64,000 bases of DNA from assembly GCF_003363265.1 (NCBI RefSeq), contig NZ_QRBF01000001.1, positions 962,451 through 1,026,450 of the forward strand. The letters run 5' to 3'. Shown here piece after piece: positions 1 to 64,000 of the stretch. Within the stretch, counting starts at the first letter, position 1. The number at the start of each line of letters is the position of its first letter. A program made the position numbers and the translations under genes. The notes under the pieces are model-generated. The model did no database searches and was not told the DNA's origin. It saw nothing but the letters and a program-made list of their open reading frames with translations. The DNA is from Dyella psychrodurans (GTDB taxonomy: Bacteria > Pseudomonadota > Gammaproteobacteria > Xanthomonadales > Rhodanobacteraceae).

Positions 1-1227
1 GAAGCCTTGCACCGGCCACGCGGCGGCTTCGCCGAACGCGCAGATGGTGTGGCCCTCGATCTGGCCGGCGATGGCCTTGAGGCGATGCAGGTCGTCCTGC
101 GTGCCCTTGCCTTCCACGATGCGGCTCAGCACGCGGAACATCCAGCCGGTACCTTCGCGGCACGGCGTGCACTGGCCGCAGGATTCGGCGTGGTAGAACT
201 GCGAGATGCGATGGCAGGCCTTCACCATGCAGGTGGTCTCGTCCATCACGATCACCGCGCCGGAACCGAGGCCCGAGCCCAGCTTCTGCAGGCAGTCGTA
301 ATCCATGGTGGCGGTCATCATTTCCTCGGCATTGAGCACCTTCATCGAAGAGCCGCCGGGAATCACCGCCTTGAGTTTGTTGCCGTTGCGCACGCCACCG
401 GCCAACTCCAGCAAGTCCTTGAACGACGTGCCGAGGCGAACTTCGAAGTTGCCCGGATGGTTGACGTGGCCGGACACCGAGAAGATCTTCGGACCGCCAT
501 TGTTCGGCTTGCCGAGGTTGAGGAACCACTCCGCGCCGTTGCGCAGGATCGCCGGCACCGAGGCATAGGTTTCGGTGTTGTTGATCGTGGTCGGCTTGCC
601 GTACAGGCCGAAATTGGCCGGGAACGGCGGCTTGAAGCGCGGCTGGCCCTTCTTGCCTTCGAGCGATTCCATCAGCGCGGTTTCTTCGCCGCAAATGTAG
701 GCGCCGGCGCCGAGTGCGCCGTAGATGTCGACGTCGATGCCGCTGCCTTGAATGTTCTTGCCGAGCAGGCCGGCCGCGTACGCTTCCTTCAATGCCTCTT
801 CGAAGTGTTCGAAGGGTTCATGATGGAATTCGCCGCGCAGGTAGTTGTAAGCCACCGTCGAACCGGTCGCGTAGCACGCGATCGCCAGACCTTCGACCAC
901 CGAATGCGGGTTGTAGCGCAGGATGTCGCGGTCCTTGGCGGTGCCGGGTTCGGATTCGTCGGAGTTGCAGAGAATGTACTTCTGCATGTTGCCCTTCGGC
1001 ATGAAGGACCACTTCAAACCAGTGGGGAAGCCCGCGCCGCCACGGCCGCGCAGGTTGCTGTTCTTGACGATATCGACGATCGAGGCGGGATCGGGCTTCT
1101 CGGCGAGGATTTTCTTCCACGCCTTATAGCCGTCCATTTGCAGATAGCTGTCCATCGCCCACGGCTTGTCGAAATGCAGCGTGGTGTAGACGACCTGGTG
1201 TTCCTGGGGTGCGGGTCCGACTGCCAT
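1..1227 (-). CDS. nuoF: NADH-quinone oxidoreductase subunit F (partial, 3' end outside window)
   Basis: Peripheral-arm subunit of respiratory complex I that binds NADH and FMN and passes electrons to cluster N3. The first 409 residues are present and the C-terminus lies beyond base 1. The glycine-rich FMN/NADH loop GRGGAGFP is at residues 61-68. The N3 4Fe-4S ligands are Cys350, Cys353 and Cys356 (in ESCGQCTPC) and Cys396. The start is the ATG at 1227, ten bases after the nuoE stop, with the conserved family N-terminus following. It is the last visible gene of the nuoA-F series on this strand; nuoG onward should lie to the left of the window. Confidence 0.97.
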
Positions 1228-1237
1228 TGCCCTGCCC

Positions 1238-1765
1238 TTACTTGAGACCGTCGAGAATCTCGTCGACCTTTTCGGTCGTGAGACGCTCGTGGTAGTGACC
1301 ATTGACCGTCATCGCCGGCGCATACACGCAGGCAGCGATGCACTCTTCTTCTTTCTTCAGATACACGCGGCCGTCAGCCGTGCTTTCGCCCGCCTTGATG
1401 CCGAGCTTCTTCTCGCAGTGACGCAGCAGATCTTCGCCGCCGTTGAGCCAGCACGAAATGTTGGTGCAGACGGCGACGTTGTGACGTCCGACCGGCTTGG
1501 TTTCCAGCATCGAGTAGAAGCTGGACACTTCGTAAGCCCACACGGCGGGCACGTCGATGTACCTCGCAACGGCCGTGATCAGTTCATCGGTGAGATAACC
1601 GTGGTTCTGTTCCTGCGCGGCGAACAGCGCCTGGATCAGCGCGGAGCGCTTGCGATCCGGCGGGAACTTGCCCAGCCAATGATCGATGTGATGACGCGTA
1701 TGCTCGTTGAGCACGACGAGCGGATCGACGTTCTTGACCTGCTCGTAATTTCCGGTGACTTTCAT
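1238..1765 (-). CDS. nuoE: NADH-quinone oxidoreductase subunit E
   Basis: 24-kDa-type subunit of complex I carrying the N1a 2Fe-2S cluster, a thioredoxin-like fold next to the FMN site. It has 175 residues, normal for the family. The four ligands are visible as Cys100 and Cys105 (CTNISC) and Cys142 and Cys146 (CIAAC). The start ATG at 1765 follows nuoD by 18 bases, so it is probably translated from the same polycistronic message. No oddities. Confidence 0.97.
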
Positions 1766-1783
1766 GGTTTCGTTACTCCGGGC

Positions 1784-3043
1784 TCAGCGATCGACTTCGC
1801 CGAACACGAGGTCATAGGTGCCGATCACCGCCACGGCATCGGCCAGCATGTGGCCGCGCACGAGGGCATCCATCGACGACAGGTGGGCAAAACCCGGTGC
1901 GCGCAGGTGTACACGGAACGGCTTATTCGCGCCGTCGGAAACCAGGTAGCAACCGAACTCGCCCTTGGGGGCTTCAACCGCGGCGTAGGTTTCACCCGCC
2001 GGCACACCGTAACCTTCGGTGAAAAGCTTGAAGTGATGAATCAGCGCTTCCATGTCTTCCTTCATGGCCTCGCGCTTGGGCGGCGCGACCTTGAAGTTTT
2101 CCACCATCACGGGGCCCGGGTTGGCTCGCAGCCAAGCCACGCACTGTTTGATGATGCGGTTGGACTGGCGCATTTCTTCGACGCGCACCAGGTAACGGTC
2201 GTAGCAATCGCCATTGACGCCGACCGGTATGTCGAAATCTACATCGGCGTACTTCGCATACGGCTGCTTCTTGCGCAGATCCCAAGCGATACCGGAACCG
2301 CGAATCATCGCACCGGTCATGCCCCACTGCTGGGCAAGTTCGGGCGACACGACGCCGATGCCAACGGTACGCTGCTTCCAGATGCGGTTGTTGGTGAGCA
2401 GCTCTTCGTACTCATCCACCTTGGTCGGGAAGTCCGAAGTGAAAGCATCGAGGTAGTCGAGCATCGAGCCTTCACGCCAGCTGTTGAGGCGTTTAAGATC
2501 GCTGCCCTTGTGCCACGGCGACTCGCGGTACTGCGGCATCTTGCCGGGCAGATCGCGATACACGCCGCCGGGGCGATAGTAGGTGGCGTGCATACGTGCG
2601 CCGGACACGGCTTCGTAGCAGTCCATCAGCTCTTCGCGTTCGCGGAAGGCGTAGAGAAATACCGCCATCGCGCCAAGGTCGAGCGCGTTCGAACCCACCC
2701 ACATCAGGTGATTGAGGATGCGGGTGATCTCGTCGAACATCGTGCGGATGTACTGCGCACGCTCCGGCGCCTGAATACCCAGAAGGGTTTCGATGGCGCG
2801 CACATAAGCGTGCTCGTTGCACATCATCGACACGTAGTCGAGACGATCCATGTAGCCGATCGACTGATTGAACGGCTTGGATTCGGCCAGCTTCTCGGTA
2901 CCACGATGCAGCAGGCCTACGTGCGGATCGGCGCGGACGACGGTTTCGCCGTCCATCTCCAGCACCAGGCGCAGCACGCCGTGCGCAGCGGGATGCTGCG
3001 GGCCGAAGTTCATCGTGTAATTGCGGATTTCTTGCACGCTCAT
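1784..3043 (-). CDS. nuoD: NADH-quinone oxidoreductase subunit D
   Basis: 49-kDa-type subunit of complex I, which forms the quinone-binding pocket with NuoB. It has 419 residues and opens with a short lead followed by [11 protein letters not shown], the hallmark of the family near the quinone site. The C-terminal region ends with the conserved DLVFGEVDR. It is a separate gene rather than a nuoCD fusion: the nuoC stop lies two bases before this ATG, so the pair is probably translationally coupled. Confidence 0.97.
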
Positions 3044-3045
3044 GC

Positions 3046-3774
3046 TCAGTTCTCCCGCCAGTGGTCGGCGGCTTCCGCCTTGGCCTGGATCAGGTCGGCG
3101 TCGTCGCGGATCACGCGCGGGACGAGCACGCGCGGTTCGATCGAAACAGGTTCATAGACCACACGCTTCTGCTCGGGGTCGTAGCGCACTTCGACGTTGC
3201 CGATGAGCGGGAAGTCCTTACGGAACGGATGGCCGACGAAACCGTAGTCGGTCAGGATGCGGCGCAGGTCCGGATGGCCGTCGTAGATGATGCCGAACAG
3301 GTCGAACGACTCGCGCTCGAACCAGTTCAGGCCCGGCCAGGTATGCACGAGCGACGGCACCACCGGAAGACTGTCGTCTTCGCAGAACACGCGCACGCGC
3401 AGGCGTTGATTGAGTTCGATCGACAGCAGATGGACGACGGACGCGAAGCGGCGCGGGATCGCAACATCGCGCGGACGGTCGGCCCACGTGAAGCGACCGA
3501 TGGCCTCGCCCTCCACGCCACGCGAGAAGCCGGTACTGGTGACGTCGGTGGTATCCCACTCCGTCTGACCGTAGCCGAGATAATCGACGCCGCACAGATC
3601 GACCGCTTCCGTGAAACGGAAGCCGGGCTCATCGCGCAGCGCGGTCGCGACAGAAAGCAGGCTGGCCGCGGCAACTTCCGCCGTGGTCTGGCCGTGCGAA
3701 ACGGTGACTTTCACCAGATCGCCGAATCGCGCGGAGAGGCGCTCGACCAGCGAGTTCGTTTGTGTATCGCTCAT
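3046..3774 (-). CDS. nuoC: NADH-quinone oxidoreductase subunit C
   Basis: 30-kDa-type subunit of the hydrophilic arm of complex I, located between NuoD and NuoB. I place the start at the ATG at 3774, giving 242 residues. The reading frame is open further upstream to 3912, but that extension would run across the nuoB stop at 3786 and has no family-like sequence. The family signature with [20 protein letters not shown] is clear in the second half. The C-terminal extension ([21 protein letters not shown]) is typical of proteobacterial NuoC. Confidence 0.95.
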
Positions 3775-3785
3775 GACGACGCCTT

Positions 3786-4343
3786 TCAGGAACGCGCGAT
3801 GGTGCTGGTACGACGGATCTTCTTTTGCAACTGCAAAATGCCGTGAATCAACGCCTCGGCCGTGGGCGGGCAGCCAGGCACGTAGATGTCCACCGGGACG
3901 ATTCGATCGCAACCGCGCACCACGGAATAGGAGTAGTGGTAATAACCGCCACCGTTAGCGCAGCTGCCCATCGAGATCACCCACTTCGGGTCGGGCATCT
4001 GGTCGTAAACCTTGCGAAGCGCAGGCGCCATTTTGTTGACCAGCGTGCCGGCCACGATCATCACGTCGGACTGGCGCGGGCTGGGACGGAACACCACGCC
4101 GTAGCGATCAAGGTCCAGACGCGCAGCGCCGGCGTGCATCATTTCCACCGCGCAGCAGGCCAGGCCAAAGGTCATCGGCCACATCGAACCGGTACGCGCC
4201 CAGTTCATCAGCGCATCCACGGTGGTGGTGACCGCGCCGCGCTGGATCACGGGGTTGTCGCCAGCCGGACGCAGAATGTCGTCGACCACGTTCAACGGCT
4301 GCGGGTTGTGCATCACCCGATCAATGGCGGAGATCACTCCCAT
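3786..4343 (-). CDS. nuoB: NADH-quinone oxidoreductase subunit B
   Basis: PSST-type subunit of complex I that holds N2, the terminal 4Fe-4S cluster that reduces quinone. The ligands are the adjacent pair Cys63-Cys64 (ACCAVEMM), Cys128 (GSCANGGGY) and Cys158 (VPGCPP). The ATG at 4343 is chosen because AGGGAG lies about ten bases upstream. An in-frame GTG at 4364 would add seven residues and has no clear ribosome site. The start overlaps the end of nuoA by ten bases. Length is 185 residues. Confidence 0.96.
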
Positions 4344-4690
4344 TCCAGCGCTCCCTTTTTCCACACGTAGGCAAAACCGATCACCAGCAGCAACAGGAAC
4401 AGGCCCATTTCAATGAGCGCAACGATGCCGATGTGCTGGAACACTACCGCCCACGGAAAAAGGAAGGCGATTTCCAGATCGAAAATGATGAAGAGAATGG
4501 CGAGGAGGTAATAGCGCACGTCAAACTGCATGCGCGCATCCTCGAAGGCCTCGAAGCCGCACTCGTACGGCGAGAGCTTGTCCGATTCGGGGCGACGCGG
4601 GCCGACCAGCAGGCCGAGCGTGACGAGGACGATACCCATTCCGGCGGCGACCGCGATGAACAGGAGGACGGGCCAATATTCGGCAAGCAC
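4334..4690 (-). CDS. nuoA: NADH-quinone oxidoreductase subunit A
   Basis: Small membrane subunit of complex I (118 residues) with three transmembrane segments (about 7-27, 62-82 and 88-108). The acidic motif [12 protein letters not shown] lies in the loop between the first and second. The start is GTG at 4690, preceded by GGAGGT ten bases upstream, and the protein begins MLAEYWPV. It is the first gene of the nuo operon; the leader upstream is described separately. Confidence 0.95.
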
Positions 4691-4871
4691 GGTTTAACTT
4701 ACCTCCGCACCTCAGTGGTGCATCAGTGACCGTTGGGGTAAACGGTCCGGAGTTCGATTCAGCGGGCTGTCCAGCCCTGTACGCTGACATGCAGAATGCA
4801 GGTGCTCGACGATCCTCGGGACGAGCCCGGGGATCGGGATATTGTATCAGCGCGTACGGGTGCGCCGACAA
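4691..4871 (-). promoter_or_regulatory. nuo operon promoter candidate and hairpin-rich 5' leader
   Basis: The gap 4691-5023 holds no convincing gene. On the minus strand TTGTCG (4866-4871) and TACAAT (4841-4846) form a sigma70-like pair with a long 19-base spacer, predicting a start near 4834. The leader from there to the nuoA GTG contains four stem-loops in a row: 4811-4835 (ten pairs, one G-U), 4764-4777, 4728-4747 (seven pairs) and 4707-4721. The ribosome site GGAGGT follows directly. The remaining 4872-5023 is AT-richer, with runs near 4888-4940, and shows nothing else I recognise. The promoter call is weak; the hairpins are directly visible. Confidence 0.4.
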
Positions 4872-5023
4872 GCCTTGTGTGGCGCAACATGGGACATTTC
4901 TTGCAGTAATTGGATATTTCTAACAATAACTTTCAATAAGGCGCCTATGGTGAGGCTCCTAAGTTATCGACCGGCATGATCCCCTGCCCCGTGAAGCATG
5001 CGGCGCAAGTTACCGCGATGGAA

Positions 5024-5377
5024 CTACATCGTCTGCGTAGGGCGTTCCGAACCCAGCACACCGGCAAGCAACGACTCGATACGGCCACGCGCCGCTTCGC
5101 CATCGTTCGATTCGTTGAATTGCACGCCGATGCCGGCCGTACGGTTGCCTTGCGCGCCGATCGGCGTGATCCAGACAACCTTGCCGGCGACGGAAAGACG
5201 TTCGCTTTCGTCGATCAGGCTGATCAGCAACACCACTTCATCGCCCAGCGAATAACGCTGCGCAGTGGGCGCAAACAGGCCGCCATGCTTCAAGAACGGC
5301 ATGTACGCGTTGTAGAGCGACGTGGTGTCCTTGAACTTCAGCGAGATGATGCCCTGGCGGGCGGCGACCGGGTTCAT
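5024..5377 (-). CDS. pilZ: PilZ domain protein, type IV pilus assembly PilZ-like
   Basis: A 117-residue single-domain PilZ protein. Like the xanthomonad type IV pilus PilZ it begins with NPVAARQGIISLKFKD and ends with a short helix-rich tail. I see neither the RxxxR nor the D/NxSxxG motif that canonical PilZ domains use to bind cyclic di-GMP, which fits the atypical pilus-assembly branch, thought to act by protein contact. It closes the pabB-pabC-mltG-tmk-holB operon, the usual place for pilZ in this order, here separated from holB by a deacetylase gene. Confidence 0.88.
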   Translation of the reverse strand: MNPVAARQGIISLKFKDTTSLYNAYMPFLKHGGLFAPTAQRYSLGDEVVLLISLIDESERLSVAGKVVWITPIGAQGNRTAGIGVQFNESNDGEAARGRIESLLAGVLGSERPTQTM

Positions 5378-5482
5378 GCCTGCTCCTGCCGTGCGGCGCT
5401 GTCGGCGGTTGTCGAGATCGCATCGTAACCACCCGACCTCTTTAGCGCAAAGCCGTGATCGCAGGGAACCGCCAACACGGCC

Positions 5483-6406
5483 TCACAAAGCATGCCAACC
5501 CCAGTGATCGAAGATCCACGGTGTGGGCCAATCCAGGTGAAGCTTGGCGAAGGCGGGTTTCGGCAGCGGATGTCCCGAAGGCCATGTGAATCGGTATGTG
5601 CCATCCGGGTCCCTGGCGATGGGCGCATCGATCCAGCGCCAATCCTGGACGCCGGCTGGTGTAGCCACCATCAATCGGAGCCAGCGCCCAAGCGCACTCG
5701 GGGGTCGCCAAGGCAGTCGCAGGTCGCCAGCGGCGGTGTCGGCCGCCATATAGCGTTCCGGACCGAGTGCCAGGCGTCGCATGCGCCTGCCACTCAGCGC
5801 CATCTGCGTCTGGTTCTCTTCGAGTGCCCGGGACTTGCGTTGCTGTTGATCCGCCGCAGCCTCGACAAGGATGGGATAACGCTCCGTGTTTGCCTCGCCG
5901 TGGACGGGATAGGCAAGCAGCGTCGGCGCGGAAGGCATATCACTCAGCGCCAAGCTGCACAGCACGTGCGCCGCACCGTGATCGGGATGGCGGTCATCCA
6001 GAGCCGGGCAGCAGATCACGCTGGGCTGAAATTCCTGCAACTGCGCACGGATCGCCGCCATGGAACCGAACGCATCGTCACGAAGGCGATTCGTGATGCC
6101 CATATCCGACCAGCCGAGGGGATGTAGCGCGGAAGCAGGCACGCCCAACTGCGCGATGGCGTGCATGACTTCCGCTCGACGCCGCACTCCCCAACGCTTG
6201 CGGGCCGCATCGTCAATGCGCAATCGACGCTCGATAAAGCGTTGCGGCCAAGGGTTGTTGTCGCCGTCCGTCAACAGCAAAAGCCGGACCATCCCTCCTG
6301 CCGCCAGCACCTGCTGAACGAGCAGTCCGCATCCGATGGTTTCGTCGTCCGGATGCGGCGCCACGACCAACAGACGGGTCTGCGCGGAAACGGACAACGG
6401 CTGCAT
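5483..6406 (-). CDS. PIG-L/LmbE family deacetylase
   Basis: Predicted zinc-dependent N-deacetylase acting on an N-acetylated sugar or related compound; the substrate cannot be told from sequence. The zinc motif PHPDDE is at residues 17-22 and the second motif HPDH at 140-143. The core domain covers about residues 10-200, followed by a C-terminal extension of about 100 residues. The ATG at 6406 overlaps the holB stop (ATGA), so the two are probably coupled. A longer in-frame upstream extension lies entirely inside holB and is ignored. With this start, residues 1-8 do not make a convincing signal peptide. It sits between holB and pilZ. Confidence 0.85.
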   Translation of the reverse strand: MQPLSVSAQTRLLVVAPHPDDETIGCGLLVQQVLAAGGMVRLLLLTDGDNNPWPQRFIERRLRIDDAARKRWGVRRRAEVMHAIAQLGVPASALHPLGWSDMGITNRLRDDAFGSMAAIRAQLQEFQPSVICCPALDDRHPDHGAAHVLCSLALSDMPSAPTLLAYPVHGEANTERYPILVEAAADQQQRKSRALEENQTQMALSGRRMRRLALGPERYMAADTAAGDLRLPWRPPSALGRWLRLMVATPAGVQDWRWIDAPIARDPDGTYRFTWPSGHPLPKPAFAKLHLDWPTPWIFDHWGWHAL

Positions 6407-7341
6407 CAGCGCCAGCGCCCCAGCAACTCCAGCAACAACAGGTCGCCACGCAAAGGTCCGCGCAACGCTTCGCGCGTGCGATTCGCCGCGTCGTACCATG
6501 CTCCCAGACTTTCGATGTCGAGTGCACTGGAAAGCGGACCAGCCTGCGTCGCCGCGCGAGCGCGCATTTCGTCCGCGACGGCTTGCGCGGCAAACCACAG
6601 TCGTTGCTGGGGTGCGTTGTCGAGCCAGCGCCGGCCCATCTCCATGGCATCGCCGCGTCCGGCGGCAAGCGCGGCCAGGTCTTTGCGAACCTCCTGCCGC
6701 TGAGCCAGGGCGCCCTCTTCCGCCCAGATGCGCGCAAGCCCCGGATTACCGCCGGCGGCCGCCAGCGCGCCTGCGGCATCGCTCACACCGGCGCTCTGCA
6801 ACCAGGCAAGCGAATCGGCCTGCGTGGGCAATTGAAAATCGATGCGCTGGCAGCGGCTGCGGATGGTCGCCGGCATGCGCCAGGGTTCGTCGGCCAGAAG
6901 AATCAGCATGGTCTGCGAGGCCGGCTCTTCCAGCGTCTTCAATAGCGCGTTGGCCGCTGCCGCGTTCATGGCATCGGCCGGATCGATGCTGGCGATCTGC
7001 CAGCCGCCGAATTGGCTGGACGTGGAAAGGCGCGCGGAAAGCTCGCGAATCTGATCGACCACGATTTCCGAACGCTGCACGCCGTCCTTGCGCAGGCCAT
7101 AGCTCAACGATACGACATCGGGATGCGTACCGGCATTCACCAGCAGACAGCTGCGACACGTGCCGCATGCGTCGCCGTTCGTCGCGTTCTGACACAAAAG
7201 CCCGCGCACGAAGCGCTGCAGAAAATCACGTTTGCCCAATCCGCGTGATCCGCACAGCAACAACGCGTGCGGCAATGCATGACGTTCGCGACGCGCCTGC
7301 AGACGCGCCCAATGATCGGCGTGCCACGGAGGGATACTCAT
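6406..7341 (-). CDS. holB: DNA polymerase III delta' subunit
   Basis: Clamp-loader subunit of the replicative polymerase, 311 residues. It has the degenerate nucleotide-binding loop GSRGLGKRD near residue 31, characteristic of delta', and a zinc module formed by Cys50, Cys59, Cys62 and Cys65. The sensor region with IRSRCQRIDF is also present. It overlaps tmk upstream by four bases and the deacetylase downstream by one. Confidence 0.94.
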   Translation of the reverse strand: MSIPPWHADHWARLQARRERHALPHALLLCGSRGLGKRDFLQRFVRGLLCQNATNGDACGTCRSCLLVNAGTHPDVVSLSYGLRKDGVQRSEIVVDQIRELSARLSTSSQFGGWQIASIDPADAMNAAAANALLKTLEEPASQTMLILLADEPWRMPATIRSRCQRIDFQLPTQADSLAWLQSAGVSDAAGALAAAGGNPGLARIWAEEGALAQRQEVRKDLAALAAGRGDAMEMGRRWLDNAPQQRLWFAAQAVADEMRARAATQAGPLSSALDIESLGAWYDAANRTREALRGPLRGDLLLLELLGRWR

Positions 7342-7973
7342 GCGTGCGTCTCGAACAAATGCGCCATGGCGGCTGTCGCCGCCCGCAGCACGTCATCGGG
7401 AGACAAGCTGGCGTCGATGACACGCCAACGTTGCGGCTCGGCATGGGCCCGCTCGCGATAGGCCTGTCGAACGCGCTCGAAGAATGCATCGGCTTCGGTT
7501 TCGATACGATCCGCCGCACCGCGGCCTGCGGCACGCGCGCGACCTGTGGATACCGGCAGATCGAGCAGCAGGGTCAGGTCGGGCTTCAATCCCGCGCACG
7601 CCCAGCGTTCCAGCTCTGCAATGCGTTCCTGCGGCTGACCACGCCCGGCACCTTGATAGGCGTAGCTCGCATCGACATAGCGATCGCACAGCACCCAGTG
7701 CCCGGCGTCCAGCGCCGGCAGAATGCGTTCGCGCACCAGTTGCGCGCGAGCGGCGAACATCAGCAGCAACTCGCTTTCGGGACTGATATCCGGATGCGAA
7801 GGATCAAGCACGATCGCACGAATCGCCTCGCCCAGTTTCGTGCCGCCGGGTTCGCGCACCTGCAGCAGGTCTACGCCATGCTGTTGCAAATAATCGCGCA
7901 GCCCGGCCAGCAAGGTGCTCTTGCCTGCACCTTCGCCACCTTCCAGCGTGATGAAACGTCCTCGCTTGGTCAT
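7338..7973 (-). CDS. tmk: thymidylate kinase
   Basis: Phosphorylates dTMP to dTDP for DNA synthesis. It has 211 residues. The P-loop EGGEGAGKST is at 11-20, the REPGGT substrate motif at about 40-45, and DRY (97-99) precedes the DASYAYQG segment that binds the thymine base. A LID region rich in arginine lies near residues 148-160. Start and stop overlap the neighbours by four bases each (ATGA), a tight operon. Confidence 0.96.
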   Translation of the reverse strand: MTKRGRFITLEGGEGAGKSTLLAGLRDYLQQHGVDLLQVREPGGTKLGEAIRAIVLDPSHPDISPESELLLMFAARAQLVRERILPALDAGHWVLCDRYVDASYAYQGAGRGQPQERIAELERWACAGLKPDLTLLLDLPVSTGRARAAGRGAADRIETEADAFFERVRQAYRERAHAEPQRWRVIDASLSPDDVLRAATAAMAHLFETHA

Positions 7974-9010
7974 TGGCAGTGCTTCAGCTGATAACAGGCC
8001 ACGTTGCGATTCTGCTCCTCGAGCGTGTCGGCAAAGATATGCGTACCGTTTCCTTTGGCCACGAAATAAAGCGCCGTGCCGGATGCCGGATGCAGTGCCG
8101 CTTCGATCGCCGGCTTGCCGGGCATCGCGATCGGCGTGGGCGGCAAGCCGAGTCGCGTATAGGTGTTGTAAGGCGTATCCGTGGTCAGATCGCTCTTGTG
8201 GATCGTACCGGCATAGCTGGCGCCCATTCCATAAATCACGGTGGGATCCGTTTGCAGCAGCATGTTTTTCTGCAGGCGACGCGTGAACACTCCGGCCACC
8301 TGCGGACGCTCGTCAGCGCGGCCGGTTTCCTTTTCCACGATGGAAGCCAGGATCAGCGCGTCGTATGGTGCCGCCAACGGCACGCCGGGATCGCGCTGGG
8401 CCCACAAGGCGTCGAGCGTTTTTGTCATGGCCGCATGCGCGCGTCGCAGCACATCCAGATCGCTGTCGCCCTTCACGTAGGCATAGGTTTCCGGAAGGAA
8501 CCATCCTTCGGGCTTCTGTCCGGGCGCGCCGATCTTCTGCATGATCGTGGCATCGTCCATGCCCACGGTGTCGTGCTGCAGCTTGTCGGCTTTGTTCAGC
8601 GCCTGCAGCACATCGTGGAACGTCCACCCGTCGACGATGGTGACGTCACGCTGCAACACCCTGCCCTGCGCCATGTTGGTCAGCAGTTGCTGCGGCGTGA
8701 TCCCGGGAGCGATGGCGTATTCGCCCGCGTGCAACCGTCCGGCCACGCGCATGCGCTCGGCAAGCAGTCGCCAGTAAAACGGGGCTGCCGTGCTCAGTCC
8801 CTGCGCGCGCAATTGATGCACGATGTCCTTGAAACTGGTTCCTTTGCCGATTTCGACGCTTTCGCCCGACGCACTGACACGTAGCGGCGTGTCGCCAAAG
8901 CGCGTGAAATCTCGCCAGAACCAGGTAGCGGCAGCGACGAATGCCAGCAACAGGACCAACAGGATAAGGCGCCACGACACGCGCCCATGGGTTGCACCGC
9001 CTCGATTCAT
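7970..9010 (-). CDS. mltG: endolytic murein transglycosylase MltG
   Basis: Inner-membrane lytic transglycosylase that cuts nascent peptidoglycan strands. The ATG at 9010 is chosen because it overlaps the pabC stop; the open frame upstream lies within pabC. It has 346 residues with one N-terminal transmembrane helix (about 13-31), a LysM-like region and the YceG-type catalytic domain. The likely catalytic Glu226 is in ASIVEKETG, and the substrate-site segments GWFLPETY and LQTDPTVIYG are conserved. Confidence 0.95.
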   Translation of the reverse strand: MNRGGATHGRVSWRLILLVLLLAFVAAATWFWRDFTRFGDTPLRVSASGESVEIGKGTSFKDIVHQLRAQGLSTAAPFYWRLLAERMRVAGRLHAGEYAIAPGITPQQLLTNMAQGRVLQRDVTIVDGWTFHDVLQALNKADKLQHDTVGMDDATIMQKIGAPGQKPEGWFLPETYAYVKGDSDLDVLRRAHAAMTKTLDALWAQRDPGVPLAAPYDALILASIVEKETGRADERPQVAGVFTRRLQKNMLLQTDPTVIYGMGASYAGTIHKSDLTTDTPYNTYTRLGLPPTPIAMPGKPAIEAALHPASGTALYFVAKGNGTHIFADTLEEQNRNVACYQLKHCQ

Positions 9011-9822
9011 GCCTGCTCCGTCGGAAAGCCCAAATCGCGCCAATGCCGCTGCATGGCGCGGGTTACCGGGCCGGGAGCGTACACGGTATTGCCCACGGCC
9101 TGAACTGGCAGGATGCCGCGAACGCTGGAACTGAGGAAGAGCTCCGAGGCTCCCAGGCATTCCGACAACGGCAGATCACGGACTTCGCAGTTGCCAAGGA
9201 CGTCGAGCACCGCCGCGCGAGCCACGCCCGCGACGCCGCAGCGATCCACCGCCGGGGTCACCGGCACACCGTCGACAACGGCGAAAAGATTGGCCGCCGT
9301 CGCCGATATCGCATGGCCATGCTGATCGCACACCAAGCCTTCGGCCAGGGCCGGGTCGCTCCACTCGGCCCGCGCAAGCACCTGCTCCAGCCGATTCAGA
9401 TGCTTGATCCCGGCCAGCAAAGGCTGATCGGCAAGCGTGGTATGGCATCGGTGCATGCGGATGCCATCGCGGTAGGTCTGCACGGATAGAGCCGGCATGG
9501 CGAACGCACCGACGATGCGTGTCGCAACCACCACGGAAGGCGGCGCATAGCCCCGCTCGCCTACCCCGCGAGTCATGGTAATTCGCACCACCGCGTCTTC
9601 GAACTTTTTCTTGACCTGTTGCGCTTCGTCCAGAAGTTGCTGCGCATCGGGACACGGTATCCGCAGGCGCTCGCACCCGGAACGCAGACGCTTCATGTGT
9701 CGATGCCACAAGGGAGCTGTGCTGCCGACGAACCGAATCGTTTCAAACAAGCCGTCGCCGTAGCTCAATCCTCGATCAAGTGCCGACACGCTTTCCGCAG
9801 GCTGGCCATTGATCAGCATCAT
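9007..9822 (-). CDS. pabC: aminodeoxychorismate lyase
   Basis: PLP-dependent lyase that converts 4-amino-4-deoxychorismate to p-aminobenzoate and pyruvate for folate synthesis. It has 271 residues of fold-type IV aminotransferase type. RGLSYGDGLFETIR occupies residues 17-30 and the PLP Lys is Lys140 in GIKHLNR. The start codon is one of two adjacent ATGs (9822 or 9819); the first overlaps the pabB stop. It lies directly after pabB, which makes its substrate. Confidence 0.93.
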   Translation of the reverse strand: MMLINGQPAESVSALDRGLSYGDGLFETIRFVGSTAPLWHRHMKRLRSGCERLRIPCPDAQQLLDEAQQVKKKFEDAVVRITMTRGVGERGYAPPSVVVATRIVGAFAMPALSVQTYRDGIRMHRCHTTLADQPLLAGIKHLNRLEQVLARAEWSDPALAEGLVCDQHGHAISATAANLFAVVDGVPVTPAVDRCGVAGVARAAVLDVLGNCEVRDLPLSECLGASELFLSSSVRGILPVQAVGNTVYAPGPVTRAMQRHWRDLGFPTEQA

Positions 9823-11171
9823 CAACCGGCGACTCCCAGCGCTCGCAACATGCCGCGAGCCTTGGCGCGCGTTTCTTCCAGTTCTTTCGACGCAATCGAA
9901 TCGGCAACGATGCCTGCGCCGGCGCGGAGACTTGCGCGGTTGCCCTGCAGTGTCAATGTGCGAATGAGGATGTTCAGGTCGAGGTCGCCATTGCGATCGA
10001 GGTAGCCCAGCGCACCGGTGTATGCGCCGCGCGGAGCATCTTCGAGCGCGGCGATGATCTCCATGCAACGCACCTTGGGGCAACCCGTGATCGTGCCGCC
10101 CGGAAAAGTGGCTGCGATGACCTGGCCTGGCGTCACGCCATCGCGCAAGCGTCCGCGCACATTCGAGACGATGTGATGCACGTGCGCGTAACTCTCGACG
10201 ACCATCAACTCGTTTACCTCGACCGTGCCCGGACGACAGACTCGGCCAAGGTCGTTGCGCTCGAGATCGATCAGCATGACGTGCTCGGCGCGCTCCTTGG
10301 GATGTGCGCTGAGTTCCCGGATGCGCGCAAGATCGTCGTCCCCCGCTACGCGTGGCCGTGTACCCGCAATCGGGCGGGTTTGTGCCATGCCGCGTCGCAC
10401 TTCGACCAGCCGTTCGGGTGAAGAGCTGACGATGGCCCAATCGTTCTGCTGCAGCAATCCCGCAAACGGTGCCGGGTTGGCCCGACGCAACGCCGCGTAG
10501 AGACTTGCGGCCGAAGGCGCTTCGGCGAAGCGCGCACGCCAGGCGCGGGAGAGATTGGCCTGAAACACATCGCCTGCGTGCAAATGTTCGTGGACGCGTG
10601 CCACGCCATCGAGAAACAAAGATGGTTCGTCTTCCTCGATGGCCTCAGGCGCCGCAAGCGACGGGATGACCGGCTCGGCGCCCAGATCGGCCTGCATCGC
10701 ATCCAGCAGCGCCGCTTGATCCGCTTCGGCGACGAGTACGGTTCGATCGTGCAGGTGATCGACAATGATCGCCGCCGGACAGCGCACTGCCAGCGCCATG
10801 GGCAATTCGTCCGAATGACGCAGGCGCAGGGACGGTTCGATCTCCGCAGCCAGTTCATACGCCAGCAGCAGAACCCAGCCGCCGTGGAACGGCAATCCGT
10901 CATCGGCATGCCGCGGCAGACGCTCCGCCTGCCACGCAGCATCCAGCGCGTCGAGAAATCGCCCTTGGCTGATGCGTCCGTCGGCGCCGTGCACGCCGCC
11001 ATCCGCATCAAGGCTCAGCGCGCTTTGCGGAAACGCGAAAAGGATGTCGTAACGCGCGTGCGCACTCGCGCGCGTCACGCTTTCGAGCAACGCGGGATAG
11101 CGCTCTGGAAACGCAGCGGCCGGCGCGAGAAGGTCGCGCCGGCCGGCGAGTGTGCGGGTAACGCAGGTCAC
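9822..11171 (-). CDS. pabB: aminodeoxychorismate synthase component I
   Basis: Chorismate-utilising enzyme (449 residues) that aminates chorismate on the way to p-aminobenzoate. It has an N-terminal domain to about residue 170, then the chorismate-binding domain with HLHAGDVFQANLSR (195-209), TRPIAGTRPR (265-274) and the GTITGCPKVRCMEI segment. The start is GTG at 11171, overlapping the last base of fabF. Oddity: motif PIAGT has Ala269 where classical PabB has the covalent Lys of PIKGT. Anthranilate synthase has Ala there, but the fused-looking overlap with pabC argues for PabB. Confidence 0.88.
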   Translation of the reverse strand: MTCVTRTLAGRRDLLAPAAAFPERYPALLESVTRASAHARYDILFAFPQSALSLDADGGVHGADGRISQGRFLDALDAAWQAERLPRHADDGLPFHGGWVLLLAYELAAEIEPSLRLRHSDELPMALAVRCPAAIIVDHLHDRTVLVAEADQAALLDAMQADLGAEPVIPSLAAPEAIEEDEPSLFLDGVARVHEHLHAGDVFQANLSRAWRARFAEAPSAASLYAALRRANPAPFAGLLQQNDWAIVSSSPERLVEVRRGMAQTRPIAGTRPRVAGDDDLARIRELSAHPKERAEHVMLIDLERNDLGRVCRPGTVEVNELMVVESYAHVHHIVSNVRGRLRDGVTPGQVIAATFPGGTITGCPKVRCMEIIAALEDAPRGAYTGALGYLDRNGDLDLNILIRTLTLQGNRASLRAGAGIVADSIASKELEETRAKARGMLRALGVAG

Positions 11172-12409
11172 TAGATACGACGGAAGGCGAGCGTGCCGTT
11201 GGTACCGCCGAAGCCGAACGAGTTGGAGATGGCGATATCGATCTTCGCCTCGCGCGCCGTATGGGGCACGAAATCGAGATCGCAGCCTTCGCCCGGTTCA
11301 TCGAGGTTGATCGTGGGCGGCAGCACCTGATCGCGCAGGGCGAGAATGGTGAAGATGGCTTCGACGCCACCCGCGGCTCCCAGCAGATGGCCTGTCGTCG
11401 ACTTGGTGGAACTGATGGCCAGCTTGTACGCGTGATCGCCGAACACGCGCTTGGCCGCCAGCACTTCACCCAGATCGCCCAGCGGCGTCGAGGTGCCGTG
11501 TGCGTTGACGTACTGCACATCGGTCGGATTGATCCCGCCATCACGCAGCGTGTTTTCCATGCAGCGTGCTGCGCCTTCGCCGCCTTCGCTGGGGGCCGTG
11601 ATGTGATAGGCGTCGCCACTCATGCCGAAGCCGATCAGCTCGGCATAGATGCGAGCACCGCGTGCCTTGGCGTGTTCGTATTCTTCCAGCATCAGCACGC
11701 CAGCACCGTCGGAAAGCACGAAGCCGTCGCGATCCTTGTCCCAGGGACGGCTCGCCTTGTGCGGCTCGTCGTTGCGGGTCGACATCGCCTTGGCCGAGCA
11801 GAAGCCCGCCATCGCGGTACCGGTGGTTGAGAATTCGGCACCGCCGGCGATCATCGCGTCGGCATCGCCGTATTGGATCATGCGCGCGGCCAGGCCGATG
11901 TTGTGGGTGGCCGTCGTGCATGCGGTCACGCATGCGATGTTCGGGCCCTTCAGGCCAAACATGATCGACAGGTGACCCGAAACCATGTTGATGATCGAGC
12001 TGGGCACGAAGAACGGCGACACGCGGCGCGGCCCTTTTTCATGCAGCTCGATGGCTGTGTCTTCGATGGTGTTGAGGCCGCCGATGCCGGCGCCTACGGC
12101 CACGCCGATGCGCGGTGCGTTGGCTTCCGTCACTTCCAGCCCGGAATCACGCAGGGCCTGCGTGCCTGCCGCGACGCCGTAATGGATGAATGGATCCATC
12201 TTCTTGACGTCTTTGGGGGGCATCCATTGCAGGGGATCGAAGTCGCGCACCTGACCCGCAATGCGGGTGGCATACGCGGTGGCATCGAAGTGCGTCACCT
12301 CGCCGATGCCACTGACGCCTTTGAGAATGTTGTCCCAGGCGGTGGCGATGTCGTTGCCGACCGGCGAGATGATGCCCATGCCGGTCACTACCACTCGTCG
12401 TTTGCTCAT
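11171..12409 (-). CDS. fabF: beta-ketoacyl-ACP synthase II
   Basis: Elongating condensing enzyme of type II fatty acid synthesis, 412 residues. The catalytic triad is Cys164 (ACTTATHN), His304 ([11 protein letters not shown]) and His341 ([11 protein letters not shown]). The start ATG at 12409 is separated from acpP by 187 bases containing an acpP terminator, so fabF may be transcribed at least partly from its own promoter. It overlaps pabB downstream by one base. Confidence 0.96.
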
Positions 12410-12513
12410 GGATCTGTTTCCTTGCTGGTTCTGGAAGGATCAGCCGCCAGGCATCACCATCCGATGCACGTCGACTCCGCACACCATACGGGATCGGACG
12501 TTACATATTGCAG

Positions 12514-12541
12514 AAACGAAAACTGCGCCTTGATGGCGCAG
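12514..12541 (-). terminator. rho-independent terminator after acpP
   Basis: On the minus strand a perfect seven-pair stem CTGCGCC/GGCGCAG with loop ATCAA is followed by TTTTCGTTT. It lies 56 bases past the acpP stop and before fabF. It should end or thin acpP transcripts, allowing acyl carrier protein to be made in excess of the enzymes. Confidence 0.75.
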
Positions 12542-12596
12542 CTTCCGGTATCGCTACGTGGAACATGGGACGCGATGTGCGTCGCCGCCACGAGGA

Positions 12597-12836
12597 TCAT
12601 TCCTTGGTGTGGGCCCTGATGTAATCAACGGCCTGCTGCACGGTGGTGATCTTCTCGGCGTCTTCGTCGGGGATTTCGGTTTCGAATTCCTCTTCGAGCG
12701 CCATCACGAGTTCAACCGTGTCCAGCGAATCCGCGCCCAGATCGTCCACGAACGAAGCGTTCGCCGTGACCTCATCTTCCTTCACGCCCAGCTGCTCGAC
12801 GACGATTTTCTTGACGCGTTCTTCGATGGTGCTCAT
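12597..12836 (-). CDS. acpP: acyl carrier protein
   Basis: Carrier of growing acyl chains, 79 residues and very acidic. The phosphopantetheine attachment site is Ser37 in [10 protein letters not shown]. The ATG at 12836 has GGAGGT about ten bases upstream; the frame is open further upstream but that extension crosses the predicted promoter. It is flanked by its own promoter candidate and terminator, so it can be a monocistronic unit inside the fab cluster. Confidence 0.98.
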
Positions 12837-12902
12837 GTTGCCTTTACCTCCCAAGGGGAAATTGTCCGTCTTGCCTGGCTTTTGGCCGGCAAAGTCTGCG
12901 GC

Positions 12903-12937
12903 ATTGTAGTGGCTAAGCCGCGAAGCCGCCAATTATA
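12903..12937 (-). promoter_or_regulatory. candidate acpP promoter
   Basis: On the minus strand TTGGCG (12927-12932) and TACAAT (12903-12908) are spaced by 18 bases, about 70 bases before the acpP start codon. A second TATAAT sits at 12932-12937 without a good partner. A GC-rich stem (13029-13048) after the fabG stop could help separate the upstream transcript, but it lacks a U-run. The 277-base gap 12837-13113 otherwise shows no gene. Confidence 0.45.
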
Positions 12938-13113
12938 TGCCAGGGAATGCAAGCCGCCACAGCCCCGCGCCGGCGCGAAGACGCCGATTGTCACCCAAAA
13001 CGGGCTCCGTGACGACTTTTTCATCTCACCCGGCCCCAACGGGCCGGGAAATTCAAACGGTGCGATGAAAGACACCGCATACGAAGAGCGAGCTTGTGCC
13101 CGTCCCGGCGTTT

Positions 13114-13854
13114 TCAAGGCATGTACATGCCGCCGTTTACGTGCAAAGTCTCACCGGTTATATAGCCGGCCGCCGGCGAAGCGAGGAAGCCGACCGCCTT
13201 GGCGATATCGGTGGCCTCACCCAGACGTCCAAGTGCGATCTGCCCCAGCAGGGCTTGTTTGGATTCTTCAGGCAGGCCCCGGGTCATGTCGGTATCGATG
13301 AAACCGGGCGCGACCACGTTGACGGTGATGCCGCGCGATCCGATCTCGCGAGCCAGCGACTTGGAGAACGCAATGATGCCCGCCTTCGCCGCGGCGTAGT
13401 TTGACTGTCCAGGGTTGCCGGTCAATCCGATCACGGAGGCGATCGAGATGATGCGTCCCTTGCGTGCCTTCATCATCCCGCGCATGACGCCCTTCGACAG
13501 GCGATAGACGGAGGTGAGATTGGTATCGAGGATGGCCTGCCAATCCTCATCACGCATGCGCATCAGCAACTGGTCGCGCGTGATGCCTGCGTTATTGACC
13601 AGGATCGACACATTGCCGAATTGCTTGGCGATCTCGTCGATCAGGGCATCGACGGCAGCAGGATCGGTGACATTGAGGACGCGACCATGACCACCATGCG
13701 CCGCGAGGCGTTCGCCGATGGCTGCCGCGCCGGATTCGCTGGTTGCGGTGCCGATGACGGTGGCGCCCATGGCGGCGAGTTCATCGGCAATGGCAGCGCC
13801 GATACCGCGGCTGGCGCCGGTCACCAGCGCGACTTCACCTTGCAGTGTGCTCAT
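13114..13854 (-). CDS. fabG: 3-oxoacyl-ACP reductase
   Basis: NADPH-dependent short-chain reductase for the first reduction of fatty acid elongation, 246 residues. The cofactor loop GASRGIG is at 13-19, NNAG at 87-90, and the catalytic Ser140, Tyr153 and Lys157 are in place. The C-terminal GETLHVNGGMYMP is typical of FabG. It lies 39 bases after fabD in the same direction. Confidence 0.96.
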   Translation of the reverse strand: MSTLQGEVALVTGASRGIGAAIADELAAMGATVIGTATSESGAAAIGERLAAHGGHGRVLNVTDPAAVDALIDEIAKQFGNVSILVNNAGITRDQLLMRMRDEDWQAILDTNLTSVYRLSKGVMRGMMKARKGRIISIASVIGLTGNPGQSNYAAAKAGIIAFSKSLAREIGSRGITVNVVAPGFIDTDMTRGLPEESKQALLGQIALGRLGEATDIAKAVGFLASPAAGYITGETLHVNGGMYMP

Positions 13855-13893
13855 TCTTCGATTTCCTTCAATGAAGCGAGATTCGAAACGTAT

Positions 13894-14835
13894 TCAAGCC
13901 CATTCGCTACGCGCAGCATCCAGATCGGCGGGCGTGCCGATGGCACGCGCCTCGACGCTCTTGTCGATACGCTTGATCAAGCCGGCCAGCACTTTGCCCG
14001 GGCCGCATTCGGCCGCGCGCGTCGCGCCGCCGGCAACCAGCGTTTGCACGCATTGCGTCCAGCGCACCGGCAGATACAGCTGGCGCTGCAAGGCACCGCG
14101 GATATCGTCGAGCGATGCATAGGCGCGCGCCTCGGCATTTTGCACCACCGGAATGACCGGCAACTGCCACGCGATGGACGCCATGCGCTCGCCGAGCTTG
14201 TCGGCTGCTTCGCGCATCAGCGCGCAATGCGACGGTACGGAAACAGCAAGCTTCACGGCCTTCTTTACGCCCAATTCGGCGAGCCTGGCCAAGGCGCGAT
14301 CCACCGCCTCGGCATGACCGGCGATCACCAGCTGACCGGGCGAATTGAAATTGGCCGGCGCTACAACTTGCCCCTGCGCGACTTCTGCACAGACGGCGGC
14401 AATCTGCTCATCGTCGCCACCGAGAATCGCCGCCATGGCACCGACACCCGCGGGCACGGCCGCCTGCATGAGACGACCGCGCTCAGCCACCAGAGCTGCC
14501 GCATCATGCAGCGACAAAGCATCGGCGCACACCAGCGCGCTGTATTCGCCAAGGCTGTGTCCCGACAACTGTGCCGGCTTCGCGCCGCCGAGCTTTTGCC
14601 ACACGCGCCATACGGCAACGCTTGCCGCAAGCAAAGCGGGCTGCGTGTTTTCAGTGCGGTTGAGCTGATCTTCCGGCCCCTGCTGGCTCAATGCCCACAG
14701 ATCGACGCCGGCGCCTTGCGAGGCCTCATCAAACGTCGCCTTCACATCGCCATGGGCGGCAGCCAGTTCGGCCAGCATGCCAACCGATTGCGAGCCCTGA
14801 CCTGGAAAAACGAAAGCTAGCGAAGCGGAACTCAT
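13894..14835 (-). CDS. fabD: malonyl-CoA:ACP transacylase
   Basis: Loads malonate onto acyl carrier protein. It has 313 residues. The FVFPGQGSQ motif follows the start directly and the nucleophile is Ser94 in GHSLGEYSA. I use the ATG at 14835; a GTG six codons upstream (14853) is possible, but the family usually starts just before LAFVFPGQG. A 118-base gap separates it from the NTF2-like gene upstream. Confidence 0.95.
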   Translation of the reverse strand: MSSASLAFVFPGQGSQSVGMLAELAAAHGDVKATFDEASQGAGVDLWALSQQGPEDQLNRTENTQPALLAASVAVWRVWQKLGGAKPAQLSGHSLGEYSALVCADALSLHDAAALVAERGRLMQAAVPAGVGAMAAILGGDDEQIAAVCAEVAQGQVVAPANFNSPGQLVIAGHAEAVDRALARLAELGVKKAVKLAVSVPSHCALMREAADKLGERMASIAWQLPVIPVVQNAEARAYASLDDIRGALQRQLYLPVRWTQCVQTLVAGGATRAAECGPGKVLAGLIKRIDKSVEARAIGTPADLDAARSEWA

Positions 14836-14953
14836 GGAAAGTCGATTTCCCACTGGGTGAAAAACGCAATGGTGCCAGCATCGACGCGCATACGCAGCCG
14901 TATTCGTAAATCGTCCTTCCGAGGCCGCTCAACCTGCTGAAAGGACTTGGCGA

Positions 14954-15325
14954 CTACGCAGCGTCGAGCGTCCTGGCACCGAACACGAACGATGCCGTAA
15001 CGATCTTGCCGGCCCGCACCTCATACATGCAGACCAGCTCGATCCGTCCAAGCCCTTCGGGAAACGTGCGCGATACGTACTCGTGATCGATCATCATCTC
15101 GCCCATCGCGACGCGCTTGAGCAACCTTGCGTGCAAGTTGGGCTCCGCGAAGCGCGACTCGGCCCGTGCACGAATTTCAGCGTGCCCGGAAGCAAGCAGC
15201 GTGGCGGGATGCTCGAATTGCCGCGCGTCCGGAGCATACGTGCTCACCCACGCATCGAGATCATGCGCGTTGTAAGCGTCCAGTTGACGCTGGACAACCT
15301 GCTCGGGCGTGTCGACATCGCACAT
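14954..15325 (-). CDS. nuclear transport factor 2-like / SnoaL-type protein
   Basis: A 123-residue cone-shaped fold protein of the NTF2/SnoaL superfamily. It begins with a helix (VVQRQLDAYNAHDLDAWVSTYAPDA) followed by the beta sheet region, ending KIVTASFVFGARTL. Members include cyclases, isomerases and non-enzymes, so the function cannot be given. It is 17 bases after fabH and ahead of fabD, inside the fatty acid cluster, on the same strand and probably co-transcribed with fabH. That position is not part of the standard fab order. Confidence 0.8.
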   Translation of the reverse strand: MCDVDTPEQVVQRQLDAYNAHDLDAWVSTYAPDARQFEHPATLLASGHAEIRARAESRFAEPNLHARLLKRVAMGEMMIDHEYVSRTFPEGLGRIELVCMYEVRAGKIVTASFVFGARTLDAA

Positions 15326-15342
15326 GGGCGAACGACAGCGAC

Positions 15343-16317
15343 TCAGTAACGCAGCAGCGCCGATGCCCAGGTAAATCCGCCGCCGAAGGCTTCCAGCAGC
15401 AGATTCTGGCCACGTTTCACCTTGCCCGAACGCACGGCGCTATCCAGCGCCAGCGGCACGGAGCCCGACGATGTGTTGGCATGCTTGTCGACGGTCACGA
15501 TCACCTGCTCCATCGGCATGTTCAGGCGCTTGGCCGTCGCTTCGATGATGCGCAGGTTGGCCTGGTGCGGGATCAGCCAATCCAGCTGCGATGCTTCCAT
15601 GCCTGCGGCGGCGAGCGTCTCCTCGACGAGCGAGTCGAGTGTCTTCACGGCCACCTTGAACACTTCACGGCCGGACATGCGAATGCGCACGCCGTGGTTG
15701 GGCTCGTCCTTGAAGCCGACGGAAACGCCGACCGGGTTGTACAGCAGTTCCTTGTGGCCGCCATCGGCATGCAGACACGTGGCATAGATGCCTGGCTCGC
15801 TGGAAGCTTCCAATACCACGGCACCCGCGCCGTCGCCGAACAACACGCAGGTTTCGCGCTCGGTCCAGTCGACCATGCGGGTCAGCGTTTCAGCGCCGAT
15901 CACCAGCACTTTTTTCGACTGGCCGCTGCGAATGAATTTGTCCGCAATGCCTAGTGCGTAGACGAAACCGGAACACGCCGCATTGACGTCGAATGCGGGA
16001 CAACCGTTGGCGCCGAGACGATGCTGAACCAGGCAGGCTGTCGACGGAAAAATGATGTCGGGCGTGGTGGTGCCCAGAACGATCAGGTCGATCTCGGAAG
16101 CCTTCACGCCGGCCGCATCAAGCGCACGCTGCGCAGCCAGCGTGGAAAGGTCGCCCGTGGTCTCGCCTTCCGCCGCGACGTGGCGCTGGCGAATGCCGGT
16201 GCGGGCGTGGATCCATTCGTCGCTGGTGTCGACGAATTTTTCGAGATCGGCGTTGGTCAGAATGCGCTCGGGCAGCGCACTGCCGGTGCCCAGGATGCGG
16301 GAGTAGAACTGTGCCAT
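15343..16317 (-). CDS. fabH: beta-ketoacyl-ACP synthase III
   Basis: Initiates fatty acid synthesis by condensing acetyl-CoA (or another starter) with malonyl-ACP, 324 residues. The catalytic triad is Cys115 (NAACSGFVYAL), His251 (IPHQANLRI) and Asn281 (HANTSSGS). The start ATG at 16317 is 164 bases downstream of rpmF, where plsX is often found; no plsX is present. The stop precedes the NTF2-like gene by 17 bases. Confidence 0.96.
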   Translation of the reverse strand: MAQFYSRILGTGSALPERILTNADLEKFVDTSDEWIHARTGIRQRHVAAEGETTGDLSTLAAQRALDAAGVKASEIDLIVLGTTTPDIIFPSTACLVQHRLGANGCPAFDVNAACSGFVYALGIADKFIRSGQSKKVLVIGAETLTRMVDWTERETCVLFGDGAGAVVLEASSEPGIYATCLHADGGHKELLYNPVGVSVGFKDEPNHGVRIRMSGREVFKVAVKTLDSLVEETLAAAGMEASQLDWLIPHQANLRIIEATAKRLNMPMEQVIVTVDKHANTSSGSVPLALDSAVRSGKVKRGQNLLLEAFGGGFTWASALLRY

Positions 16318-16410
16318 TGAGTATCCATCGACAAGCGGAAAGTGCTACGCGCCATCCGCCTTGCGGGTGACCGGGCACGCTGGAACCGCAACGTTACGTT
16401 GCCGGAAGCC

Positions 16411-16440
16411 AGAACGCAAAGCGGCGCGTCACCGCGCCGC
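16411..16440 (-). terminator. strong hairpin after rpmF, probable terminator
   Basis: A perfect eight-pair GC stem (16421-16428 with 16433-16440, loop of four) is followed on the minus strand by the U-richer tract TTTGCGTTCT. It lies 42 bases past the rpmF stop in the 164-base gap before fabH. The weak U-run lowers confidence. The rest of the gap holds a second small hairpin and no gene remnant I recognise. Confidence 0.45.
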
Positions 16441-16481
16441 CATGCGAAACCGGATCCCGGAGCCTGAAGGCTCTCAGGGGC

Positions 16482-16676
16482 TCAGTCTTCCTCGACCACC
16501 GACACGTTGGTGTCGATCACCTTCTTGCCGCGGTAATAGCCATCGGCCGTCACGTGGTGACGACGATGCACTTCGCCGCTGGTCGGATCGGTGGCCAGCT
16601 GCACGGTGCTCAGCTTGTCGTGCGAGCGACGCATGCCGCGGGTGGACGGGGTCTTGCGGCTCTTTTGAACGGCCAT
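16482..16676 (-). CDS. rpmF: 50S ribosomal protein L32
   Basis: Small ribosomal protein, 64 residues, starting [20 protein letters not shown], the standard L32 opening. The zinc-type cysteines found in some L32 versions are absent; this is the Cys-minus form. It follows yceD by 20 bases, the usual yceD-rpmF pair. Confidence 0.97.
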
Positions 16677-16696
16677 GGTGGTTCTCCAGCTCTAAA

Positions 16697-17215
16697 TCAG
16701 TTCTTTTTGAGTTCGCGCAACACCGCGAACGGGTTATCGGAACGCTCTTGGGCGGGAACTTCTTCCGCCGGCGGGCGTGTGACTTCTTCGGGCAGTTCGC
16801 TGTCCGGATTGACCGGCACCAGCGGCAGCGCCAACAGCAATTCGTCCTCGATCACATCGATCGGGTTCAGCTTGTCGTCCTCGGCGACCAGCAGTGGCTC
16901 GCATCCTGCCGGCAACGCGGATTCCTCGCGCTCGGAACGGATCAGACCCAACCGACTATCCACCGTGACCGGCATGACGAACGGTTCGAGCGTGCGCTGG
17001 CAGACCAGCCACAAAGGCGCCTGAACACGAACGTCGACGTATGCCGTGCCGTACTCGTCCCGACCGAAATCGAGCTCATACGTGGCCAAACCTGCATCAT
17101 CCGCCAGCACTTCGCAGAGGCGAGGCATTGCGGCGATGGGCAGTGACCCCTGAAACGAACGCCGCGCCGAAACCATGCGCCAAGCGTCCACGGACTCTGG
17201 CAGTGTCGCGGACAT
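16697..17215 (-). CDS. yceD: YceD family (DUF177) protein, 23S rRNA accumulation protein
   Basis: A 172-residue DUF177 protein; in E. coli the family member is needed for normal 23S rRNA accumulation. The ATG at 17215 gives the conserved opening SVDAWRMVSARR, and a sigma70 promoter ends only nine bases upstream, so the message would be nearly leaderless. The longer open frame upstream passes through that promoter and is not used. It carries an acidic segment near residues 105-140. It is co-transcribed with rpmF. Confidence 0.88.
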   Translation of the reverse strand: MSATLPESVDAWRMVSARRSFQGSLPIAAMPRLCEVLADDAGLATYELDFGRDEYGTAYVDVRVQAPLWLVCQRTLEPFVMPVTVDSRLGLIRSEREESALPAGCEPLLVAEDDKLNPIDVIEDELLLALPLVPVNPDSELPEEVTRPPAEEVPAQERSDNPFAVLRELKKN

Positions 17216-17224
17216 AACCGGGAA

Positions 17225-17253
17225 ATAGTAAGTTTTCAGGGAGTTGAAGTCAA
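17225..17253 (-). promoter_or_regulatory. yceD-rpmF sigma70 promoter
   Basis: TTGACT (17248-17253) and TACTAT (17225-17230) on the minus strand with an exact 17-base spacer. Transcription would begin around 17217-17219, two to four bases before the yceD ATG. Three inverted repeats lie upstream: 17252-17264, overlapping the -35 box, 17272-17291 and 17313-17327. The rest of the divergent gap to 17373 shows nothing else. Confidence 0.7.
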
Positions 17254-17373
17254 CCGGACCGGTTTTACGCCGACGGGGAGCAAACCCCGTCACGCCACCC
17301 GCCATCCGGCTTTGCCTGAATCAGGCACATACGGCAGACTGCGGCCATATTCCTGCCTGAGCCGCCCCTCCAC

Positions 17374-17826
17374 GTGAACATCTACCTGACGCTCGGCGTG
17401 GCTGTCGTGGTCATTCTAGTGGCTGCGGCACTGACTGGCATCGTCCTGTCTCGCCGACTTGCCAGACGATCCGCCAGCCTTCGCCGCATTATGGACGTGG
17501 CCGACCAGCTGGAAGCCGATCTGAAGTCCTGCCGGGCCCGCCTGCAGCAGGCCCATGCGGTCATGTCGCTCAACCCGGACCTGCCCGCGGCAAGCGAGCA
17601 GGAAGCCTCCCATGCGGTCGACGCCGGGCTGCGTGCCCTGCTGTTGCAACGCATCTGGATCCGCGACCGCGCCCCAACTGCCAGTCAAAGCGAACTGGAC
17701 GCCGCCATCCAGTCCATGGATCAGACCCGCGAAAAACTGCTGCCCCTGCTCCAGGCCCTGGGGCAAGCCCAGAGTGAACTGGACAGCGCCATGCGGGAAC
17801 ACATCAGGCAGGATTCCTCGTCGTGA
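17374..17826 (+). CDS. small membrane-anchored coiled-coil protein, unknown function
   Basis: A 150-residue protein I do not recognise. Residues 6-26 form one hydrophobic helix followed by RRLARR, so an N-in/C-out or C-cytoplasmic anchor is likely. The rest is helical with heptad-like stretches (about 35-60 and 105-145) and no cysteine motif or catalytic signature. The start is GTG at 17374. Its stop overlaps the Maf gene start (GTGA), so the two are translationally coupled. Codon use resembles the neighbours, supporting a real gene. Confidence 0.7.
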   Translation: MNIYLTLGVAVVVILVAAALTGIVLSRRLARRSASLRRIMDVADQLEADLKSCRARLQQAHAVMSLNPDLPAASEQEASHAVDAGLRALLLQRIWIRDRAPTASQSELDAAIQSMDQTREKLLPLLQALGQAQSELDSAMREHIRQDSSS

Positions 17827-18407
17827 CGACACCCTCCCTGGTGCTCGGCTCCACCTCCCGCTATCGGGCCGAGCTATTACGTCGCCTCGGCCTGAATTTC
17901 GAATCCAAAGCACCAGGAACCGAGGAAGAGGTGATCGCCGGGGAAACGCCGGCCGCGCGAGCGATGCGCCTAGCCATCACCAAGGCCACCGATGCAGGAA
18001 AAGGTCTTGGCGATGCGCTGGTGATCGGATCCGACCAAGTCGCCGAACTGGATGGCGTGCTGCTGGAAAAACCCGGCACGATTGAACGCGCGCATGCACA
18101 GCTGGCTGCATGCTCCGGTCGCTCGGTACGTTTTCATACCGCGCTATGCGTACTGGACACCCGCCGTGGCCAGCGCCACACGCATCTTGACCTGACGCAG
18201 GTTCATTTCCGAACGCTCCACGCAACGGAAATCAGCCGCTATATCGAGCGCGAGCAACCGCTCGACTGTGCCGGCAGCTTCAAATGCGAGGGTCTGGGTA
18301 TCAGCCTGTTCGATCGCATCGAGAACAGTGATCCCACCGCGCTGATCGGTCTTCCGCTTATTGCGTTGGCTCGACTGCTGCGCGATGCCGGGATGGAGAT
18401 TCCGTAA
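17823..18407 (+). CDS. Maf/YceF family nucleotide pyrophosphatase
   Basis: Maf-type house-cleaning pyrophosphatase of 194 residues; the YceF branch hydrolyses 7-methyl-GTP. It opens with LVLGSTSRYRAELLRRLGL, the family substrate loop, and has GSDQ at 69-72 (the conserved metal/base Asp71) and the conserved IEREQPLDCAGSFKCEGLG region around 142-160. The start is GTG at 17823, overlapping the previous stop by four bases. In many proteobacteria it sits near yceD-rpmF, as here but divergent. Confidence 0.9.
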   Translation: MTTPSLVLGSTSRYRAELLRRLGLNFESKAPGTEEEVIAGETPAARAMRLAITKATDAGKGLGDALVIGSDQVAELDGVLLEKPGTIERAHAQLAACSGRSVRFHTALCVLDTRRGQRHTHLDLTQVHFRTLHATEISRYIEREQPLDCAGSFKCEGLGISLFDRIENSDPTALIGLPLIALARLLRDAGMEIP

Positions 18408-20027
18408 CTATCGTTCCGAAGCCATGGCATTGCGCCATGCCACGCAGTCTTCGGGACGACTCGTGCTCGGGCCCAAAGAGCCGGCAAGCTTTCCTCGATA
18501 GAACGCCACGCTCTTGCGATCGTCGAACAAGCTCATTCGCTGCATCGCCTGAAGATCCGCGATGCGCGCGCACAGCGAACCGAGCCACGACGCGCGGTTG
18601 CGTTCGCGCAACGCATATTCATCGACAACCAGCAATACCGATGCACCCTGATGCATGCGGCGCAATGCCGTTTCGTCGGTGCCCCACAAGGCGACTTGCG
18701 GCGCGCGGCCGTATCGCAGGTTCAAGGGACTGTCGAGCGTGTAAACGTCACGCTTCCCATCGAATTCAAAATCGAGTTCGGCGGCCATCATGAAGTTATC
18801 CGCCACGAGGACAGCCGGCTGCTTCGCCAGCTGCATCTTGGCCACGTCCGCACTTTCGCGCCAGCCGAGAACACTCGTCGGGACAGCGCGTGCAGCACCC
18901 AGCCGGCGCGCACTGCCTGGAAAAGACGCCATACCGAGATAGATCAATCCTGCAACGATCGCAAGGAAGGCGAGTCCGGCGCCTGCCGACGCCACCACGC
19001 GCCACGCCCGACCAACGTTCGATTCACGCAACAGCGCCGGAAGTGCTGCCAGCAACGGCAAATATCCCGGCAAAGGCCAGTGCACGCGGAAGCGCTGATC
19101 GTCGGCGAACAATCCCGCCACGAAATAAACCACGATAAAAGTGAGCGACAACAGTGCGATGACATCCCATGGACCGCTTCCGCGACGGCGCCAGCTATGC
19201 CAGGCCGTCCACAAAAGAGCGACATAGAGGAGCGGCGTGCATGTCACCGCCTGCTCCAGCGGCTGCACGAGCGTATCGGCATGGAAGCGCCACGGATTGC
19301 GCTCGACCAGCTGGAAGCTCACGCCGGCGCCATGCAATTGCCAGTTGGAAATGACAAGCGGGATCAATCCCAATGCCGCCACCGACATGGCCAACCAGAA
19401 ACCGGCGCGCCTCCACTGCGCTCTGCCGCGAGGCGTAAGCAGCAGCAACAGCAAACCGGCAACGATGAACATCGCCGCGCGGTAGTGGCTCATCCAGCAC
19501 ACGGCGAGCGCCGCACCGAGCAGCAACCAGTCGCGCCAATGGTTTTCATCCATCGCATTCAGCAAGGCGAACATGGCAACGGCACCGGCCACCGTCAGCG
19601 GCACATCCGGCATCGCCATGACACCCAGGCTGCCCGCCAGTGGCAGACACAGACAAAGCAGCCCGGCCTGCCACCCCACTCGTGCGTCGAACGCGCGCCG
19701 GCCGAAGGCCACCAACACCCACGGCAGCAGACTGCCCAGCAGCAGAAACGGCCAGCGCATGCCCAGCGTCCCGTGTCCGGCCAGGCTTTCCCCCAACCGG
19801 ATCAGCCAGGCCGTCAACGGTGGCAGGTCGCTATAGCCCCAGGCCAGATGGCGACTCTCCTGCCAGTAAAACGCCTCGTCGCCAAACGGCTGCATGACCG
19901 CGGCAAGCGCCAGCTTTACGGCAAGCAGAAAGAGAAAAGCCGTGACGAATGCCGCTCGCCAGCGCGCAAGGCCGGCGACTACACTGGCGTCATTCCCTAA
20001 ATCTGTCCTCGCCTTCCACAAACCCAT
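18408..20027 (-). CDS. GT39-type (ArnT/PMT-like) membrane glycosyltransferase
   Basis: Polytopic inner-membrane transferase that uses a polyprenyl-phosphate sugar donor; acceptor unknown. About ten hydrophobic segments fill residues 20-390, and a soluble C-terminal domain of about 140 residues faces the periplasm. The first periplasmic loop has the family motif FGDEAFYWQESRHLAWGYSDLPPL with the catalytic-type Asp-Glu. The start is uncertain: ATG 20027 (539 residues) or ATG 20036, both over the moxR start on the other strand. It stands alone on its strand, convergent with the Maf gene. Confidence 0.82.
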   Translation of the reverse strand: MGLWKARTDLGNDASVVAGLARWRAAFVTAFLFLLAVKLALAAVMQPFGDEAFYWQESRHLAWGYSDLPPLTAWLIRLGESLAGHGTLGMRWPFLLLGSLLPWVLVAFGRRAFDARVGWQAGLLCLCLPLAGSLGVMAMPDVPLTVAGAVAMFALLNAMDENHWRDWLLLGAALAVCWMSHYRAAMFIVAGLLLLLLTPRGRAQWRRAGFWLAMSVAALGLIPLVISNWQLHGAGVSFQLVERNPWRFHADTLVQPLEQAVTCTPLLYVALLWTAWHSWRRRGSGPWDVIALLSLTFIVVYFVAGLFADDQRFRVHWPLPGYLPLLAALPALLRESNVGRAWRVVASAGAGLAFLAIVAGLIYLGMASFPGSARRLGAARAVPTSVLGWRESADVAKMQLAKQPAVLVADNFMMAAELDFEFDGKRDVYTLDSPLNLRYGRAPQVALWGTDETALRRMHQGASVLLVVDEYALRERNRASWLGSLCARIADLQAMQRMSLFDDRKSVAFYRGKLAGSLGPSTSRPEDCVAWRNAMASER

Positions 20028-20967
20028 GTCAGCCATCACTCCGCTTCGTGATGAAAACCTGCAGCAGCGTCTCCACGCCGCCATCGCCCAGGTGAATCGT
20101 GTACTGCTCGGCAAAGCACGTCAGGTCAAATTGGCTTTCACCTGTCTGATCGCCGGAGGCCACCTGCTGCTGGAAGACGTGCCCGGCGTCGGCAAGACCA
20201 CGCTGGCTCACGCACTCGCGGCAAGCTTCGCGCTCGATTTCCAGCGCGTGCAGTTCACCAGCGACCTGCTGCCCTCCGACATTATCGGGGTCAGCATGTA
20301 CGAGCGCGAGACGGGACAGTTTCGTTTTCATCCCGGCCCGGTCTTCGCGGGACTGCTGCTTGCTGACGAAATCAACCGCGCCACGCCGAAAACGCAAAGC
20401 GCGCTGCTCGAAGCGATGGCCGAGCGCCAGGTGACGGTAGACGGCCAGACGCATACGTTGCCCGATCCCTTCTTCGTGGTGGCCACGCAGAATCCGCTTG
20501 ATCTTGCGGGCACGTTCCCATTGCCCGATTCGCAGCTTGACCGCTTCATGCTGCGCGTGTCGCTGGACTATCCCGATGCGAGCGCAGAGCGCGAACTGCT
20601 GACCGGCACCGACCGGCGCGACCTGCTGACGCGGCTGTCACCGCAGCTCGACGCAGCAAGCCTGACTGCCCTGTATCGACAGATGCAGAGCATCACCGCC
20701 AGCCCTGCTCTGCTGGATTACCTGCAAGCCTTGCTGACGGCCAGCCGCAGGCATCCCGAGGTGCGCGTCGGCCTGTCGCCGCGCGCCGGCCTTTCTTTGC
20801 TGGCCGCGGCGCGTGCTTGGGCCATGCTCAGCAATCGCGGACATGTACTGCCAGAAGATATCCAGGCGCTGTTCGTGCCGTTGGCTGCGCATCGCCTGGT
20901 CGCCGCGCGAGGCGCCAGCGGCGACACCTTGGCACGCACCTTGTTGAGCGAAGTCGCCGTCGACTAA
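20026..20967 (+). CDS. MoxR family AAA+ ATPase
   Basis: AAA+ ATPase of the MoxR type, 313 residues; relatives act as chaperones in assembly or activation of metal- or VWA-containing complexes. Walker A VPGVGKTT is at 52-59, Walker B/DEINR at 114-118, and an arginine-finger-like LDRFMLR follows. The ATG at 20026 gives the usual length. It overlaps the next gene start (TAATG). The moxR-DUF58-transglutaminase trio is a widespread envelope-related module of unsettled function. Confidence 0.9.
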   Translation: MSAITPLRDENLQQRLHAAIAQVNRVLLGKARQVKLAFTCLIAGGHLLLEDVPGVGKTTLAHALAASFALDFQRVQFTSDLLPSDIIGVSMYERETGQFRFHPGPVFAGLLLADEINRATPKTQSALLEAMAERQVTVDGQTHTLPDPFFVVATQNPLDLAGTFPLPDSQLDRFMLRVSLDYPDASAERELLTGTDRRDLLTRLSPQLDAASLTALYRQMQSITASPALLDYLQALLTASRRHPEVRVGLSPRAGLSLLAAARAWAMLSNRGHVLPEDIQALFVPLAAHRLVAARGASGDTLARTLLSEVAVD

Positions 20968-21914
20968 TGCAAGCCCAGCTCCAGCGCCTGCAAGAATGGG
21001 CCGAACGTCGGTTGCCGGCGCTGACGCGTCATCGCCGGCTCGAAGAACTGCCGATCCAATTGAATCGACGGCGCATCTACATCGTACCCACCGGTTTTGG
21101 CGCGGCATTCACGGTGCTGCTGCTGGTGATGATGGTCGGCAGCTTGAACTACTCCAACAACGCCGCTCTTCTGCTTACTTGTCTGCTCGGTGCTTCCACG
21201 GCCATGAGCATGCTGATCGCGTTTCGTACGCTGAACGGCTTGTGCGTGCGCAGCGTGCGCGCCGGTCACGCAACCGCCGGGCAACCGATCGATGTCATTT
21301 TCGATTTTCAGGCATCGCGCCTGCGGCAGGCGGTCAGACTCGATATTGCCGACGGCAGCATTGCGTTCGACGTCAACGGGCGAACCGACGTCAGGGCAAG
21401 CATTCCCACTGAACATCGTGGCTGGCTTACGTTGCCGCGCTTCCGCATCTGGACCACCTGGCCGATGGGATTGTTTCGTGCATGGACATGGTCGCGACCG
21501 AACCTTGCCGTGCTGGTATGGCCGAGGGCGGAAGTTTCTGGACCGCCTCCGACACTGCTCGACGCAGACAGTCGGCAGCAGCGCCTGCACCGCGGCGAGG
21601 ATCTTGCGTCCTTGCGCGATTACCGCAGCGGCGATTCGATGCGGCACGTAGCCTGGAAGGCCAGCGCGCGTCATGAAACCTTGCTGGTGAAAGATTACGA
21701 ACAACCCGAAGCCCGCCAGGAATGGCGGCTGGATTGGCGGCATTTGCGTGGCCTGGACAATGAATCGCGCATTGCGCGGCTCGCCCGCTGGCTTGGAGAA
21801 GCTCAAATACAGGGACGCCCGTGCAGCCTGTGGCTGCCAAGCGAATTCATCGAACTGGGTAGTGGCCCGACCCATTACGCGCGCTGCATGAGCGCACTGG
21901 CGTTGTTGCCATGA
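20967..21914 (+). CDS. DUF58 domain protein
   Basis: A 315-residue protein with two transmembrane helices near the N-terminus (about 44-60 and 64-85) and the DUF58 domain, whose signature DLASLRDYRSGDSMRHVAWKASAR lies around 210-235. DUF58 proteins resemble VWA-type domains and are commonly partners of MoxR ATPases. The ATG overlaps the moxR stop and the stop overlaps the next start (ATGA), so the three are one translational unit. Confidence 0.9.
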   Translation: MQAQLQRLQEWAERRLPALTRHRRLEELPIQLNRRRIYIVPTGFGAAFTVLLLVMMVGSLNYSNNAALLLTCLLGASTAMSMLIAFRTLNGLCVRSVRAGHATAGQPIDVIFDFQASRLRQAVRLDIADGSIAFDVNGRTDVRASIPTEHRGWLTLPRFRIWTTWPMGLFRAWTWSRPNLAVLVWPRAEVSGPPPTLLDADSRQQRLHRGEDLASLRDYRSGDSMRHVAWKASARHETLLVKDYEQPEARQEWRLDWRHLRGLDNESRIARLARWLGEAQIQGRPCSLWLPSEFIELGSGPTHYARCMSALALLP

Positions 21915-23887
21915 TGGGCATCGGACAGGCGTCGCAGCTTCGCCGCGTACAGGAGCACGTAAGCAATCGCACGTTCGACCTGATGTGCGTCGCCACCGCA
22001 TTCGTCTTGGCCGTCCATGCCAATCATCTGCCGTGGTGGCTGAGCGTGGCACTGGTTCTTTCGCTTGCATTGCGCTGGTGGCAGCGCAGGGAGCGCCCCG
22101 GTCGCGTACCCGGGTGGTTGAAAGTCCCGATGTTGCTCATTTTGGTTGCGGTGGTCGTCCTGGACTACGGCAACATCTTCGGCCGCGAACCGGGTTCGGC
22201 GCTGGCCGCCGGATTGTTGGTGCTCAAGCTGACAGAGAGCGAATCGCCGCGCGACGCGCGTGTCGCTGCCGCATTCGCCTGCTTCTTGTTGATGGCTGCG
22301 CTGTTGTTCGGACAAAGCCTCACCGCAACGGCAGTGGTGGCACTTGGATTGTTGCCCGCCATGACGACCTGGCGATCGCTGGAGCCGACGCAGATACCGA
22401 CCAAACTGTCGCGCCAGCTACTGCCGGCACTGGTGTTGCTGGTGGCATCGCTTCCCGTGACTCTCACGGCGTTCGTGCTCGTGCCGCGGCTGAGTTCACC
22501 GCTCTGGGGTACATCGAATTCGCGGGAAGCACGCACAGGTCTGAGCGACCAGATGTCGCCTAGCGACTTCACCGAGTTGCTGACGGACGACAGCCCCGCC
22601 ATGCGCGTCACCTTCGATGGAGCGCCGCCGCCGAATGACCAGCGCTATTTCCGTGCTTACGTGATGTGGGATTACGACGGAAGGGATTGGAAACGGGCAG
22701 ATGTGCCTACGGCTGTTTCGCTGCCGGTTCAGACCACAAGTTCCGTCGAATATCGCGTCAGCCTGGAGCCTACGCACCAGCGTGCGCTGCCCATGCTGGA
22801 CTTGCCTTTGCAGGCGCCATCTCAATCGCACATGCGCGTCGATGGCGAAGTATTCACCGACAAGCCTGTCGATGAGGTGCAGGACTACACGGCCCGCTCC
22901 GCATTGCATTACCGACTTCAAACTGAGCTGGACCCGGACACGCGCACGCGTGCACTGGAGCTTCCGTCTGGCTTCGATCCGCGCACCCACGCATTGGCGG
23001 CCGAGCTTCGGCAACGCTTTGGCCACGACGACGCCAGCATCATCGCAGCGGTACTGCGCCGGTTTCACGATGACGGTTTCAGCTACACGCTTCTGCCTGC
23101 GCCACTGGGTCGCGATGCCGTCGATGATTTTTTGTTCAACACCCGCGAAGGTTTTTGCGAACACTACGCTTCGTCATTTACCGTGTTGATGCGAGCGGCC
23201 GGCATCCCGGCGCGCGTTGTCACCGGTTACCAAGGTGGCTTCTGGAACACCCTTGGACAGTACCTGCTGGTGCGCAATGCGGATGCGCATGCCTGGAGCG
23301 AGGTCTGGCTGGCCGGTCGCGGCTGGGTGCGCGTGGACCCCACCGCTGCTGTGCGGCCGCAACGGATCAATCTCGGTGCTGCCAGAGCCGCGGCGGGTCA
23401 GCTTCCCTGGTATGAGTCGGGACTGCTCGAATCGGTCCGCAATCAGTGGGACATCGTCAACCGAATATGGGACCAGAGCGTTATCGGTTTCGACGCATTG
23501 CGCCAACGCGGATTGCTGACCCCCTTCGGCATTCGCGACGTGGACACCGGCACGCTGGAAAGGCTGCTGGCCGTCAGCATCGCGTTGTTTGGCATAGTCG
23601 GCCTTTCGTGGGCGCTCTGGCGCCGGTCGGAGGGTGACCCTGCCCTTGCGGCAATGCGTGCGCTGGAGCGCAAGCTTGCCCAGGCAGGGATCGCTCGTGG
23701 GCGCAGCGAAGGGCCGCGGAATTACCTTCGCCGCGCCATCCGTGCACTACCCGGGCAGCGTGTAGAACTGGATCAGTTGATGAGGTGCTATATCGAACTG
23801 CGCTACGCCACTGTCGAACCTTCACCCGAATCCTTGCGCGCGTTCCGGCAGGCAGTACGGAATTTCCAACCGCACCGCGTGGTCTAA
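21911..23887 (+). CDS. transglutaminase-like membrane protein (TgpA/DUF3488 type)
   Basis: A 658-residue protein with several N-terminal transmembrane helices (within 22-190), a periplasmic transglutaminase-like domain, and one helix near 565-585 before a cytoplasmic tail. The papain-like triad is visible as Cys416 (REGFCEHYASSF), His460 (DAHAWSEVW) and Asp476 (VRVDPTAA). Pseudomonas TgpA of this architecture is essential for viability. It ends the moxR-DUF58 operon. Acceptor proteins are unknown. Confidence 0.92.
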   Translation: MMGIGQASQLRRVQEHVSNRTFDLMCVATAFVLAVHANHLPWWLSVALVLSLALRWWQRRERPGRVPGWLKVPMLLILVAVVVLDYGNIFGREPGSALAAGLLVLKLTESESPRDARVAAAFACFLLMAALLFGQSLTATAVVALGLLPAMTTWRSLEPTQIPTKLSRQLLPALVLLVASLPVTLTAFVLVPRLSSPLWGTSNSREARTGLSDQMSPSDFTELLTDDSPAMRVTFDGAPPPNDQRYFRAYVMWDYDGRDWKRADVPTAVSLPVQTTSSVEYRVSLEPTHQRALPMLDLPLQAPSQSHMRVDGEVFTDKPVDEVQDYTARSALHYRLQTELDPDTRTRALELPSGFDPRTHALAAELRQRFGHDDASIIAAVLRRFHDDGFSYTLLPAPLGRDAVDDFLFNTREGFCEHYASSFTVLMRAAGIPARVVTGYQGGFWNTLGQYLLVRNADAHAWSEVWLAGRGWVRVDPTAAVRPQRINLGAARAAAGQLPWYESGLLESVRNQWDIVNRIWDQSVIGFDALRQRGLLTPFGIRDVDTGTLERLLAVSIALFGIVGLSWALWRRSEGDPALAAMRALERKLAQAGIARGRSEGPRNYLRRAIRALPGQRVELDQLMRCYIELRYATVEPSPESLRAFRQAVRNFQPHRVV

Positions 23888-23938
23888 ACAAAGCGCAACG
23901 CTGTAGCATGCAACCGCCCATGATGGAGAAAAACCTCT

Positions 23939-24517
23939 ATGTCTCCCCTCTTACGAATTCTCAGCCTCGCAGCGGCCACCGCGCTGTTGGCCGCTTGCGC
24001 GACGGTGCCGCAGCCATTGCAGGGCAACTACGCCGCCAATGTCACCTCGCTTAGCGCTCAGCAGGGCAGCGCCAGCGGTACGCAAGTGCGCTGGGGCGGA
24101 GAAATCATCAGCACCGAACCGGGTCCGCAGTCGACCTGCTTTTACGTCTTGGGCCGTCCGCTGGATGGCCAGGCTCGCCCGACACGCACTGGCAACAACG
24201 ACAGCCAGGGTCGCTTTGTAGCCTGCCGCGCCGGCTTCTACGATCCGGAGGTTTTCGCGAAGGGTCGTGAGATCACCGTTACCGGGGCGATCCAGGGCAC
24301 GATGACGCGCAAGGTCGGCGATTACGACTACGCCTACCCCCGCGTGGATGCCAACGTGGTCTACCTGTGGCCGAAGCGCCCGGTGGTCGTCGGCTACCCG
24401 TATGGCCCGGGTTGGTACGATCCGTTCTGGGGTCCCTACTGGGGTGGCCCGTATTGGGGCCCTTACTGGGGTTGGGGCGGCTACGCTCCCCCGGTGATCG
24501 TCGTGCGTCGCCGCTGA
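23939..24517 (+). CDS. Slp family outer membrane lipoprotein
   Basis: A 192-residue lipoprotein with lipobox LLAAC (Cys20). The Slp-family core covers about 25-140, with SLSAQQGSASGTQVRWGG and the VFAKGREITVTG strand recognisable. The C-terminal 45 residues form a proline-, glycine-, tryptophan- and tyrosine-rich tail in which GPYWG-like units repeat four times, then basic RRR. It starts 51 bases after the transglutaminase and is followed by a strong terminator, so it ends this transcription unit. Confidence 0.9.
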   Translation: MSPLLRILSLAAATALLAACATVPQPLQGNYAANVTSLSAQQGSASGTQVRWGGEIISTEPGPQSTCFYVLGRPLDGQARPTRTGNNDSQGRFVACRAGFYDPEVFAKGREITVTGAIQGTMTRKVGDYDYAYPRVDANVVYLWPKRPVVVGYPYGPGWYDPFWGPYWGGPYWGPYWGWGGYAPPVIVVRRR

Positions 24518-24533
24518 TCTGACGATGACTTAC

Positions 24534-24566
24534 AAAAAACGCCGGCATCTGCCGGCGTTTTTATTT
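24534..24566. terminator. bidirectional terminator between slp and the HIT gene
   Basis: The stem AACGCCGGC/GCCGGCGTT with a four-base loop is flanked by A-run and T-run on opposite sides, so it can terminate both the plus-strand slp message and the minus-strand HIT message that converge here. Confidence 0.9.
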
Positions 24567-24586
24567 GTGCATCGTCGATGTCGTGA

Positions 24587-24931
24587 TCAGCCCGGCGGCC
24601 AGGTCATCCTGCGCCCGGCAAGGAGGTGCACATGCAGGTGGAACACCGTCTGTCCGCCATGCTCGTTGCAATTGACGACTGTGCGATAGCCGTCCTTCTC
24701 GAAACCCTGGCGCTTGGCGTAATCGGCGGCGGCCAGCAGGAGTTTGCCCAGCAATTCGGCGTCGGCAGGACCTGCTTCGTTCAAGGTTGCAATCGGGCGC
24801 TTCGGCACGAAGAGCACATGCACCGGCGCCTGCGGATTGAGATCGCGGAAGGCCAGAACCTCATCGGTTTCGTAGACGATATCGGCCGGGATTTCGCGGC
24901 GGACGATCTTGCCGAAAATGGTGTCGCTCAT
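24587..24931 (-). CDS. HIT family (HinT-like) nucleotide phosphoramidase
   Basis: A 114-residue histidine-triad hydrolase, likely purine nucleoside phosphoramidase. The triad HLHVH is at residues 98-102, and the opening DTIFGKIVRREIPADIVYETD is typical of HinT. The ATG at 24931 is chosen over an upstream TTG-type extension because the family starts here. It is the last gene of the dnaX-ybaB-recR strand run. Confidence 0.93.
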   Translation of the reverse strand: MSDTIFGKIVRREIPADIVYETDEVLAFRDLNPQAPVHVLFVPKRPIATLNEAGPADAELLGKLLLAAADYAKRQGFEKDGYRTVVNCNEHGGQTVFHLHVHLLAGRRMTWPPG

Positions 24932-24974
24932 GCATGTCCTCCGTTTTTGATCCAACAACTTTTAATCCAACGAC

Positions 24975-25574
24975 TTATTCCAACGATTGCCGGCTGCCGA
25001 ACGCATGCGCCAGCGTGCTGCGATCGACATATTCCAGTTCGCCGCCCAGTGGGACGCCGTGTGCGAGGCGGGTTGGCTTGATCCCCGCAGCACGCGCCAA
25101 TTGCGCCAGATAGTGCGCGGTCGCTTCGCCTTCCACGGTGGGATTGGTGGCGAGAATCAACTCCTCGACTTCGCCCTCGGCCAATCGCTCGGCCAGCAGT
25201 CCGAGTCCCAACTCTTCTGGCCCCAGACCGTCCAGCGGCGAAAGACGTCCCATCAGCACGAAATACTGACCGTGGTAACCCGTGGCCTGCTCGATGGCGG
25301 CCAGATCGGTCGGAGACTCGACGACGCAGAGCACATGGCGGTCGCGGCTCGTGCTCGCGCAGATCGCGCACACCGTCGCTTCGCTGAAATTGCGGCAGCG
25401 CGTGCAGTGGCCGATCTTCTGCATGGCCTGCTGCAGCACCGCCGCGAGCTTCAGGCCGCGCTCGCGTTCGCGCTCCAGGAGATGAAACGCCATGCGTTGC
25501 GCGCTTTTGCCGCCCACGCCAGGCAGGCAGCGCAGCGCTTCGATAAGTTCGTTGAGAAGTGGCGAGCTGCTCAT
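24975..25574 (-). CDS. recR: recombination mediator protein RecR
   Basis: Clamp-forming partner of RecFO in gap repair, 199 residues. It has the helix-hairpin-helix [11 protein letters not shown] (17-27), a zinc finger from Cys57, Cys60, Cys69 and Cys72, and a Toprim domain starting at [10 protein letters not shown] with the conserved Glu. It follows ybaB and dnaX, the conserved dnaX-ybaB-recR order. Confidence 0.96.
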
Positions 25575-25614
25575 GCGTCTCTACTCCCGCTCCCGCAAGG
25601 GAGAGGGAACACCA

Positions 25615-25938
25615 TCAAAACGGCATCTTGAAACCGGGCGGCAGACTCATGCCTGCCGTGACGCCACCCAACTTGTTCTTGCTCGCCTCGGCGACTTTGT
25701 TCACGGCATCGTTGATGGCCGCGGCCACCAGGTCTTCGGCCATCTCCGGATCGTCGGCAAACAGCTTGCGGTCGATCTGCACGCGACGCACTTCGTGCGC
25801 ACCGCTCATCACCACGCTGACCAGGCCGCCGCCCGAGCTGCCCGTCACTTCCAGCTTGGCGATTTCTTCCTGCGCGCGCTTCATGTCTTCCTGCATGCGC
25901 TGCGCCTGCTGCATCAGCTGGCCAAGTTGTCCTCTCAT
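25615..25938 (-). CDS. YbaB/EbfC family nucleoid-associated protein
   Basis: A 107-residue DNA-binding dimer of the YbaB/EbfC family, with a long N-terminal helix ([24 protein letters not shown]) and the conserved sheet segment [21 protein letters not shown]. It is 18 bases after dnaX and 40 bases before recR, the standard arrangement. Confidence 0.95.
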
Positions 25939-25956
25939 AACACGTACTCCGGAATA

Positions 25957-27627
25957 TCAGGATTCAAAAGGTTTGATGGATTGCGGCACGACGCGCGCAC
26001 CGAATTCGCGCTTGAGCGCCTGCACCAGTGGATCGCCTTCGATCGACGCCTCGGCGGCGGACTGGGCCGCGCTGCGTGCACTGGCGGCACGAGCAGCCGG
26101 TGTATGCGCAGCGCCCTGGCTGTCGCCGATGAAGCGCAACCTTATTTGTTCGCCCATGACTTCGCTGAGACGATCGGCGATCTGACTCACCATCGGCTCG
26201 ACCGCCAGATGCATATGGGTAGGCTGCAAAGCCAGCACAAGCGTGTTGCCTTCGCGCCCGCGCAAAGCCGAATTCTGCGCGAGCTGTCCGAGCGGGCCGC
26301 GCAGGTCGGCACGCTGGATCAGCGCCTCCCAATCGGGCATGCCGCCGGCATCGGCCACACGTGGCGTAGCAGCAGGAGCCGGCGCATGCGTCGCCAGTGC
26401 CGGTGTCGCATGGGATGGCACCGGCGCAGGCCGCGCCTGCTGGACAGGCGCCGCAGCCGGTGCGGATGGTGTCGCGGGCGCTGATCGCTGCGGCGACGGT
26501 GCGGACCGCTGTCCACCGGACGCAGCAGGCGTTGCGCCATCGGACGGACGGAACGCCAGCATGCGCAGCAACGCCATGTCGAATCCGGTGCGTGCATCCG
26601 GCGCAAACGACAGATCGCGTCGGCCGGTGGTAGCAATCTGGTAGTAGAGCTGCACGTCTTCGGGAGCCAACCGCTCGGCCAGGCTGATGAGTGCGCTGTC
26701 ATCGCCATCGTGATTTTCCGGCCGATAACCGGGAACCAGCTGGATCAGCTGAATGCGATGCAATGCAGCGGCCAGATCGTCCAGCACGCTGCCGAAATCC
26801 GGCGAGAAAGACGCAATGCGCGTCGACTCGGCCATCAAGGCCTGCCCGTCGCCGGCAGCCAGCGCGTCGAGCACGCCGAACACCTGTCCGCGCTCCACGC
26901 TGCCGAGCATCGCCCGGACGTCATCGGCCTTGAGCGAACCGCCACCGTAGGCAATCGCCTGATCGAGCAGCGACAGGCCATCGCGCAGCGATCCATCGGC
27001 CGCACGCGCAAGTTCGCCGATGGCCGCGTCTTCGTACTCGATATGTTCGGCACCGAGAATGTGCCGCATCTGTCCGGCAATCTGATCGGGAAGCAGACGC
27101 TTGAGGTTGAAGCGCAGGCAGCGCGAGAGAACCGTCACCGGGAGCTTCTGCGGATCGGTCGTCGCCAGCAGAAATTTCACGTGCGGCGGCGGCTCTTCCA
27201 GCGTTTTGAGCAAGGCATTGAACGCCGGTTTCGAAAGCATGTGCACTTCGTCCACCAGGTACACCTTGAAGCGACCGCGCGCGGGGGCGTATTGCGCGTT
27301 TTCGATCACTTCGCGCACATCGTCCACGCCGGTGTTGCTGGCCGCGTCGATTTCCAGCAGATCCACGAAGCGGCCGGCATCGACCGCCGTGCACACCGAG
27401 CACTCGCCGCACGGATCGGCCGACTCGCCCCGCTCGCAATTGAGCGACTTGGCGAAGATGCGCGCGATCGTCGTCTTGCCCACGCCGCGCGTGCCGGTGA
27501 ACAGGTAGGCGTGATGCATGCGTCCGCTGTCCAGGGCATTGGTCAGTGCGCGTACGACGTGCTCCTGTCCGACGAGTTCGGCGAACTTGCGGGGGCGCCA
27601 CTTACGCGCGAGTACCTGATAAGACAT
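25957..27627 (-). CDS. dnaX: DNA polymerase III subunits gamma and tau
   Basis: Clamp-loader ATPase of the replisome, 556 residues. Walker A GTRGVGKT is at 45-52, the zinc ligands are Cys64, Cys73, Cys76 and Cys79, and the SRC motif (VLSRCLRFNL) lies near 168. After about residue 370 comes an Ala/Pro-rich linker, then the tau C-terminal domain. I saw no obvious slippery run of A or T at the domain III/IV border, so a gamma form by frameshifting is not supported here. Confidence 0.95.
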   Translation of the reverse strand: MSYQVLARKWRPRKFAELVGQEHVVRALTNALDSGRMHHAYLFTGTRGVGKTTIARIFAKSLNCERGESADPCGECSVCTAVDAGRFVDLLEIDAASNTGVDDVREVIENAQYAPARGRFKVYLVDEVHMLSKPAFNALLKTLEEPPPHVKFLLATTDPQKLPVTVLSRCLRFNLKRLLPDQIAGQMRHILGAEHIEYEDAAIGELARAADGSLRDGLSLLDQAIAYGGGSLKADDVRAMLGSVERGQVFGVLDALAAGDGQALMAESTRIASFSPDFGSVLDDLAAALHRIQLIQLVPGYRPENHDGDDSALISLAERLAPEDVQLYYQIATTGRRDLSFAPDARTGFDMALLRMLAFRPSDGATPAASGGQRSAPSPQRSAPATPSAPAAAPVQQARPAPVPSHATPALATHAPAPAATPRVADAGGMPDWEALIQRADLRGPLGQLAQNSALRGREGNTLVLALQPTHMHLAVEPMVSQIADRLSEVMGEQIRLRFIGDSQGAAHTPAARAASARSAAQSAAEASIEGDPLVQALKREFGARVVPQSIKPFES

Positions 27628-27712
27628 GCGTCACGGTCAGTTGGGGGTAGAACCCGATTGTGCCAAGTCGATCGAGGCAAGTCATGCGACACCGGCGGCA
27701 GTCGCAAAAGGC

Positions 27713-27822
27713 GGCGGCCCCGCCAGCCACACCCCGGCACCCGAATCATTCGCTACCGTTGCTTCCTTCCGGACCTGGCGGGGTTTGCAAACTATCGTCG
27801 CGGGGGGACCGACGGGGCCACC
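27713..27822 (-). ncRNA. ffs: signal recognition particle RNA (4.5S RNA)
   Basis: About 110 bases on the minus strand. The apical loop sequence CAGGTCCGGAAGGAAGCAAC is the universal SRP hallmark, and the ends GGTGGCCCC and GGGGCCGCC pair. A TTTTG tract just beyond the 3' end may serve termination. It lies 85 bases upstream of dnaX, a common gammaproteobacterial position. End points are estimated from the terminal stem. Confidence 0.93.
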
Positions 27823-28078
27823 ATAGGGGTGGGCGCCGAAGCCCGGATGAACGCCAGATCAAGCGCTGTCGTCCATCTCGCTGAATTTGACGGAGAGAGA
27901 AGGATTGTTCGGCCCATCCATGGGCCTCACCCCTTCGCGCTGCGCGCTACGGGGCCAGCCTTCGGCTGTCCAAATTCGTTCCTGACGAATTTGTCAAACC
28001 GGGAGGATTCTCACCCTCTCTCTTTCCTTCCATTCCTAACTTTGCGCCAGCATCCAAGCCGTCGCACCTTTCAATAAC
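27823..28078. repeat. intergenic repeat region with degenerate tRNA-Ser 3'-end copies and hairpins
   Basis: The 256 bases between ffs and tRNA-Ser hold no convincing gene. CGGAGAGAGAAGGATT at 27891-27906 matches 15 of 16 bases of the tRNA-Ser 3' acceptor/T-stem region at 28082-28097. A second, weaker T-arm-like stretch lies at 28001-28018 (GGGAGGATTCTCACCCTC). Between them are hairpins, including the nine-pair CAAATTCGT/ACGAATTTG at 27971-27993 and a palindrome around 27911-27926. This looks like a tRNA-associated intergenic repeat or an old recombination scar. Confidence 0.5.
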
Positions 28079-28171
28079 TGGCGGAGAGAGAGGGATTCGA
28101 ACCCTCGATACGGGGATAAGCCGTATACACACTTTCCAGGCGTGCTCCTTCAACCACTCGGACATCTCTCC
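28079..28171 (-). tRNA. tRNA-Ser (anticodon GGA)
   Basis: A 93-base class II tRNA on the minus strand. The acceptor stem GGAGAGA pairs with TCTCTCC, the anticodon stem CACGC/GTGTG encloses loop CTGGAAA (anticodon GGA, reading UCC and UCU), the long variable arm is present, and the T loop is GGTTCGAATCC. The terminal CCA is encoded (28079-28081) after discriminator G. Confidence 0.97.
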
Positions 28172-28260
28172 GCACGCATAAACCGCTTTGCCGCGAAAAG
28201 CGCCGGCAAAGAAGCGGAAGGATAACGTCTGCCCCCGATTCAGACAAGAGAGTATCGGGC

Positions 28261-29019
28261 TCAACCGGCGTCCGGACGCGGCGGCGGCGGGGCGGCCAGC
28301 GTTACGCGTTCGCCGGTACCGGCGATCCGGTACCCGCGTGCGGCGAGCGCCGTCCCATCCGCGACGCTCCCGTAGTGGTAGAGCAACAGCCGTGCGCGCA
28401 GCGCCGCGTCGTAGTCGCGTTCGATATCGTCCACGCCGGTGTGCGAGGGATTGCCGACCAGCCCGCAGTCGTGTGCGATCAATGCCTGCTCGCCCGCGTA
28501 TCGAGCCAGCACCTCCGGAATCGGCCTCGTATCGCCCGTGAACGCGAAGCTTCCCCGCAGCGCCAGGCCAAACGACGTGTCCGGCCGGTGATGCCTCGTT
28601 GGAAACACATCGAACCACCATCCAGCCAGCCAGAAGCCGCGCGAGCACGGCACTAGCCGGAATGCCTCCCAGTAGTTCACGCCGCCTTCGGCCAGCACAT
28701 TCGGGTAATCCGCCACGCGCGTCTGCAACCAAGGCACCAACGCGGCGTGAGTGAATACGCGCGTCTGGCCACGCAGGTTTTCGTTGAACCACAGTCGCGT
28801 GAATAGCCGCTCCAGGCCACCCACGTGATCCATGTGCGTGTGAGTGATGTAAAGATTACGCGGCGGCTCGCCATAGGCAGCGACATAGCGGTCCAGCGTA
28901 TCGGGGCCGCAATCGATCAGCAGCAGCGGCTTGCCATCGCGCTCGAGCACGGCGGACGACGAACCCAATTCCACCGCATGCGCGGCGCCCGTGCCAAGAA
29001 AGTGAAGATGCCAGTTCAT
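28261..29019 (-). CDS. MBL-fold metallo-hydrolase
   Basis: A 252-residue metallo-beta-lactamase-fold hydrolase, RNase Z-like in its opening (LHFLGTGAAHA). The metal motif is His60, His62, Asp64, His65 (THTHMDHVGG), with further ligands likely at GDTR and the HYGS region near the C-terminus. The substrate cannot be assigned. Its start overlaps the kdkA stop by four bases, tying it to an LPS core gene. Confidence 0.88.
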   Translation of the reverse strand: MNWHLHFLGTGAAHAVELGSSSAVLERDGKPLLLIDCGPDTLDRYVAAYGEPPRNLYITHTHMDHVGGLERLFTRLWFNENLRGQTRVFTHAALVPWLQTRVADYPNVLAEGGVNYWEAFRLVPCSRGFWLAGWWFDVFPTRHHRPDTSFGLALRGSFAFTGDTRPIPEVLARYAGEQALIAHDCGLVGNPSHTGVDDIERDYDAALRARLLLYHYGSVADGTALAARGYRIAGTGERVTLAAPPPPRPDAG

Positions 29020-29771
29020 GCGCTTAGCGTACGCTCGTAGCCGTACATCAGAGGTGTCCAGATCGCCTTATCGAAAGCCGCCTCGCCTTCTGCCGCAGCG
29101 CCAACCTTGAATAGCGACCGACGCAACCGCTGCAGGTTTGCCATGCGCCAACCCTGCGCCGGCGGGCGCAAACGCCCACGATCGAAATCGATGAGGTAAA
29201 GCATGTCTGCCGCGACAAGCACGTTGTGGGCATTGAGATCGGCATGCCACACGCCCGCACGATGAAAACGAGCCACCAGGGCGCCAACTTCCTGCGCCAA
29301 TTCCGCATCCAGGCGCTGGGCGGGGATGCACTGCGCCAAGGTCTGCGTTCCAACGATACGGCGCGTGATCAAGTCGGCACGGTAATGGATGCCGTTGCGC
29401 TGGTACCTGGCGGCAACGACTTGCGGCGCAGGCAACATCAACCGTGCAACGGCCTGCAACAGGCGAAATTCGGCAAAGCAGCGCGTATGATCGGCCCCCG
29501 TCCAAAGATAGCGATCACCCATCAACGCCGCGACCATCCCCCCGCGGCGATAGTGTCGAAGCACGCATTCGCCGGCCGGCGTACCGACCACGGCCACACC
29601 GCCCCGGCCGCCTGCCTCCGTGCTTAGCGCACCGCGGCTTCGCCAGTATTCGGGGTCGAACCACTCACCATCGACTTGTGGCGACACCGTGGGGTCGAAC
29701 AGAATCGCACCTTCGGCGTCGCGGCGCAGTTGCTCGTGCATAGGTGCTGCCGTGGCCCTGTCTTGGTTCAT
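29016..29771 (-). CDS. kdkA: 3-deoxy-D-manno-octulosonic acid kinase
   Basis: Phosphorylates the single Kdo residue attached to lipid A in the inner core of LPS, at the cytoplasmic face. It has 251 residues with a protein-kinase-like fold: HADLNAHN at 176-183 is the catalytic loop and DFD at 195-197 the metal site. It is divergent from the GT9 gene, with 16 bases between the start codons, both serving LPS core assembly. Confidence 0.9.
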   Translation of the reverse strand: MNQDRATAAPMHEQLRRDAEGAILFDPTVSPQVDGEWFDPEYWRSRGALSTEAGGRGGVAVVGTPAGECVLRHYRRGGMVAALMGDRYLWTGADHTRCFAEFRLLQAVARLMLPAPQVVAARYQRNGIHYRADLITRRIVGTQTLAQCIPAQRLDAELAQEVGALVARFHRAGVWHADLNAHNVLVAADMLYLIDFDRGRLRPPAQGWRMANLQRLRRSLFKVGAAAEGEAAFDKAIWTPLMYGYERTLSA

Positions 29772-29787
29772 TGCCCGGCGATTCTAC

Positions 29788-30837
29788 ATGTCCGATCCCA
29801 AATCCATCTGCCTTTTGCGTACTTCCGCCATTGGCGATGTCACGCATGTGGTGCCGCTTATGCACACGCTGAAGCAGGCCTGGCCGCAGGCCTCGCTGAC
29901 CTGGATCGTAGGCAAACTCGAACGCAAGCTCGTCGGCGACCTGCCTGGCGTGGAGTTTGTGACCTTCGACAAAAGCGCGGGCTGGGCCGGCATGCGTGAG
30001 GTCCATGCAGCCTTGCGCGGCAGGCGATTCGACGCCCTGCTGCATATGCAGGTCGCTCTGCGCTCGAACCTGTTGAGCCTTGGCATCAAGGCGAAGCGTC
30101 GTGTCGGCTATGACCACGCACGCGCCAAGGACTTGCACGGCCTGGTGATCAACGAGCGCATTCCCGCCCGCACCGGCGAACACGTGCTGGAGGCCATAGG
30201 AAGTTTTTGCGAGCCGCTGGGCCTGAAGCAGAACACCGTCCGCTGGGACATCCCGATTCCCGAGGAAGCCCACACCTGGGCTGCCGAGCAGTTGCCCGGC
30301 GACGATCCCACCCTGCTGGTCAGCCCCACCTCCAGCCATGCATTGCGCAATTGGCAGCCGCAACGCTACGCGGCGGTGATGGATCACGCCGCGGCTCATG
30401 GATGGCGCGTGGTGCTGATTGGCGGCCCTTCCCAGGGCGAGCGCACGATGGCCGACGCTGTGCTCGCTGCGTGTCGCCACACACCTTTGGACCTTACCGG
30501 CAAAGACACGCTCAAAAAGTTGATGGCGATGTTCTGCCGCGCGCAGCTCTTGTTGACGCCGGATTCCGGTCCGATGCACATGGCCAACACGGTCGGCACG
30601 AAAGTGCTCGGCCTGCACGCGGCCAGCAATCCCAAACGTTCCGGTCCCTATTCCGACGTGCGTTGGTGCGTGGACAAATACGACGAAGCTTCGCGCAAAT
30701 ACTTCGGCAAACCAGCCAGCGACATTCCCTGGGGCAGCAAGATCGAACGGCCCGGTGTGATGGATCTGATTTCAGTCGACGATGTCGTCGAGCGTTTTGA
30801 AGCGGCAGCCTTGGCCCTGGGCGTCAACAAGGCGTGA
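29788..30837 (+). CDS. glycosyltransferase family 9, heptosyltransferase-like
   Basis: LPS core glycosyltransferase of the ADP-heptose:LPS type (GT-B fold), 349 residues. It opens ICLLRTSAIGDVTHVVPLM, the GT9 signature, and has the C-terminal donor site with GGPSQGE and TPDSGPMHMANTVGTKVLGLH. The ATG at 29788 is chosen; the earlier in-frame extension lies inside kdkA on the other strand. Whether it acts as heptosyltransferase I, II or another core enzyme cannot be told from sequence alone. Confidence 0.88.
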   Translation: MSDPKSICLLRTSAIGDVTHVVPLMHTLKQAWPQASLTWIVGKLERKLVGDLPGVEFVTFDKSAGWAGMREVHAALRGRRFDALLHMQVALRSNLLSLGIKAKRRVGYDHARAKDLHGLVINERIPARTGEHVLEAIGSFCEPLGLKQNTVRWDIPIPEEAHTWAAEQLPGDDPTLLVSPTSSHALRNWQPQRYAAVMDHAAAHGWRVVLIGGPSQGERTMADAVLAACRHTPLDLTGKDTLKKLMAMFCRAQLLLTPDSGPMHMANTVGTKVLGLHAASNPKRSGPYSDVRWCVDKYDEASRKYFGKPASDIPWGSKIERPGVMDLISVDDVVERFEAAALALGVNKA

Positions 30838-30867
30838 ATGGCATGTAACGCCCGGCGGCGGCAGAAA

Positions 30868-31266
30868 TCATTTCTTCCGGTAATCCTGATACGACTTCTC
30901 TTCCACTAGCTGCGAACCCAGCTTGAGATTGATCTCGCGCTTCACTGCCGCGCGATCATCGTTCTGGAAATACACCGCACGCGCCAGCTCGATGAATTCC
31001 GCATCGAAAGCCTGCGCTTTCTCCTTCATGCGGATACGGTCCTCGATGTCCCACAACGCTTCGTTCACCGCCAGCAGGCGCGCACGTTCCTTGGTGATAT
31101 CGGTCTGCGATGCATGGTGATTGGCCCACGTGGCGTTGAGCAGATTCAGCTCGTTGTGCACGTTGGCGAGCTTCGCCTCGTCCGTGATATGGCGCGACTT
31201 GATCTCAAGTATCGTGATCTTGTCGATCAGTTCGCCGAAGGATACCGGTACCTGGATCAGACTCAT
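30868..31266 (-). CDS. DUF6165 family protein, unknown function
   Basis: A 132-residue protein beginning SLIQVPVSFGELIDKITILEIK, matching a family of unknown function often found by glycan genes. It is predominantly helical, with charged amphipathic stretches at about 20-50 and 70-110, no signal peptide and no membrane segment. The ATG at 31266 was chosen because the upstream open frame runs through lpxK. It lies 74 bases after lpxK on the same strand and converges with the GT9 gene, so an LPS-related role is a contextual inference only. Confidence 0.72.
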   Translation of the reverse strand: MSLIQVPVSFGELIDKITILEIKSRHITDEAKLANVHNELNLLNATWANHHASQTDITKERARLLAVNEALWDIEDRIRMKEKAQAFDAEFIELARAVYFQNDDRAAVKREINLKLGSQLVEEKSYQDYRKK

Positions 31267-31340
31267 GGAAACCTCACGCTGGAAGACGTATGCCGGCCAA
31301 GGCCGGAAAAGGTGCCCATGATAGCGCCCCTGGCGCTTCT

Positions 31341-32321
31341 TTACGTCTTGCAGGCGTCGAGGCGCGAACAGAGGGCTTCGTAGAAAGCCTCCGGCAGCTC
31401 GGCCTTCACCGGGACACTCCACCAGCTTTGCCCGGAGAAGGCACCGCACTTCACGGCATCCTTTTCGGTCATCAGCACTGGCAGATCGTCGCGAAAATCC
31501 AGATCTGCGGCTACGAACGCATGATGGTCGGGAAAGGGATGGGCAATCACGTCGACGCCCTGCGCGGCAAGGCTGTCGAAAAAGCGCTGCGGGTTCCCGA
31601 TCGCAGCCACCGCATGTGCACGCGTTCCCGCAAAAGCGGTAATGGATTGCTCGTGCCCATCGGCTAGCGCACGCACCTTGCCACCCTGCAATCGCATGGG
31701 AATTTCCGCGGATTGCGAAATGCCGCCGTTGCATACGCGAAAGTCGACGTCGGCCAGGCGATCCAATGGTTCGCGCAGCGGTCCGGCGGGCAGCAGGCGG
31801 GCATTGCCGAAGCGGCGCTCGCCGTCGATCACGCAAATCTCGATATCGCGAGCCAGGCGATAGTGTTGCAGGCCATCGTCGGCAATCACGACGTCGCAGC
31901 CTGCGGCAATCAGTAACTGAGCGGCGGCAGGCCTGTCGCGACCGATCGCAACGGGAACGCCGGATGCGCGGATCAAGCACGGTTCGTCGCCGACTTCCGC
32001 CGGATTCGGAACATCGCCGAGCAACGTCGGCTCACGCACGCTGCCACCATAACCGCGACTCACCACGCCCGGCTTGTATCCTCGTGTGCGCAGCGTATCG
32101 ATCAACGCAAGTGTGAGCGGCGTCTTACCCGCACCACCCGCTGTGAGGTTGCCGACAACGATCACTGCACAAGGCTGACGCACCGCACGCAGCCAGCCTG
32201 ATCGGTACAGCGCACGGCGAACCTTCACTACAGCGCCATAAACGCCCGACAGCGGATAACACCACCAGGGCAAACGCCCCGTGCCGTACCAACCTGCCTG
32301 GAGCGTTTCGGCCAGCGCCAT
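31341..32321 (-). CDS. lpxK: tetraacyldisaccharide 4'-kinase
   Basis: Inner-membrane kinase that adds the 4'-phosphate to the lipid A precursor, 326 residues. There is a hydrophobic N-terminal anchor around 20-40 and Walker A NLTAGGAGKTPLT (58-70). The catalytic region CDVVIADDGLQHYRL follows. It begins five bases after msbA, the conserved msbA-lpxK pair. Confidence 0.95.
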   Translation of the reverse strand: MALAETLQAGWYGTGRLPWWCYPLSGVYGAVVKVRRALYRSGWLRAVRQPCAVIVVGNLTAGGAGKTPLTLALIDTLRTRGYKPGVVSRGYGGSVREPTLLGDVPNPAEVGDEPCLIRASGVPVAIGRDRPAAAQLLIAAGCDVVIADDGLQHYRLARDIEICVIDGERRFGNARLLPAGPLREPLDRLADVDFRVCNGGISQSAEIPMRLQGGKVRALADGHEQSITAFAGTRAHAVAAIGNPQRFFDSLAAQGVDVIAHPFPDHHAFVAADLDFRDDLPVLMTEKDAVKCGAFSGQSWWSVPVKAELPEAFYEALCSRLDACKT

Positions 32322-32326
32322 GACGC

Positions 32327-34111
32327 TTAGTCGATACCTGCAGCAACGGGACGTTCGTTGAACTGCATACGGTGCAGCGCTGAGTAGTGCCCCTCCAGCG
32401 CCATCAACTCCGTGTGCGAACCGCGTTCGATAATCCGGCCCTTGTCCATCACGGCGATCTGGTTTGCATGCTCGATGGTGGAAAGACGATGCGCAATGAC
32501 CAGCGTCGTGCGATCGCGCATCAGACGTTGCAAGGCCTGCTGGATCAGGCGCTCGGATTCGGTGTCGAGCGCACTGGTCGCTTCGTCCAGCACCAGGATC
32601 GGCGCGTTCTTGAGAATGGCACGCGCAATCGCAATACGTTGCCGCTGACCGCCCGAGAGCATGTTGCCACCCTCGCCGATCTGGCTGTGGATGCCCTTGG
32701 GCAGCCTCTCGATAAACTCCATCGCATTGGCCGCTTCGGCGGCAACGATGATGTCCTGCTCGCTGGCTCCCGCCAACTCGCCGTAGGCGATGTTTTCCGC
32801 GACAGTGCCGTCGAACAGCACGACGCTCTGCCCCACCCAGGCGATCTGCCTGCGCAGCGAAGGCAGCGTGTAGGACTCGTAGTTCACGCCATCCACCAGG
32901 ATGCGGCCGCTGGTCGGCTCGTTGAACCGTGGCAGGAGACTGACCAGGCTGCTCTTGCCGCTGCCCGAACGCCCCACCAGCGCCGTGACCGTACCCGGCG
33001 CGCAGTGCAGGCTCACGCCGGACAACGCCTCGAAATCCCCGCGCGGATACACCAGGCGAACGTCCTCGAAGCGCAAGTCCCCGGGAGTACGCTCCAGCAC
33101 CTGCGTGCCGTGATCGACTTCCGCCGGGGTATCGATCAGCTCGAACAAGCTCTCGGCGGCGGAGATGCCCGTTTGAATGATGGACTGCACATTGGCCAAG
33201 CGTTTCAGCGAAGGCAACATCGCACCCATCGCCGTGAGCACGGCGACGAACACGCCCGGCGTGATGCTGTTGATGATGAAAGGACGCGAACCGAGGAAGA
33301 TCAGTCCAGCCAGCGCGAACGACGCAACGGTCTGGACTGCGGAGCTCGACGTCGCGCTGGTCGCGGCAATCTTGAGGTTGAGGTAGCGCGCCCGATCCGA
33401 TACTTCCTTGAAACGCGTGTCGGCCTGTTGCTGGCCGCCGTAAATGCGCACTTCGCGATGGGCCTCCACCGCTTCCTGCACCGTCCCCGTGACCGAACCC
33501 ATCATGTTCTGGATACGGCGACTGATGACGCGATAGCGGCGACTGACCAGCGCTGCGATAAGCACAATGGGAGGAATCAACACGATCAACGCCAGCGTCA
33601 GGTAAGCACTGTTGTGCAGCATGACGATGAACATGCCGATCACCATCGCGCCTTCGGTCACCGCTACCTTCAAGGCATCGGTGGAGGCACCGGCGATTTG
33701 TTCGCTTGTATAGGTGATGCGCGAGATCTGGTGACCGGAATGCTCGTTGCCGAAAAAGGCGGCTGGCAGGCGCAAATACGCGGCGAACACGTCGCGCTGC
33801 ATGGACTGCACGACGTTGCGTCCGATGTACGAAATACCGTAGTTGCCGAAGAAGGCCGCCACGCCACGCACGAGAAAGATCCCGATGATCCAGATCGGCA
33901 TCCAGAAGATGAGATACGGATCTTTCTTGGCGAACAGCTCGTCGATGATCGGCTGCAGCTTGTTGGTGAAGAACGCCAGACAGCCGCTATCCACCGACAT
34001 GCCGACGATCGCGATGATCGCCACGGGCCAGTAGCGTACCGAGTAGCCAAGCAATCGCTTGTAGACGCGTCGGCTGTCGGCATCCCAAAGCGGGACTTTC
34101 TTGCCGCTCAT
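32327..34111 (-). CDS. msbA: lipid A export ABC transporter permease/ATP-binding protein MsbA
   Basis: Half-transporter flippase that moves lipid A-core across the inner membrane, 594 residues. Six transmembrane helices fill about 15-330. The nucleotide-binding domain has Walker A GRSGSGKSS near 386, signature LSGGQRQRIAIARA and Walker B ILVLDEATSALD. It overlaps exbD by four bases. Confidence 0.95.
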   Translation of the reverse strand: MSGKKVPLWDADSRRVYKRLLGYSVRYWPVAIIAIVGMSVDSGCLAFFTNKLQPIIDELFAKKDPYLIFWMPIWIIGIFLVRGVAAFFGNYGISYIGRNVVQSMQRDVFAAYLRLPAAFFGNEHSGHQISRITYTSEQIAGASTDALKVAVTEGAMVIGMFIVMLHNSAYLTLALIVLIPPIVLIAALVSRRYRVISRRIQNMMGSVTGTVQEAVEAHREVRIYGGQQQADTRFKEVSDRARYLNLKIAATSATSSSAVQTVASFALAGLIFLGSRPFIINSITPGVFVAVLTAMGAMLPSLKRLANVQSIIQTGISAAESLFELIDTPAEVDHGTQVLERTPGDLRFEDVRLVYPRGDFEALSGVSLHCAPGTVTALVGRSGSGKSSLVSLLPRFNEPTSGRILVDGVNYESYTLPSLRRQIAWVGQSVVLFDGTVAENIAYGELAGASEQDIIVAAEAANAMEFIERLPKGIHSQIGEGGNMLSGGQRQRIAIARAILKNAPILVLDEATSALDTESERLIQQALQRLMRDRTTLVIAHRLSTIEHANQIAVMDKGRIIERGSHTELMALEGHYSALHRMQFNERPVAAGID

Positions 34112-34539
34112 TTGCCTGCTTCCGACTGCGTCGGTGTCGTGGCGATGGACAGATGGGTGAAGCCGAGCTGGCCGAGCGCGTCCATGGCGGTGACGACGTT
34201 CTGATGCGCCGTCATGGCGTCCGCGCGGATGGTGACGGTTTGAGTGCGGTCATCACCGGCGACGCGCGCGATGGTGTCCTTGAGAGGCTCCACGCCCTCG
34301 CCTGTCACTTCGTCGCTTCCCACGTAAAAGTGGCCGTCGCGATCCACCATGATGGTGATCGCGGGCGGCTGCATGTCGCGGTCTTCCGCGCTGGCCTGCG
34401 GCAACTCCACCTTCAGGCGCGAGTGCTCCACGAAGGTGGTCGTGAGCACGAAGAACATCAGCAGAGTCAGCAGCACGTCGATCAACGACACCACGTTGAT
34501 CTCGAAATCGTCGCTGCGACGTTCGTTACCGATACGCAT
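34108..34539 (-). CDS. exbD: ExbD/TolR family biopolymer transport protein
   Basis: Proton-channel accessory subunit (143 residues) with one N-terminal helix (about 15-35) that contains the functional Asp of the INVVSLIDVLLTLLMFF stretch, and a periplasmic domain. With ExbB it energises an outer membrane process. The exbB-exbD-msbA-lpxK order is common in proteobacteria, and the pair may serve TonB-type or LPS-related transport. Confidence 0.92.
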   Translation of the reverse strand: MRIGNERRSDDFEINVVSLIDVLLTLLMFFVLTTTFVEHSRLKVELPQASAEDRDMQPPAITIMVDRDGHFYVGSDEVTGEGVEPLKDTIARVAGDDRTQTVTIRADAMTAHQNVVTAMDALGQLGFTHLSIATTPTQSEAGK

Positions 34540-34542
34540 AGA

Positions 34543-35220
34543 TCAGACCGGCGCCTTGCCGCCTGCCGCGGCCACCGATGCACGACGCGGACGCGGCGTG
34601 GCGGCGGTTGCGGACAAGGTCAGGTCGTCCAGCAGCAACGTCGCTTGCTTTTCCATATCCACGCAGTAACCGGCAACTTTCGAACGAAAGTAACGATGCA
34701 GCACGTAAGCGGGAATGGCGACGGTCAGGCCTGCCGCGGTACAGATCAGCGCCTCGCCGATGCCGCCGGCCATCTTGGTCGGGTCGGCCATGCCGCCCAC
34801 CATCACCTGCATGAACATACGGATCAGGCCGATGACGGTACCGAACAGGCCGAGCAGCGGACCGATCAACGCAATCGTTCCCAGGGTGTTGAGATAACGC
34901 TCCATGCGATGCACCACATGGCGGCCGGTATCTTCGATGCGTTCCTTGATGAGATCGCGCGGACGGTCGCGCACGGCTAGCGCAGCGGCCAGCAATTCGC
35001 CCAGCGGCGAACCGGTGGCGAGCTTTTCCAGGTGAGCAGGATCGAGCTGATCGGAGCGCGCCCATTCGCGCACTTCCTGGGCAAGTCCGGGCGGGAGTAC
35101 CGATTTGCGCCGCAAGGTCCAGCAGCGTTCCAGCACGATCGCCAGCGCCACCGCCGAGCAGATCAGGATGGGCGCCATCGCCCAACCGCCAGCCATCAAA
35201 ATCTGACCCAAATCACCCAC
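34543..35220 (-). CDS. exbB: ExbB/TolQ family proton channel protein
   Basis: Three-helix proton channel subunit, 225 residues, with helices near 13-35, 120-145 and 160-185 and the conserved GTVIGLIRMFM and GIGEALICTAAGLTVAIPAY motifs. The start is GTG at 35220, chosen because GGGAG lies eight bases upstream and the protein then opens GDLGQILMAGG. A longer frame upstream has no ribosome site. It starts 81 bases after comEC and is followed by exbD at three bases. Confidence 0.92.
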   Translation of the reverse strand: MGDLGQILMAGGWAMAPILICSAVALAIVLERCWTLRRKSVLPPGLAQEVREWARSDQLDPAHLEKLATGSPLGELLAAALAVRDRPRDLIKERIEDTGRHVVHRMERYLNTLGTIALIGPLLGLFGTVIGLIRMFMQVMVGGMADPTKMAGGIGEALICTAAGLTVAIPAYVLHRYFRSKVAGYCVDMEKQATLLLDDLTLSATAATPRPRRASVAAAGGKAPV

Positions 35221-35301
35221 AACAAACTCCCGGCCGTGCCGTCTGCGTGAAGCAGGCATCATAGCAGCGTCGTCATGGCATACCGTGCGGGGCGTGGCAT
35301 T

Positions 35302-37644
35302 TCATTCCCGCCAGTAATGCCGCTCCTGCCAGCGCCAGCGTACCGCTACATAGGCAGCCTTATCCGCAGGAAAATCAATCTGAACGGCTCCGTCCAAGGC
35401 GGTATTAAAGACCGGCACGCCGGCCGCCGCGTAACGCTGCAAGACCTCCGGGCGCGGGTGACCAAAGCGGTTCAGCCAGCCTGCTGACGCGATAGCGAGT
35501 TCCGGCTTTATGGCCGCAATAAATGCGGGGCTGGACGACGTGGCACTGCCATGGTGAGGCATCTGCAGCACCGGCGCCGGTCCCGATCCCAGGGCCGCTG
35601 CGACGCGCGGTTCGATGTCCGAGGCGATGTCCCCGGTCAGAAGCATGCGGCCGCCCACGCCTTCGATCAGCAGGACGCAGGAGCGGTCGTTATCCGAAGT
35701 TGCCTGCCCCGTTTCATCGGGATTGAGGACTCGAAAGTGCACGCCGTCCCACGTCCACTGCTGACCGGTCGCGCATTGCGTCATCGGCAAGTGCATGCGC
35801 TCGGGCTCACCGGCGTAACGGGCCGCCTCCGGAAATGCAGCCGCCACCGCCGGAGCGCCACCTGCGTGATCGTTATCCGCATGGCTGATCATCAACGTAT
35901 CCAGATGATCGATCCCCAACGCATGCAGGGATGGAATCACCACTGCGCTGCCGAGATCGAATTCCGACGGATAGCGTGCGCCGGCGTCGTAGACCAGGGC
36001 GTGATCGTGGGTCCGCACCACCACGGAAAGCCCCTGCCCCACATCCAGCACCCATACCTGAAACGCGCCATCGGCGGGTACCTGCCGCATCGGATATACC
36101 AGCGGCAAAAACAACAGTGCACCGAAGATTCGCAAAGGCACACCGGCAGGCATGAACAACCACAGCGCGCCCACCGTTGCGAGTGCGAGCGCCCACGGCT
36201 GCACGGCTGGCAAATACCAGTGCGCGCCCGGCCATGTAGCCGTCTGCTCCAGCAACCACCATTGCGCATGCGATAGCTTTCCCGCCAGCTGAAGCACCGG
36301 CAGCGCCAATGGCGGGCAAATCATCAGCAGCAACACTCCTATCAATGCGCAGGGCACGATCATGAAACTGATGAACGGCACGGCGACGAGATTGGACACC
36401 GCGCCCACCAGCGATGCCTCGCCGAAGAACCACTGCGTCATGGGCAGCAAGGCGACGGTCATGACGAGTTGCCCTGCCGTCAGCTCGCGCAGGAACGCGC
36501 GGATACCGTGGCCCCTGGTTTCCAGGCAAAGAATCAGAAACCCCACACCCACGAACGACATCCAGAATCCCGCTTCCAGCACGGCCAGAGGGTCGACGAT
36601 CACGATTGCCATGAGCGCAAGCGCCAAGGCATGTCCCGCACCCGACGCGCGCCTGAAGCAGCGAGTCATCGCCACCGCGGCGATCATCAGGACCGTGCGA
36701 ACGGTCGGCATGCCGAATCCGGCAAGCGCGGCGTAAAAAGAAGCCCACGCCAAAGCGGCTATTGCTTGCGCTTGCACGCGCGGGAAGCGTAATGCGAGCG
36801 ATGGAAACAACCCATACATCGCATAACAAAGCCATGCACCGAATACGGCCACAACACCGACGTGGAAGCCTGAAATGGCGATCAAATGGGAGACACCGTT
36901 GGCGCGCGCGACATCCCAGTCGTGTTGTTCCAGTCCCCGCGTATCGCCCACCGTGAAGGCACGCAGCAGCGCGGCATCGTGCGCATCCGATACGTGAGTC
37001 CGGATATCGTCGGCCAGCGAGGCACGCAGGCGGTCGATGCAGAACCGCGTGACGGATTTTCGCTGGTTGGATGGGTCGTCGCGCACGTAACCCACTGCCA
37101 CTATTCCATGTGCCAGGGCGCTTCGTTCGCCATCCGTGCCACCCGGGTCAATCAGCCCGCGCGGCCTTCGCAGATGCAGCACCATTTGCCAGCGTGAACA
37201 AGGTTCAAGATCTGCTGCCGATCCGTTGTACCAGCTGATATGCGCCAAACCATGCCAAGGCAGGGTCTGCCCCTGATACGCCACCTGTTCGATTTGGAAC
37301 TCAAAGCTGGTCGCATCGGCCCTGGTCTGCGCCAAACCTTCGACGCGACCGATCACGCTGAAATCCTGTCCTTCCCAGGCGCGTGGCAGACGCGCATCCA
37401 TCGCTGCACTGCCTCGCCACGCACCCCACGCAACACCCAGCACTACGATCGCCAGCAAGCGCGTGCGAGGAAAGCGCCACGCCAGCACAGCCCCACACAC
37501 GACAAGCGCCGCCATGGCCATCCGCGACGGCAACGAGGGCAACCATTGCACTATGGCCACGCCGGCAAGCAACGCGAACGCTGCCGCCATTGCACCCGGC
37601 CATTTGCCTTCCTGCAGCATGCGTGCGCCGCTCCGTGTTTCCAT
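35302..37644 (-). CDS. comEC: DNA internalization-related competence protein ComEC/Rec2
   Basis: Inner-membrane channel for single-stranded DNA uptake during natural transformation, 780 residues. It has an N-terminal OB-like domain, the Competence domain with about ten helices (including LIAISGFHVGVVA), and a C-terminal MBL-type domain with SHADNDHAGG and MPHHGS. The start may be ATG 37644 or ATG 37620; neither has a strong ribosome site. It is the first gene of the comEC-exbB-exbD-msbA-lpxK run. Confidence 0.93.
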   Translation of the reverse strand: METRSGARMLQEGKWPGAMAAAFALLAGVAIVQWLPSLPSRMAMAALVVCGAVLAWRFPRTRLLAIVVLGVAWGAWRGSAAMDARLPRAWEGQDFSVIGRVEGLAQTRADATSFEFQIEQVAYQGQTLPWHGLAHISWYNGSAADLEPCSRWQMVLHLRRPRGLIDPGGTDGERSALAHGIVAVGYVRDDPSNQRKSVTRFCIDRLRASLADDIRTHVSDAHDAALLRAFTVGDTRGLEQHDWDVARANGVSHLIAISGFHVGVVAVFGAWLCYAMYGLFPSLALRFPRVQAQAIAALAWASFYAALAGFGMPTVRTVLMIAAVAMTRCFRRASGAGHALALALMAIVIVDPLAVLEAGFWMSFVGVGFLILCLETRGHGIRAFLRELTAGQLVMTVALLPMTQWFFGEASLVGAVSNLVAVPFISFMIVPCALIGVLLLMICPPLALPVLQLAGKLSHAQWWLLEQTATWPGAHWYLPAVQPWALALATVGALWLFMPAGVPLRIFGALLFLPLVYPMRQVPADGAFQVWVLDVGQGLSVVVRTHDHALVYDAGARYPSEFDLGSAVVIPSLHALGIDHLDTLMISHADNDHAGGAPAVAAAFPEAARYAGEPERMHLPMTQCATGQQWTWDGVHFRVLNPDETGQATSDNDRSCVLLIEGVGGRMLLTGDIASDIEPRVAAALGSGPAPVLQMPHHGSATSSSPAFIAAIKPELAIASAGWLNRFGHPRPEVLQRYAAAGVPVFNTALDGAVQIDFPADKAAYVAVRWRWQERHYWRE

Positions 37645-37781
37645 CCATGAACACTAGCGTTCGGCTTGCGGCTTTTCGTGTAGGCAGAAGGCGTCGTGTC
37701 GCACCCGGCAACACGGGTCAAGCGTGAAAGCAGACCTTACGTGGATCGATTCAGCGTGCGGTCCAAACCGATCCGAAGGTT

Positions 37782-38489
37782 TCAGGGCTTTTCGCGCAGC
37801 TCGCCGTTGTGCAGCTCGAGCGTGCGATCCATGCGCGCAGCCAAATGGTTATCGTGCGTCACAAGGATGAAACTGGTGCCGATTTCACGATTCAGCTCGA
37901 GCATCAGCTCATAAACCTGCTCAGCATTGACCTCATCGAGATTGCCGGTGGGCTCATCGCCCAGCACGCACGACGGACGCGTCACCAAGGCACGCGCCAC
38001 CGCACAACGCTGGCGCTCGCCACCGGAAAGTTCGGCCGGCTTGTGCTCCAGCCGCTGTCCAAGCCCTACGCGCTCGAGCAGCGCCTTCGCCTGCTTCTGC
38101 GCGTCGCCGATCCTCGTGCCGCGAATCAGCAACGGCATGCAGACATTCTCGAGTGCCGTGAATTCAGGCAGCAGATGATGGAACTGATAGATGAAGCCCA
38201 GCGAACGATTACGCACGCGTCCACGATCGGCATCGGAAAGCTTGGAGAGCATCTGCCCTTCCACCTCCACCTCGCCCGCAGTAAGCGTATCGAGACCGCC
38301 GATGATATGCAGGAGCGTGCTCTTGCCCGAGCCGGACGCGCCCACGATCGCCAGCGTTTCGCCGCGTTTCAGCGTGAAATTGACGTTGGTGAGCACCGTG
38401 GTGCGCAGATCGCCTTCCTCATAGGTCTTGGCGATATGGCTGGCGCGCAGCACGATGTCGGAAGAAGCACTTGTCATGGGCTTACTCAT
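37782..38489 (-). CDS. lolD: lipoprotein-releasing ABC transporter ATP-binding protein LolD
   Basis: ATPase of the Lol system that extracts outer-membrane lipoproteins from the inner membrane, 235 residues. Walker A is GASGSGKST (50-58), signature LSGGERQR near 153, and the LolD-specific [16 protein letters not shown] is present. I start at ATG 38489, overlapping the lolC stop; ATG 38477, just after it, is an alternative losing four residues. Confidence 0.94.
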
Positions 38490-39726
38490 AGCGCAATGCC
38501 TGCGCCGGCTGGGTACGCGATGCACGCCACGCGGGATACAGCGTGGCCAGCAGGGAGAAGGCAAAGGTGGTCAGCGCCACCCAGGTCACGTCGTGCCAGT
38601 CGAGTTTGCTGGGCACTTCGCTGATGTAATAGACGTCCGGCGAAAGGAAGACCACGCCCGTGACGTGTTCGATCCACTTCACGATGCCCGGCAACTGCCA
38701 CGACAGCAGCGATCCGAGGGTGACGCCGAACCCGATACCGACAAACCCCACCAGCACGCCCTGCACCATGAACATCCCCATGATGCTGCGCGGCGTGGAA
38801 CCCAGCGTACGCAGAATGGCGATATCCGCCTGCTTGTCGGTCACCAGCATCATCAGCATCGAAATCAGATTGATGACCGCGACCAGAATGATCAGCGAGA
38901 GGATGATGAACATCACCTTCTTCTCCATCGAGATCGCGGAGAAGAAATTCGCGTGGCTGTCCATCCAGGTCGTCACTTCGTAAACCTGCCCCAGGGTATT
39001 GGCCAGTTCGCGCGCCACGGGGCCTGCGTTGTAGAGATCGTCGAGTTTCAGGCGAATGCCCGTAGGACCATTGATGCTCTTGAGTTTCTCGGCATCGCTC
39101 ATACTGATCAAACCGAGCCCTGAGTCGAACTCCTCCATGCCCATCTCGAAAATGCCGCTCACCTTGAAGCCACGGATGCGCGGCACGGCGCCCATGGGCG
39201 TTGCGCGCAGTTCCGGAACCACCATCGTGACGCGATCGCCGACATTCACGCCGAGCTGAATCGCCAGGTCCTTGCCGAGCACGATGTTCCAGCTATCGGG
39301 TGTCAGCGAATCGAACGACCCGGCAATCATGTGCTTGTTGATGTCCGATACGTTCGGCTCCTGCGCCGGATCGATGCCACGCACAAGAGCGCCAGTGGAA
39401 CGCTGTGCCTGCATGAACGACTGGATTTCGACATAAGGCGCGGCGCCCCGCACGTGGGGATTGGCCTGCACGACCTTCATGGCGTAGGGCCAGTTCTGAA
39501 CGCTTTCGCCGGGGAGTCCCGCCACTGTGGCATCGGAGATCGCGCCGAGAATGCGCGAGCGCAGCTGGTAATCGAAGCCGTTCATCACCGACATCACCGT
39601 GATCAACGCCATCACGCTGATCGTGATGCAGACGATGGAAACGCTGGAGATGAAGGAGATGAACTGGTTGCGCCGTTTGGCGCGGGTGTAGCGCAGGCCG
39701 ATGAAAAGCTCGAGCGGTCGGAACAT
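38482..39726 (-). CDS. lolC: lipoprotein-releasing ABC transporter permease LolC/LolE
   Basis: Permease of the Lol release complex, 414 residues. It has one N-terminal helix (about 22-45), a large periplasmic domain (about 50-270) and three C-terminal helices, the MacB-like topology. The opening [19 protein letters not shown] is characteristic. Only one permease gene precedes lolD, as in species with a single LolF-type or LolC homodimer; whether a lolE exists elsewhere is unknown. The ATG at 39726 fits the family start. Confidence 0.92.
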
Positions 39727-39847
39727 GGAGGGTTCGCTTATGGGATTCGGGTGACAGGCCGCCCGGGTGCCTTGATATCGTGGAACCACTTGGACCATGC
39801 CGCGCGCGCAGAGTGCCCGAAGCGGCGTCGGGCGGCAACCGCGGACT

Positions 39848-40279
39848 TCAGGGGGCCTCGCCCTGATCGGCCGGCAGCACTGCCAACCGCATGCGCAGGC
39901 GCCTGCGGATATCCGCATCCGAGTTGTCGGGCATCAACCAGAGCGTAAGCTTGCCGTGACGCCGGCTTGCCATCCGGAGCAAGACCGAGGTCCGCACGAT
40001 CTTGTGCGAGAGCAGCGTGGCCGGCTCGTCCGTACCATCCAAGCCATGCAGGCTCCAGCCGCCCTGGCCGCTCCAGCCGACGGCAACGACTGGCAGATGC
40101 AGCCGCCGCAGCGTATTGGCACACGCTGCCACGACGCCAAGCGAGACGCCGATTTGGAGCAGTCCGGGAAGACCGGACAACACAACTGCCAGCAGCGTCA
40201 GCGCGGCCGCCGCGATGAGCAAGCGCTGCGCCCAGCGCGAGTAGCGATACTCAAAGCCGATGGCGGGCGCGGATGTCAT
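39848..40279 (-). CDS. CptA/YgfX family membrane protein
   Basis: A 143-residue protein with two adjacent hydrophobic helices (about 17-55) and a soluble beta-rich tail, matching the YgfX/CptA family encoded next to sdhE. In E. coli CptA was described as the toxin partner of CptB (SdhE) acting on MreB/FtsZ. The toxin role is debated because SdhE is a flavinylation factor. The ATG at 40279 overlaps sdhE by 29 bases; ATG 40303 is an alternative. Confidence 0.75.
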   Translation of the reverse strand: MTSAPAIGFEYRYSRWAQRLLIAAAALTLLAVVLSGLPGLLQIGVSLGVVAACANTLRRLHLPVVAVGWSGQGGWSLHGLDGTDEPATLLSHKIVRTSVLLRMASRRHGKLTLWLMPDNSDADIRRRLRMRLAVLPADQGEAP

Positions 40280-40499
40280 CGATGATCGTCTGCCAATCCG
40301 CACGCGGAGCCTTGCCGTGGCCCATCACCCAGTCCCAGAGATCCGGGTCCTGCACGTCGAGCAGCTCTTCGAAAGCCTGCTTCAGGGCTTCATCTGCATT
40401 GGGAAAGGAAGACTCCAACCAGCCGCCAAACAGCGAGTCGAGTTCGCGAGTACCGCGACGTGTTCGCCAGCGCAGGCGTTTGATGCGGGCGGCGTCCAT
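40251..40499 (-). CDS. sdhE: FAD assembly factor SdhE (CptB)
   Basis: An 82-residue soluble helical protein that promotes covalent FAD attachment to SdhA. The conserved RGxxE motif is present as RRGTRELDSLFGGWL (residues 14-28). The C-terminal tail ending in IRARHRL is normal. It follows sdhB by 63 bases containing a repeat hairpin and overlaps cptA. The position right after sdhB fits the function. Confidence 0.93.
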   Translation of the reverse strand: MDAARIKRLRWRTRRGTRELDSLFGGWLESSFPNADEALKQAFEELLDVQDPDLWDWVMGHGKAPRADWQTIIDDIRARHRL

Positions 40500-40527
40500 A
40501 AATTCCCAGAGGCTACTCTTGCCTTGT

Positions 40528-40555
40528 CGTCATCCCGGCACAGGCCGGGATGACG
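40528..40555. repeat. REP-like palindromic hairpin between sdhB and sdhE
   Basis: A perfect 12-pair inverted repeat CGTCATCCCGGC/GCCGGGATGACG with loop ACAG. This CGTCATCCCGGC type is a widespread proteobacterial intergenic repeat. I see no second copy in this window. It lacks a U-run, so it is more likely a message stabiliser or processing site than a terminator. Confidence 0.8.
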
Positions 40556-40562
40556 TGTTCGC

Positions 40563-41345
40563 TTACGCCGAGCGACGCTCCACGATCAGCTTCTTGATCT
40601 CCGCAATCGCCTTGGCCGGGTTCAGACCCTTCGGGCAGGTGCGGGCGCAATTCATGATGGTGTGGCAGCGATAGAGCTTGAACGGATCTTCCAGGTCGTC
40701 CAGGCGCGCACCGGTGTCTTCGTCGCGCGAATCAACGATCCAGCGATACGCCTGCAGCAGGATGGCCGGACCGAGGTAACGGTCGCCGTTCCACCAGTAG
40801 CTCGGGCAACTGGTCGAGCAGCAGGCGCACAGGATGCACTCGTACAAACCGTCGAGCTTCTTGCGATCTTCCGGCGACTGCAGGCGCTCGCGATCGGGTG
40901 CGGCGCTCTGCGTGCGCAGCCACGGCTTGATCGACGCGAACTGTGCGTAGAAGTGCGTGAGATCGGGCACGAGATCCTTCACCACCGGCATGTGCGGCAG
41001 CGGGTAGATCTTGACGTCGCCCGACGGGCAATCCTCGATGGCCTTGGTGCAGGCCAGCGTGTTGGTGCCGTCGATATTCATCGCGCACGAACCGCAGATG
41101 CCTTCACGGCACGAACGGCGCAGCGTGAGCGTGGGGTCGATCTCGTTTTTGATCTTCAGCAGCGCGTCCAGAACCATCGGGCCGCACGCGGCCAGATCGA
41201 CTTCGTAGGTGTCGATGCGTGGATTCTGGCCATCATCCGGCGACCAGCGATAGATGCGGAACGTACGCGATTTCTTCGCGTCCTTCGCCGGATAGTGCTT
41301 GCCCGGCTGGATCTTGGAATTCTTGGGTAGCGTGAACTCGGCCAC
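40563..41345 (-). CDS. sdhB: succinate dehydrogenase iron-sulfur subunit
   Basis: Carries the 2Fe-2S, 4Fe-4S and 3Fe-4S clusters that pass electrons from FAD to ubiquinone, 260 residues. The first cluster ligands are in [14 protein letters not shown] with a later TLAC, the others in [16 protein letters not shown] and [17 protein letters not shown]. It follows sdhA by 24 bases. Confidence 0.97.
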
Positions 41346-41369
41346 GATTGCCTCTCCAGTCGGTAATGC

Positions 41370-43157
41370 TTAGTAAACGCGCTTCTTCGGCGGCACAACC
41401 TCAACATCGCTGGTGAGGGTATACATGTGCACCGGACGGAAGTCGAAGCTGCTCTTGCCGTTTTCGTCGATGTTGACGAGGGTGTGCTTCATCCACTCGT
41501 GATCGTCGCGATCGGGGAAATCTTCGCGGGCGTGCGCGCCGCGGCTTTCCTTGCGCTGCTCGGCCGAGTGCATGGTTGCCACGGCCTGCGACAGCAGGTT
41601 GGAAAGCTCAAGCGTTTCGATCAAATCGGAGTTCCACACCAGCGAACGGTCGCTGACTTTGACGTCCTTGAAGGAGTCGTAGACGGCCGAGATCTTCTTG
41701 CTGCCTTCGTCGAGCGTTTCGCCCGTGCGGAACACGGCGGCATCCTTCTGCATCGTACGCTGCATTTCGCCACGGATCTTCGCCGTGGGCGTGCCGCCAT
41801 TGGCGTTGCGCAGACCGTCGAAGCGACCGAGCGCCTTGTCCAGCACGCTTGCGGGAAGGTCTTTGTGCGCGGCGCCCGGTTTGATGATTTCGGCGCAACG
41901 ATGCGACACCGCGCGACCGAACACCACCAGGTCGAGCAGCGAATTGGAGCCCAGACGATTGGCACCATGCACGGACACGCATGCCGCCTCGCCGATGGCG
42001 AAGAGGCCCGGCACGACGGAATCGACGTCGTTGCCCTTCTTCTGCACCACTTCGCCGTGATAGTTGGTCGGAATGCCACCCATGTTGTAGTGCACGGTGG
42101 GCAGCACCGGGATCGGTTCCTTGGTCACGTCCACGCCGGCAAAAATGCGTGCGGACTCGGCAATGCCCGGCAGGCGCTCGTGAATCACTTCGGCGCCCAG
42201 ATGCATCAGATTCAGATGCACGTGATCCTTCTGCTCGCCCACGCCGCGGCCTTCGCGCACTTCCAGCGTAATGGCGCGACTGACGACGTCGCGCGAGGCA
42301 AGATCCTTGGCGCTGGGCGCGTAGCGCTCCATGAAGCGCTCGCCGTTGGAGTTGGTCAGATAACCACCCTCGCCGCGCACGCCTTCGGTAATCAGCACGC
42401 CGGCACCGTAAATACCGGTGGGATGGAACTGCACGAACTCCATGTCCTGCAGCGCAAGACCAGCGCGCAACACCATGCCGCCGCCGTCGCCCGTGCAGGT
42501 ATGCGCGGACGTAGCGCTGAAATAAGCGCGACCGTAACCGCCGGTTGCCAGCACCACTGCCTGACCGCGGAAGAAATGCAGCGTGCCTTCATTCATGTCG
42601 AGCGCAAGCACGCCACGGCAAACGCCTTCCTCATCGAAGATCAGATCGATCACGAAGTATTCGATGAAGAATGTTGCGTCGTGCGCCAGCGCCTGCTGAT
42701 AAAGCGTGTGCAGAATCGCGTGACCAGTACGGTCGGCCGCCGCGCAGGTGCGCTGGGCGGTGCCCTTGCCGTAATGGGTGGTCATGCCGCCGAACGGGCG
42801 CTGGTAGATGCGGCCATCGTCCGTGCGCGAGAAAGGCACGCCGTAGTGTTCCAGCTCGTAAATTGCCGGAATGGCTTCGCGACACATGTATTCGATCGCG
42901 TCCTGGTCGCCCAGCCAGTCCGAGCCCTTGATCGTGTCGTAGAAGTGGAAGCGCCAGTCGTCCTCGCCCATGTTGCCGAGCGCGGCGGCAACGCCACCCT
43001 GCGCCGCCACCGTATGCGAGCGGGTCGGGAACACCTTGGTGATGCATGCGGCCTTGAGGCCCTTCTCGGCAAGACCGAAGGTGGCGCGCAGGCCTGCGCC
43101 ACCGGCGCCGACCACGATCACGTCATATTTGTGTTGTTGAATTTTGTAGGCTTCCAT
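41370..43157 (-). CDS. sdhA: succinate dehydrogenase flavoprotein subunit
   Basis: Catalytic flavoprotein of complex II oxidising succinate to fumarate, 595 residues. The dinucleotide loop [11 protein letters not shown] is near residue 16; FAD is attached to His within [11 protein letters not shown], and the substrate site includes [15 protein letters not shown] and [15 protein letters not shown]. Its flavin attachment is served by SdhE and probably the SDHAF4-like gene nearby. Confidence 0.98.
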
Positions 43158-43162
43158 CGGCC

Positions 43163-43558
43163 TCAGGCTCCCAATGCGATGCGCAGCACAGCCAGCGCGC
43201 CAGCCAGCGCACCCAGCACCGCGAGGAACTTAATCGCCACCATCAGGAAAACTTCTTTCCAGCGGGTGTGCACGTAATCTTCGATCACCACTTGCAGGCC
43301 GAGCACGGCATGCCACAGTGAAGTGATCAGGAATGCAACAAGCAGAACGGCATTCCAAGGCTTGGCCATGGTGGCGCGAGCGGTTGCGTAATCGGCATGC
43401 TGCAGACCCAGCACCGTGATCACGAGCCACAGGCCCAGCAGCACCAGGCCCACGGCGGTGACGCGCTGCGTCCACCAATGCGACACGCCAAACTGGGCCG
43501 AACCAAGTCCGCGCGCACGCTTGAGCGGGTTGCGCAAATCCTTCGCATTCGTGCTCAT
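43163..43558 (-). CDS. sdhD: succinate dehydrogenase membrane anchor subunit D
   Basis: Hydrophobic heme-b/quinone anchor of complex II, 131 residues with three transmembrane helices. The conserved [15 protein letters not shown] holds the quinone/heme site Tyr and the axial-type His. The ATG at 43558 overlaps sdhC by four bases. Confidence 0.93.
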
Positions 43559-43950
43559 GCGGCACCTCCGGCGGTCAACACATAGACCCAGACCAGCAGC
43601 GTCAACACCATGCTGATGATCACCGACAGCCAGCTCGAACGAACAAATTGGGAAATGGCGTAGCCGGCGCCGGCGTCCTGCACCAAGTGACGTACGCCAT
43701 TGCACAGGTGATAGAAGAACGCCCAGCTCCAGCCGATCATCACGATCATGCCGAGCGGACTGCCCATGCAGACCTTGAACTGGTTGAAGGCGTCTTCGCC
43801 AGCAGCGAGGGAAAGCATGCCCCACACGATGAGCAACGTGCCGACGGCAAGTACGATGCCGGTGGCGCGATGCAGGATGGAGGTCACCATCTGCACTTGC
43901 CACTTATATATCTGCAGGTGGGGTGAAAGCGGTCGTTGCGTGTCTGCCAT
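43555..43950 (-). CDS. sdhC: succinate dehydrogenase cytochrome b556 subunit C
   Basis: Second membrane anchor of complex II, 131 residues, three helices. RPLSPHLQIYKWQ opens the protein and SILHRATGIVLA is the quinone-site signature; HLCNGVRHLVQDAG carries the heme-ligand His. The 92-base gap upstream separates it from the SDHAF4-like gene and shows no clear promoter. Confidence 0.94.
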   Translation of the reverse strand: MADTQRPLSPHLQIYKWQVQMVTSILHRATGIVLAVGTLLIVWGMLSLAAGEDAFNQFKVCMGSPLGMIVMIGWSWAFFYHLCNGVRHLVQDAGAGYAISQFVRSSWLSVIISMVLTLLVWVYVLTAGGAA

Positions 43951-44042
43951 GGCGGCTATCCTGGGGTGGAATCGCTAATGCCCGCACCGCCACCTGACCC
44001 CCTGCTCCATCGCCGCATCCACGGCACGGATAGCGCAGCGGA

Positions 44043-44210
44043 TTAGAAGTCGATGCAGCGTCCGTTCTTTTCCCAATCGCCGTAGCGCGTGGGATCCGGC
44101 GCCGATCGCCCGGCCGGTTCCTTCTCTTGCAAGGGCGAAGCAGGCGTAACGGCACGCTCCGTCGGTGCGGGTTCGGGACTGGTTGCGGGTTTGGAGGATG
44201 TGTCGGGCAT
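44043..44210 (-). CDS. DUF1674 / succinate dehydrogenase assembly factor 4-like protein
   Basis: A tiny 55-residue protein with a Pro/Ala-rich first half and the C-terminal hallmark GDWEKNGRCIDF, which defines DUF1674, the family of mitochondrial SDHAF4 (yeast Sdh8). In eukaryotes it binds flavinylated SDHA before assembly and limits oxidant production. Here it is the first gene on the strand leading into sdhCDAB. The ATG at 44210 is used; a longer upstream frame overlaps ygfZ and has no family similarity. Family assignment is strong; function is by homology. Confidence 0.85.
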   Translation of the reverse strand: MPDTSSKPATSPEPAPTERAVTPASPLQEKEPAGRSAPDPTRYGDWEKNGRCIDF

Positions 44211-44283
44211 GGTTCGTATCGCTAAAAGCGTAATACTTGCGGCATAGCGGCACAACCAGTTGACGGGCGGCATCAAGCTTTGC

Positions 44284-45141
44284 ATGGCTCCGCCCGCTGC
44301 CTTGCAGCACACCTTCACCGCCCCCATCACTACGCGCATGCCCATATCCCCTACCGCCCAAGCAGTCTTGCTCGAAGGCCAGGACGCCATCGCTTTCGCG
44401 CAGTCCCAATTCACCAGCCAGGTCACCGCCCTGCCCAACGGCCAGTGGCAGTTCAGTAGCTGGCTCGATGCACAGGGCCGCGTGCGCGTGCTGTTTCATC
44501 TGGCGCGACTTGACGACCAGCGACTGCTCCTTGTCTTGCGCGGCGGTGACGCAACGACTTTTGCAGAAGCGTTGCGCCGCTTCGTATTTCGTTCGCGCGT
44601 AAAAGTCGTCATTGCCGATGCATGGACACTTGGCAATGCACCGGCAATGCCCATGCATATTGTTGACGCAAACAGTGACGTCATACGTCTCGGTTGTGGC
44701 ACGCACACTTTGCAATTAAGCGCGAATGCTGGCGACAACGATTCGTGGCGCATCGCTCAATTGCACGCAGGATGGCCATGGCTTCCCGACGATGCACTAA
44801 ATGAATTTATTCCGCCCGCGTTGTCGCTGCATCGACTCGGCGCGATTGCACTCGACAAGGGTTGCTATCCAGGCCAGGAAATCGTGGCGCGATTGCATTA
44901 TCGCGGCGGGAACAAACGCCACTTGCATCGAGTCCAACTGTCCACATCTGTTTCAGATGGCACAGCGTTGCTCCGCAATGATCGTGAATTCGTGCGATTG
45001 CTCGATGTCATAGCGCACGCGGAACGCGTTGAAGCATTGGCTGTGATCGCTGACGACGTTGCAAGCAACATCTCGCAAGACATGGAAAACGTTAGTGATG
45101 ATGGCATCGAAGTGAAGCTTCTCGACAGTTGGCAAAGTTGA
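44284..45141 (+). CDS. ygfZ: tRNA-modifying/Fe-S repair protein YgfZ (folate-binding)
   Basis: Folate-dependent GcvT-fold protein (about 285 residues) related to mitochondrial IBA57, which supports repair or assembly of certain 4Fe-4S enzymes. The signature DKGCYPGQEIVAR with Cys194 is at about 191-203. The start is uncertain: ATG 44284 or ATG 44338, neither with a clear ribosome site. It is divergent from the SDHAF4-like gene (73-base gap), near sdhE and cptA, the partners it adjoins in E. coli (ygfXYZ). Confidence 0.88.
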   Translation: MAPPAALQHTFTAPITTRMPISPTAQAVLLEGQDAIAFAQSQFTSQVTALPNGQWQFSSWLDAQGRVRVLFHLARLDDQRLLLVLRGGDATTFAEALRRFVFRSRVKVVIADAWTLGNAPAMPMHIVDANSDVIRLGCGTHTLQLSANAGDNDSWRIAQLHAGWPWLPDDALNEFIPPALSLHRLGAIALDKGCYPGQEIVARLHYRGGNKRHLHRVQLSTSVSDGTALLRNDREFVRLLDVIAHAERVEALAVIADDVASNISQDMENVSDDGIEVKLLDSWQS

Positions 45142-45150
45142 TGCATGCGC

Positions 45151-45178
45151 GATTCACAACGTGAGTGAAATGTGAATC
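45151..45178. repeat. inverted repeat just past ygfZ
   Basis: GATTCACA (45151-45158) and TGTGAATC (45171-45178) form a perfect eight-base inverted repeat, nine bases after the ygfZ stop. No U-run follows, so it may be an operator, or a weak end structure for ygfZ. Confidence 0.4.
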
Positions 45179-45193
45179 AAACTGAACAGGCAC

Positions 45194-45222
45194 TTGCAAA
45201 GTCAGAAAAGCCCCACTAGATT
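45194..45222 (+). promoter_or_regulatory. candidate sigma70 promoter for the 45.2-kb structured RNA
   Basis: TTGCAA (45194-45199) and TAGATT (45217-45222) with a 17-base spacer predict a start near 45229, immediately before the hairpin array and about 345 bases ahead of the hydrolase start codon. Each box matches consensus at four of six positions. Confidence 0.35.
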
Positions 45223-45228
45223 CCGCCA

Positions 45229-45480
45229 AACTTTTTTCGGCACCCACCAGCCCGCAGGGTGCCGTGATACGCGACGAACCGGAGGGGTCCGGATCGGCGC
45301 GACCCGGCAGAAATAGTTGCCGGAGGACAATTCGCCGTATGCGCGAACACGCTGCACGCATGGGCCTTTAGCCCGCAGCGTAATTGCCAAATCAATGCCG
45401 ATCAGCACCGGACATGCTGGTCGATTCCGCCACGTTTTCGTGGCCAACCGTTCGCGCCACAAGTTTCGGCGCGTGCGATA
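45229..45480 (+). ncRNA. putative structured RNA or long 5' leader of the SleB-like gene
   Basis: No believable gene occupies 45142-45573. Seven stems tile this part: 45238-45264 (eight pairs), 45279-45292 (five), 45304-45323 (six), 45349-45381 (seven pairs ACGCTGC/GCAGCGT enclosing a GGGC/GCCC stem), 45400-45422 (eight, with G-U), 45429-45444 (six pairs, UUUU loop) and 45453-45473 (six). No known RNA motif is recognised: not tmRNA, RNase P, 6S or a riboswitch I know. It may be a stand-alone RNA or a cis-regulatory leader; strand is inferred from the promoter and downstream gene. Confidence 0.35.
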
Positions 45481-45573
45481 GATCCAGGTGGAACGGCCTG
45501 CCCGCCCGTCCACCGCAACTGCGTCAAAAGCATGCATGTGGTGCTCTGACGTGACTGCAAGTTGGAGGCAGAT

Positions 45574-46008
45574 ATGAAACTTTCCATGTTGTTGTGGCTG
45601 ATGTCCGTGTTGCCCCAACCGCTCGCAGACCAGACTTGTCTGGCGACCACCGTCTATCTGGAGGCACGCAGCCAGTCGACGATCGGTCAGATGGCCGTGG
45701 CAGAAGTTGCCATGCGTCGACGCGAACGCGGTCAGTGGGGCGGCACGGTATGCGATGTGGTGAAATCGCCGCATCAATTTGCATTATCCACAACGCCACA
45801 GTCCCAGGACATCGACAATCTCAAGGCCTTCCAGAAGGCGTGGGATATCGCAGGCAAGTCGATCGTCAACTGGGATCTTCCCGTCGACGAGCGTCGCTTC
45901 TTCGTTCCGCATGCGGATCACTTCGCCACGGCATCCGTCGCGCCCGTGTGGTCGCACAATCGCAGCGCCGTAACGATCGGCGATCACAAGTTCTATTCGG
46001 TCAACTGA
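45574..46008 (+). CDS. cell wall hydrolase, SleB-like (Hydrolase_2)
   Basis: A 144-residue secreted protein with a short hydrophobic N-terminus (residues 1-16, probable signal peptide) and a single SleB/CwlJ-type lytic domain. The likely catalytic Glu30 lies in TTVYLEARSQ, followed by GQMAVAEVAMRRRERG and the SPHQFALS segment, with TVCDVV between. The ATG at 45574 has GGAGG eight bases upstream. SleB enzymes are known from spore cortex lysis; in non-sporulating bacteria they are presumed peptidoglycan remodelling enzymes. It follows a long hairpin-rich leader and ends at a strong terminator. Confidence 0.85.
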   Translation: MKLSMLLWLMSVLPQPLADQTCLATTVYLEARSQSTIGQMAVAEVAMRRRERGQWGGTVCDVVKSPHQFALSTTPQSQDIDNLKAFQKAWDIAGKSIVNWDLPVDERRFFVPHADHFATASVAPVWSHNRSAVTIGDHKFYSVN

Positions 46009-46027
46009 TACGCAGCAGCAGCCCAAT

Positions 46028-46055
46028 AAAAAGGCCCTCGAAAGAGGGCCTTTTT
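46028..46055. terminator. bidirectional terminator between the hydrolase and glycine-zipper genes
   Basis: The stem AAAAAGGCCCTC/GAGGGCCTTTTT with loop GAAA ends both the plus-strand hydrolase message and the minus-strand lipoprotein message. The palindrome GACGTCTAGACGTC lies just beyond at 46062-46075. Confidence 0.92.
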
Positions 46056-46081
46056 CATATAGACGTCTAGACGTCCATATG

Positions 46082-46549
46082 TCAGCGCGGATACACCAGG
46101 TTGTTGTTGATCACGACATAGTCGCCGGGGCGAACGCCTGGATTGGGAATCTGCGTAACGGTCGCGTACTGGCCGTTGTCGAGACGCACGACGATCTGCC
46201 ACGCAGGCACCGTGCCGCCCGGCTGGCTGTTGGCCGCCCCCACCTGATTGCCCACGACGCCGCCAACCACCGCGCCGCCGACGATAGCTGCCGTATTGCC
46301 CCGGCCGTGACCGATCGTGCTGCCCAACAGACCGCCAGCCACGGCGCCGATCACGGTGCCGACGCCGCTGTTATTGGTGCCCTGCTGCTGGATGTACACC
46401 TGCTGGATCTGCTGCACCACGCCGCAGCTCTGGCAGCCGCGATAGCCGTAGGTCGTCTGCCCCTGATAAGCCGGTTGCGTCTGACATCCGGAAAGCGCCG
46501 CCACGCCCACCAAGAGCGCTGCCACCACACCGAACTTGCTTGACTTCAT
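46082..46549 (-). CDS. glycine-zipper 2TM-domain lipoprotein (second of pair)
   Basis: A 155-residue lipoprotein with lipobox LSGC (Cys22), a Gln/Tyr-rich linker with two Cys (QSCG region) and a glycine zipper at about 62-104 (GTVIGAVAGGLLGSTIGHGRG then a second GxxxG series), of the 17-kDa surface antigen/SlyB-like type. The C-terminal part VRLDNGQYATVTQ is a small OB-like outer membrane lipoprotein motif. The ATG at 46549 has a full AAGGAGGT site. It follows its paralogue by 28 bases and is likely co-transcribed. Confidence 0.88.
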   Translation of the reverse strand: MKSSKFGVVAALLVGVAALSGCQTQPAYQGQTTYGYRGCQSCGVVQQIQQVYIQQQGTNNSGVGTVIGAVAGGLLGSTIGHGRGNTAAIVGGAVVGGVVGNQVGAANSQPGGTVPAWQIVVRLDNGQYATVTQIPNPGVRPGDYVVINNNLVYPR

Positions 46550-46577
46550 ATTCACGACGACCTCCTTGATGTAACGA

Positions 46578-47207
46578 TCACTGCGCATCCGAGACTGCTA
46601 CGACGCCACCCTGCTGCACCATGACCTGGTTGCCCGGGTCGTGGTCCATGCGGGTCGTGCGCGTGACGCCGTTGAACACATACGTCACGTCATAAGCCAC
46701 GATATTACCGCCGGGATTCGCAACGGTAGTGCAATGGTGAACTACCTCGGCCTTAACGTTTTTATCCTGCTCGTGCGCCTCGATGCGATTGCCCGCATAG
46801 CCGCCGCCGGCCGCGCCGGCGACCGTCGCGATGGTATTTCCCTTGCCGCTGCCGATCATGTGGCCCAGCAGGCCGCCTGCCACGGCGCCAATGACCGTGC
46901 CCGCGATCCGATGCTGATCCTTCGGCGGCACCTTCTTGTATACCGTTTCGTCATGACAGACCTGCTGCGGCGCGCCGGCATCCCGAACGGGCGTTACGCT
47001 CACCACCTGCGCGTATTGCGCGCCGCCCACACCGGTCTGCGGCTGACCGGGCTGCCCGGCAACCTGGGCCGCTTCTGGCGCGCTGCTTGTAGCCGCCACA
47101 CCCGCGTTATCGACGTCCGTGCCCGCTTGCTTGCTGCAGGCTGTCAAACCGAGTGCAAACGTTGTCGCCAGACTCATGCACAATGCTTTGACTATCAACT
47201 TGCTCAT
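46578..47207 (-). CDS. glycine-zipper 2TM-domain lipoprotein (first of pair)
   Basis: A 209-residue lipoprotein with lipobox LTAC (Cys24), an Ala/Gln/Pro-rich linker to about residue 70, and a glycine zipper at about 103-143 (GTVIGAVAGGLLGHMIGSGKG) that resembles its neighbour closely. The C-terminal domain (VKAEVVHHCTTV, DVTYVFNGVTRTTRMDHDPG) is beta-rich. A role in outer membrane integrity is a family-level inference. It is divergent from tatD across a 192-base gap. Confidence 0.88.
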   Translation of the reverse strand: MSKLIVKALCMSLATTFALGLTACSKQAGTDVDNAGVAATSSAPEAAQVAGQPGQPQTGVGGAQYAQVVSVTPVRDAGAPQQVCHDETVYKKVPPKDQHRIAGTVIGAVAGGLLGHMIGSGKGNTIATVAGAAGGGYAGNRIEAHEQDKNVKAEVVHHCTTVANPGGNIVAYDVTYVFNGVTRTTRMDHDPGNQVMVQQGGVVAVSDAQ

Positions 47208-47399
47208 TTCAGACTCTCCTGGACCATTAACAGCCGCAACGTACGCTGCGCCCCTCGAAATATATTGCGCACGCGCATTGAAACGCCGCGACGCTGAATA
47301 GCACCTAGACTGATTTCAAAACTGTCGATTCCACCTCACCCCGCCGCGACGGGGCCCATGCTTCGGGATGGCATCTGCCAGAAGGACCGCCCCATACCC

Positions 47400-48164
47400 A
47401 TGCCAAGACTCGCCGACAGCCACGTACACCTCGACGATGCGCGCTTCGCCCCGGACCGCGAGGCCGCGATCGAACGCGCGCATCGCGCAGGCCTGGAGCT
47501 GCTGGTCGTTCCCGGCACCACCGCCGCCAGCTGGCCGCACATTCACGCCCTGTGCTCACCGGGAAGCGGCCTGTTCCCCGGCTACGGCCTGCACCCGATG
47601 TTCATGCGCGAGCATCGCGACGACGACCTGCACGCGCTCCCCCACTGGCTGGAAAACCATCGTCCCGTTGCGGTGGGCGAAATCGGACTCGACTTCCATC
47701 AGGAAGGACAGGACACCCAACGGCAGCGCGACTACTTCGAGCGCCAGCTGCGCCTCGCCCGCGAATTCGACTTGCCCGTGATTCTGCACGCGCGCGCAGC
47801 GATGGATGAGGTGACCACGACATTGCGTCGAACAGGCGGCCTGCGCGGTGTCGTGCACAGTTTCTCGGGAAGCGAGGAACAGGCCAGGCAACTGTGGAAA
47901 ATCGGCTTTCACATCGGCATCGGCGGTCCGGTGACTTACGAGCGCGCGCAACGCTTGCGCCGAATCGTCGCCAGCATGCCGATCCAATACCTGCTACTGG
48001 AAAGCGATGCCCCGGATCAGCCAGGCGCCGCGCATCGTGGCGAACGCAACGAACCTTCCTATCTTCCCGACGTCCTGACATGCGTCGCCGCGCTGCGAAA
48101 CGAAGATCCAGAGCAGATCGCCGAAGCCACCACGGCCAACGTGCGACGACTGTTCAATATCTGA
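47400..48164 (+). CDS. TatD family metal-dependent hydrolase (YjjV-like)
   Basis: A 254-residue TIM-barrel metallohydrolase. The metal ligands are DSHVHLDD (His8, His10), the Glu in VGEIGLDFHQEG near residue 94, VILHARA, VVHSFSGS and LLLESDAPDQP. TatD enzymes are deoxyribonucleases or exonucleases in vitro. The ATG at 47400 fits the family start; an upstream in-frame ATG at 47358 adds residues unlike the family. Confidence 0.9.
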   Translation: MPRLADSHVHLDDARFAPDREAAIERAHRAGLELLVVPGTTAASWPHIHALCSPGSGLFPGYGLHPMFMREHRDDDLHALPHWLENHRPVAVGEIGLDFHQEGQDTQRQRDYFERQLRLAREFDLPVILHARAAMDEVTTTLRRTGGLRGVVHSFSGSEEQARQLWKIGFHIGIGGPVTYERAQRLRRIVASMPIQYLLLESDAPDQPGAAHRGERNEPSYLPDVLTCVAALRNEDPEQIAEATTANVRRLFNI

Positions 48165-48211
48165 GCACCCCTCCCGACTGAACGAGGCACTTGCAGGGCA
48201 TCGCAGTTGTG

Positions 48212-48253
48212 TTGCACCATTTATTTCATCAGTGAAATATGCACCGATGAAAT
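48212..48253 (+). promoter_or_regulatory. MarR-type operator and candidate promoter of the efflux operon
   Basis: A perfect palindrome ATTTCATCAGTGAAAT (48223-48238) and the longer repeat ATTTCATC (48223-48230)/GATGAAAT (48246-48253) overlap a weak promoter, TTGCAC (48212-48217) with AAATAT (48235-48240), and reach the marR start codon. This is the layout expected for MarR autorepression. Predicted, not tested. Confidence 0.5.
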
Positions 48254-48776
48254 GTCATTACTCGAAAAGCTAAAAAGGCTGGACGAAGGCATCGCCCGCG
48301 TTCGCCAGGCCATTCCCGAAGTGCCGGAAGACGCAGCGCTCTGTCGCGTCCTGTTGCTCGTGGGCGAGCGCCTGAAGGAACAGTTCGAAAGCAGGCTTAA
48401 GCCGTTCAAGCTCAACGACAGCGAGTTCCGCACTTTGATGATGCTGTTCTCCAGGCCCGACGGAAGCTCCACGCCGGGTGAGTTATGCGAATTCACCTCG
48501 CAAGGCGCGACAAACATGACCCGCATCGCCGATGCGCTGACCAAGCGCGGCCTGATCACGCGCGGTCCCAGTGCTGAAGATCGGCGCCGCGTGGTGGTGC
48601 GCATTACGGCGGCGGGCCGGCGCTTCGTGCAAAAGATGCTGCCGGCCATGATTCCCGCCGTGGAGCGGACTTTCGTGGGCTTCACCGATACCGACCGCCG
48701 CCATTTGAGCCGCTTGCTGCGCAAGCTCGCCGACAACATTAGCCAATTCGAAAACGAAGCGGGTGATCCCCCATGA
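48252..48776 (+). CDS. MarR family transcriptional regulator
   Basis: A 174-residue MarR-type winged-helix regulator: helix-rich N-terminus (to about 55), winged helix-turn-helix at about 60-110 with NDSEFRTLMMLFSRPDGS, TNMTRIADALTKRGLI and the DRRRVVVRITAAGRRF wing. The start ATG at 48252 lies in the palindrome that is its likely operator. It overlaps the outer membrane factor gene by four bases, so it probably controls its own efflux operon in response to a toxic or phenolic ligand. Confidence 0.9.
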   Translation: MSLLEKLKRLDEGIARVRQAIPEVPEDAALCRVLLLVGERLKEQFESRLKPFKLNDSEFRTLMMLFSRPDGSSTPGELCEFTSQGATNMTRIADALTKRGLITRGPSAEDRRRVVVRITAAGRRFVQKMLPAMIPAVERTFVGFTDTDRRHLSRLLRKLADNISQFENEAGDPP

Positions 48777-50335
48777 ACCTCGCTCCATCCCACGCATCCA
48801 TGCGCCTCCGCCCTCTCGCGCTGGTGATGCTGCTGACCGCTGGCGTCGCCGGTTGCGGCTTTATTCCCAAGAAAGTGCAGCATCCGGCACTGCGCGATGA
48901 TGTGCCGCTCGCAGGCCTGCAAGTTCCAACGCGCGCTGGCTGGCCCGCTGCCGAATGGTGGCGCGTCTACAATGATCCGCAACTGGACAATCTGATTGAC
49001 CTGGCGATGAAGCAATCGCCCGATCTGGCGCAAGCCCACTCGCGTGTGCAGACCGCCGAACAATCCGTGAAAGTGGCAGCGGCGCAGGCTGGCTTGACGA
49101 TCAATGGCAACGCTCAGGTCACGCGCCAGCGCATGAGCGACCACGGCCTGTTCCCGCCTTCGTTGCTTGGTTTCAACTGGTACGACCAGGCGGATCTCGG
49201 CATCCAGGCCGAATACGACTTCGACTGGTGGGGCAAGAAACGCGCATCGATCGAAGCCGCACTCGATCAAGCCCACGCGGCGGAAGCCCAACGCAGCGCT
49301 GCAGCACTGACCATTCAGAACGCTGTCGCCGACACCTACTTCGGTTGGCTTGCCGATGAAGCCCGGTTTCGCCTGGCGCGGCAATCCGTCGACATCCAGC
49401 AGCGCCTGCTGCAAATCGCCCAGTTGCGTGTGAAACAAGGCGTGGATCTGCCCGACACCGTCCAGCAGGCACGCGAGCAACTCGCGAGCGCGCAGCAGAT
49501 GCAAGTCACCTTGCAGGGTTCGATCGAGCTTCGCAAAGTCGCGTTGGCTGCCTTGGTGAACGTATCGCCCGCCGATCTTCCCAAATTGCAACCTCACGCC
49601 CTACCAAGAATCGAGGGCGCGTTGCCGGATGACGCGCGTCTGGATCTGATCGCACGCCGTCCCGATATCGCCGCGAGCCGCTGGCAGGTCGAATCGGCGC
49701 TGAAGCAAACCGATGTCGCACGCGCCGAGTACTTCCCGGATGTCAGCATCAACGCGATGGCCGGACTCTCGAGCACGAACCAGGGCTCGCCGCACATTCC
49801 AGGTTTGTCGAAGGGCAGCTCAGGCGACCTTGGAAACCTGTTCGACTGGGGCAGTCGCGTTTTCGGCATCACGCCCGCGGTGCACCTTCCCATTTTCGAA
49901 GGCGGCCGACTGAAGGCGAATTACGGTGCGAGCCGCGCGGAGCTAGATGCCTCCATCGCGCAGTACAACGTCGCCGTGCGCGATGCCGCGCGCGACGTGG
50001 CGACGCAAGCGGTCACGGCGCAGCAGATCGCCGAACGCCGCAAGAAGCAGGACGTCGAAGTGCGCGCCAGCGACATGCTCGTGACCACCGCGCAAGCCCG
50101 CGCGCAACAAGGCACGAAGGACGCGCGCGAAAGCCTTTCAGCCGAAGCGCAGCTTCTTCAGCAGCGCGATCAGGCCATCAGCCTGCACGCCCAGGCGCTG
50201 AGCACGGATCTCGCGCTGATCAAGGCACTGGGTGGCGGTTACCGCTCCGACGCCGACAACAACACGCCGCCACCGGCAATCTCTTCCTCCCCCACTGCTT
50301 CCATTTCGAATTCCGACGGAGCCCCACGACCATGA
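48773..50335 (+). CDS. outer membrane efflux lipoprotein (NodT/TolC-type)
   Basis: Outer membrane channel of a tripartite pump, 520 residues. Lipobox VAGC (Cys28) follows the signal peptide. Two outer-membrane efflux repeats are present, with WWRVYNDPQLDNLIDLA and RLDLIARRPDIAASRWQVESALKQTDVAR as recognisable segments. The C-terminal 35 residues are Ser/Pro/Asn-rich and disordered. It overlaps marR and emrA by four bases each. Confidence 0.92.
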   Translation: MNLAPSHASMRLRPLALVMLLTAGVAGCGFIPKKVQHPALRDDVPLAGLQVPTRAGWPAAEWWRVYNDPQLDNLIDLAMKQSPDLAQAHSRVQTAEQSVKVAAAQAGLTINGNAQVTRQRMSDHGLFPPSLLGFNWYDQADLGIQAEYDFDWWGKKRASIEAALDQAHAAEAQRSAAALTIQNAVADTYFGWLADEARFRLARQSVDIQQRLLQIAQLRVKQGVDLPDTVQQAREQLASAQQMQVTLQGSIELRKVALAALVNVSPADLPKLQPHALPRIEGALPDDARLDLIARRPDIAASRWQVESALKQTDVARAEYFPDVSINAMAGLSSTNQGSPHIPGLSKGSSGDLGNLFDWGSRVFGITPAVHLPIFEGGRLKANYGASRAELDASIAQYNVAVRDAARDVATQAVTAQQIAERRKKQDVEVRASDMLVTTAQARAQQGTKDARESLSAEAQLLQQRDQAISLHAQALSTDLALIKALGGGYRSDADNNTPPPAISSSPTASISNSDGAPRP

Positions 50336-51537
50336 GCGCCTCTGAGTCCGCCATCGCCAAGGACGCCAACGATAGCGGCCTGGCCGCGAAGAATCCCGCC
50401 AAACGCAGTCGTGCGCTGCTGATCGTGGGCGGCATTTTCGCGCTTGCCGCGCTGGCATGGTTCCTGTTGTGGCTCTTCGTTTTGTCCACACGCGAAACCA
50501 CCGATAACGCCTATGTCGGCGGCTATCAGGTCGCGCTGTCCTCCCAGGTGGCCGGCACCGTCACGGCGATCATGACCGACGACACGCAGCGCGTCGAAGC
50601 CGGACAGGTGCTGGTGAAGCTGGACGGCACCGATGCGGATGTACGCCTGCGCCAGACCAGCAGCGCGCTCGCGCAGGCCGTGCGCGAAGTACGCCAGCAG
50701 ACCGAGACGGTCACTGGCGCCGATGCGACTGTCGCCGCGCGCGAAGTCGATCTTCGCAAGGCACAAGCCGATCTCAAGCGTCATCTGCCGCTGGTCGCCG
50801 CACAGGCCGAATCGCCCGAAGTCGTCCAGCACATGCGCGACAGCGTGGCGCAGGCGCAGGCCGCACTGGATCAGGCCAAGGCGCAGGCCAAGGCATCGCG
50901 CGCCGCCGTGGAAGGCACGGATATCGCCAACAATCCTTCCGTGCTGCAGGCTCGCGCGAATTTCCGCGCCGCGTGGGTGGCGGCGCAACGCAACACCATC
51001 GTCGCGCCGGTTTCCGGTTACGTCGCGCAGCGCAGCGTGCAGTTGGGCAGCAGCATCGTGCCGGGCCAGCAACTGTTGACCATCGTCCCGCTGCACGATT
51101 TGTGGGTCGATGCGAACTTCAAGGAAAACCAGTTGCGCCATATCCGCATCGGTCAGCCGGTGAAGATCAGCACCGATATCTACGGCGGTAGCGCGGAATA
51201 TCACGGCAAAGTCATTGGCCTGGGCGCCGGCACCGGCAGCGTGTTCTCCTTGTTGCCCGCTCAGAACGCCACCGGCAACTGGATCAAGGTCGTGCAGCGC
51301 GTGCCTGTGCGCATTGCGCTGGATAACGACGAGCTCGACAAGCATCCGCTGCGCATTGGCCTGTCCGCCGACGTGACCGTGGACATCACCAACGACAAGG
51401 GACCGCTGCTCGCAAGCGCGCCGCAACAACCTCCAGCGGAAACCGCGGTGTACGACAAGGTGGCCAGCCAGGCCGACGCGGAAGCGGAAAAGATCATCCG
51501 CGCGAACCTCGGCAGCTCTGCCGACACCTCGAACTGA
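50332..51537 (+). CDS. membrane fusion protein of EmrA/HlyD type
   Basis: Periplasmic adaptor of 401 residues. One N-terminal anchor helix (about 29-50) is followed by the STRETTDNAYVGGYQVALSSQVAGTV lipoyl half-motif, a long coiled-coil hairpin (about 105-190) and the second half NTIVAPVSGYVAQRSVQLGSSI. It joins the NodT-type channel with the EmrB-type antiporter downstream. Confidence 0.93.
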   Translation: MSASESAIAKDANDSGLAAKNPAKRSRALLIVGGIFALAALAWFLLWLFVLSTRETTDNAYVGGYQVALSSQVAGTVTAIMTDDTQRVEAGQVLVKLDGTDADVRLRQTSSALAQAVREVRQQTETVTGADATVAAREVDLRKAQADLKRHLPLVAAQAESPEVVQHMRDSVAQAQAALDQAKAQAKASRAAVEGTDIANNPSVLQARANFRAAWVAAQRNTIVAPVSGYVAQRSVQLGSSIVPGQQLLTIVPLHDLWVDANFKENQLRHIRIGQPVKISTDIYGGSAEYHGKVIGLGAGTGSVFSLLPAQNATGNWIKVVQRVPVRIALDNDELDKHPLRIGLSADVTVDITNDKGPLLASAPQQPPAETAVYDKVASQADAEAEKIIRANLGSSADTSN

Positions 51538-51558
51538 TGCCCGCCTAGCGAGACCGTC

Positions 51559-53115
51559 ATGGCTGCCACCCCAGAGAATGCGGCACCTTTGAAGCCGCTG
51601 CACGGCACCCCGCTGGTGCTGCTGACCATCGCCGTCGCGTTCAGCACCTTCATGGAGGTGCTGGACATGACCATCGTCAACGTCTCCGTGCCGCATATCG
51701 CCGGCAGCCTGGCGGTAAGCCCCAACGAAGGCACCTGGACGATCAGTTCCTACTCGCTGGCGAGCGCGATCATGCAGCCCCTTACCGGTTGGATCGCACG
51801 CCGCTTCGGTGAAGTGCGCACCTTCGTGACGTCGGTGGTGCTGTTCGTGTTGTTCTCCATGTTGTGCGGCATGGCCACCACCATGCCGATGCTGGTGTTT
51901 GCCCGCCTGATGCAAGGTGCCGGGTCCGGCCCGATGGTGGCGCTTTCGCTGACCTTGTTGCTGTCAAGCTACCCGAAAGAAAAACAAGGCATCGCACTGG
52001 CGATGTGGGCGATGACGGTGGTGATCGCACCGATTTTCGGGCCCATTCTGGGCGGCTGGATCACCGACAACTTTTCGTGGCCGTGGATCTTCTACATCAA
52101 CGCGCCGGTGGGCGTGCTGGCCGCCATCATCACCTGGAGCCTGCTGCACAAGCGCGAAACCAAGACGGTGAAAGCGCCGATCGACGTGGTTGGCCTGGTG
52201 CTGCTGGTGGCGGGCGTAGGCTCGCTGCAGTTCATGCTGGACAACGGCAACGACCACGACTGGTTCAATTCCACATTGATCCTGGTGCTGGGACTGATCG
52301 CTCTGGTGTGCCTCACCTTCCTGGTGGTGTGGGAAATCCACGCCAAGCATCCGGTGATCGACCTGTCGCTGTTCAAGAAGCGCAACTTCACTGCGGGCGT
52401 GATCAGCCTTTCGATGGGCATGTTCGCCTTCTTCGGCCTCAACGTGGTGTTTCCGCTGTGGCTGCAGACCACGCTGGGCTACACCGCGACCTGGGCCGGT
52501 CTGGCCGCGGCGCCTGGCGGCGTGCTGGCGTTTCTGTTTTCGCCGCTGGTCGGCCGCAACATGCATAGGATCGACCTGCGCATCCTGGTGACGCTGGCAT
52601 TCATCATCTTCGCGGGCACGTCGTATTGGTTCTCCACCTTCGACAGCTCTGCGTCCTTCGCCACGCTGATCGTGCCGCGCTTCGTGATGGGCCTGGCGAT
52701 CCCCTGCTTCTTCATTCCGCTGAACCAGATCTACCTCTCCGGCCTGCCTGCGGCCGAGATCGCCAGCGCATCCGGTCTTTCCAACTTTTTCCGCACCCTG
52801 GGATCGAGCGTCTCCACCGCCGTGATGGTGACCTTGTGGCAGCACCGCGGCATCTACCACCACGCCACCCTGACCGAGTACGTGAACAAGGGCGATCCGG
52901 CCTCGGCCCACTTTCTGCAGAACCTGTCTCACGTGGGCCTGAGCGCCGCCCAGCAATTGGGCTACATCAATCAGATCGTGGACAGGGAGGGGTACACCCT
53001 GGCGGTCAACGACATCTTCTACGGGTGTGCCATCCTGTTCGTGATCCTGGTGCCCGTGCTCTGGCTTGCCCGACCGCCCTTCGGGAGCACCGGCGGCGGT
53101 GCCATGGGGCATTGA
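51559..53115 (+). CDS. DHA2 family multidrug efflux MFS transporter (EmrB-like)
   Basis: 14-helix drug:H+ antiporter, 518 residues. Motif D1-like LDMTIVNVSVPHIAGSL is in the first helix, antiporter motif C region near GPILGGWITDNFSWPWIFYINAPVG, and GWIARRFGEVR is motif A. It starts 21 bases after emrA and completes the marR-OMF-emrA-emrB operon. Substrates are unknown. Confidence 0.93.
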   Translation: MAATPENAAPLKPLHGTPLVLLTIAVAFSTFMEVLDMTIVNVSVPHIAGSLAVSPNEGTWTISSYSLASAIMQPLTGWIARRFGEVRTFVTSVVLFVLFSMLCGMATTMPMLVFARLMQGAGSGPMVALSLTLLLSSYPKEKQGIALAMWAMTVVIAPIFGPILGGWITDNFSWPWIFYINAPVGVLAAIITWSLLHKRETKTVKAPIDVVGLVLLVAGVGSLQFMLDNGNDHDWFNSTLILVLGLIALVCLTFLVVWEIHAKHPVIDLSLFKKRNFTAGVISLSMGMFAFFGLNVVFPLWLQTTLGYTATWAGLAAAPGGVLAFLFSPLVGRNMHRIDLRILVTLAFIIFAGTSYWFSTFDSSASFATLIVPRFVMGLAIPCFFIPLNQIYLSGLPAAEIASASGLSNFFRTLGSSVSTAVMVTLWQHRGIYHHATLTEYVNKGDPASAHFLQNLSHVGLSAAQQLGYINQIVDREGYTLAVNDIFYGCAILFVILVPVLWLARPPFGSTGGGAMGH

Positions 53116-53126
53116 CCTACACCCAT

Positions 53127-53148
53127 TGCTGCACCCTGGGGTGCAGCA
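53127..53148 (+). promoter_or_regulatory. GC-rich palindrome upstream of phaR, candidate PhaR operator
   Basis: Perfect ten-base arms TGCTGCACCC/GGGTGCAGCA with a two-base centre, 55 bases before the phaR start. PhaR regulators bind TGC/GCA-rich sites, which fits autoregulation. It could instead be part of an emrB terminator, but TATAAAAG rather than a U-run follows. Confidence 0.4.
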
Positions 53149-53202
53149 TAAAAGCAAGGGCCTGACTGGTGCGGCGCAATACCTTCTGCTAGTTTGTGTC
53201 GC

Positions 53203-53709
53203 ATGGCACAAACAAATCGCATCATCAAGAAGTATCCGAACCGTCGGCTCTACGACACGGAGATCTCCAGCTACATCACGCTGGAAGAGGTCCGTCAGCT
53301 GGTTCTGGATGGTGAGCACTTCGAGGTCCGTGACGCCAAGTCCGGCGAGGACCTGACCCGCTCCGTGCTGCTTCAGATCATCTCCGAGCACGAGGAGAAG
53401 GGTCAGCCGATGCTGTCACCCCAGCTGCTGAGCCAGATCATTCGTTTCTACGGTGACTCCCTGCAGGGATTCATGGGGCCGTACCTGGAACGCAGCCTGC
53501 AAGTCTTCCTCGACCAGCAGCAGCAGTTCCGCACCCAGCTCAACAGCCTGATGGGGCAAACCCCCTGGTCGCTTTTGAACGAGCTGACGGAACGCAACAT
53601 GGACGCCTGGAAGTCGATGCAGCGCGGGTTCCTCGATGTCGCGTCACAGTCGTCGCAGGCCAACCCCGCTCCGGGCCAGCCCGGACGTCCCGGTACGAAG
53701 AAACCCTGA
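53203..53709 (+). CDS. phaR: polyhydroxyalkanoate synthesis repressor PhaR
   Basis: A 168-residue PhaR regulator that binds PHA granules and represses phasin and other pha genes. The N-terminal DNA-binding region is RIIKKYPNRRLYDTEISSYI (6-25); the central helical region has LLQIISEHEEKGQPMLS and IIRFYGDSLQGFMGPYLE, typical of the granule-binding domain, and the C-terminal tail is Pro/Gly-rich. The ATG at 53203 sits inside an inverted repeat. phaB follows by 70 bases. Confidence 0.93.
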   Translation: MAQTNRIIKKYPNRRLYDTEISSYITLEEVRQLVLDGEHFEVRDAKSGEDLTRSVLLQIISEHEEKGQPMLSPQLLSQIIRFYGDSLQGFMGPYLERSLQVFLDQQQQFRTQLNSLMGQTPWSLLNELTERNMDAWKSMQRGFLDVASQSSQANPAPGQPGRPGTKKP

Positions 53710-53731
53710 TCCGTCTGGTCCGGTTCCCGCT

Positions 53732-53750
53732 GCAGCACAGCACGTGCTGC
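53732..53750 (+). promoter_or_regulatory. hairpin/palindrome upstream of phaB, candidate PhaR site
   Basis: GCAGCAC/GTGCTGC with a five-base centre in the 70-base gap between phaR and phaB. It shares the TGC/GCA character of the palindrome before phaR. No U-run, so an operator is preferred over a terminator. Confidence 0.35.
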
Positions 53751-53779
53751 CGCGCGGCATGCGCTGAGGGAATTACGTG

Positions 53780-54541
53780 ATGACTTCGTCAACATCCAGC
53801 GCACGTGTCGCTATTGTTACAGGCGGTATCGGCGGTATCGGCACCGAAATCTGCATGCGGCTCGCGGAAGCCGGACGCGCGGTGATTGCCGTCGACCTGG
53901 CCACGCGTGGCGAACGCATTGAGGCGTTCCGCGAAAAGACGGCGTCCTATAACGGCGCCATCCGCTTCGAGCCCTGCGATGTCAGCGACTTCAAGGCATG
54001 CGGCGGCCTCATCGAATACGTCGAGCGCGGCATCGGCCATGCCGACATCCTGGTGAACGCCGCAGGCATCACGCGCGACACCAGCTTGCGCAAGATGGAC
54101 CCGCAGCAATGGCACGAGCTGATGCGCGTGAACCTCGACGGCGTGTTCAACATGTGCCGGCACGTGGTCGAAGGCATGACCACGCGCCATTTCGGTCGCA
54201 TCGTCAACCTGAGTTCGGTCAACGGACAGACTGGCCAGTTTGGGCAGACCAACTATTCCGCAGCAAAGGCTGGTGTCCACGGATTCAGCATGGCGCTGGC
54301 GCGCGAAACGGCGCGCAAGGGTGTCACCGTCAACACCGTTTCGCCGGGTTATTGCGACACCCCCATGGTCGCCGCCGTGCCGGACGAGGTTCGACAACAG
54401 ATCATTTCCGATATTCCCGTGGGACGCCTCGGGACTCCAGCCGACATCGCGCGTGCCGTCATCTTTCTCACTGCCGATGACGCCAGCTACATCACCGGCG
54501 CCAACCTGCCGGTGAACGGCGGCTATTTCATGAGTTTCTAG
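53780..54541 (+). CDS. phaB: acetoacetyl-CoA reductase PhaB
   Basis: NADPH-dependent reductase making (R)-3-hydroxybutyryl-CoA for PHB synthesis, 253 residues. The cofactor loop TGGIGGIG is at 14-21, and Ser146, Tyr159 and Lys163 form the catalytic set. GQTGQFGQTNYSAAKAG is the signature distinguishing PhaB from FabG-like reductases. The ATG at 53780 is preferred to GTG 53777. It is downstream of its likely regulator; phaC and phaA are not in this window. Confidence 0.9.
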   Translation: MTSSTSSARVAIVTGGIGGIGTEICMRLAEAGRAVIAVDLATRGERIEAFREKTASYNGAIRFEPCDVSDFKACGGLIEYVERGIGHADILVNAAGITRDTSLRKMDPQQWHELMRVNLDGVFNMCRHVVEGMTTRHFGRIVNLSSVNGQTGQFGQTNYSAAKAGVHGFSMALARETARKGVTVNTVSPGYCDTPMVAAVPDEVRQQIISDIPVGRLGTPADIARAVIFLTADDASYITGANLPVNGGYFMSF

Positions 54542-54662
54542 GCGAGCGCCGCCGTCGCAGCGACGGGTGAACGCGTCGCTGGTGCGCCCTGTCCACCCTG
54601 TCGTACTTGCGGGAATCGCCCAGTTGCGGAACAGTGTTGCGCTACCTCCCACGAGACGCAGC

Positions 54663-56030
54663 ATGACACGGCAATCCATCACCTTGATCGGCGGCGGCTT
54701 GGTAGGCGCATTGATGGCGCAGTTGCTGGCCAAGCGCGGATTTGCCGTGGAGGTTTTCGAAAAACGTCCTGATCCGCGGCGATTCGGTTTCGTGGGCGGC
54801 CGCTCGATCAATCTCGCACTCGCGGAACGCGGGCTCCAGGCACTGCGCACCGCAGGGCTTGCCGACGATGTGATGGAACGCGCGGTGATGATGCGCGGTC
54901 GCATGGTGCATCCGCTCGAAGGCGCCTCCGGTCTGCAGCGATACGGTGTGGACGACAGCGAGGTGATCTGGTCGGTATCGCGCGGCGCCTTGAACATGCT
55001 TTTGCTCGATGCCGCGGAAGCAGCTGGTGTGACACTGCACTTTGGACAATCCCTGGCTTCCGCCGATTTCGACGCGCGACGCATCGCGCTTGTCGACGAA
55101 AACGGTACGCAACGCCATCACGATGCATCCGTGCTTATCGGAGCCGATGGCGCGGGTTCCGCGCTTCGCGCGGCGATGGACGAATATTCCCCGATAGGCG
55201 CACGCGTCGAATCCCTGGGGCACGGCTACAAGGAACTGGAAATTCCGCCTCGCGCAGGTGCAGAACGTTTCGCCATCGAGCCGCACGCACTGCACATCTG
55301 GCCGCGTGGCGGGTACATGTGCATCGCGCTACCCAACACCGAAGGCAGCTTCACGGTCACGCTGTTCCTGCCCGCGCACGGGCCTCACCCCAGTTTCGAT
55401 ACGCTGCCGGACTCGTCGGCCGCGGCTGCATTCTTCCGTGAAGACTTCCCGGACCTGCTGCCGCAGATTCCGCGCTTCGCGGAGGATTACGACAGCCATC
55501 CCGTCGGCACACTCTCCACGCTTTATCTCGACCGCTGGCATATCGACGGACGTGCGCTGCTGATCGGCGATGCCGCACACGCCATCGTTCCGTTCCACGG
55601 CCAGGGCATGAACTGCGGCTTCGAAGACACGGTGGTGCTGGCGGATCTCCTGGCCGAGTCCGGCCGCGACACCGCCGATGCCTTCGCCGAATTCCAGCGC
55701 ATTCGCCAACCCAACGCCAACGCGATTGCAGCGATGGCGCTGGAGAACTACATCGAGATGCGCGATTCAGTGGCCGATCCGTACTACCTCGCCAAGCGCG
55801 AACTGGGCGCACGACTCGCCGAACGCGCGCCGAAGCACTTCATGGCGCGCTACCGCATGGTGACCTTCACCCATCTGCCCTACGCCTACGCCTACGAGCG
55901 TGGCCGTGCGCAGGATCAACTGCTCGAACAATTGCTGCGCGGTTCCACCCATGCCAACGATGTATCGCTGGACGCCGCCATCGCCACGCTGGAAGCCACC
56001 CTTCCCCCGCTCCCGAAACTAAGGGCGTAA
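54663..56030 (+). CDS. kmo: kynurenine 3-monooxygenase
   Basis: FAD monooxygenase that hydroxylates L-kynurenine to 3-hydroxykynurenine in tryptophan degradation/quinolinate formation, 455 residues. The Rossmann loop IGGGLVGA is at 9-16, GRSINLALAERG at about 40-51, the FAD segment LIGDAAHAIVPFHGQGMNCGFED near 303, and a C-terminal helical membrane-associating region. The ATG at 54663 fits the family; the longer frame upstream is not conserved. kynA/kynU are not seen here. Confidence 0.92.
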   Translation: MTRQSITLIGGGLVGALMAQLLAKRGFAVEVFEKRPDPRRFGFVGGRSINLALAERGLQALRTAGLADDVMERAVMMRGRMVHPLEGASGLQRYGVDDSEVIWSVSRGALNMLLLDAAEAAGVTLHFGQSLASADFDARRIALVDENGTQRHHDASVLIGADGAGSALRAAMDEYSPIGARVESLGHGYKELEIPPRAGAERFAIEPHALHIWPRGGYMCIALPNTEGSFTVTLFLPAHGPHPSFDTLPDSSAAAAFFREDFPDLLPQIPRFAEDYDSHPVGTLSTLYLDRWHIDGRALLIGDAAHAIVPFHGQGMNCGFEDTVVLADLLAESGRDTADAFAEFQRIRQPNANAIAAMALENYIEMRDSVADPYYLAKRELGARLAERAPKHFMARYRMVTFTHLPYAYAYERGRAQDQLLEQLLRGSTHANDVSLDAAIATLEATLPPLPKLRA

Positions 56031-56039
56031 AGTCATCCC

Positions 56040-56474
56040 ATGGACAGCACGCTGATTACCCACTACCGGACCACCGATTACCGAGTGCGATTGCTGCAAG
56101 GCGGATGGGCCAGCATCCGCATCGACAAGGTCTTGCCGGCTGCGCTGCAAGCGCTGACGGGAGGCCGTGGCTGGGCCTTCATCACGGCCTGGAATCCTCA
56201 ATCGCAGCTGCTGCCGCGCTCCCTCAATCATGCTGCCCAGATAGCTCTGCTGGCGGCGTTGCGGGGCCTGCGGCGGACGCTCTACATCCGTCCAGGGCTG
56301 GGCGCGGGCCAGAGTTGGCGCGAGCCCAGCTTTTTCGTGATCGGCCCGGAACTTGAGGAGATCGATGAACTGGCGCAGCAATTTCACCAGAACGCCTACA
56401 TCCACGGGCTGGGCACCGGCGCAGCACGACTGCGCCTCGCCAGTGACAGGCCGCCGCATGGACAAGCCGGATGA
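56040..56474 (+). CDS. DUF3293 domain protein
   Basis: A 144-residue protein of the DUF3293 family. The opening LITHYRTTDYRV and the central AFITAWNPQS are conserved, as is the C-terminal YIHGLG segment. No signal peptide, helices or catalytic motif are obvious; function unknown. It lies nine bases after kmo and twelve before ccmA, and may be co-transcribed. Confidence 0.8.
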   Translation: MDSTLITHYRTTDYRVRLLQGGWASIRIDKVLPAALQALTGGRGWAFITAWNPQSQLLPRSLNHAAQIALLAALRGLRRTLYIRPGLGAGQSWREPSFFVIGPELEEIDELAQQFHQNAYIHGLGTGAARLRLASDRPPHGQAG

Positions 56475-56486
56475 GCATTCCCGACA

Positions 56487-57131
56487 ATGCCGGCGATGAC
56501 CTCCGAGCCCTCCGCCACGCCGCTGCTTGAAGCACGAGCCCTCAGCTTCCACCGCCAGGACGAACCCGTGTTCGGCCCGCTGGATTTCCGTCTCGATGCG
56601 GGCGAACTCACCCTGATCGAAGGCGACAACGGCAGCGGGAAAACCACGCTGATGCGCATCCTCACCGGTTTGCTGCGCCCGGAGGAAGGCGAGCTCTACT
56701 GGCGCGGCCAGCCGCTGACGTGGGATCGCTGCAGCGGCGAGGTTCTGTTTCTGGGTCATCAGCTCGGATTGAAGACCGAGCTCAGCGCACGCGAAAACCT
56801 GCGCTTCGCCATCGGCCTGCACGGTCACCGCGAACATAGCGATATCGACAACGCGTTGACGCGCGTGGGTCTGGCCGGCTTCGGCGACGAGCCTGTGCGA
56901 AAGCTCTCCGCAGGCCAGAAAAAGCGTGTCGCGCTGGCGCGCTTGCTGTTGGTTCCCGCCGCGCTGTGGCTGCTGGACGAGCCCTACGCCAATCTGGACC
57001 GCACCGGGATCGAGCTGGTCAACGGCCTGCTGGAGGCGCATATCGCGCACGGCGGCGCGGCCCTGGTCACCAGCCACGGTGCCGTGCAGTTCCACGGCGG
57101 CGAGCCGCAACGGATCCGTCTGCATGGCTGA
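56487..57131 (+). CDS. ccmA: heme exporter ATP-binding protein CcmA
   Basis: ATPase of the CcmABCD complex that releases holo-CcmE, 214 residues. Walker A EGDNGSGKTT is at 45-54, signature LSAGQKKRVALARLL, Walker B LWLLDEPYANLD. First gene of ccmABCDEFGHI. The ATG at 56487 or 56496 may be used. It overlaps ccmB by eight bases. Confidence 0.95.
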   Translation: MPAMTSEPSATPLLEARALSFHRQDEPVFGPLDFRLDAGELTLIEGDNGSGKTTLMRILTGLLRPEEGELYWRGQPLTWDRCSGEVLFLGHQLGLKTELSARENLRFAIGLHGHREHSDIDNALTRVGLAGFGDEPVRKLSAGQKKRVALARLLLVPAALWLLDEPYANLDRTGIELVNGLLEAHIAHGGAALVTSHGAVQFHGGEPQRIRLHG

Positions 57132-57819
57132 TCTGCGACGTCCCGGACTGGGTCACGCCTGCATCGCCGTCCTGCGCCGCGACCTGACCCTGGCCTGGCG
57201 CCAGCGCGGCGACATGGTCTTGCCCGTGCTGTATGCGTTGATCGTCACCTCGCTGTTCCCGTTCGCACTGGGTCCCGAAGATGCCTTGCTGCGCCGGATC
57301 GCCGCCGGCGTGGTGCTGGTAACTGTTCTGCTGGCGATGCTGCTGGCACTGGACGCGATGTTCCGCAGCGACATCGAGGACGGCTCGCTGGAACAGTTGA
57401 TGCTGGCCCCGCAGCCGCTCGCGCTGATGCTGGGCATGAAGATCCTGGCGCACTGGGTGGCCACGGCGGTTCCGTTGATCGTGATCGCACCGCTGCTGGC
57501 CGGCATGCTGCACCTGCCTGCGCCGGTCATGCCGGTGTTGCTGCTGGCGCTGCTGCTGGCGACGCCGCTGCTCAGCCTGCTGGGCGGGATACTGGTCGCG
57601 CTAACGGCCGGGACGCGGCGCTCTGGTATGCTCCTAGCCTTGATGCTGCTGCCGCTATGCGTGCCGGTGGTGATCTTCGCCGCCGGGGCCCTGGCAGCCG
57701 CCCAAGAGGGGTTGCCGTGGGCTGCCCCCATTGCATGGCTGGGTGCAGCGCTTGCCCTGGCTGTGGTGCTGGCGCCGTTGGCCTGCGCTGCCGCACTTCG
57801 TATCGCGTTGGACTCGTAG
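57124..57819 (+). CDS. ccmB: heme exporter protein CcmB
   Basis: Six-helix permease of the CcmABCD complex, 231 residues. The start ATG at 57124 lies inside the end of ccmA. The N-terminal region (CIAVLRRDLTLAWRQRGDMV) and DIEDGSLEQLMLAPQPLA are recognisable. Seven bases separate it from ccmC. Confidence 0.94.
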   Translation: MADLRRPGLGHACIAVLRRDLTLAWRQRGDMVLPVLYALIVTSLFPFALGPEDALLRRIAAGVVLVTVLLAMLLALDAMFRSDIEDGSLEQLMLAPQPLALMLGMKILAHWVATAVPLIVIAPLLAGMLHLPAPVMPVLLLALLLATPLLSLLGGILVALTAGTRRSGMLLALMLLPLCVPVVIFAAGALAAAQEGLPWAAPIAWLGAALALAVVLAPLACAAALRIALDS

Positions 57820-57826
57820 ATCGCCT

Positions 57827-58585
57827 ATGGCCCATTGGATTCCCCTGTGGTTGCACAAGTTGAGTTCTCCGCCGGTGTTCTACGGCTTCGCCGGCAAGCT
57901 GCGTCCATGGGCGATCGCGCTGGCCTTGGTTCTCGGCCTCGTCGCGCTTTACGGCGGACTGGTGCTGGCGCCACCGGATTACCAGCAGGGTGACGACTAC
58001 CGCATCATCTTCATCCACGTCCCATGTGCCTGGATGAGTCTTTTCATCTACGGCGTGATGGGCATCGCCGCCTTCATCGCACTGGTGTGGCGCATCAAGC
58101 TGGCTGAAGTGGTGGCGATGGCATCCGCACCGATCGGCGCGTCGTTCACCTTCATCACGCTGGTCACCGGTTCGCTGTGGGGCGAGCGCATGTGGGGCAC
58201 CTGGTGGACGTGGGATGCGCGACTCACGTCGGAACTGGTGCTGCTGTTCCTGTATCTGGGCGTGATCGCGCTCTACCACTCGTTTGAAGATCGCCGCCAG
58301 GGCGCGCGCACGGCGGCGTTCCTTGCGCTGATCGGCATCGTCAACGTACCGATCGTGCATTTCTCGGTGAACTGGTGGAACACGTTGCACCAGGGCTCGA
58401 CCATCCGCCTGCTCGGCCCCTCGTCGATCTCGCCATCGATGATCTGGCCGCTGTTGACGATGATGATTGCCACCAAGCTTTATTACATCGCCAGCCTCTT
58501 CGGCCGTGCGCGCGTGGATCTCCTTTCGCTGGAAAGCGGAAAGGATTGGGTGCGGCAGATCGCCGAAAACGAGGTGCGTCGATGA
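57827..58585 (+). CDS. ccmC: heme transporter CcmC
   Basis: Heme-handling membrane protein that delivers heme to CcmE, 252 residues, six helices. The tryptophan-rich [14 protein letters not shown] is present, with the heme-ligand histidines in IFIHVPCAW and [14 protein letters not shown]. It overlaps ccmD by four bases. Confidence 0.96.
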
Positions 58586-58794
58586 GCGCAGGTTCGCTGC
58601 AATCCTTCTTCGCCATGGGCGGTTACGCCGCCTATGTCTGGCCGGCCTACGGCGTGTTCTTCATCGTGCTGTTGATCGACTGGCTGGCACCGCAGCTTCG
58701 CCGCCGCCGCCTGCTGCGCGAACTGCGCGAACGCATGGCACGACAGGACGCGCGCAAGGAGCGCGCAAACCGAAACTCCGCGACCGCAACCTAG
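58582..58794 (+). CDS. ccmD: heme exporter protein CcmD
   Basis: A 70-residue small membrane protein that stabilises CcmABC with CcmE. One helix (about 10-35, [20 protein letters not shown]) with the typical YVWPAYG motif, then an Arg-rich cytoplasmic tail. ATGA overlap with ccmC. Confidence 0.93.
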
Positions 58795-58820
58795 CGGCGG
58801 CCGCCTGGCACTCATTTCTT

Positions 58821-59291
58821 ATGAATCCGACACGTCAACGCCGACTCACCATCGTCATTGCCATACTGATTGCCGTGATCGTGGCGTCGGCGCTGGTGGT
58901 GTATGCGCTGCAGCAGAACATGAACTACCTGTTTACGCCGTCGCAGGTGCAGGCAGGCGAAGCGACCAGCTACAAGACCTTTCGCCTCGGCGGCATGGTC
59001 AAGGCAGGTTCGATTCAGCGCAGCAACGATTCGCTGCGGGTCACCTTCACCGTTGTCGATGCCAGCGGCGTGATGCCGGTCGAATACAACGGCATCCTGC
59101 CGGACCTGTTCCGCGAAAACCAATCTGTCATCGCCACCGGACATATGGATGGCGCTCGCTTTGTCGCCACTGAAGTGCTTGCCAAACACGATGAAACCTA
59201 CATGCCCAAAGAGCTGAAAGACGCCATGGCGAAGGCTCACCAGGGCAAGCACATCGACGAGTCGGCAAGCCAGGACAAGTCATCGCTATGA
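58821..59291 (+). CDS. ccmE: cytochrome c maturation heme chaperone CcmE
   Basis: Periplasmic heme chaperone (156 residues) anchored by helix 9-30. Heme is bound covalently at His123 within HDETYMP; Tyr127 is the axial ligand. The OB-fold core spans about 35-120. It overlaps ccmF by four bases. Confidence 0.96.
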
Positions 59292-61261
59292 CACCCGAAC
59301 TCGGCCAACTGGCACTTATCCTCGCCTTGCTGCTGGCGATCGCGCAGAGCGTGCTTCCGATGGTGGGCGCATGGCGCGGCAATCGCGCGCTGATGGCCGT
59401 CGCGCGCCCTGCCGCGAGTGGACAGGCGGTTTTTGTGGCGTTGGCTTTTGCGATTCTCGTTTGGGCATTCCTGCACTTCGATTTCTCGGTGCAGTACGTC
59501 GCCGACAATTCCAATCTGCAACTGCCCTGGTATTACCGCATTGCCGCGGTATGGGGCGCGCACGAAGGGTCGATGCTGTTATGGGTATTGATCCTCAATG
59601 TCTGGACCGTGGCGCTCGCACTGTTCAGCCGACGACTGCCGGACGTCTTTCTTGCGCGCGTATTGGCCGTGCTCGGCATTATTTCCGTGGGGTTTCTTTC
59701 GTTCATCCTGTTCACCTCCAATCCGTTCGGCCGCCTGTTGCCGATGCCGCCGGACGGCGCCGATCTCAATCCGGTGCTGCAGGATCCGGGCATGACCTTC
59801 CACCCGCCCGTGCTGTACATGGGCTACGTGGGCTTCTCGGTGGCGTTCGCGTTTTCCATCGCGGCCTTGCTGGGCGGCTCGATGGAACAGGCGTGGGTGC
59901 GTTGGGCGCGTCCATGGACCAATGCCGCGTGGGGCTTTCTGTCCTGCGGCATCGTGGCCGGCAGCTGGTGGGCGTATGCCGAACTCGGCTGGGGCGGCTG
60001 GTGGTTCTGGGATCCGGTGGAAAACGCGAGCTTCATGCCGTGGCTGGTCGGCGTGGCGTTGATCCATGCGCAAGCCGTCACTGAAAAACGCGGATCGCTG
60101 CGTGCCTGGACGATTTTGCTTTCGCTGTTTGCGTTCTCGCTGTCGTTGCTGGGCACGTTCCTGGTGCGCTCGGGCATCCTTACGTCGGTGCATGCGTTCG
60201 CATCCGATCCGCGACGCGGCACCTTCATCCTGTGCTTCCTCGCCGTCATCGTGGGCGGATCGCTGCTTCTTTATGCGCTGCGCGCACCGAAAGTGGCGGG
60301 CGGAAAGGCCTTTGCATTGGTGTCGCGCGAAAGCGCCATCCTGATCGGCAACCTGATGTTCACCGTCGCAGCGTCAATGGTCATGCTCGGCACGCTGTTT
60401 CCGCTGCTTGGTGATGCGCTGAACCTCGGCAAGGTTTCGGTGGGACCGCCCTACTTCGGCCTGCTGTTCCCGCTGTTGATGCTGCCGGTGGTGCTGTTGC
60501 TGCCGTTCGGGCCTTATTTGCGCTGGGGTAAAAGCGACACGCCCGTACTCAAGCAGGTGCTTGCGCGCACCGGTATCGCAGCGGTCGCCTGCGCTGTGCT
60601 TGCGGCATTTTTCGTGCAGGGACAGCTCAAGGCGATAGCAGGCGTCGCCTGCGCGGTGTGGGTCGGCGTGGGTGTGGCGCTTTATGTGATCAAGCGCTGG
60701 CGGGAAATGCCTCGCGGGCGCCGTTATCCGGCCGAGATGACCGGCATGCTATTGGCCCACGTTGGCGTCGCGATTTTCCTCATCGGGGTGCTGCTCTCCG
60801 AATCGCTGAGCGTCACGCGCGATGTGCGCATGACGCCTGGACAGGTTGCCGTCGTAGGCGGTTACGAATTCCGTTTCGACGGCGTCACGCAAACCACTGG
60901 CCCCAACTGGCAGGCGGAGCAAGGCGTCGTCACGGTGACACGCAACGGCGCGCCCGTGGCGGTGATGCATCCGCAGAAACGCACGTATACGCACGAGCAG
61001 GTTCAGACGGAATCGGCCGTCGATCCGGGAATCACGCGCGATCTCTACGTGGCCCTGGGCGAGCCGATGGATCCGAACCACATCGAAGGCGCCTGGGCGC
61101 TGCGCCTGTATACGAAACCCTTTATCCGCTGGATCTGGGCTGGCGGCCTGTTGATGATGCTGGGCGGATTCGTCAGCGCCGGGGATCGCCGTTTCCGCGT
61201 GAAACGCGAAGCCGAAGCTGCACAGACGGTCACCACGACGATGCAGGAATCGCAGGCATGA
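59288..61261 (+). CDS. ccmF: heme lyase CcmF
   Basis: Large membrane component of the cytochrome c heme ligation complex, 657 residues and about 15 helices. The tryptophan-rich [19 protein letters not shown] is present and a soluble C-terminal domain precedes the last helix. It overlaps ccmE and ccmG by four bases each. Confidence 0.97.
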
Positions 61262-61800
61262 GCCGGCTGCTGCCCTTCATCGGCTTCATGCTGCTGGCCT
61301 GTCTGCTTGGCTTCGGCATCTGGTGGAACAGCTCACATGATCCCACGGCGGTGCCATCGCCGCTCATCAACAAGCCCGCACCCACGTTTGCCCTACCCAA
61401 GCTGGACAATCCCACGCAACTGGTCAGCAAGGATTCGATGCTGGGCAAACCCTATCTGGTCAATGTCTTCGCCAGTTGGTGTTTCGCCTGCGGCGAGGAA
61501 CATCCCGTGTTGATGGCGGAATCCAAAACATTGGGCATTCCAGTGATCGGCTACGACTACAAGGACGAGCCCGCCGATGCCAAAGCGTGGCTCGCGCAGC
61601 ATGGCAATCCCTACGACATGGTGATTGCCGATCAATCCGGCCACACCGCGATCGATTTCGGCGTGTACGGCGCGCCGGAAACCTTCCTGATCGATGGCAA
61701 GGGCGTCATTCGCTACAAGCGCATCGGTCCGCTCACGCCGGATGTCATTGCACGACAACTGATGCCTGCCATCGCTGCCCTGCAAAAGGAAGCACCGTGA
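61258..61800 (+). CDS. ccmG: thiol:disulfide interchange protein CcmG/DsbE with CFAC active site
   Basis: Membrane-anchored thioredoxin-like reductase for apocytochrome c or CcmH, 180 residues. One N-terminal helix (about 5-24), then a thioredoxin fold with the GVYGAPETF cis-Pro loop. The active site is WCFAC (Cys75, Cys78) rather than the usual WCPTC or WCxxC with proline, so the redox potential may differ. It is coupled to ccmF and ccmH by start/stop overlaps. Confidence 0.93.
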   Translation: MSRLLPFIGFMLLACLLGFGIWWNSSHDPTAVPSPLINKPAPTFALPKLDNPTQLVSKDSMLGKPYLVNVFASWCFACGEEHPVLMAESKTLGIPVIGYDYKDEPADAKAWLAQHGNPYDMVIADQSGHTAIDFGVYGAPETFLIDGKGVIRYKRIGPLTPDVIARQLMPAIAALQKEAP

Positions 61801-62243
61801 TGGGCAAGGTGTTTCGCACCTGGATATGGCTGACGCTGGTTGCAATAAGCGGCCTGGCGGCGGCGCAAGCGATCGACCCGCTGCCGTTCCGCGATCATGC
61901 CGAGGAGCTGCGTTTTCAGCATCTCACCAGCGAACTGCGCTGCCTGGTCTGCCAGGACGAAGATCTCGCCGACTCGAACGCCGATTTCGCGCGCGACCTG
62001 CGCCATAAAGTGTTCGAGCTGATGCAGCAAGGCAAGAGCGATGCGCAGATCAAGCAGTATCTGGTCGACCGCTACTCCGATTTCGTGCTTTACGATCCGC
62101 CGGTCAACACGCATACCTGGCTGCTCTGGTTTGGGCCGCTGTTGATTCTGATCGCCGGCGGCGCGGTGGTCGGCTACACCATCCGCAAGCGCAGCCACAC
62201 GGGCACGCCCGCCGCACCGACCGACAATGGGGACGATTGGTGA
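61800..62243 (+). CDS. ccmH: cytochrome c maturation protein CcmH (CcmL-type, N-terminal domain)
   Basis: A 147-residue thiol protein that reduces apocytochrome c. The redox motif is LRCLVCQ (Cys48, Cys51), with signal-like helix at 5-22 and a C-terminal helix near 108-130. It is the short form; the TPR domain is the separate ccmI gene next. Start ATG at 61800 (GTG 61797 is possible). Confidence 0.93.
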   Translation: MGKVFRTWIWLTLVAISGLAAAQAIDPLPFRDHAEELRFQHLTSELRCLVCQDEDLADSNADFARDLRHKVFELMQQGKSDAQIKQYLVDRYSDFVLYDPPVNTHTWLLWFGPLLILIAGGAVVGYTIRKRSHTGTPAAPTDNGDDW

Positions 62244-63301
62244 AGTTTGCTTTCTACATCGCCGCCGCAGTGATGATCGCTGTGGCGTTGGCATTGCTGC
62301 TGATTCCGCTACTTCGCAACGGCCGCCAATCGGGCCAGCCGCGAGGCGTGTTCGCGCTGATGCTTTTCATCGTGCTGGTCGTTCCGGCCGGCACCGCCCT
62401 CCTGTACCTGCGAGTGGGCGCGCCTTCGACACTGAGTGGCGTCGCCACGCAGACGCAGACGGCAACGGACATCAACAAAGCACTGGATGAGTTGCGCGCT
62501 CACCTGGCCAGCAATCCCAAGGATGTGCAAGGCTGGATGCTGCTCGCGCAGGCCGAGACGGAAATGCAGCACATGGGTGAGGCGCGCGATGCGTTCGATC
62601 ACATATTGCAGCTAACCCCGAACGATACAACGGCGATGGTGGGCTGGGCCGAAGCCGATTCAGCCGCACGACCGGACCACCGCATCGAAGGGCGTGCACG
62701 CGATCTGCTGGAACAGGCGGTAAAACTGGAACCGGACAATCAGCGCGGATTGTGGTTGCTCGGCATCAGCGATTTTCAGGAAGGCCGCTTTGCCGATGCA
62801 GCGGCCACGTGGCGCGTACTGCAGCCGCAACTGCAACCCGGCTCGAGCGTGGCACAGGCGGTCGCACAGCAGATCGCACTGGCCGATGCACGCGCTGGCG
62901 GCTCCCCCGCCTCGGCTTCAAGCGCGAGCTCTTCGTCCCCTGCACGGCCTCAAGGTCCGGCCTTGCAAATCAAAGTGGCCATCGCACCTGCACTGAAAGC
63001 AAAGCTTGCCGCCGGCGACACGCTGTTCGTCTACGCACGCGCCGAAAAGGGTCCGCCCATGCCGCTTGCCGTGGCTCGACTCGATGCAAGCCAACTGCCG
63101 GCCACCGTCACCCTCACCGACTCCATGGGCATGATGCCGTCGATGAAGCTGTCTTCGGTTCCACGTGTTTTCGTGGGTGCGCGCATCAGTCATAGTGGCG
63201 AGGCCGTGGCCCAGGCGGGCGACCTGGAAGGTAATGCCGGCGTGGTGGCGGTCAACGCCAAGACGCCCGTCAGCATACTCATCGACAAAGTGCACGACTA
63301 A
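62240..63301 (+). CDS. ccmI: cytochrome c maturation protein CcmI (CycH-type)
   Basis: Apocytochrome c chaperone, 353 residues. Two N-terminal helices (about 2-23 and 34-55), TPR repeats around 85-200 (LLAQAETEMQHMGEARDAFDHI), a Ser/Ala-rich linker, and the C-terminal beta domain. The start is GTG 62240 (or TTG 62237), overlapping the ccmH stop. Last gene of the ccm operon. Confidence 0.9.
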   Translation: MKFAFYIAAAVMIAVALALLLIPLLRNGRQSGQPRGVFALMLFIVLVVPAGTALLYLRVGAPSTLSGVATQTQTATDINKALDELRAHLASNPKDVQGWMLLAQAETEMQHMGEARDAFDHILQLTPNDTTAMVGWAEADSAARPDHRIEGRARDLLEQAVKLEPDNQRGLWLLGISDFQEGRFADAAATWRVLQPQLQPGSSVAQAVAQQIALADARAGGSPASASSASSSSPARPQGPALQIKVAIAPALKAKLAAGDTLFVYARAEKGPPMPLAVARLDASQLPATVTLTDSMGMMPSMKLSSVPRVFVGARISHSGEAVAQAGDLEGNAGVVAVNAKTPVSILIDKVHD

Positions 63302-63310
63302 GGAATGGTA

Positions 63311-64000
63311 ATGAGCGATGCGCGCCAGTACTTCAAGCTGCCTTCGCCTTTCGCGATGAAGCGCGGCGGCGCGTTGCACGGCGCGCACGTCGCTTACGAA
63401 ACCTGGGGCACCCTGAACGCGGCACGCGACAACGCCGTACTGATACTCACCGGACTTTCTCCCAGCGCACACGCGGCCGCCAATGCGCAGGACCCATCGC
63501 CGGGCTGGTGGGAAGAGATGCTTGGACCCGGCAAAGCCATCGATACCCGGCGCTGGTTCGTCATCTGCGTGAATTCCCTCGGCAGCGACAAAGGCTCTAC
63601 CTGCCCTGCCTCGACCGATCCGGCGACGGGCGAACCGTATCGCCTCAGCTTTCCCGATCTTTCGCTGGAAGATGTCGCCAACGCCGCGCACGGCGTGGTC
63701 ACGCACCTTGGTATCGACAGCCTGGCGTGCCTGATCGGTTGCTCCATGGGCGGCATGAGCGCGCTGGCGTACATGCTGCTGCATCCTGGCAGCGTGTGCG
63801 CGCATATCAGTGTCGATACCGCGCCGCAGGCACAGCCGTTCGCGATTGCCATACGCTCGCTGCAGCGCGAAGCGATCCGGCTCGATCCGCACTGGAACGA
63901 AGGCCGTTACGACGCCGAGCACTATCCGGATATCGGCATGAGCATCGCGCGCAAGCTCGGCGTGATCACGTATCGCTCGGCCATGGAATGGAACGGCCGC
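63311..64000 (+). CDS. MetX-family acyltransferase (homoserine or serine O-acyltransferase), partial
   Basis: Alpha/beta-hydrolase of the MetX family, 230 residues visible with the 3' end beyond the window. Catalytic Ser145 is in GCSMGGMS, and AHVAYETWGTLN and NSLGSDKGST are family segments. It starts with AAGGA eight bases before ATG 63311 and follows ccmI by nine bases. The nucleophile elbow reads CSMGGMSALAY instead of the common GSMGGMQALEW of homoserine O-acetyltransferases, so the serine O-succinyltransferase or homoserine O-succinyltransferase branch known in xanthomonads is possible. Confidence 0.85.
   Translation, partial: MSDARQYFKLPSPFAMKRGGALHGAHVAYETWGTLNAARDNAVLILTGLSPSAHAAANAQDPSPGWWEEMLGPGKAIDTRRWFVICVNSLGSDKGSTCPASTDPATGEPYRLSFPDLSLEDVANAAHGVVTHLGIDSLACLIGCSMGGMSALAYMLLHPGSVCAHISVDTAPQAQPFAIAIRSLQREAIRLDPHWNEGRYDAEHYPDIGMSIARKLGVITYRSAMEWNGR

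Follow-up and report, generated by a model that had tools for sequence, protein, structure and literature searches.

A conserved structured RNA element upstream of a SleB-like hydrolase gene in Rhodanobacteraceae, most likely the leader of that gene

Introduction

Large orphan structured leader motifs, of the kind treated in the main texts of PMC2864571, PMC8632094 and PMC11109978, resemble the element described here in that they were found by covariation, lie in intergenic DNA and keep to one gene. The words Xanthomonas and sleB are absent from those three main texts, and searches of abstracts and of main-text passages, which also took in PMC7694677 and PMC3039613, gave no report of this RNA. 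According to PMC7694677, 190 of 612 sRNA candidates of Xanthomonas come from mRNA 5' UTRs. A narrow literature search returned no study of the SleB-like hydrolase gene in the bacteria considered here. To our knowledge, leader RNAs of such size that are kept on one gene are uncommon.

The window analysed in this study is a stretch of 64,000 nucleotides from Dyella psychrodurans. An earlier note on this DNA, prepared from its letters, had pointed to an unannotated structured RNA, either a leader or a small RNA, in front of a SleB-like gene. Our analysis supports that claim, as the interval is conserved, carries compensatory changes and is better read as a leader than as a small RNA. We regard it as a structured RNA of Rhodanobacteraceae that has not been catalogued until now and that most likely serves as the sleB leader.

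Results

The element lies in a gap of 432 bases between the end of a ygfZ-like ORF (45141) and the ATG of sleB (45574). This length agrees with the earlier note. Mechanically called ORFs overlap the gap on both strands, and the four compared with Pfam gave nothing near a curated cut-off (best E 0.23). The gene downstream (45574-46008, plus strand, 144 aa) is sleB-like and carries a Hydrolase_2 domain (PF07486, Pfam E 5e-13), and a Hydrolase_2/SleB-like gene is present in 144 of the 147 Rhodanobacteraceae genomes. After sleB, at 46082-47207 of the window, there are two neighbouring minus-strand ORFs with glycine-rich repeats, of the outer membrane lipoprotein type as judged by eye.

A promoter-like feature occupies 45194-45227 of the plus strand, with a -35-like TTGCAA (45194-45199), a spacer of 17 bases and a -10-like TAGATT (45217-45222). 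Both the letters and the spacing are exactly those noted previously, and they are conserved across loci, since TTGCNN-(15..19)-TAGNNT was found in 43 of 50 loci, with a spacer of exactly 17 in 42 of the 50. In the alignment of relatives, the conserved blocks GGCACTTGC and CCACTAG..TCCGCC flank a variable spacer. The GC-rich CCGCC (45223-45227, plus strand), between the -10 element and the predicted start, stands at the discriminator position, and we take it to resemble the discriminator of growth-rate-controlled promoters. A consensus promoter scan reported none at its threshold. The conserved promoter-like elements predict a transcription start near 45229 on the plus strand, with transcription running into sleB.

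The earlier note had allowed that the interval might lack conservation in relatives. When the 432-base gap was used as a DNA query, matches were obtained in 84 of the 147 family genomes, the window's own included. The aligned part (window 45221-45572) measures 324-367 nt in 50 loci, and the alignment of relatives reveals a conserved promoter block, near-invariant cores and conservation that extends through the Shine-Dalgarno site to the start codon. Two models were used for searching: R1 for the 5' part, built on alignment A3 (5' core hairpin; without L035 and L036), and R2 for the 3' part. At E<=0.001, R1 gave 95 matches in 92 of the 147 family genomes, and 84 of these matches, including all 82 with E<=2.9e-6, are placed 211-279 nt upstream of sleB on the same strand; the remaining ones are all weak, nine of them elsewhere and two upstream of sleB on the opposite strand. 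R2 matched 83 of the 147 genomes, and every one of its 83 matches ends 0-9 nt before sleB. Three genomes (G001, G006 and G023) have an R2 match without an R1 match, and with the two profiles combined the RNA or a recognisable part of it was detected in 87 of the 147 genomes. Among 229 genomes of the class, R1 had two matches, namely the window's own and a weak one in G481 (E 3.6e-4).

Loss or divergence of either part alone was also observed. Loci L035 (genus g7) and L036 (genus g23) are without CGCGACGA and keep the 3' core, and four of the five R1-matched genomes of genus g13, including Oleiagrimonas, give no R2 match. The two modules therefore evolve apart and, judged by these comparisons, the element is composed of two modules that are separately lost or diverged and adjoin one gene. 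No copy was recognised in about 57 of the 144 sleB-bearing genomes, although some may have been lost to the strict filters, and sleB can therefore exist without this exact RNA. In genus g25, two weak R1 matches lie on the strand opposite to sleB, at 207 and 203 nt before it (G097:C169:4928-5030 and G108:C56:673-775), as either a reverse-complement hairpin match or a diverged leader.

Among named records, the core pattern occurs in genera that include Dyella, Rhodanobacter, Frateuria, Oleiagrimonas and Pinirhizobacter. Of the 80 core-pattern loci listed (from 112 matching stretches), 65 match the nucleotide profile, and the 15 that do not were dropped as chance. Four of those 15 (L062, L063, L088 and L097) belong to Curtobacterium and may represent chance or coding sequence. 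SleB was detected directly downstream in 56 of the 65 RNA loci, and the other nine end with the sequence stretch. One contig labelled Candidatus Eremiobacteraeota, perhaps mis-binned, has the start of the RNA at its edge (L117:1-123).

These data bear on the question of whether the interval might encode an independent small or medium RNA, which would have its own promoter and end beside sleB, or would be processed from the sleB transcript and act in trans. The conserved promoter of its own, the highly conserved 5' core hairpin and the precedent of many sRNA candidates derived from 5' UTRs in Xanthomonas (PMC7694677) speak for such an RNA. However, neither R1 nor R2 has a strong match away from sleB, conservation continues past the Shine-Dalgarno site to the start codon, the gap is without a plus-strand terminator-like site (factor-dependent ends are invisible to such a scan), and only 9 of 85 leaders have TTTT in the 120 nt before sleB. 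The constant position before sleB and the scarcity of T runs at the 3' end favour a leader over an sRNA, and we consider the independent RNA unlikely; processing of the leader into a trans-acting RNA is possible.

No family of Rfam 15 reached its gathering threshold for the interval, and a search with all Rfam families at E<=10 gave only two short fragments (E 3.4 and 6.1), in agreement with the earlier statement that no known RNA motif was recognised. There was no match at gathering score in 18 other sleB loci either. The size of the element and the occurrence of one strong match per genome would suit a diverged copy of a housekeeping RNA, such as RNase P RNA, 6S RNA or tmRNA, yet apart from these Rfam results, the RNase P RNA (E 3.1e-102) and 6S RNA (E 1.1e-18) of the same genome are located elsewhere in it. 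This candidate, whose probability we rate as negligible, was rejected.

The interval 45194-45573 folds better than its dinucleotide shuffles on the plus strand (z -3.35, a value that none of 100 shuffles reached), and also on the minus strand (z -2.34; 3 of 100). Bases 45229-45478 have z -3.55, a value as low as which was found in 1 of 120 random 250-base stretches of the window, whereas the 250-base stretch that begins at 45323 is ordinary, its z of -1.63 being matched by 16 of the 120. In a fold of the window sequence alone, with pairs spanning up to 70 bases, seven local stems are formed between 45238 and 45477, at 45238-45264, 45270-45301, 45304-45323, 45349-45381, 45399-45423, 45429-45444 and 45449-45477. 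The number of stems proposed in the earlier note was thus reproduced, and the density described there as unusual is reflected in folding better than that of shuffles and of most of the window.

For the analysis of covariation, alignment A1, whose percentages describe the typical form of the leader, was composed of 31 of the 50 loci, without 11 close relatives and the 8 most diverged loci (L031-L036, L044, L045); a set of 85 sequences comprised the 50 loci and 35 leaders from named records with full 3' ends. RNAalifold predicted 69 pairs from the 31 sequences, 33 of them with pair-keeping changes on both sides. An edited structure of 70 pairs was obtained by omitting four of the RNAalifold pairs and adding two pseudoknot-type helices that involve Shine-Dalgarno bases. 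Three of the omitted pairs joined the GCC just after the -10 box to the GGC at the Shine-Dalgarno site, and were left out, since a transcript from the predicted start should not contain that GCC. In the edited structure, 93.7% of cells are paired (30-39% in slid controls), double changes occur in 32 of the 70 pairs (11-15 pairs when slid), and the covariation score is 0.234 (at most 0.046 when slid); none of 500 shuffles reached the observed values. Since the same alignment had served to derive this structure, the window sequence folded by itself was tested too, with 78.5% of cells paired versus 30-38% in slid controls and a score of 0.201 versus at most 0.067. Poorly held in that fold were the long central stem (44%) and the 3'-most stems (47-67%).

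Under a tree-aware null, which keeps the tree and the column rates and was applied to the 85 sequences, p<0.01 was found for 8 of 93 pairs of the single fold, against 0-2 of 88-93 in slid versions; two pairs passed Bonferroni correction and no slid pair did. When all 68,635 column pairs were scanned under a simple tree-aware null (40 simulations), none was significant at E<=0.05, although each of the five highest-ranking pairs belongs to a predicted helix. In this comparison of relatives, most local stems are supported by compensatory changes, beyond the shuffled, slid and tree-aware controls. The alignment suggested in the earlier note has therefore revealed compensatory changes in local stems, and the variation, instead of breaking the stems as had been allowed for, keeps pairs above controls.

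Compensatory pairs are a signature of RNA, which argues against reading the interval as a conserved DNA element or a coding sequence, i.e. as regulator sites, a leader peptide or an N-terminal extension of SleB. It is true that, of the 81 leaders with a GTG or ATG motif in the 3' core, 68 have a frame that starts there and stays open as far as sleB. Nevertheless, this frame joins SleB in 24 of the 81, is out of register with it in 44 and ends ahead of sleB in 13, the start motif is missing from 4 of the 85 leaders, and the four overlapping ORFs compared are without a Pfam match. The protein-coding reading was rejected for its inconsistent frames in the 3' core and the absence of Pfam matches in the overlapping ORFs, and this whole group of explanations is very improbable in our view.

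Covariation and the position before sleB delineate a predicted structured leader RNA of about 345 nt, from the predicted start to sleB (45229-45573); its assignment to the plus strand, to which all the features below refer, follows from the promoter and the gene. Hairpin 1 (45238-45264; 45238-45245 with 45257-45264) has double-sided changes in 5 of 6 consensus pairs and 87.1% of cells paired. It is followed by the 5' core hairpin (45270-45301), CGCG-A-CGA-A-CCGGA / UCCGG-A-UCG-G-CGCG, which has two mismatches and a nearly invariant sequence: the letters CGCGACGA are present in 48 of 50 loci, and all 10 counted pairs are invariant in the 31 sequences, so that covariation cannot be seen there. 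Hairpin 3 (45304-45323; 45304-45310 with 45317-45323) shows double-sided changes in 2 of 5 consensus pairs (96.1% paired). The central region (45325-45398) is variable, its stem 45349-45355 with 45375-45381 is supported in part only, and the helices drawn there by the single-sequence fold have 44-75% of cells paired. Double-sided changes were found in 5 of 6 consensus pairs of hairpin 5 (45399-45423; 88.7% paired), in 3 of 5 pairs of hairpin 6 (45429-45444, GCCAC..GUGGC; 100% paired) and in 8 of 9 pairs of hairpin 7 (45449-45477; 87.4% paired), which contains the best covarying pair, 45455-45471, at the top of the 68,635.

The 3' core (45483-45514) consists of UCCA (45483-45486) and a hairpin, GGUGGAACGG..CCGUCCACC, whose loop CCUGCCCGC is mostly invariant; the hairpin is 100% paired, with double changes in 2 of 9 pairs. 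A terminal stem-loop (45515-45558), given here in its consensus form and drawn differently by the single-sequence fold, stands just 5' of the Shine-Dalgarno region. Its outer two pairs are invariant, the next four are 96.8% paired with double changes in two, and the inner five are 74.8% paired with double changes in all five. The Shine-Dalgarno region UGGAGGCAG (45563-45571) is conserved in A1, with UGGAGGCA identical in 31 of 31 sequences and the last G of the region in 30 of 31.

With so many GC-rich hairpins, one could also imagine a ligand-free thermosensor or stability element, in which hairpins melt with heat or protect the mRNA. RNA thermometers need no conserved core. The unpaired and mismatched core positions, however, appear to be conserved beyond what melting or protection would need, and no thermometer family of Rfam matches. 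Such an element is, in our opinion, quite unlikely.

The strand of the RNA could in principle be read from its wobble pairs. In the consensus structure, G-U cells (109, or 78 without one invariant pair) exceed A-C cells (43), but because this structure was chosen on the plus strand, the excess is partly built in. In an unbiased count, restricted to pairs that are Watson-Crick in the window sequence and made over the other 30 rows, the excess was gone (72 G-U and 78 A-C cells in local stems; 167 and 186 over all pairs), and the argument was dropped. The two counts being equal, covariation does not tell the strand; what indicates the plus strand is the promoter, together with the Shine-Dalgarno site and the unvarying place of the element ahead of sleB. 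An RNA of the minus strand, antisense or independent and ending in the sleB promoter region, would be in keeping with this unbiased count and with the good folding of that strand (z -2.34). Against it stand the plus-strand orientation of both the conserved promoter-like pair and the conserved Shine-Dalgarno site, and the constant strand, relative to sleB, of the strong R1 matches and of every R2 match, which leaves this alternative exceedingly improbable.

The whole UGGAGGCAG is complementary to two near-invariant elements of the 3' core. The proposed long-range pairing joins UCCA (45483-45486) to UGGA (45563-45566), and the CUGCC loop (45498-45502) to GGCAG (45567-45571). In A1, these two helices are 98.4% and 96.8% paired with zero compensatory changes; being nearly invariant, the pairing with the Shine-Dalgarno site cannot covary. 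At three g13 loci, CUCA (UUCA in one) stands at the corresponding place and faces UGAG. The complementarity seen here is suggestive, but sequences able to pair with a Shine-Dalgarno site are easily found. In 41 sampled leaders of the 85, the mean unpaired probability of the Shine-Dalgarno site was 0.328, as compared to 0.267 in shuffled leaders, and lower than in shuffles in 16 of 41. Nested-fold accessibility thus gives no support to default sequestration of the site in Rhodanobacteraceae leaders, with the limit that only nested partition-function folds were used, so that the proposed loop pairing is outside the model. A GGA-rich (CsrA/RsmA-type) reading was considered by eye only, and set aside.

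R1 and R2 were also applied to the DNA preceding sleB at 40 loci, drawn from deeper genera and from further families of the order, and had no solid match (best R1 E 0.0087, L198). The models fail to recognise this DNA in L193-L212, which belong to deeper genera and to families other than Rhodanobacteraceae; L193 and L201 have a TAG..T-TCGCC block which by eye resembles the -10 region of the Rhodanobacteraceae leader. In a second family, probably Xanthomonadaceae (L213-L232), sleB has a different leader with conserved blocks of its own: TCCCC-N3-ACGCC in 19 of 20 loci and ACGGAGCAAGGAG in 18 of 20. Counted from a conserved promoter-like block to a point just beyond the Shine-Dalgarno site, this leader is 166-235 nt long (19 loci). 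RNAalifold found 8 consensus pairs in 19 of the 20 loci (without L221), one with a double change, and its structure is consequently not established. The unpaired probability of its Shine-Dalgarno site was 0.310, versus 0.338 in shuffled sequences, and lower in 16 of 19.

Discussion

That the interval holds a conserved RNA structure is, from the comparison of related sequences, close to certain; that this element is a cis leader of sleB is likely, and that the leader gates sleB translation is plausible. The best explanation, which we hold with somewhat more confidence than doubt, is that the interval is a large plus-strand 5' leader that gates translation of sleB in response to a signal. In such a mechanism, transcription from near 45229 would read through the leader into sleB, and the 3' module (UCCA and the CUGCC loop) would pair with UGGAGGCAG and close the ribosome site. 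The 5' module with its invariant core hairpin might sense the signal, which could be a metabolite, an ion, a protein or an sRNA; the two mismatches give the 5' core the look of a binding site or a tertiary contact. By shifting the pairing of the Shine-Dalgarno site, the signal would allow a possibly harmful autolysin to be made only when wanted. Gating stays a proposal, as such complementarity is easy to find, no compensatory change occurs in it and accessibility is not below that of shuffles.

A bolder version, which we put forward tentatively and consider rather doubtful, would see in these roughly 340 nt a new class of riboswitch or protein-sensing RNA, one that monitors cell-wall status and, in response, turns the translation of a SleB-type autolysin on or off. 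The signal might then be, for example, a peptidoglycan precursor or turnover product, and the differing leaders of sister families might do the same job. If the element is a switch, its ligand would show what a Gram-negative bacterium measures before making a SleB-like hydrolase. Several distinct leaders may precede this one gene within the order, and in that case the evolution of leader regulation could be put to the test.

Among the systems to which this leader may be likened are the leaders of the second family. They are not recognised by R1 or R2, but they precede the same gene and contain UCC able to pair with GGA. The other comparison is with translational riboswitch leaders, which act by masking the Shine-Dalgarno site. 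Unlike these, the sleB leader matches no Rfam family, R1 finds a single weak match besides the window's own among 229 genomes of the class, and the gating is a proposal to which nested-fold accessibility lends no support. It resembles them in being a structured 5' leader that precedes one gene family, with its conserved core well away from the gene and with complementarity to the Shine-Dalgarno site in its 3' part.
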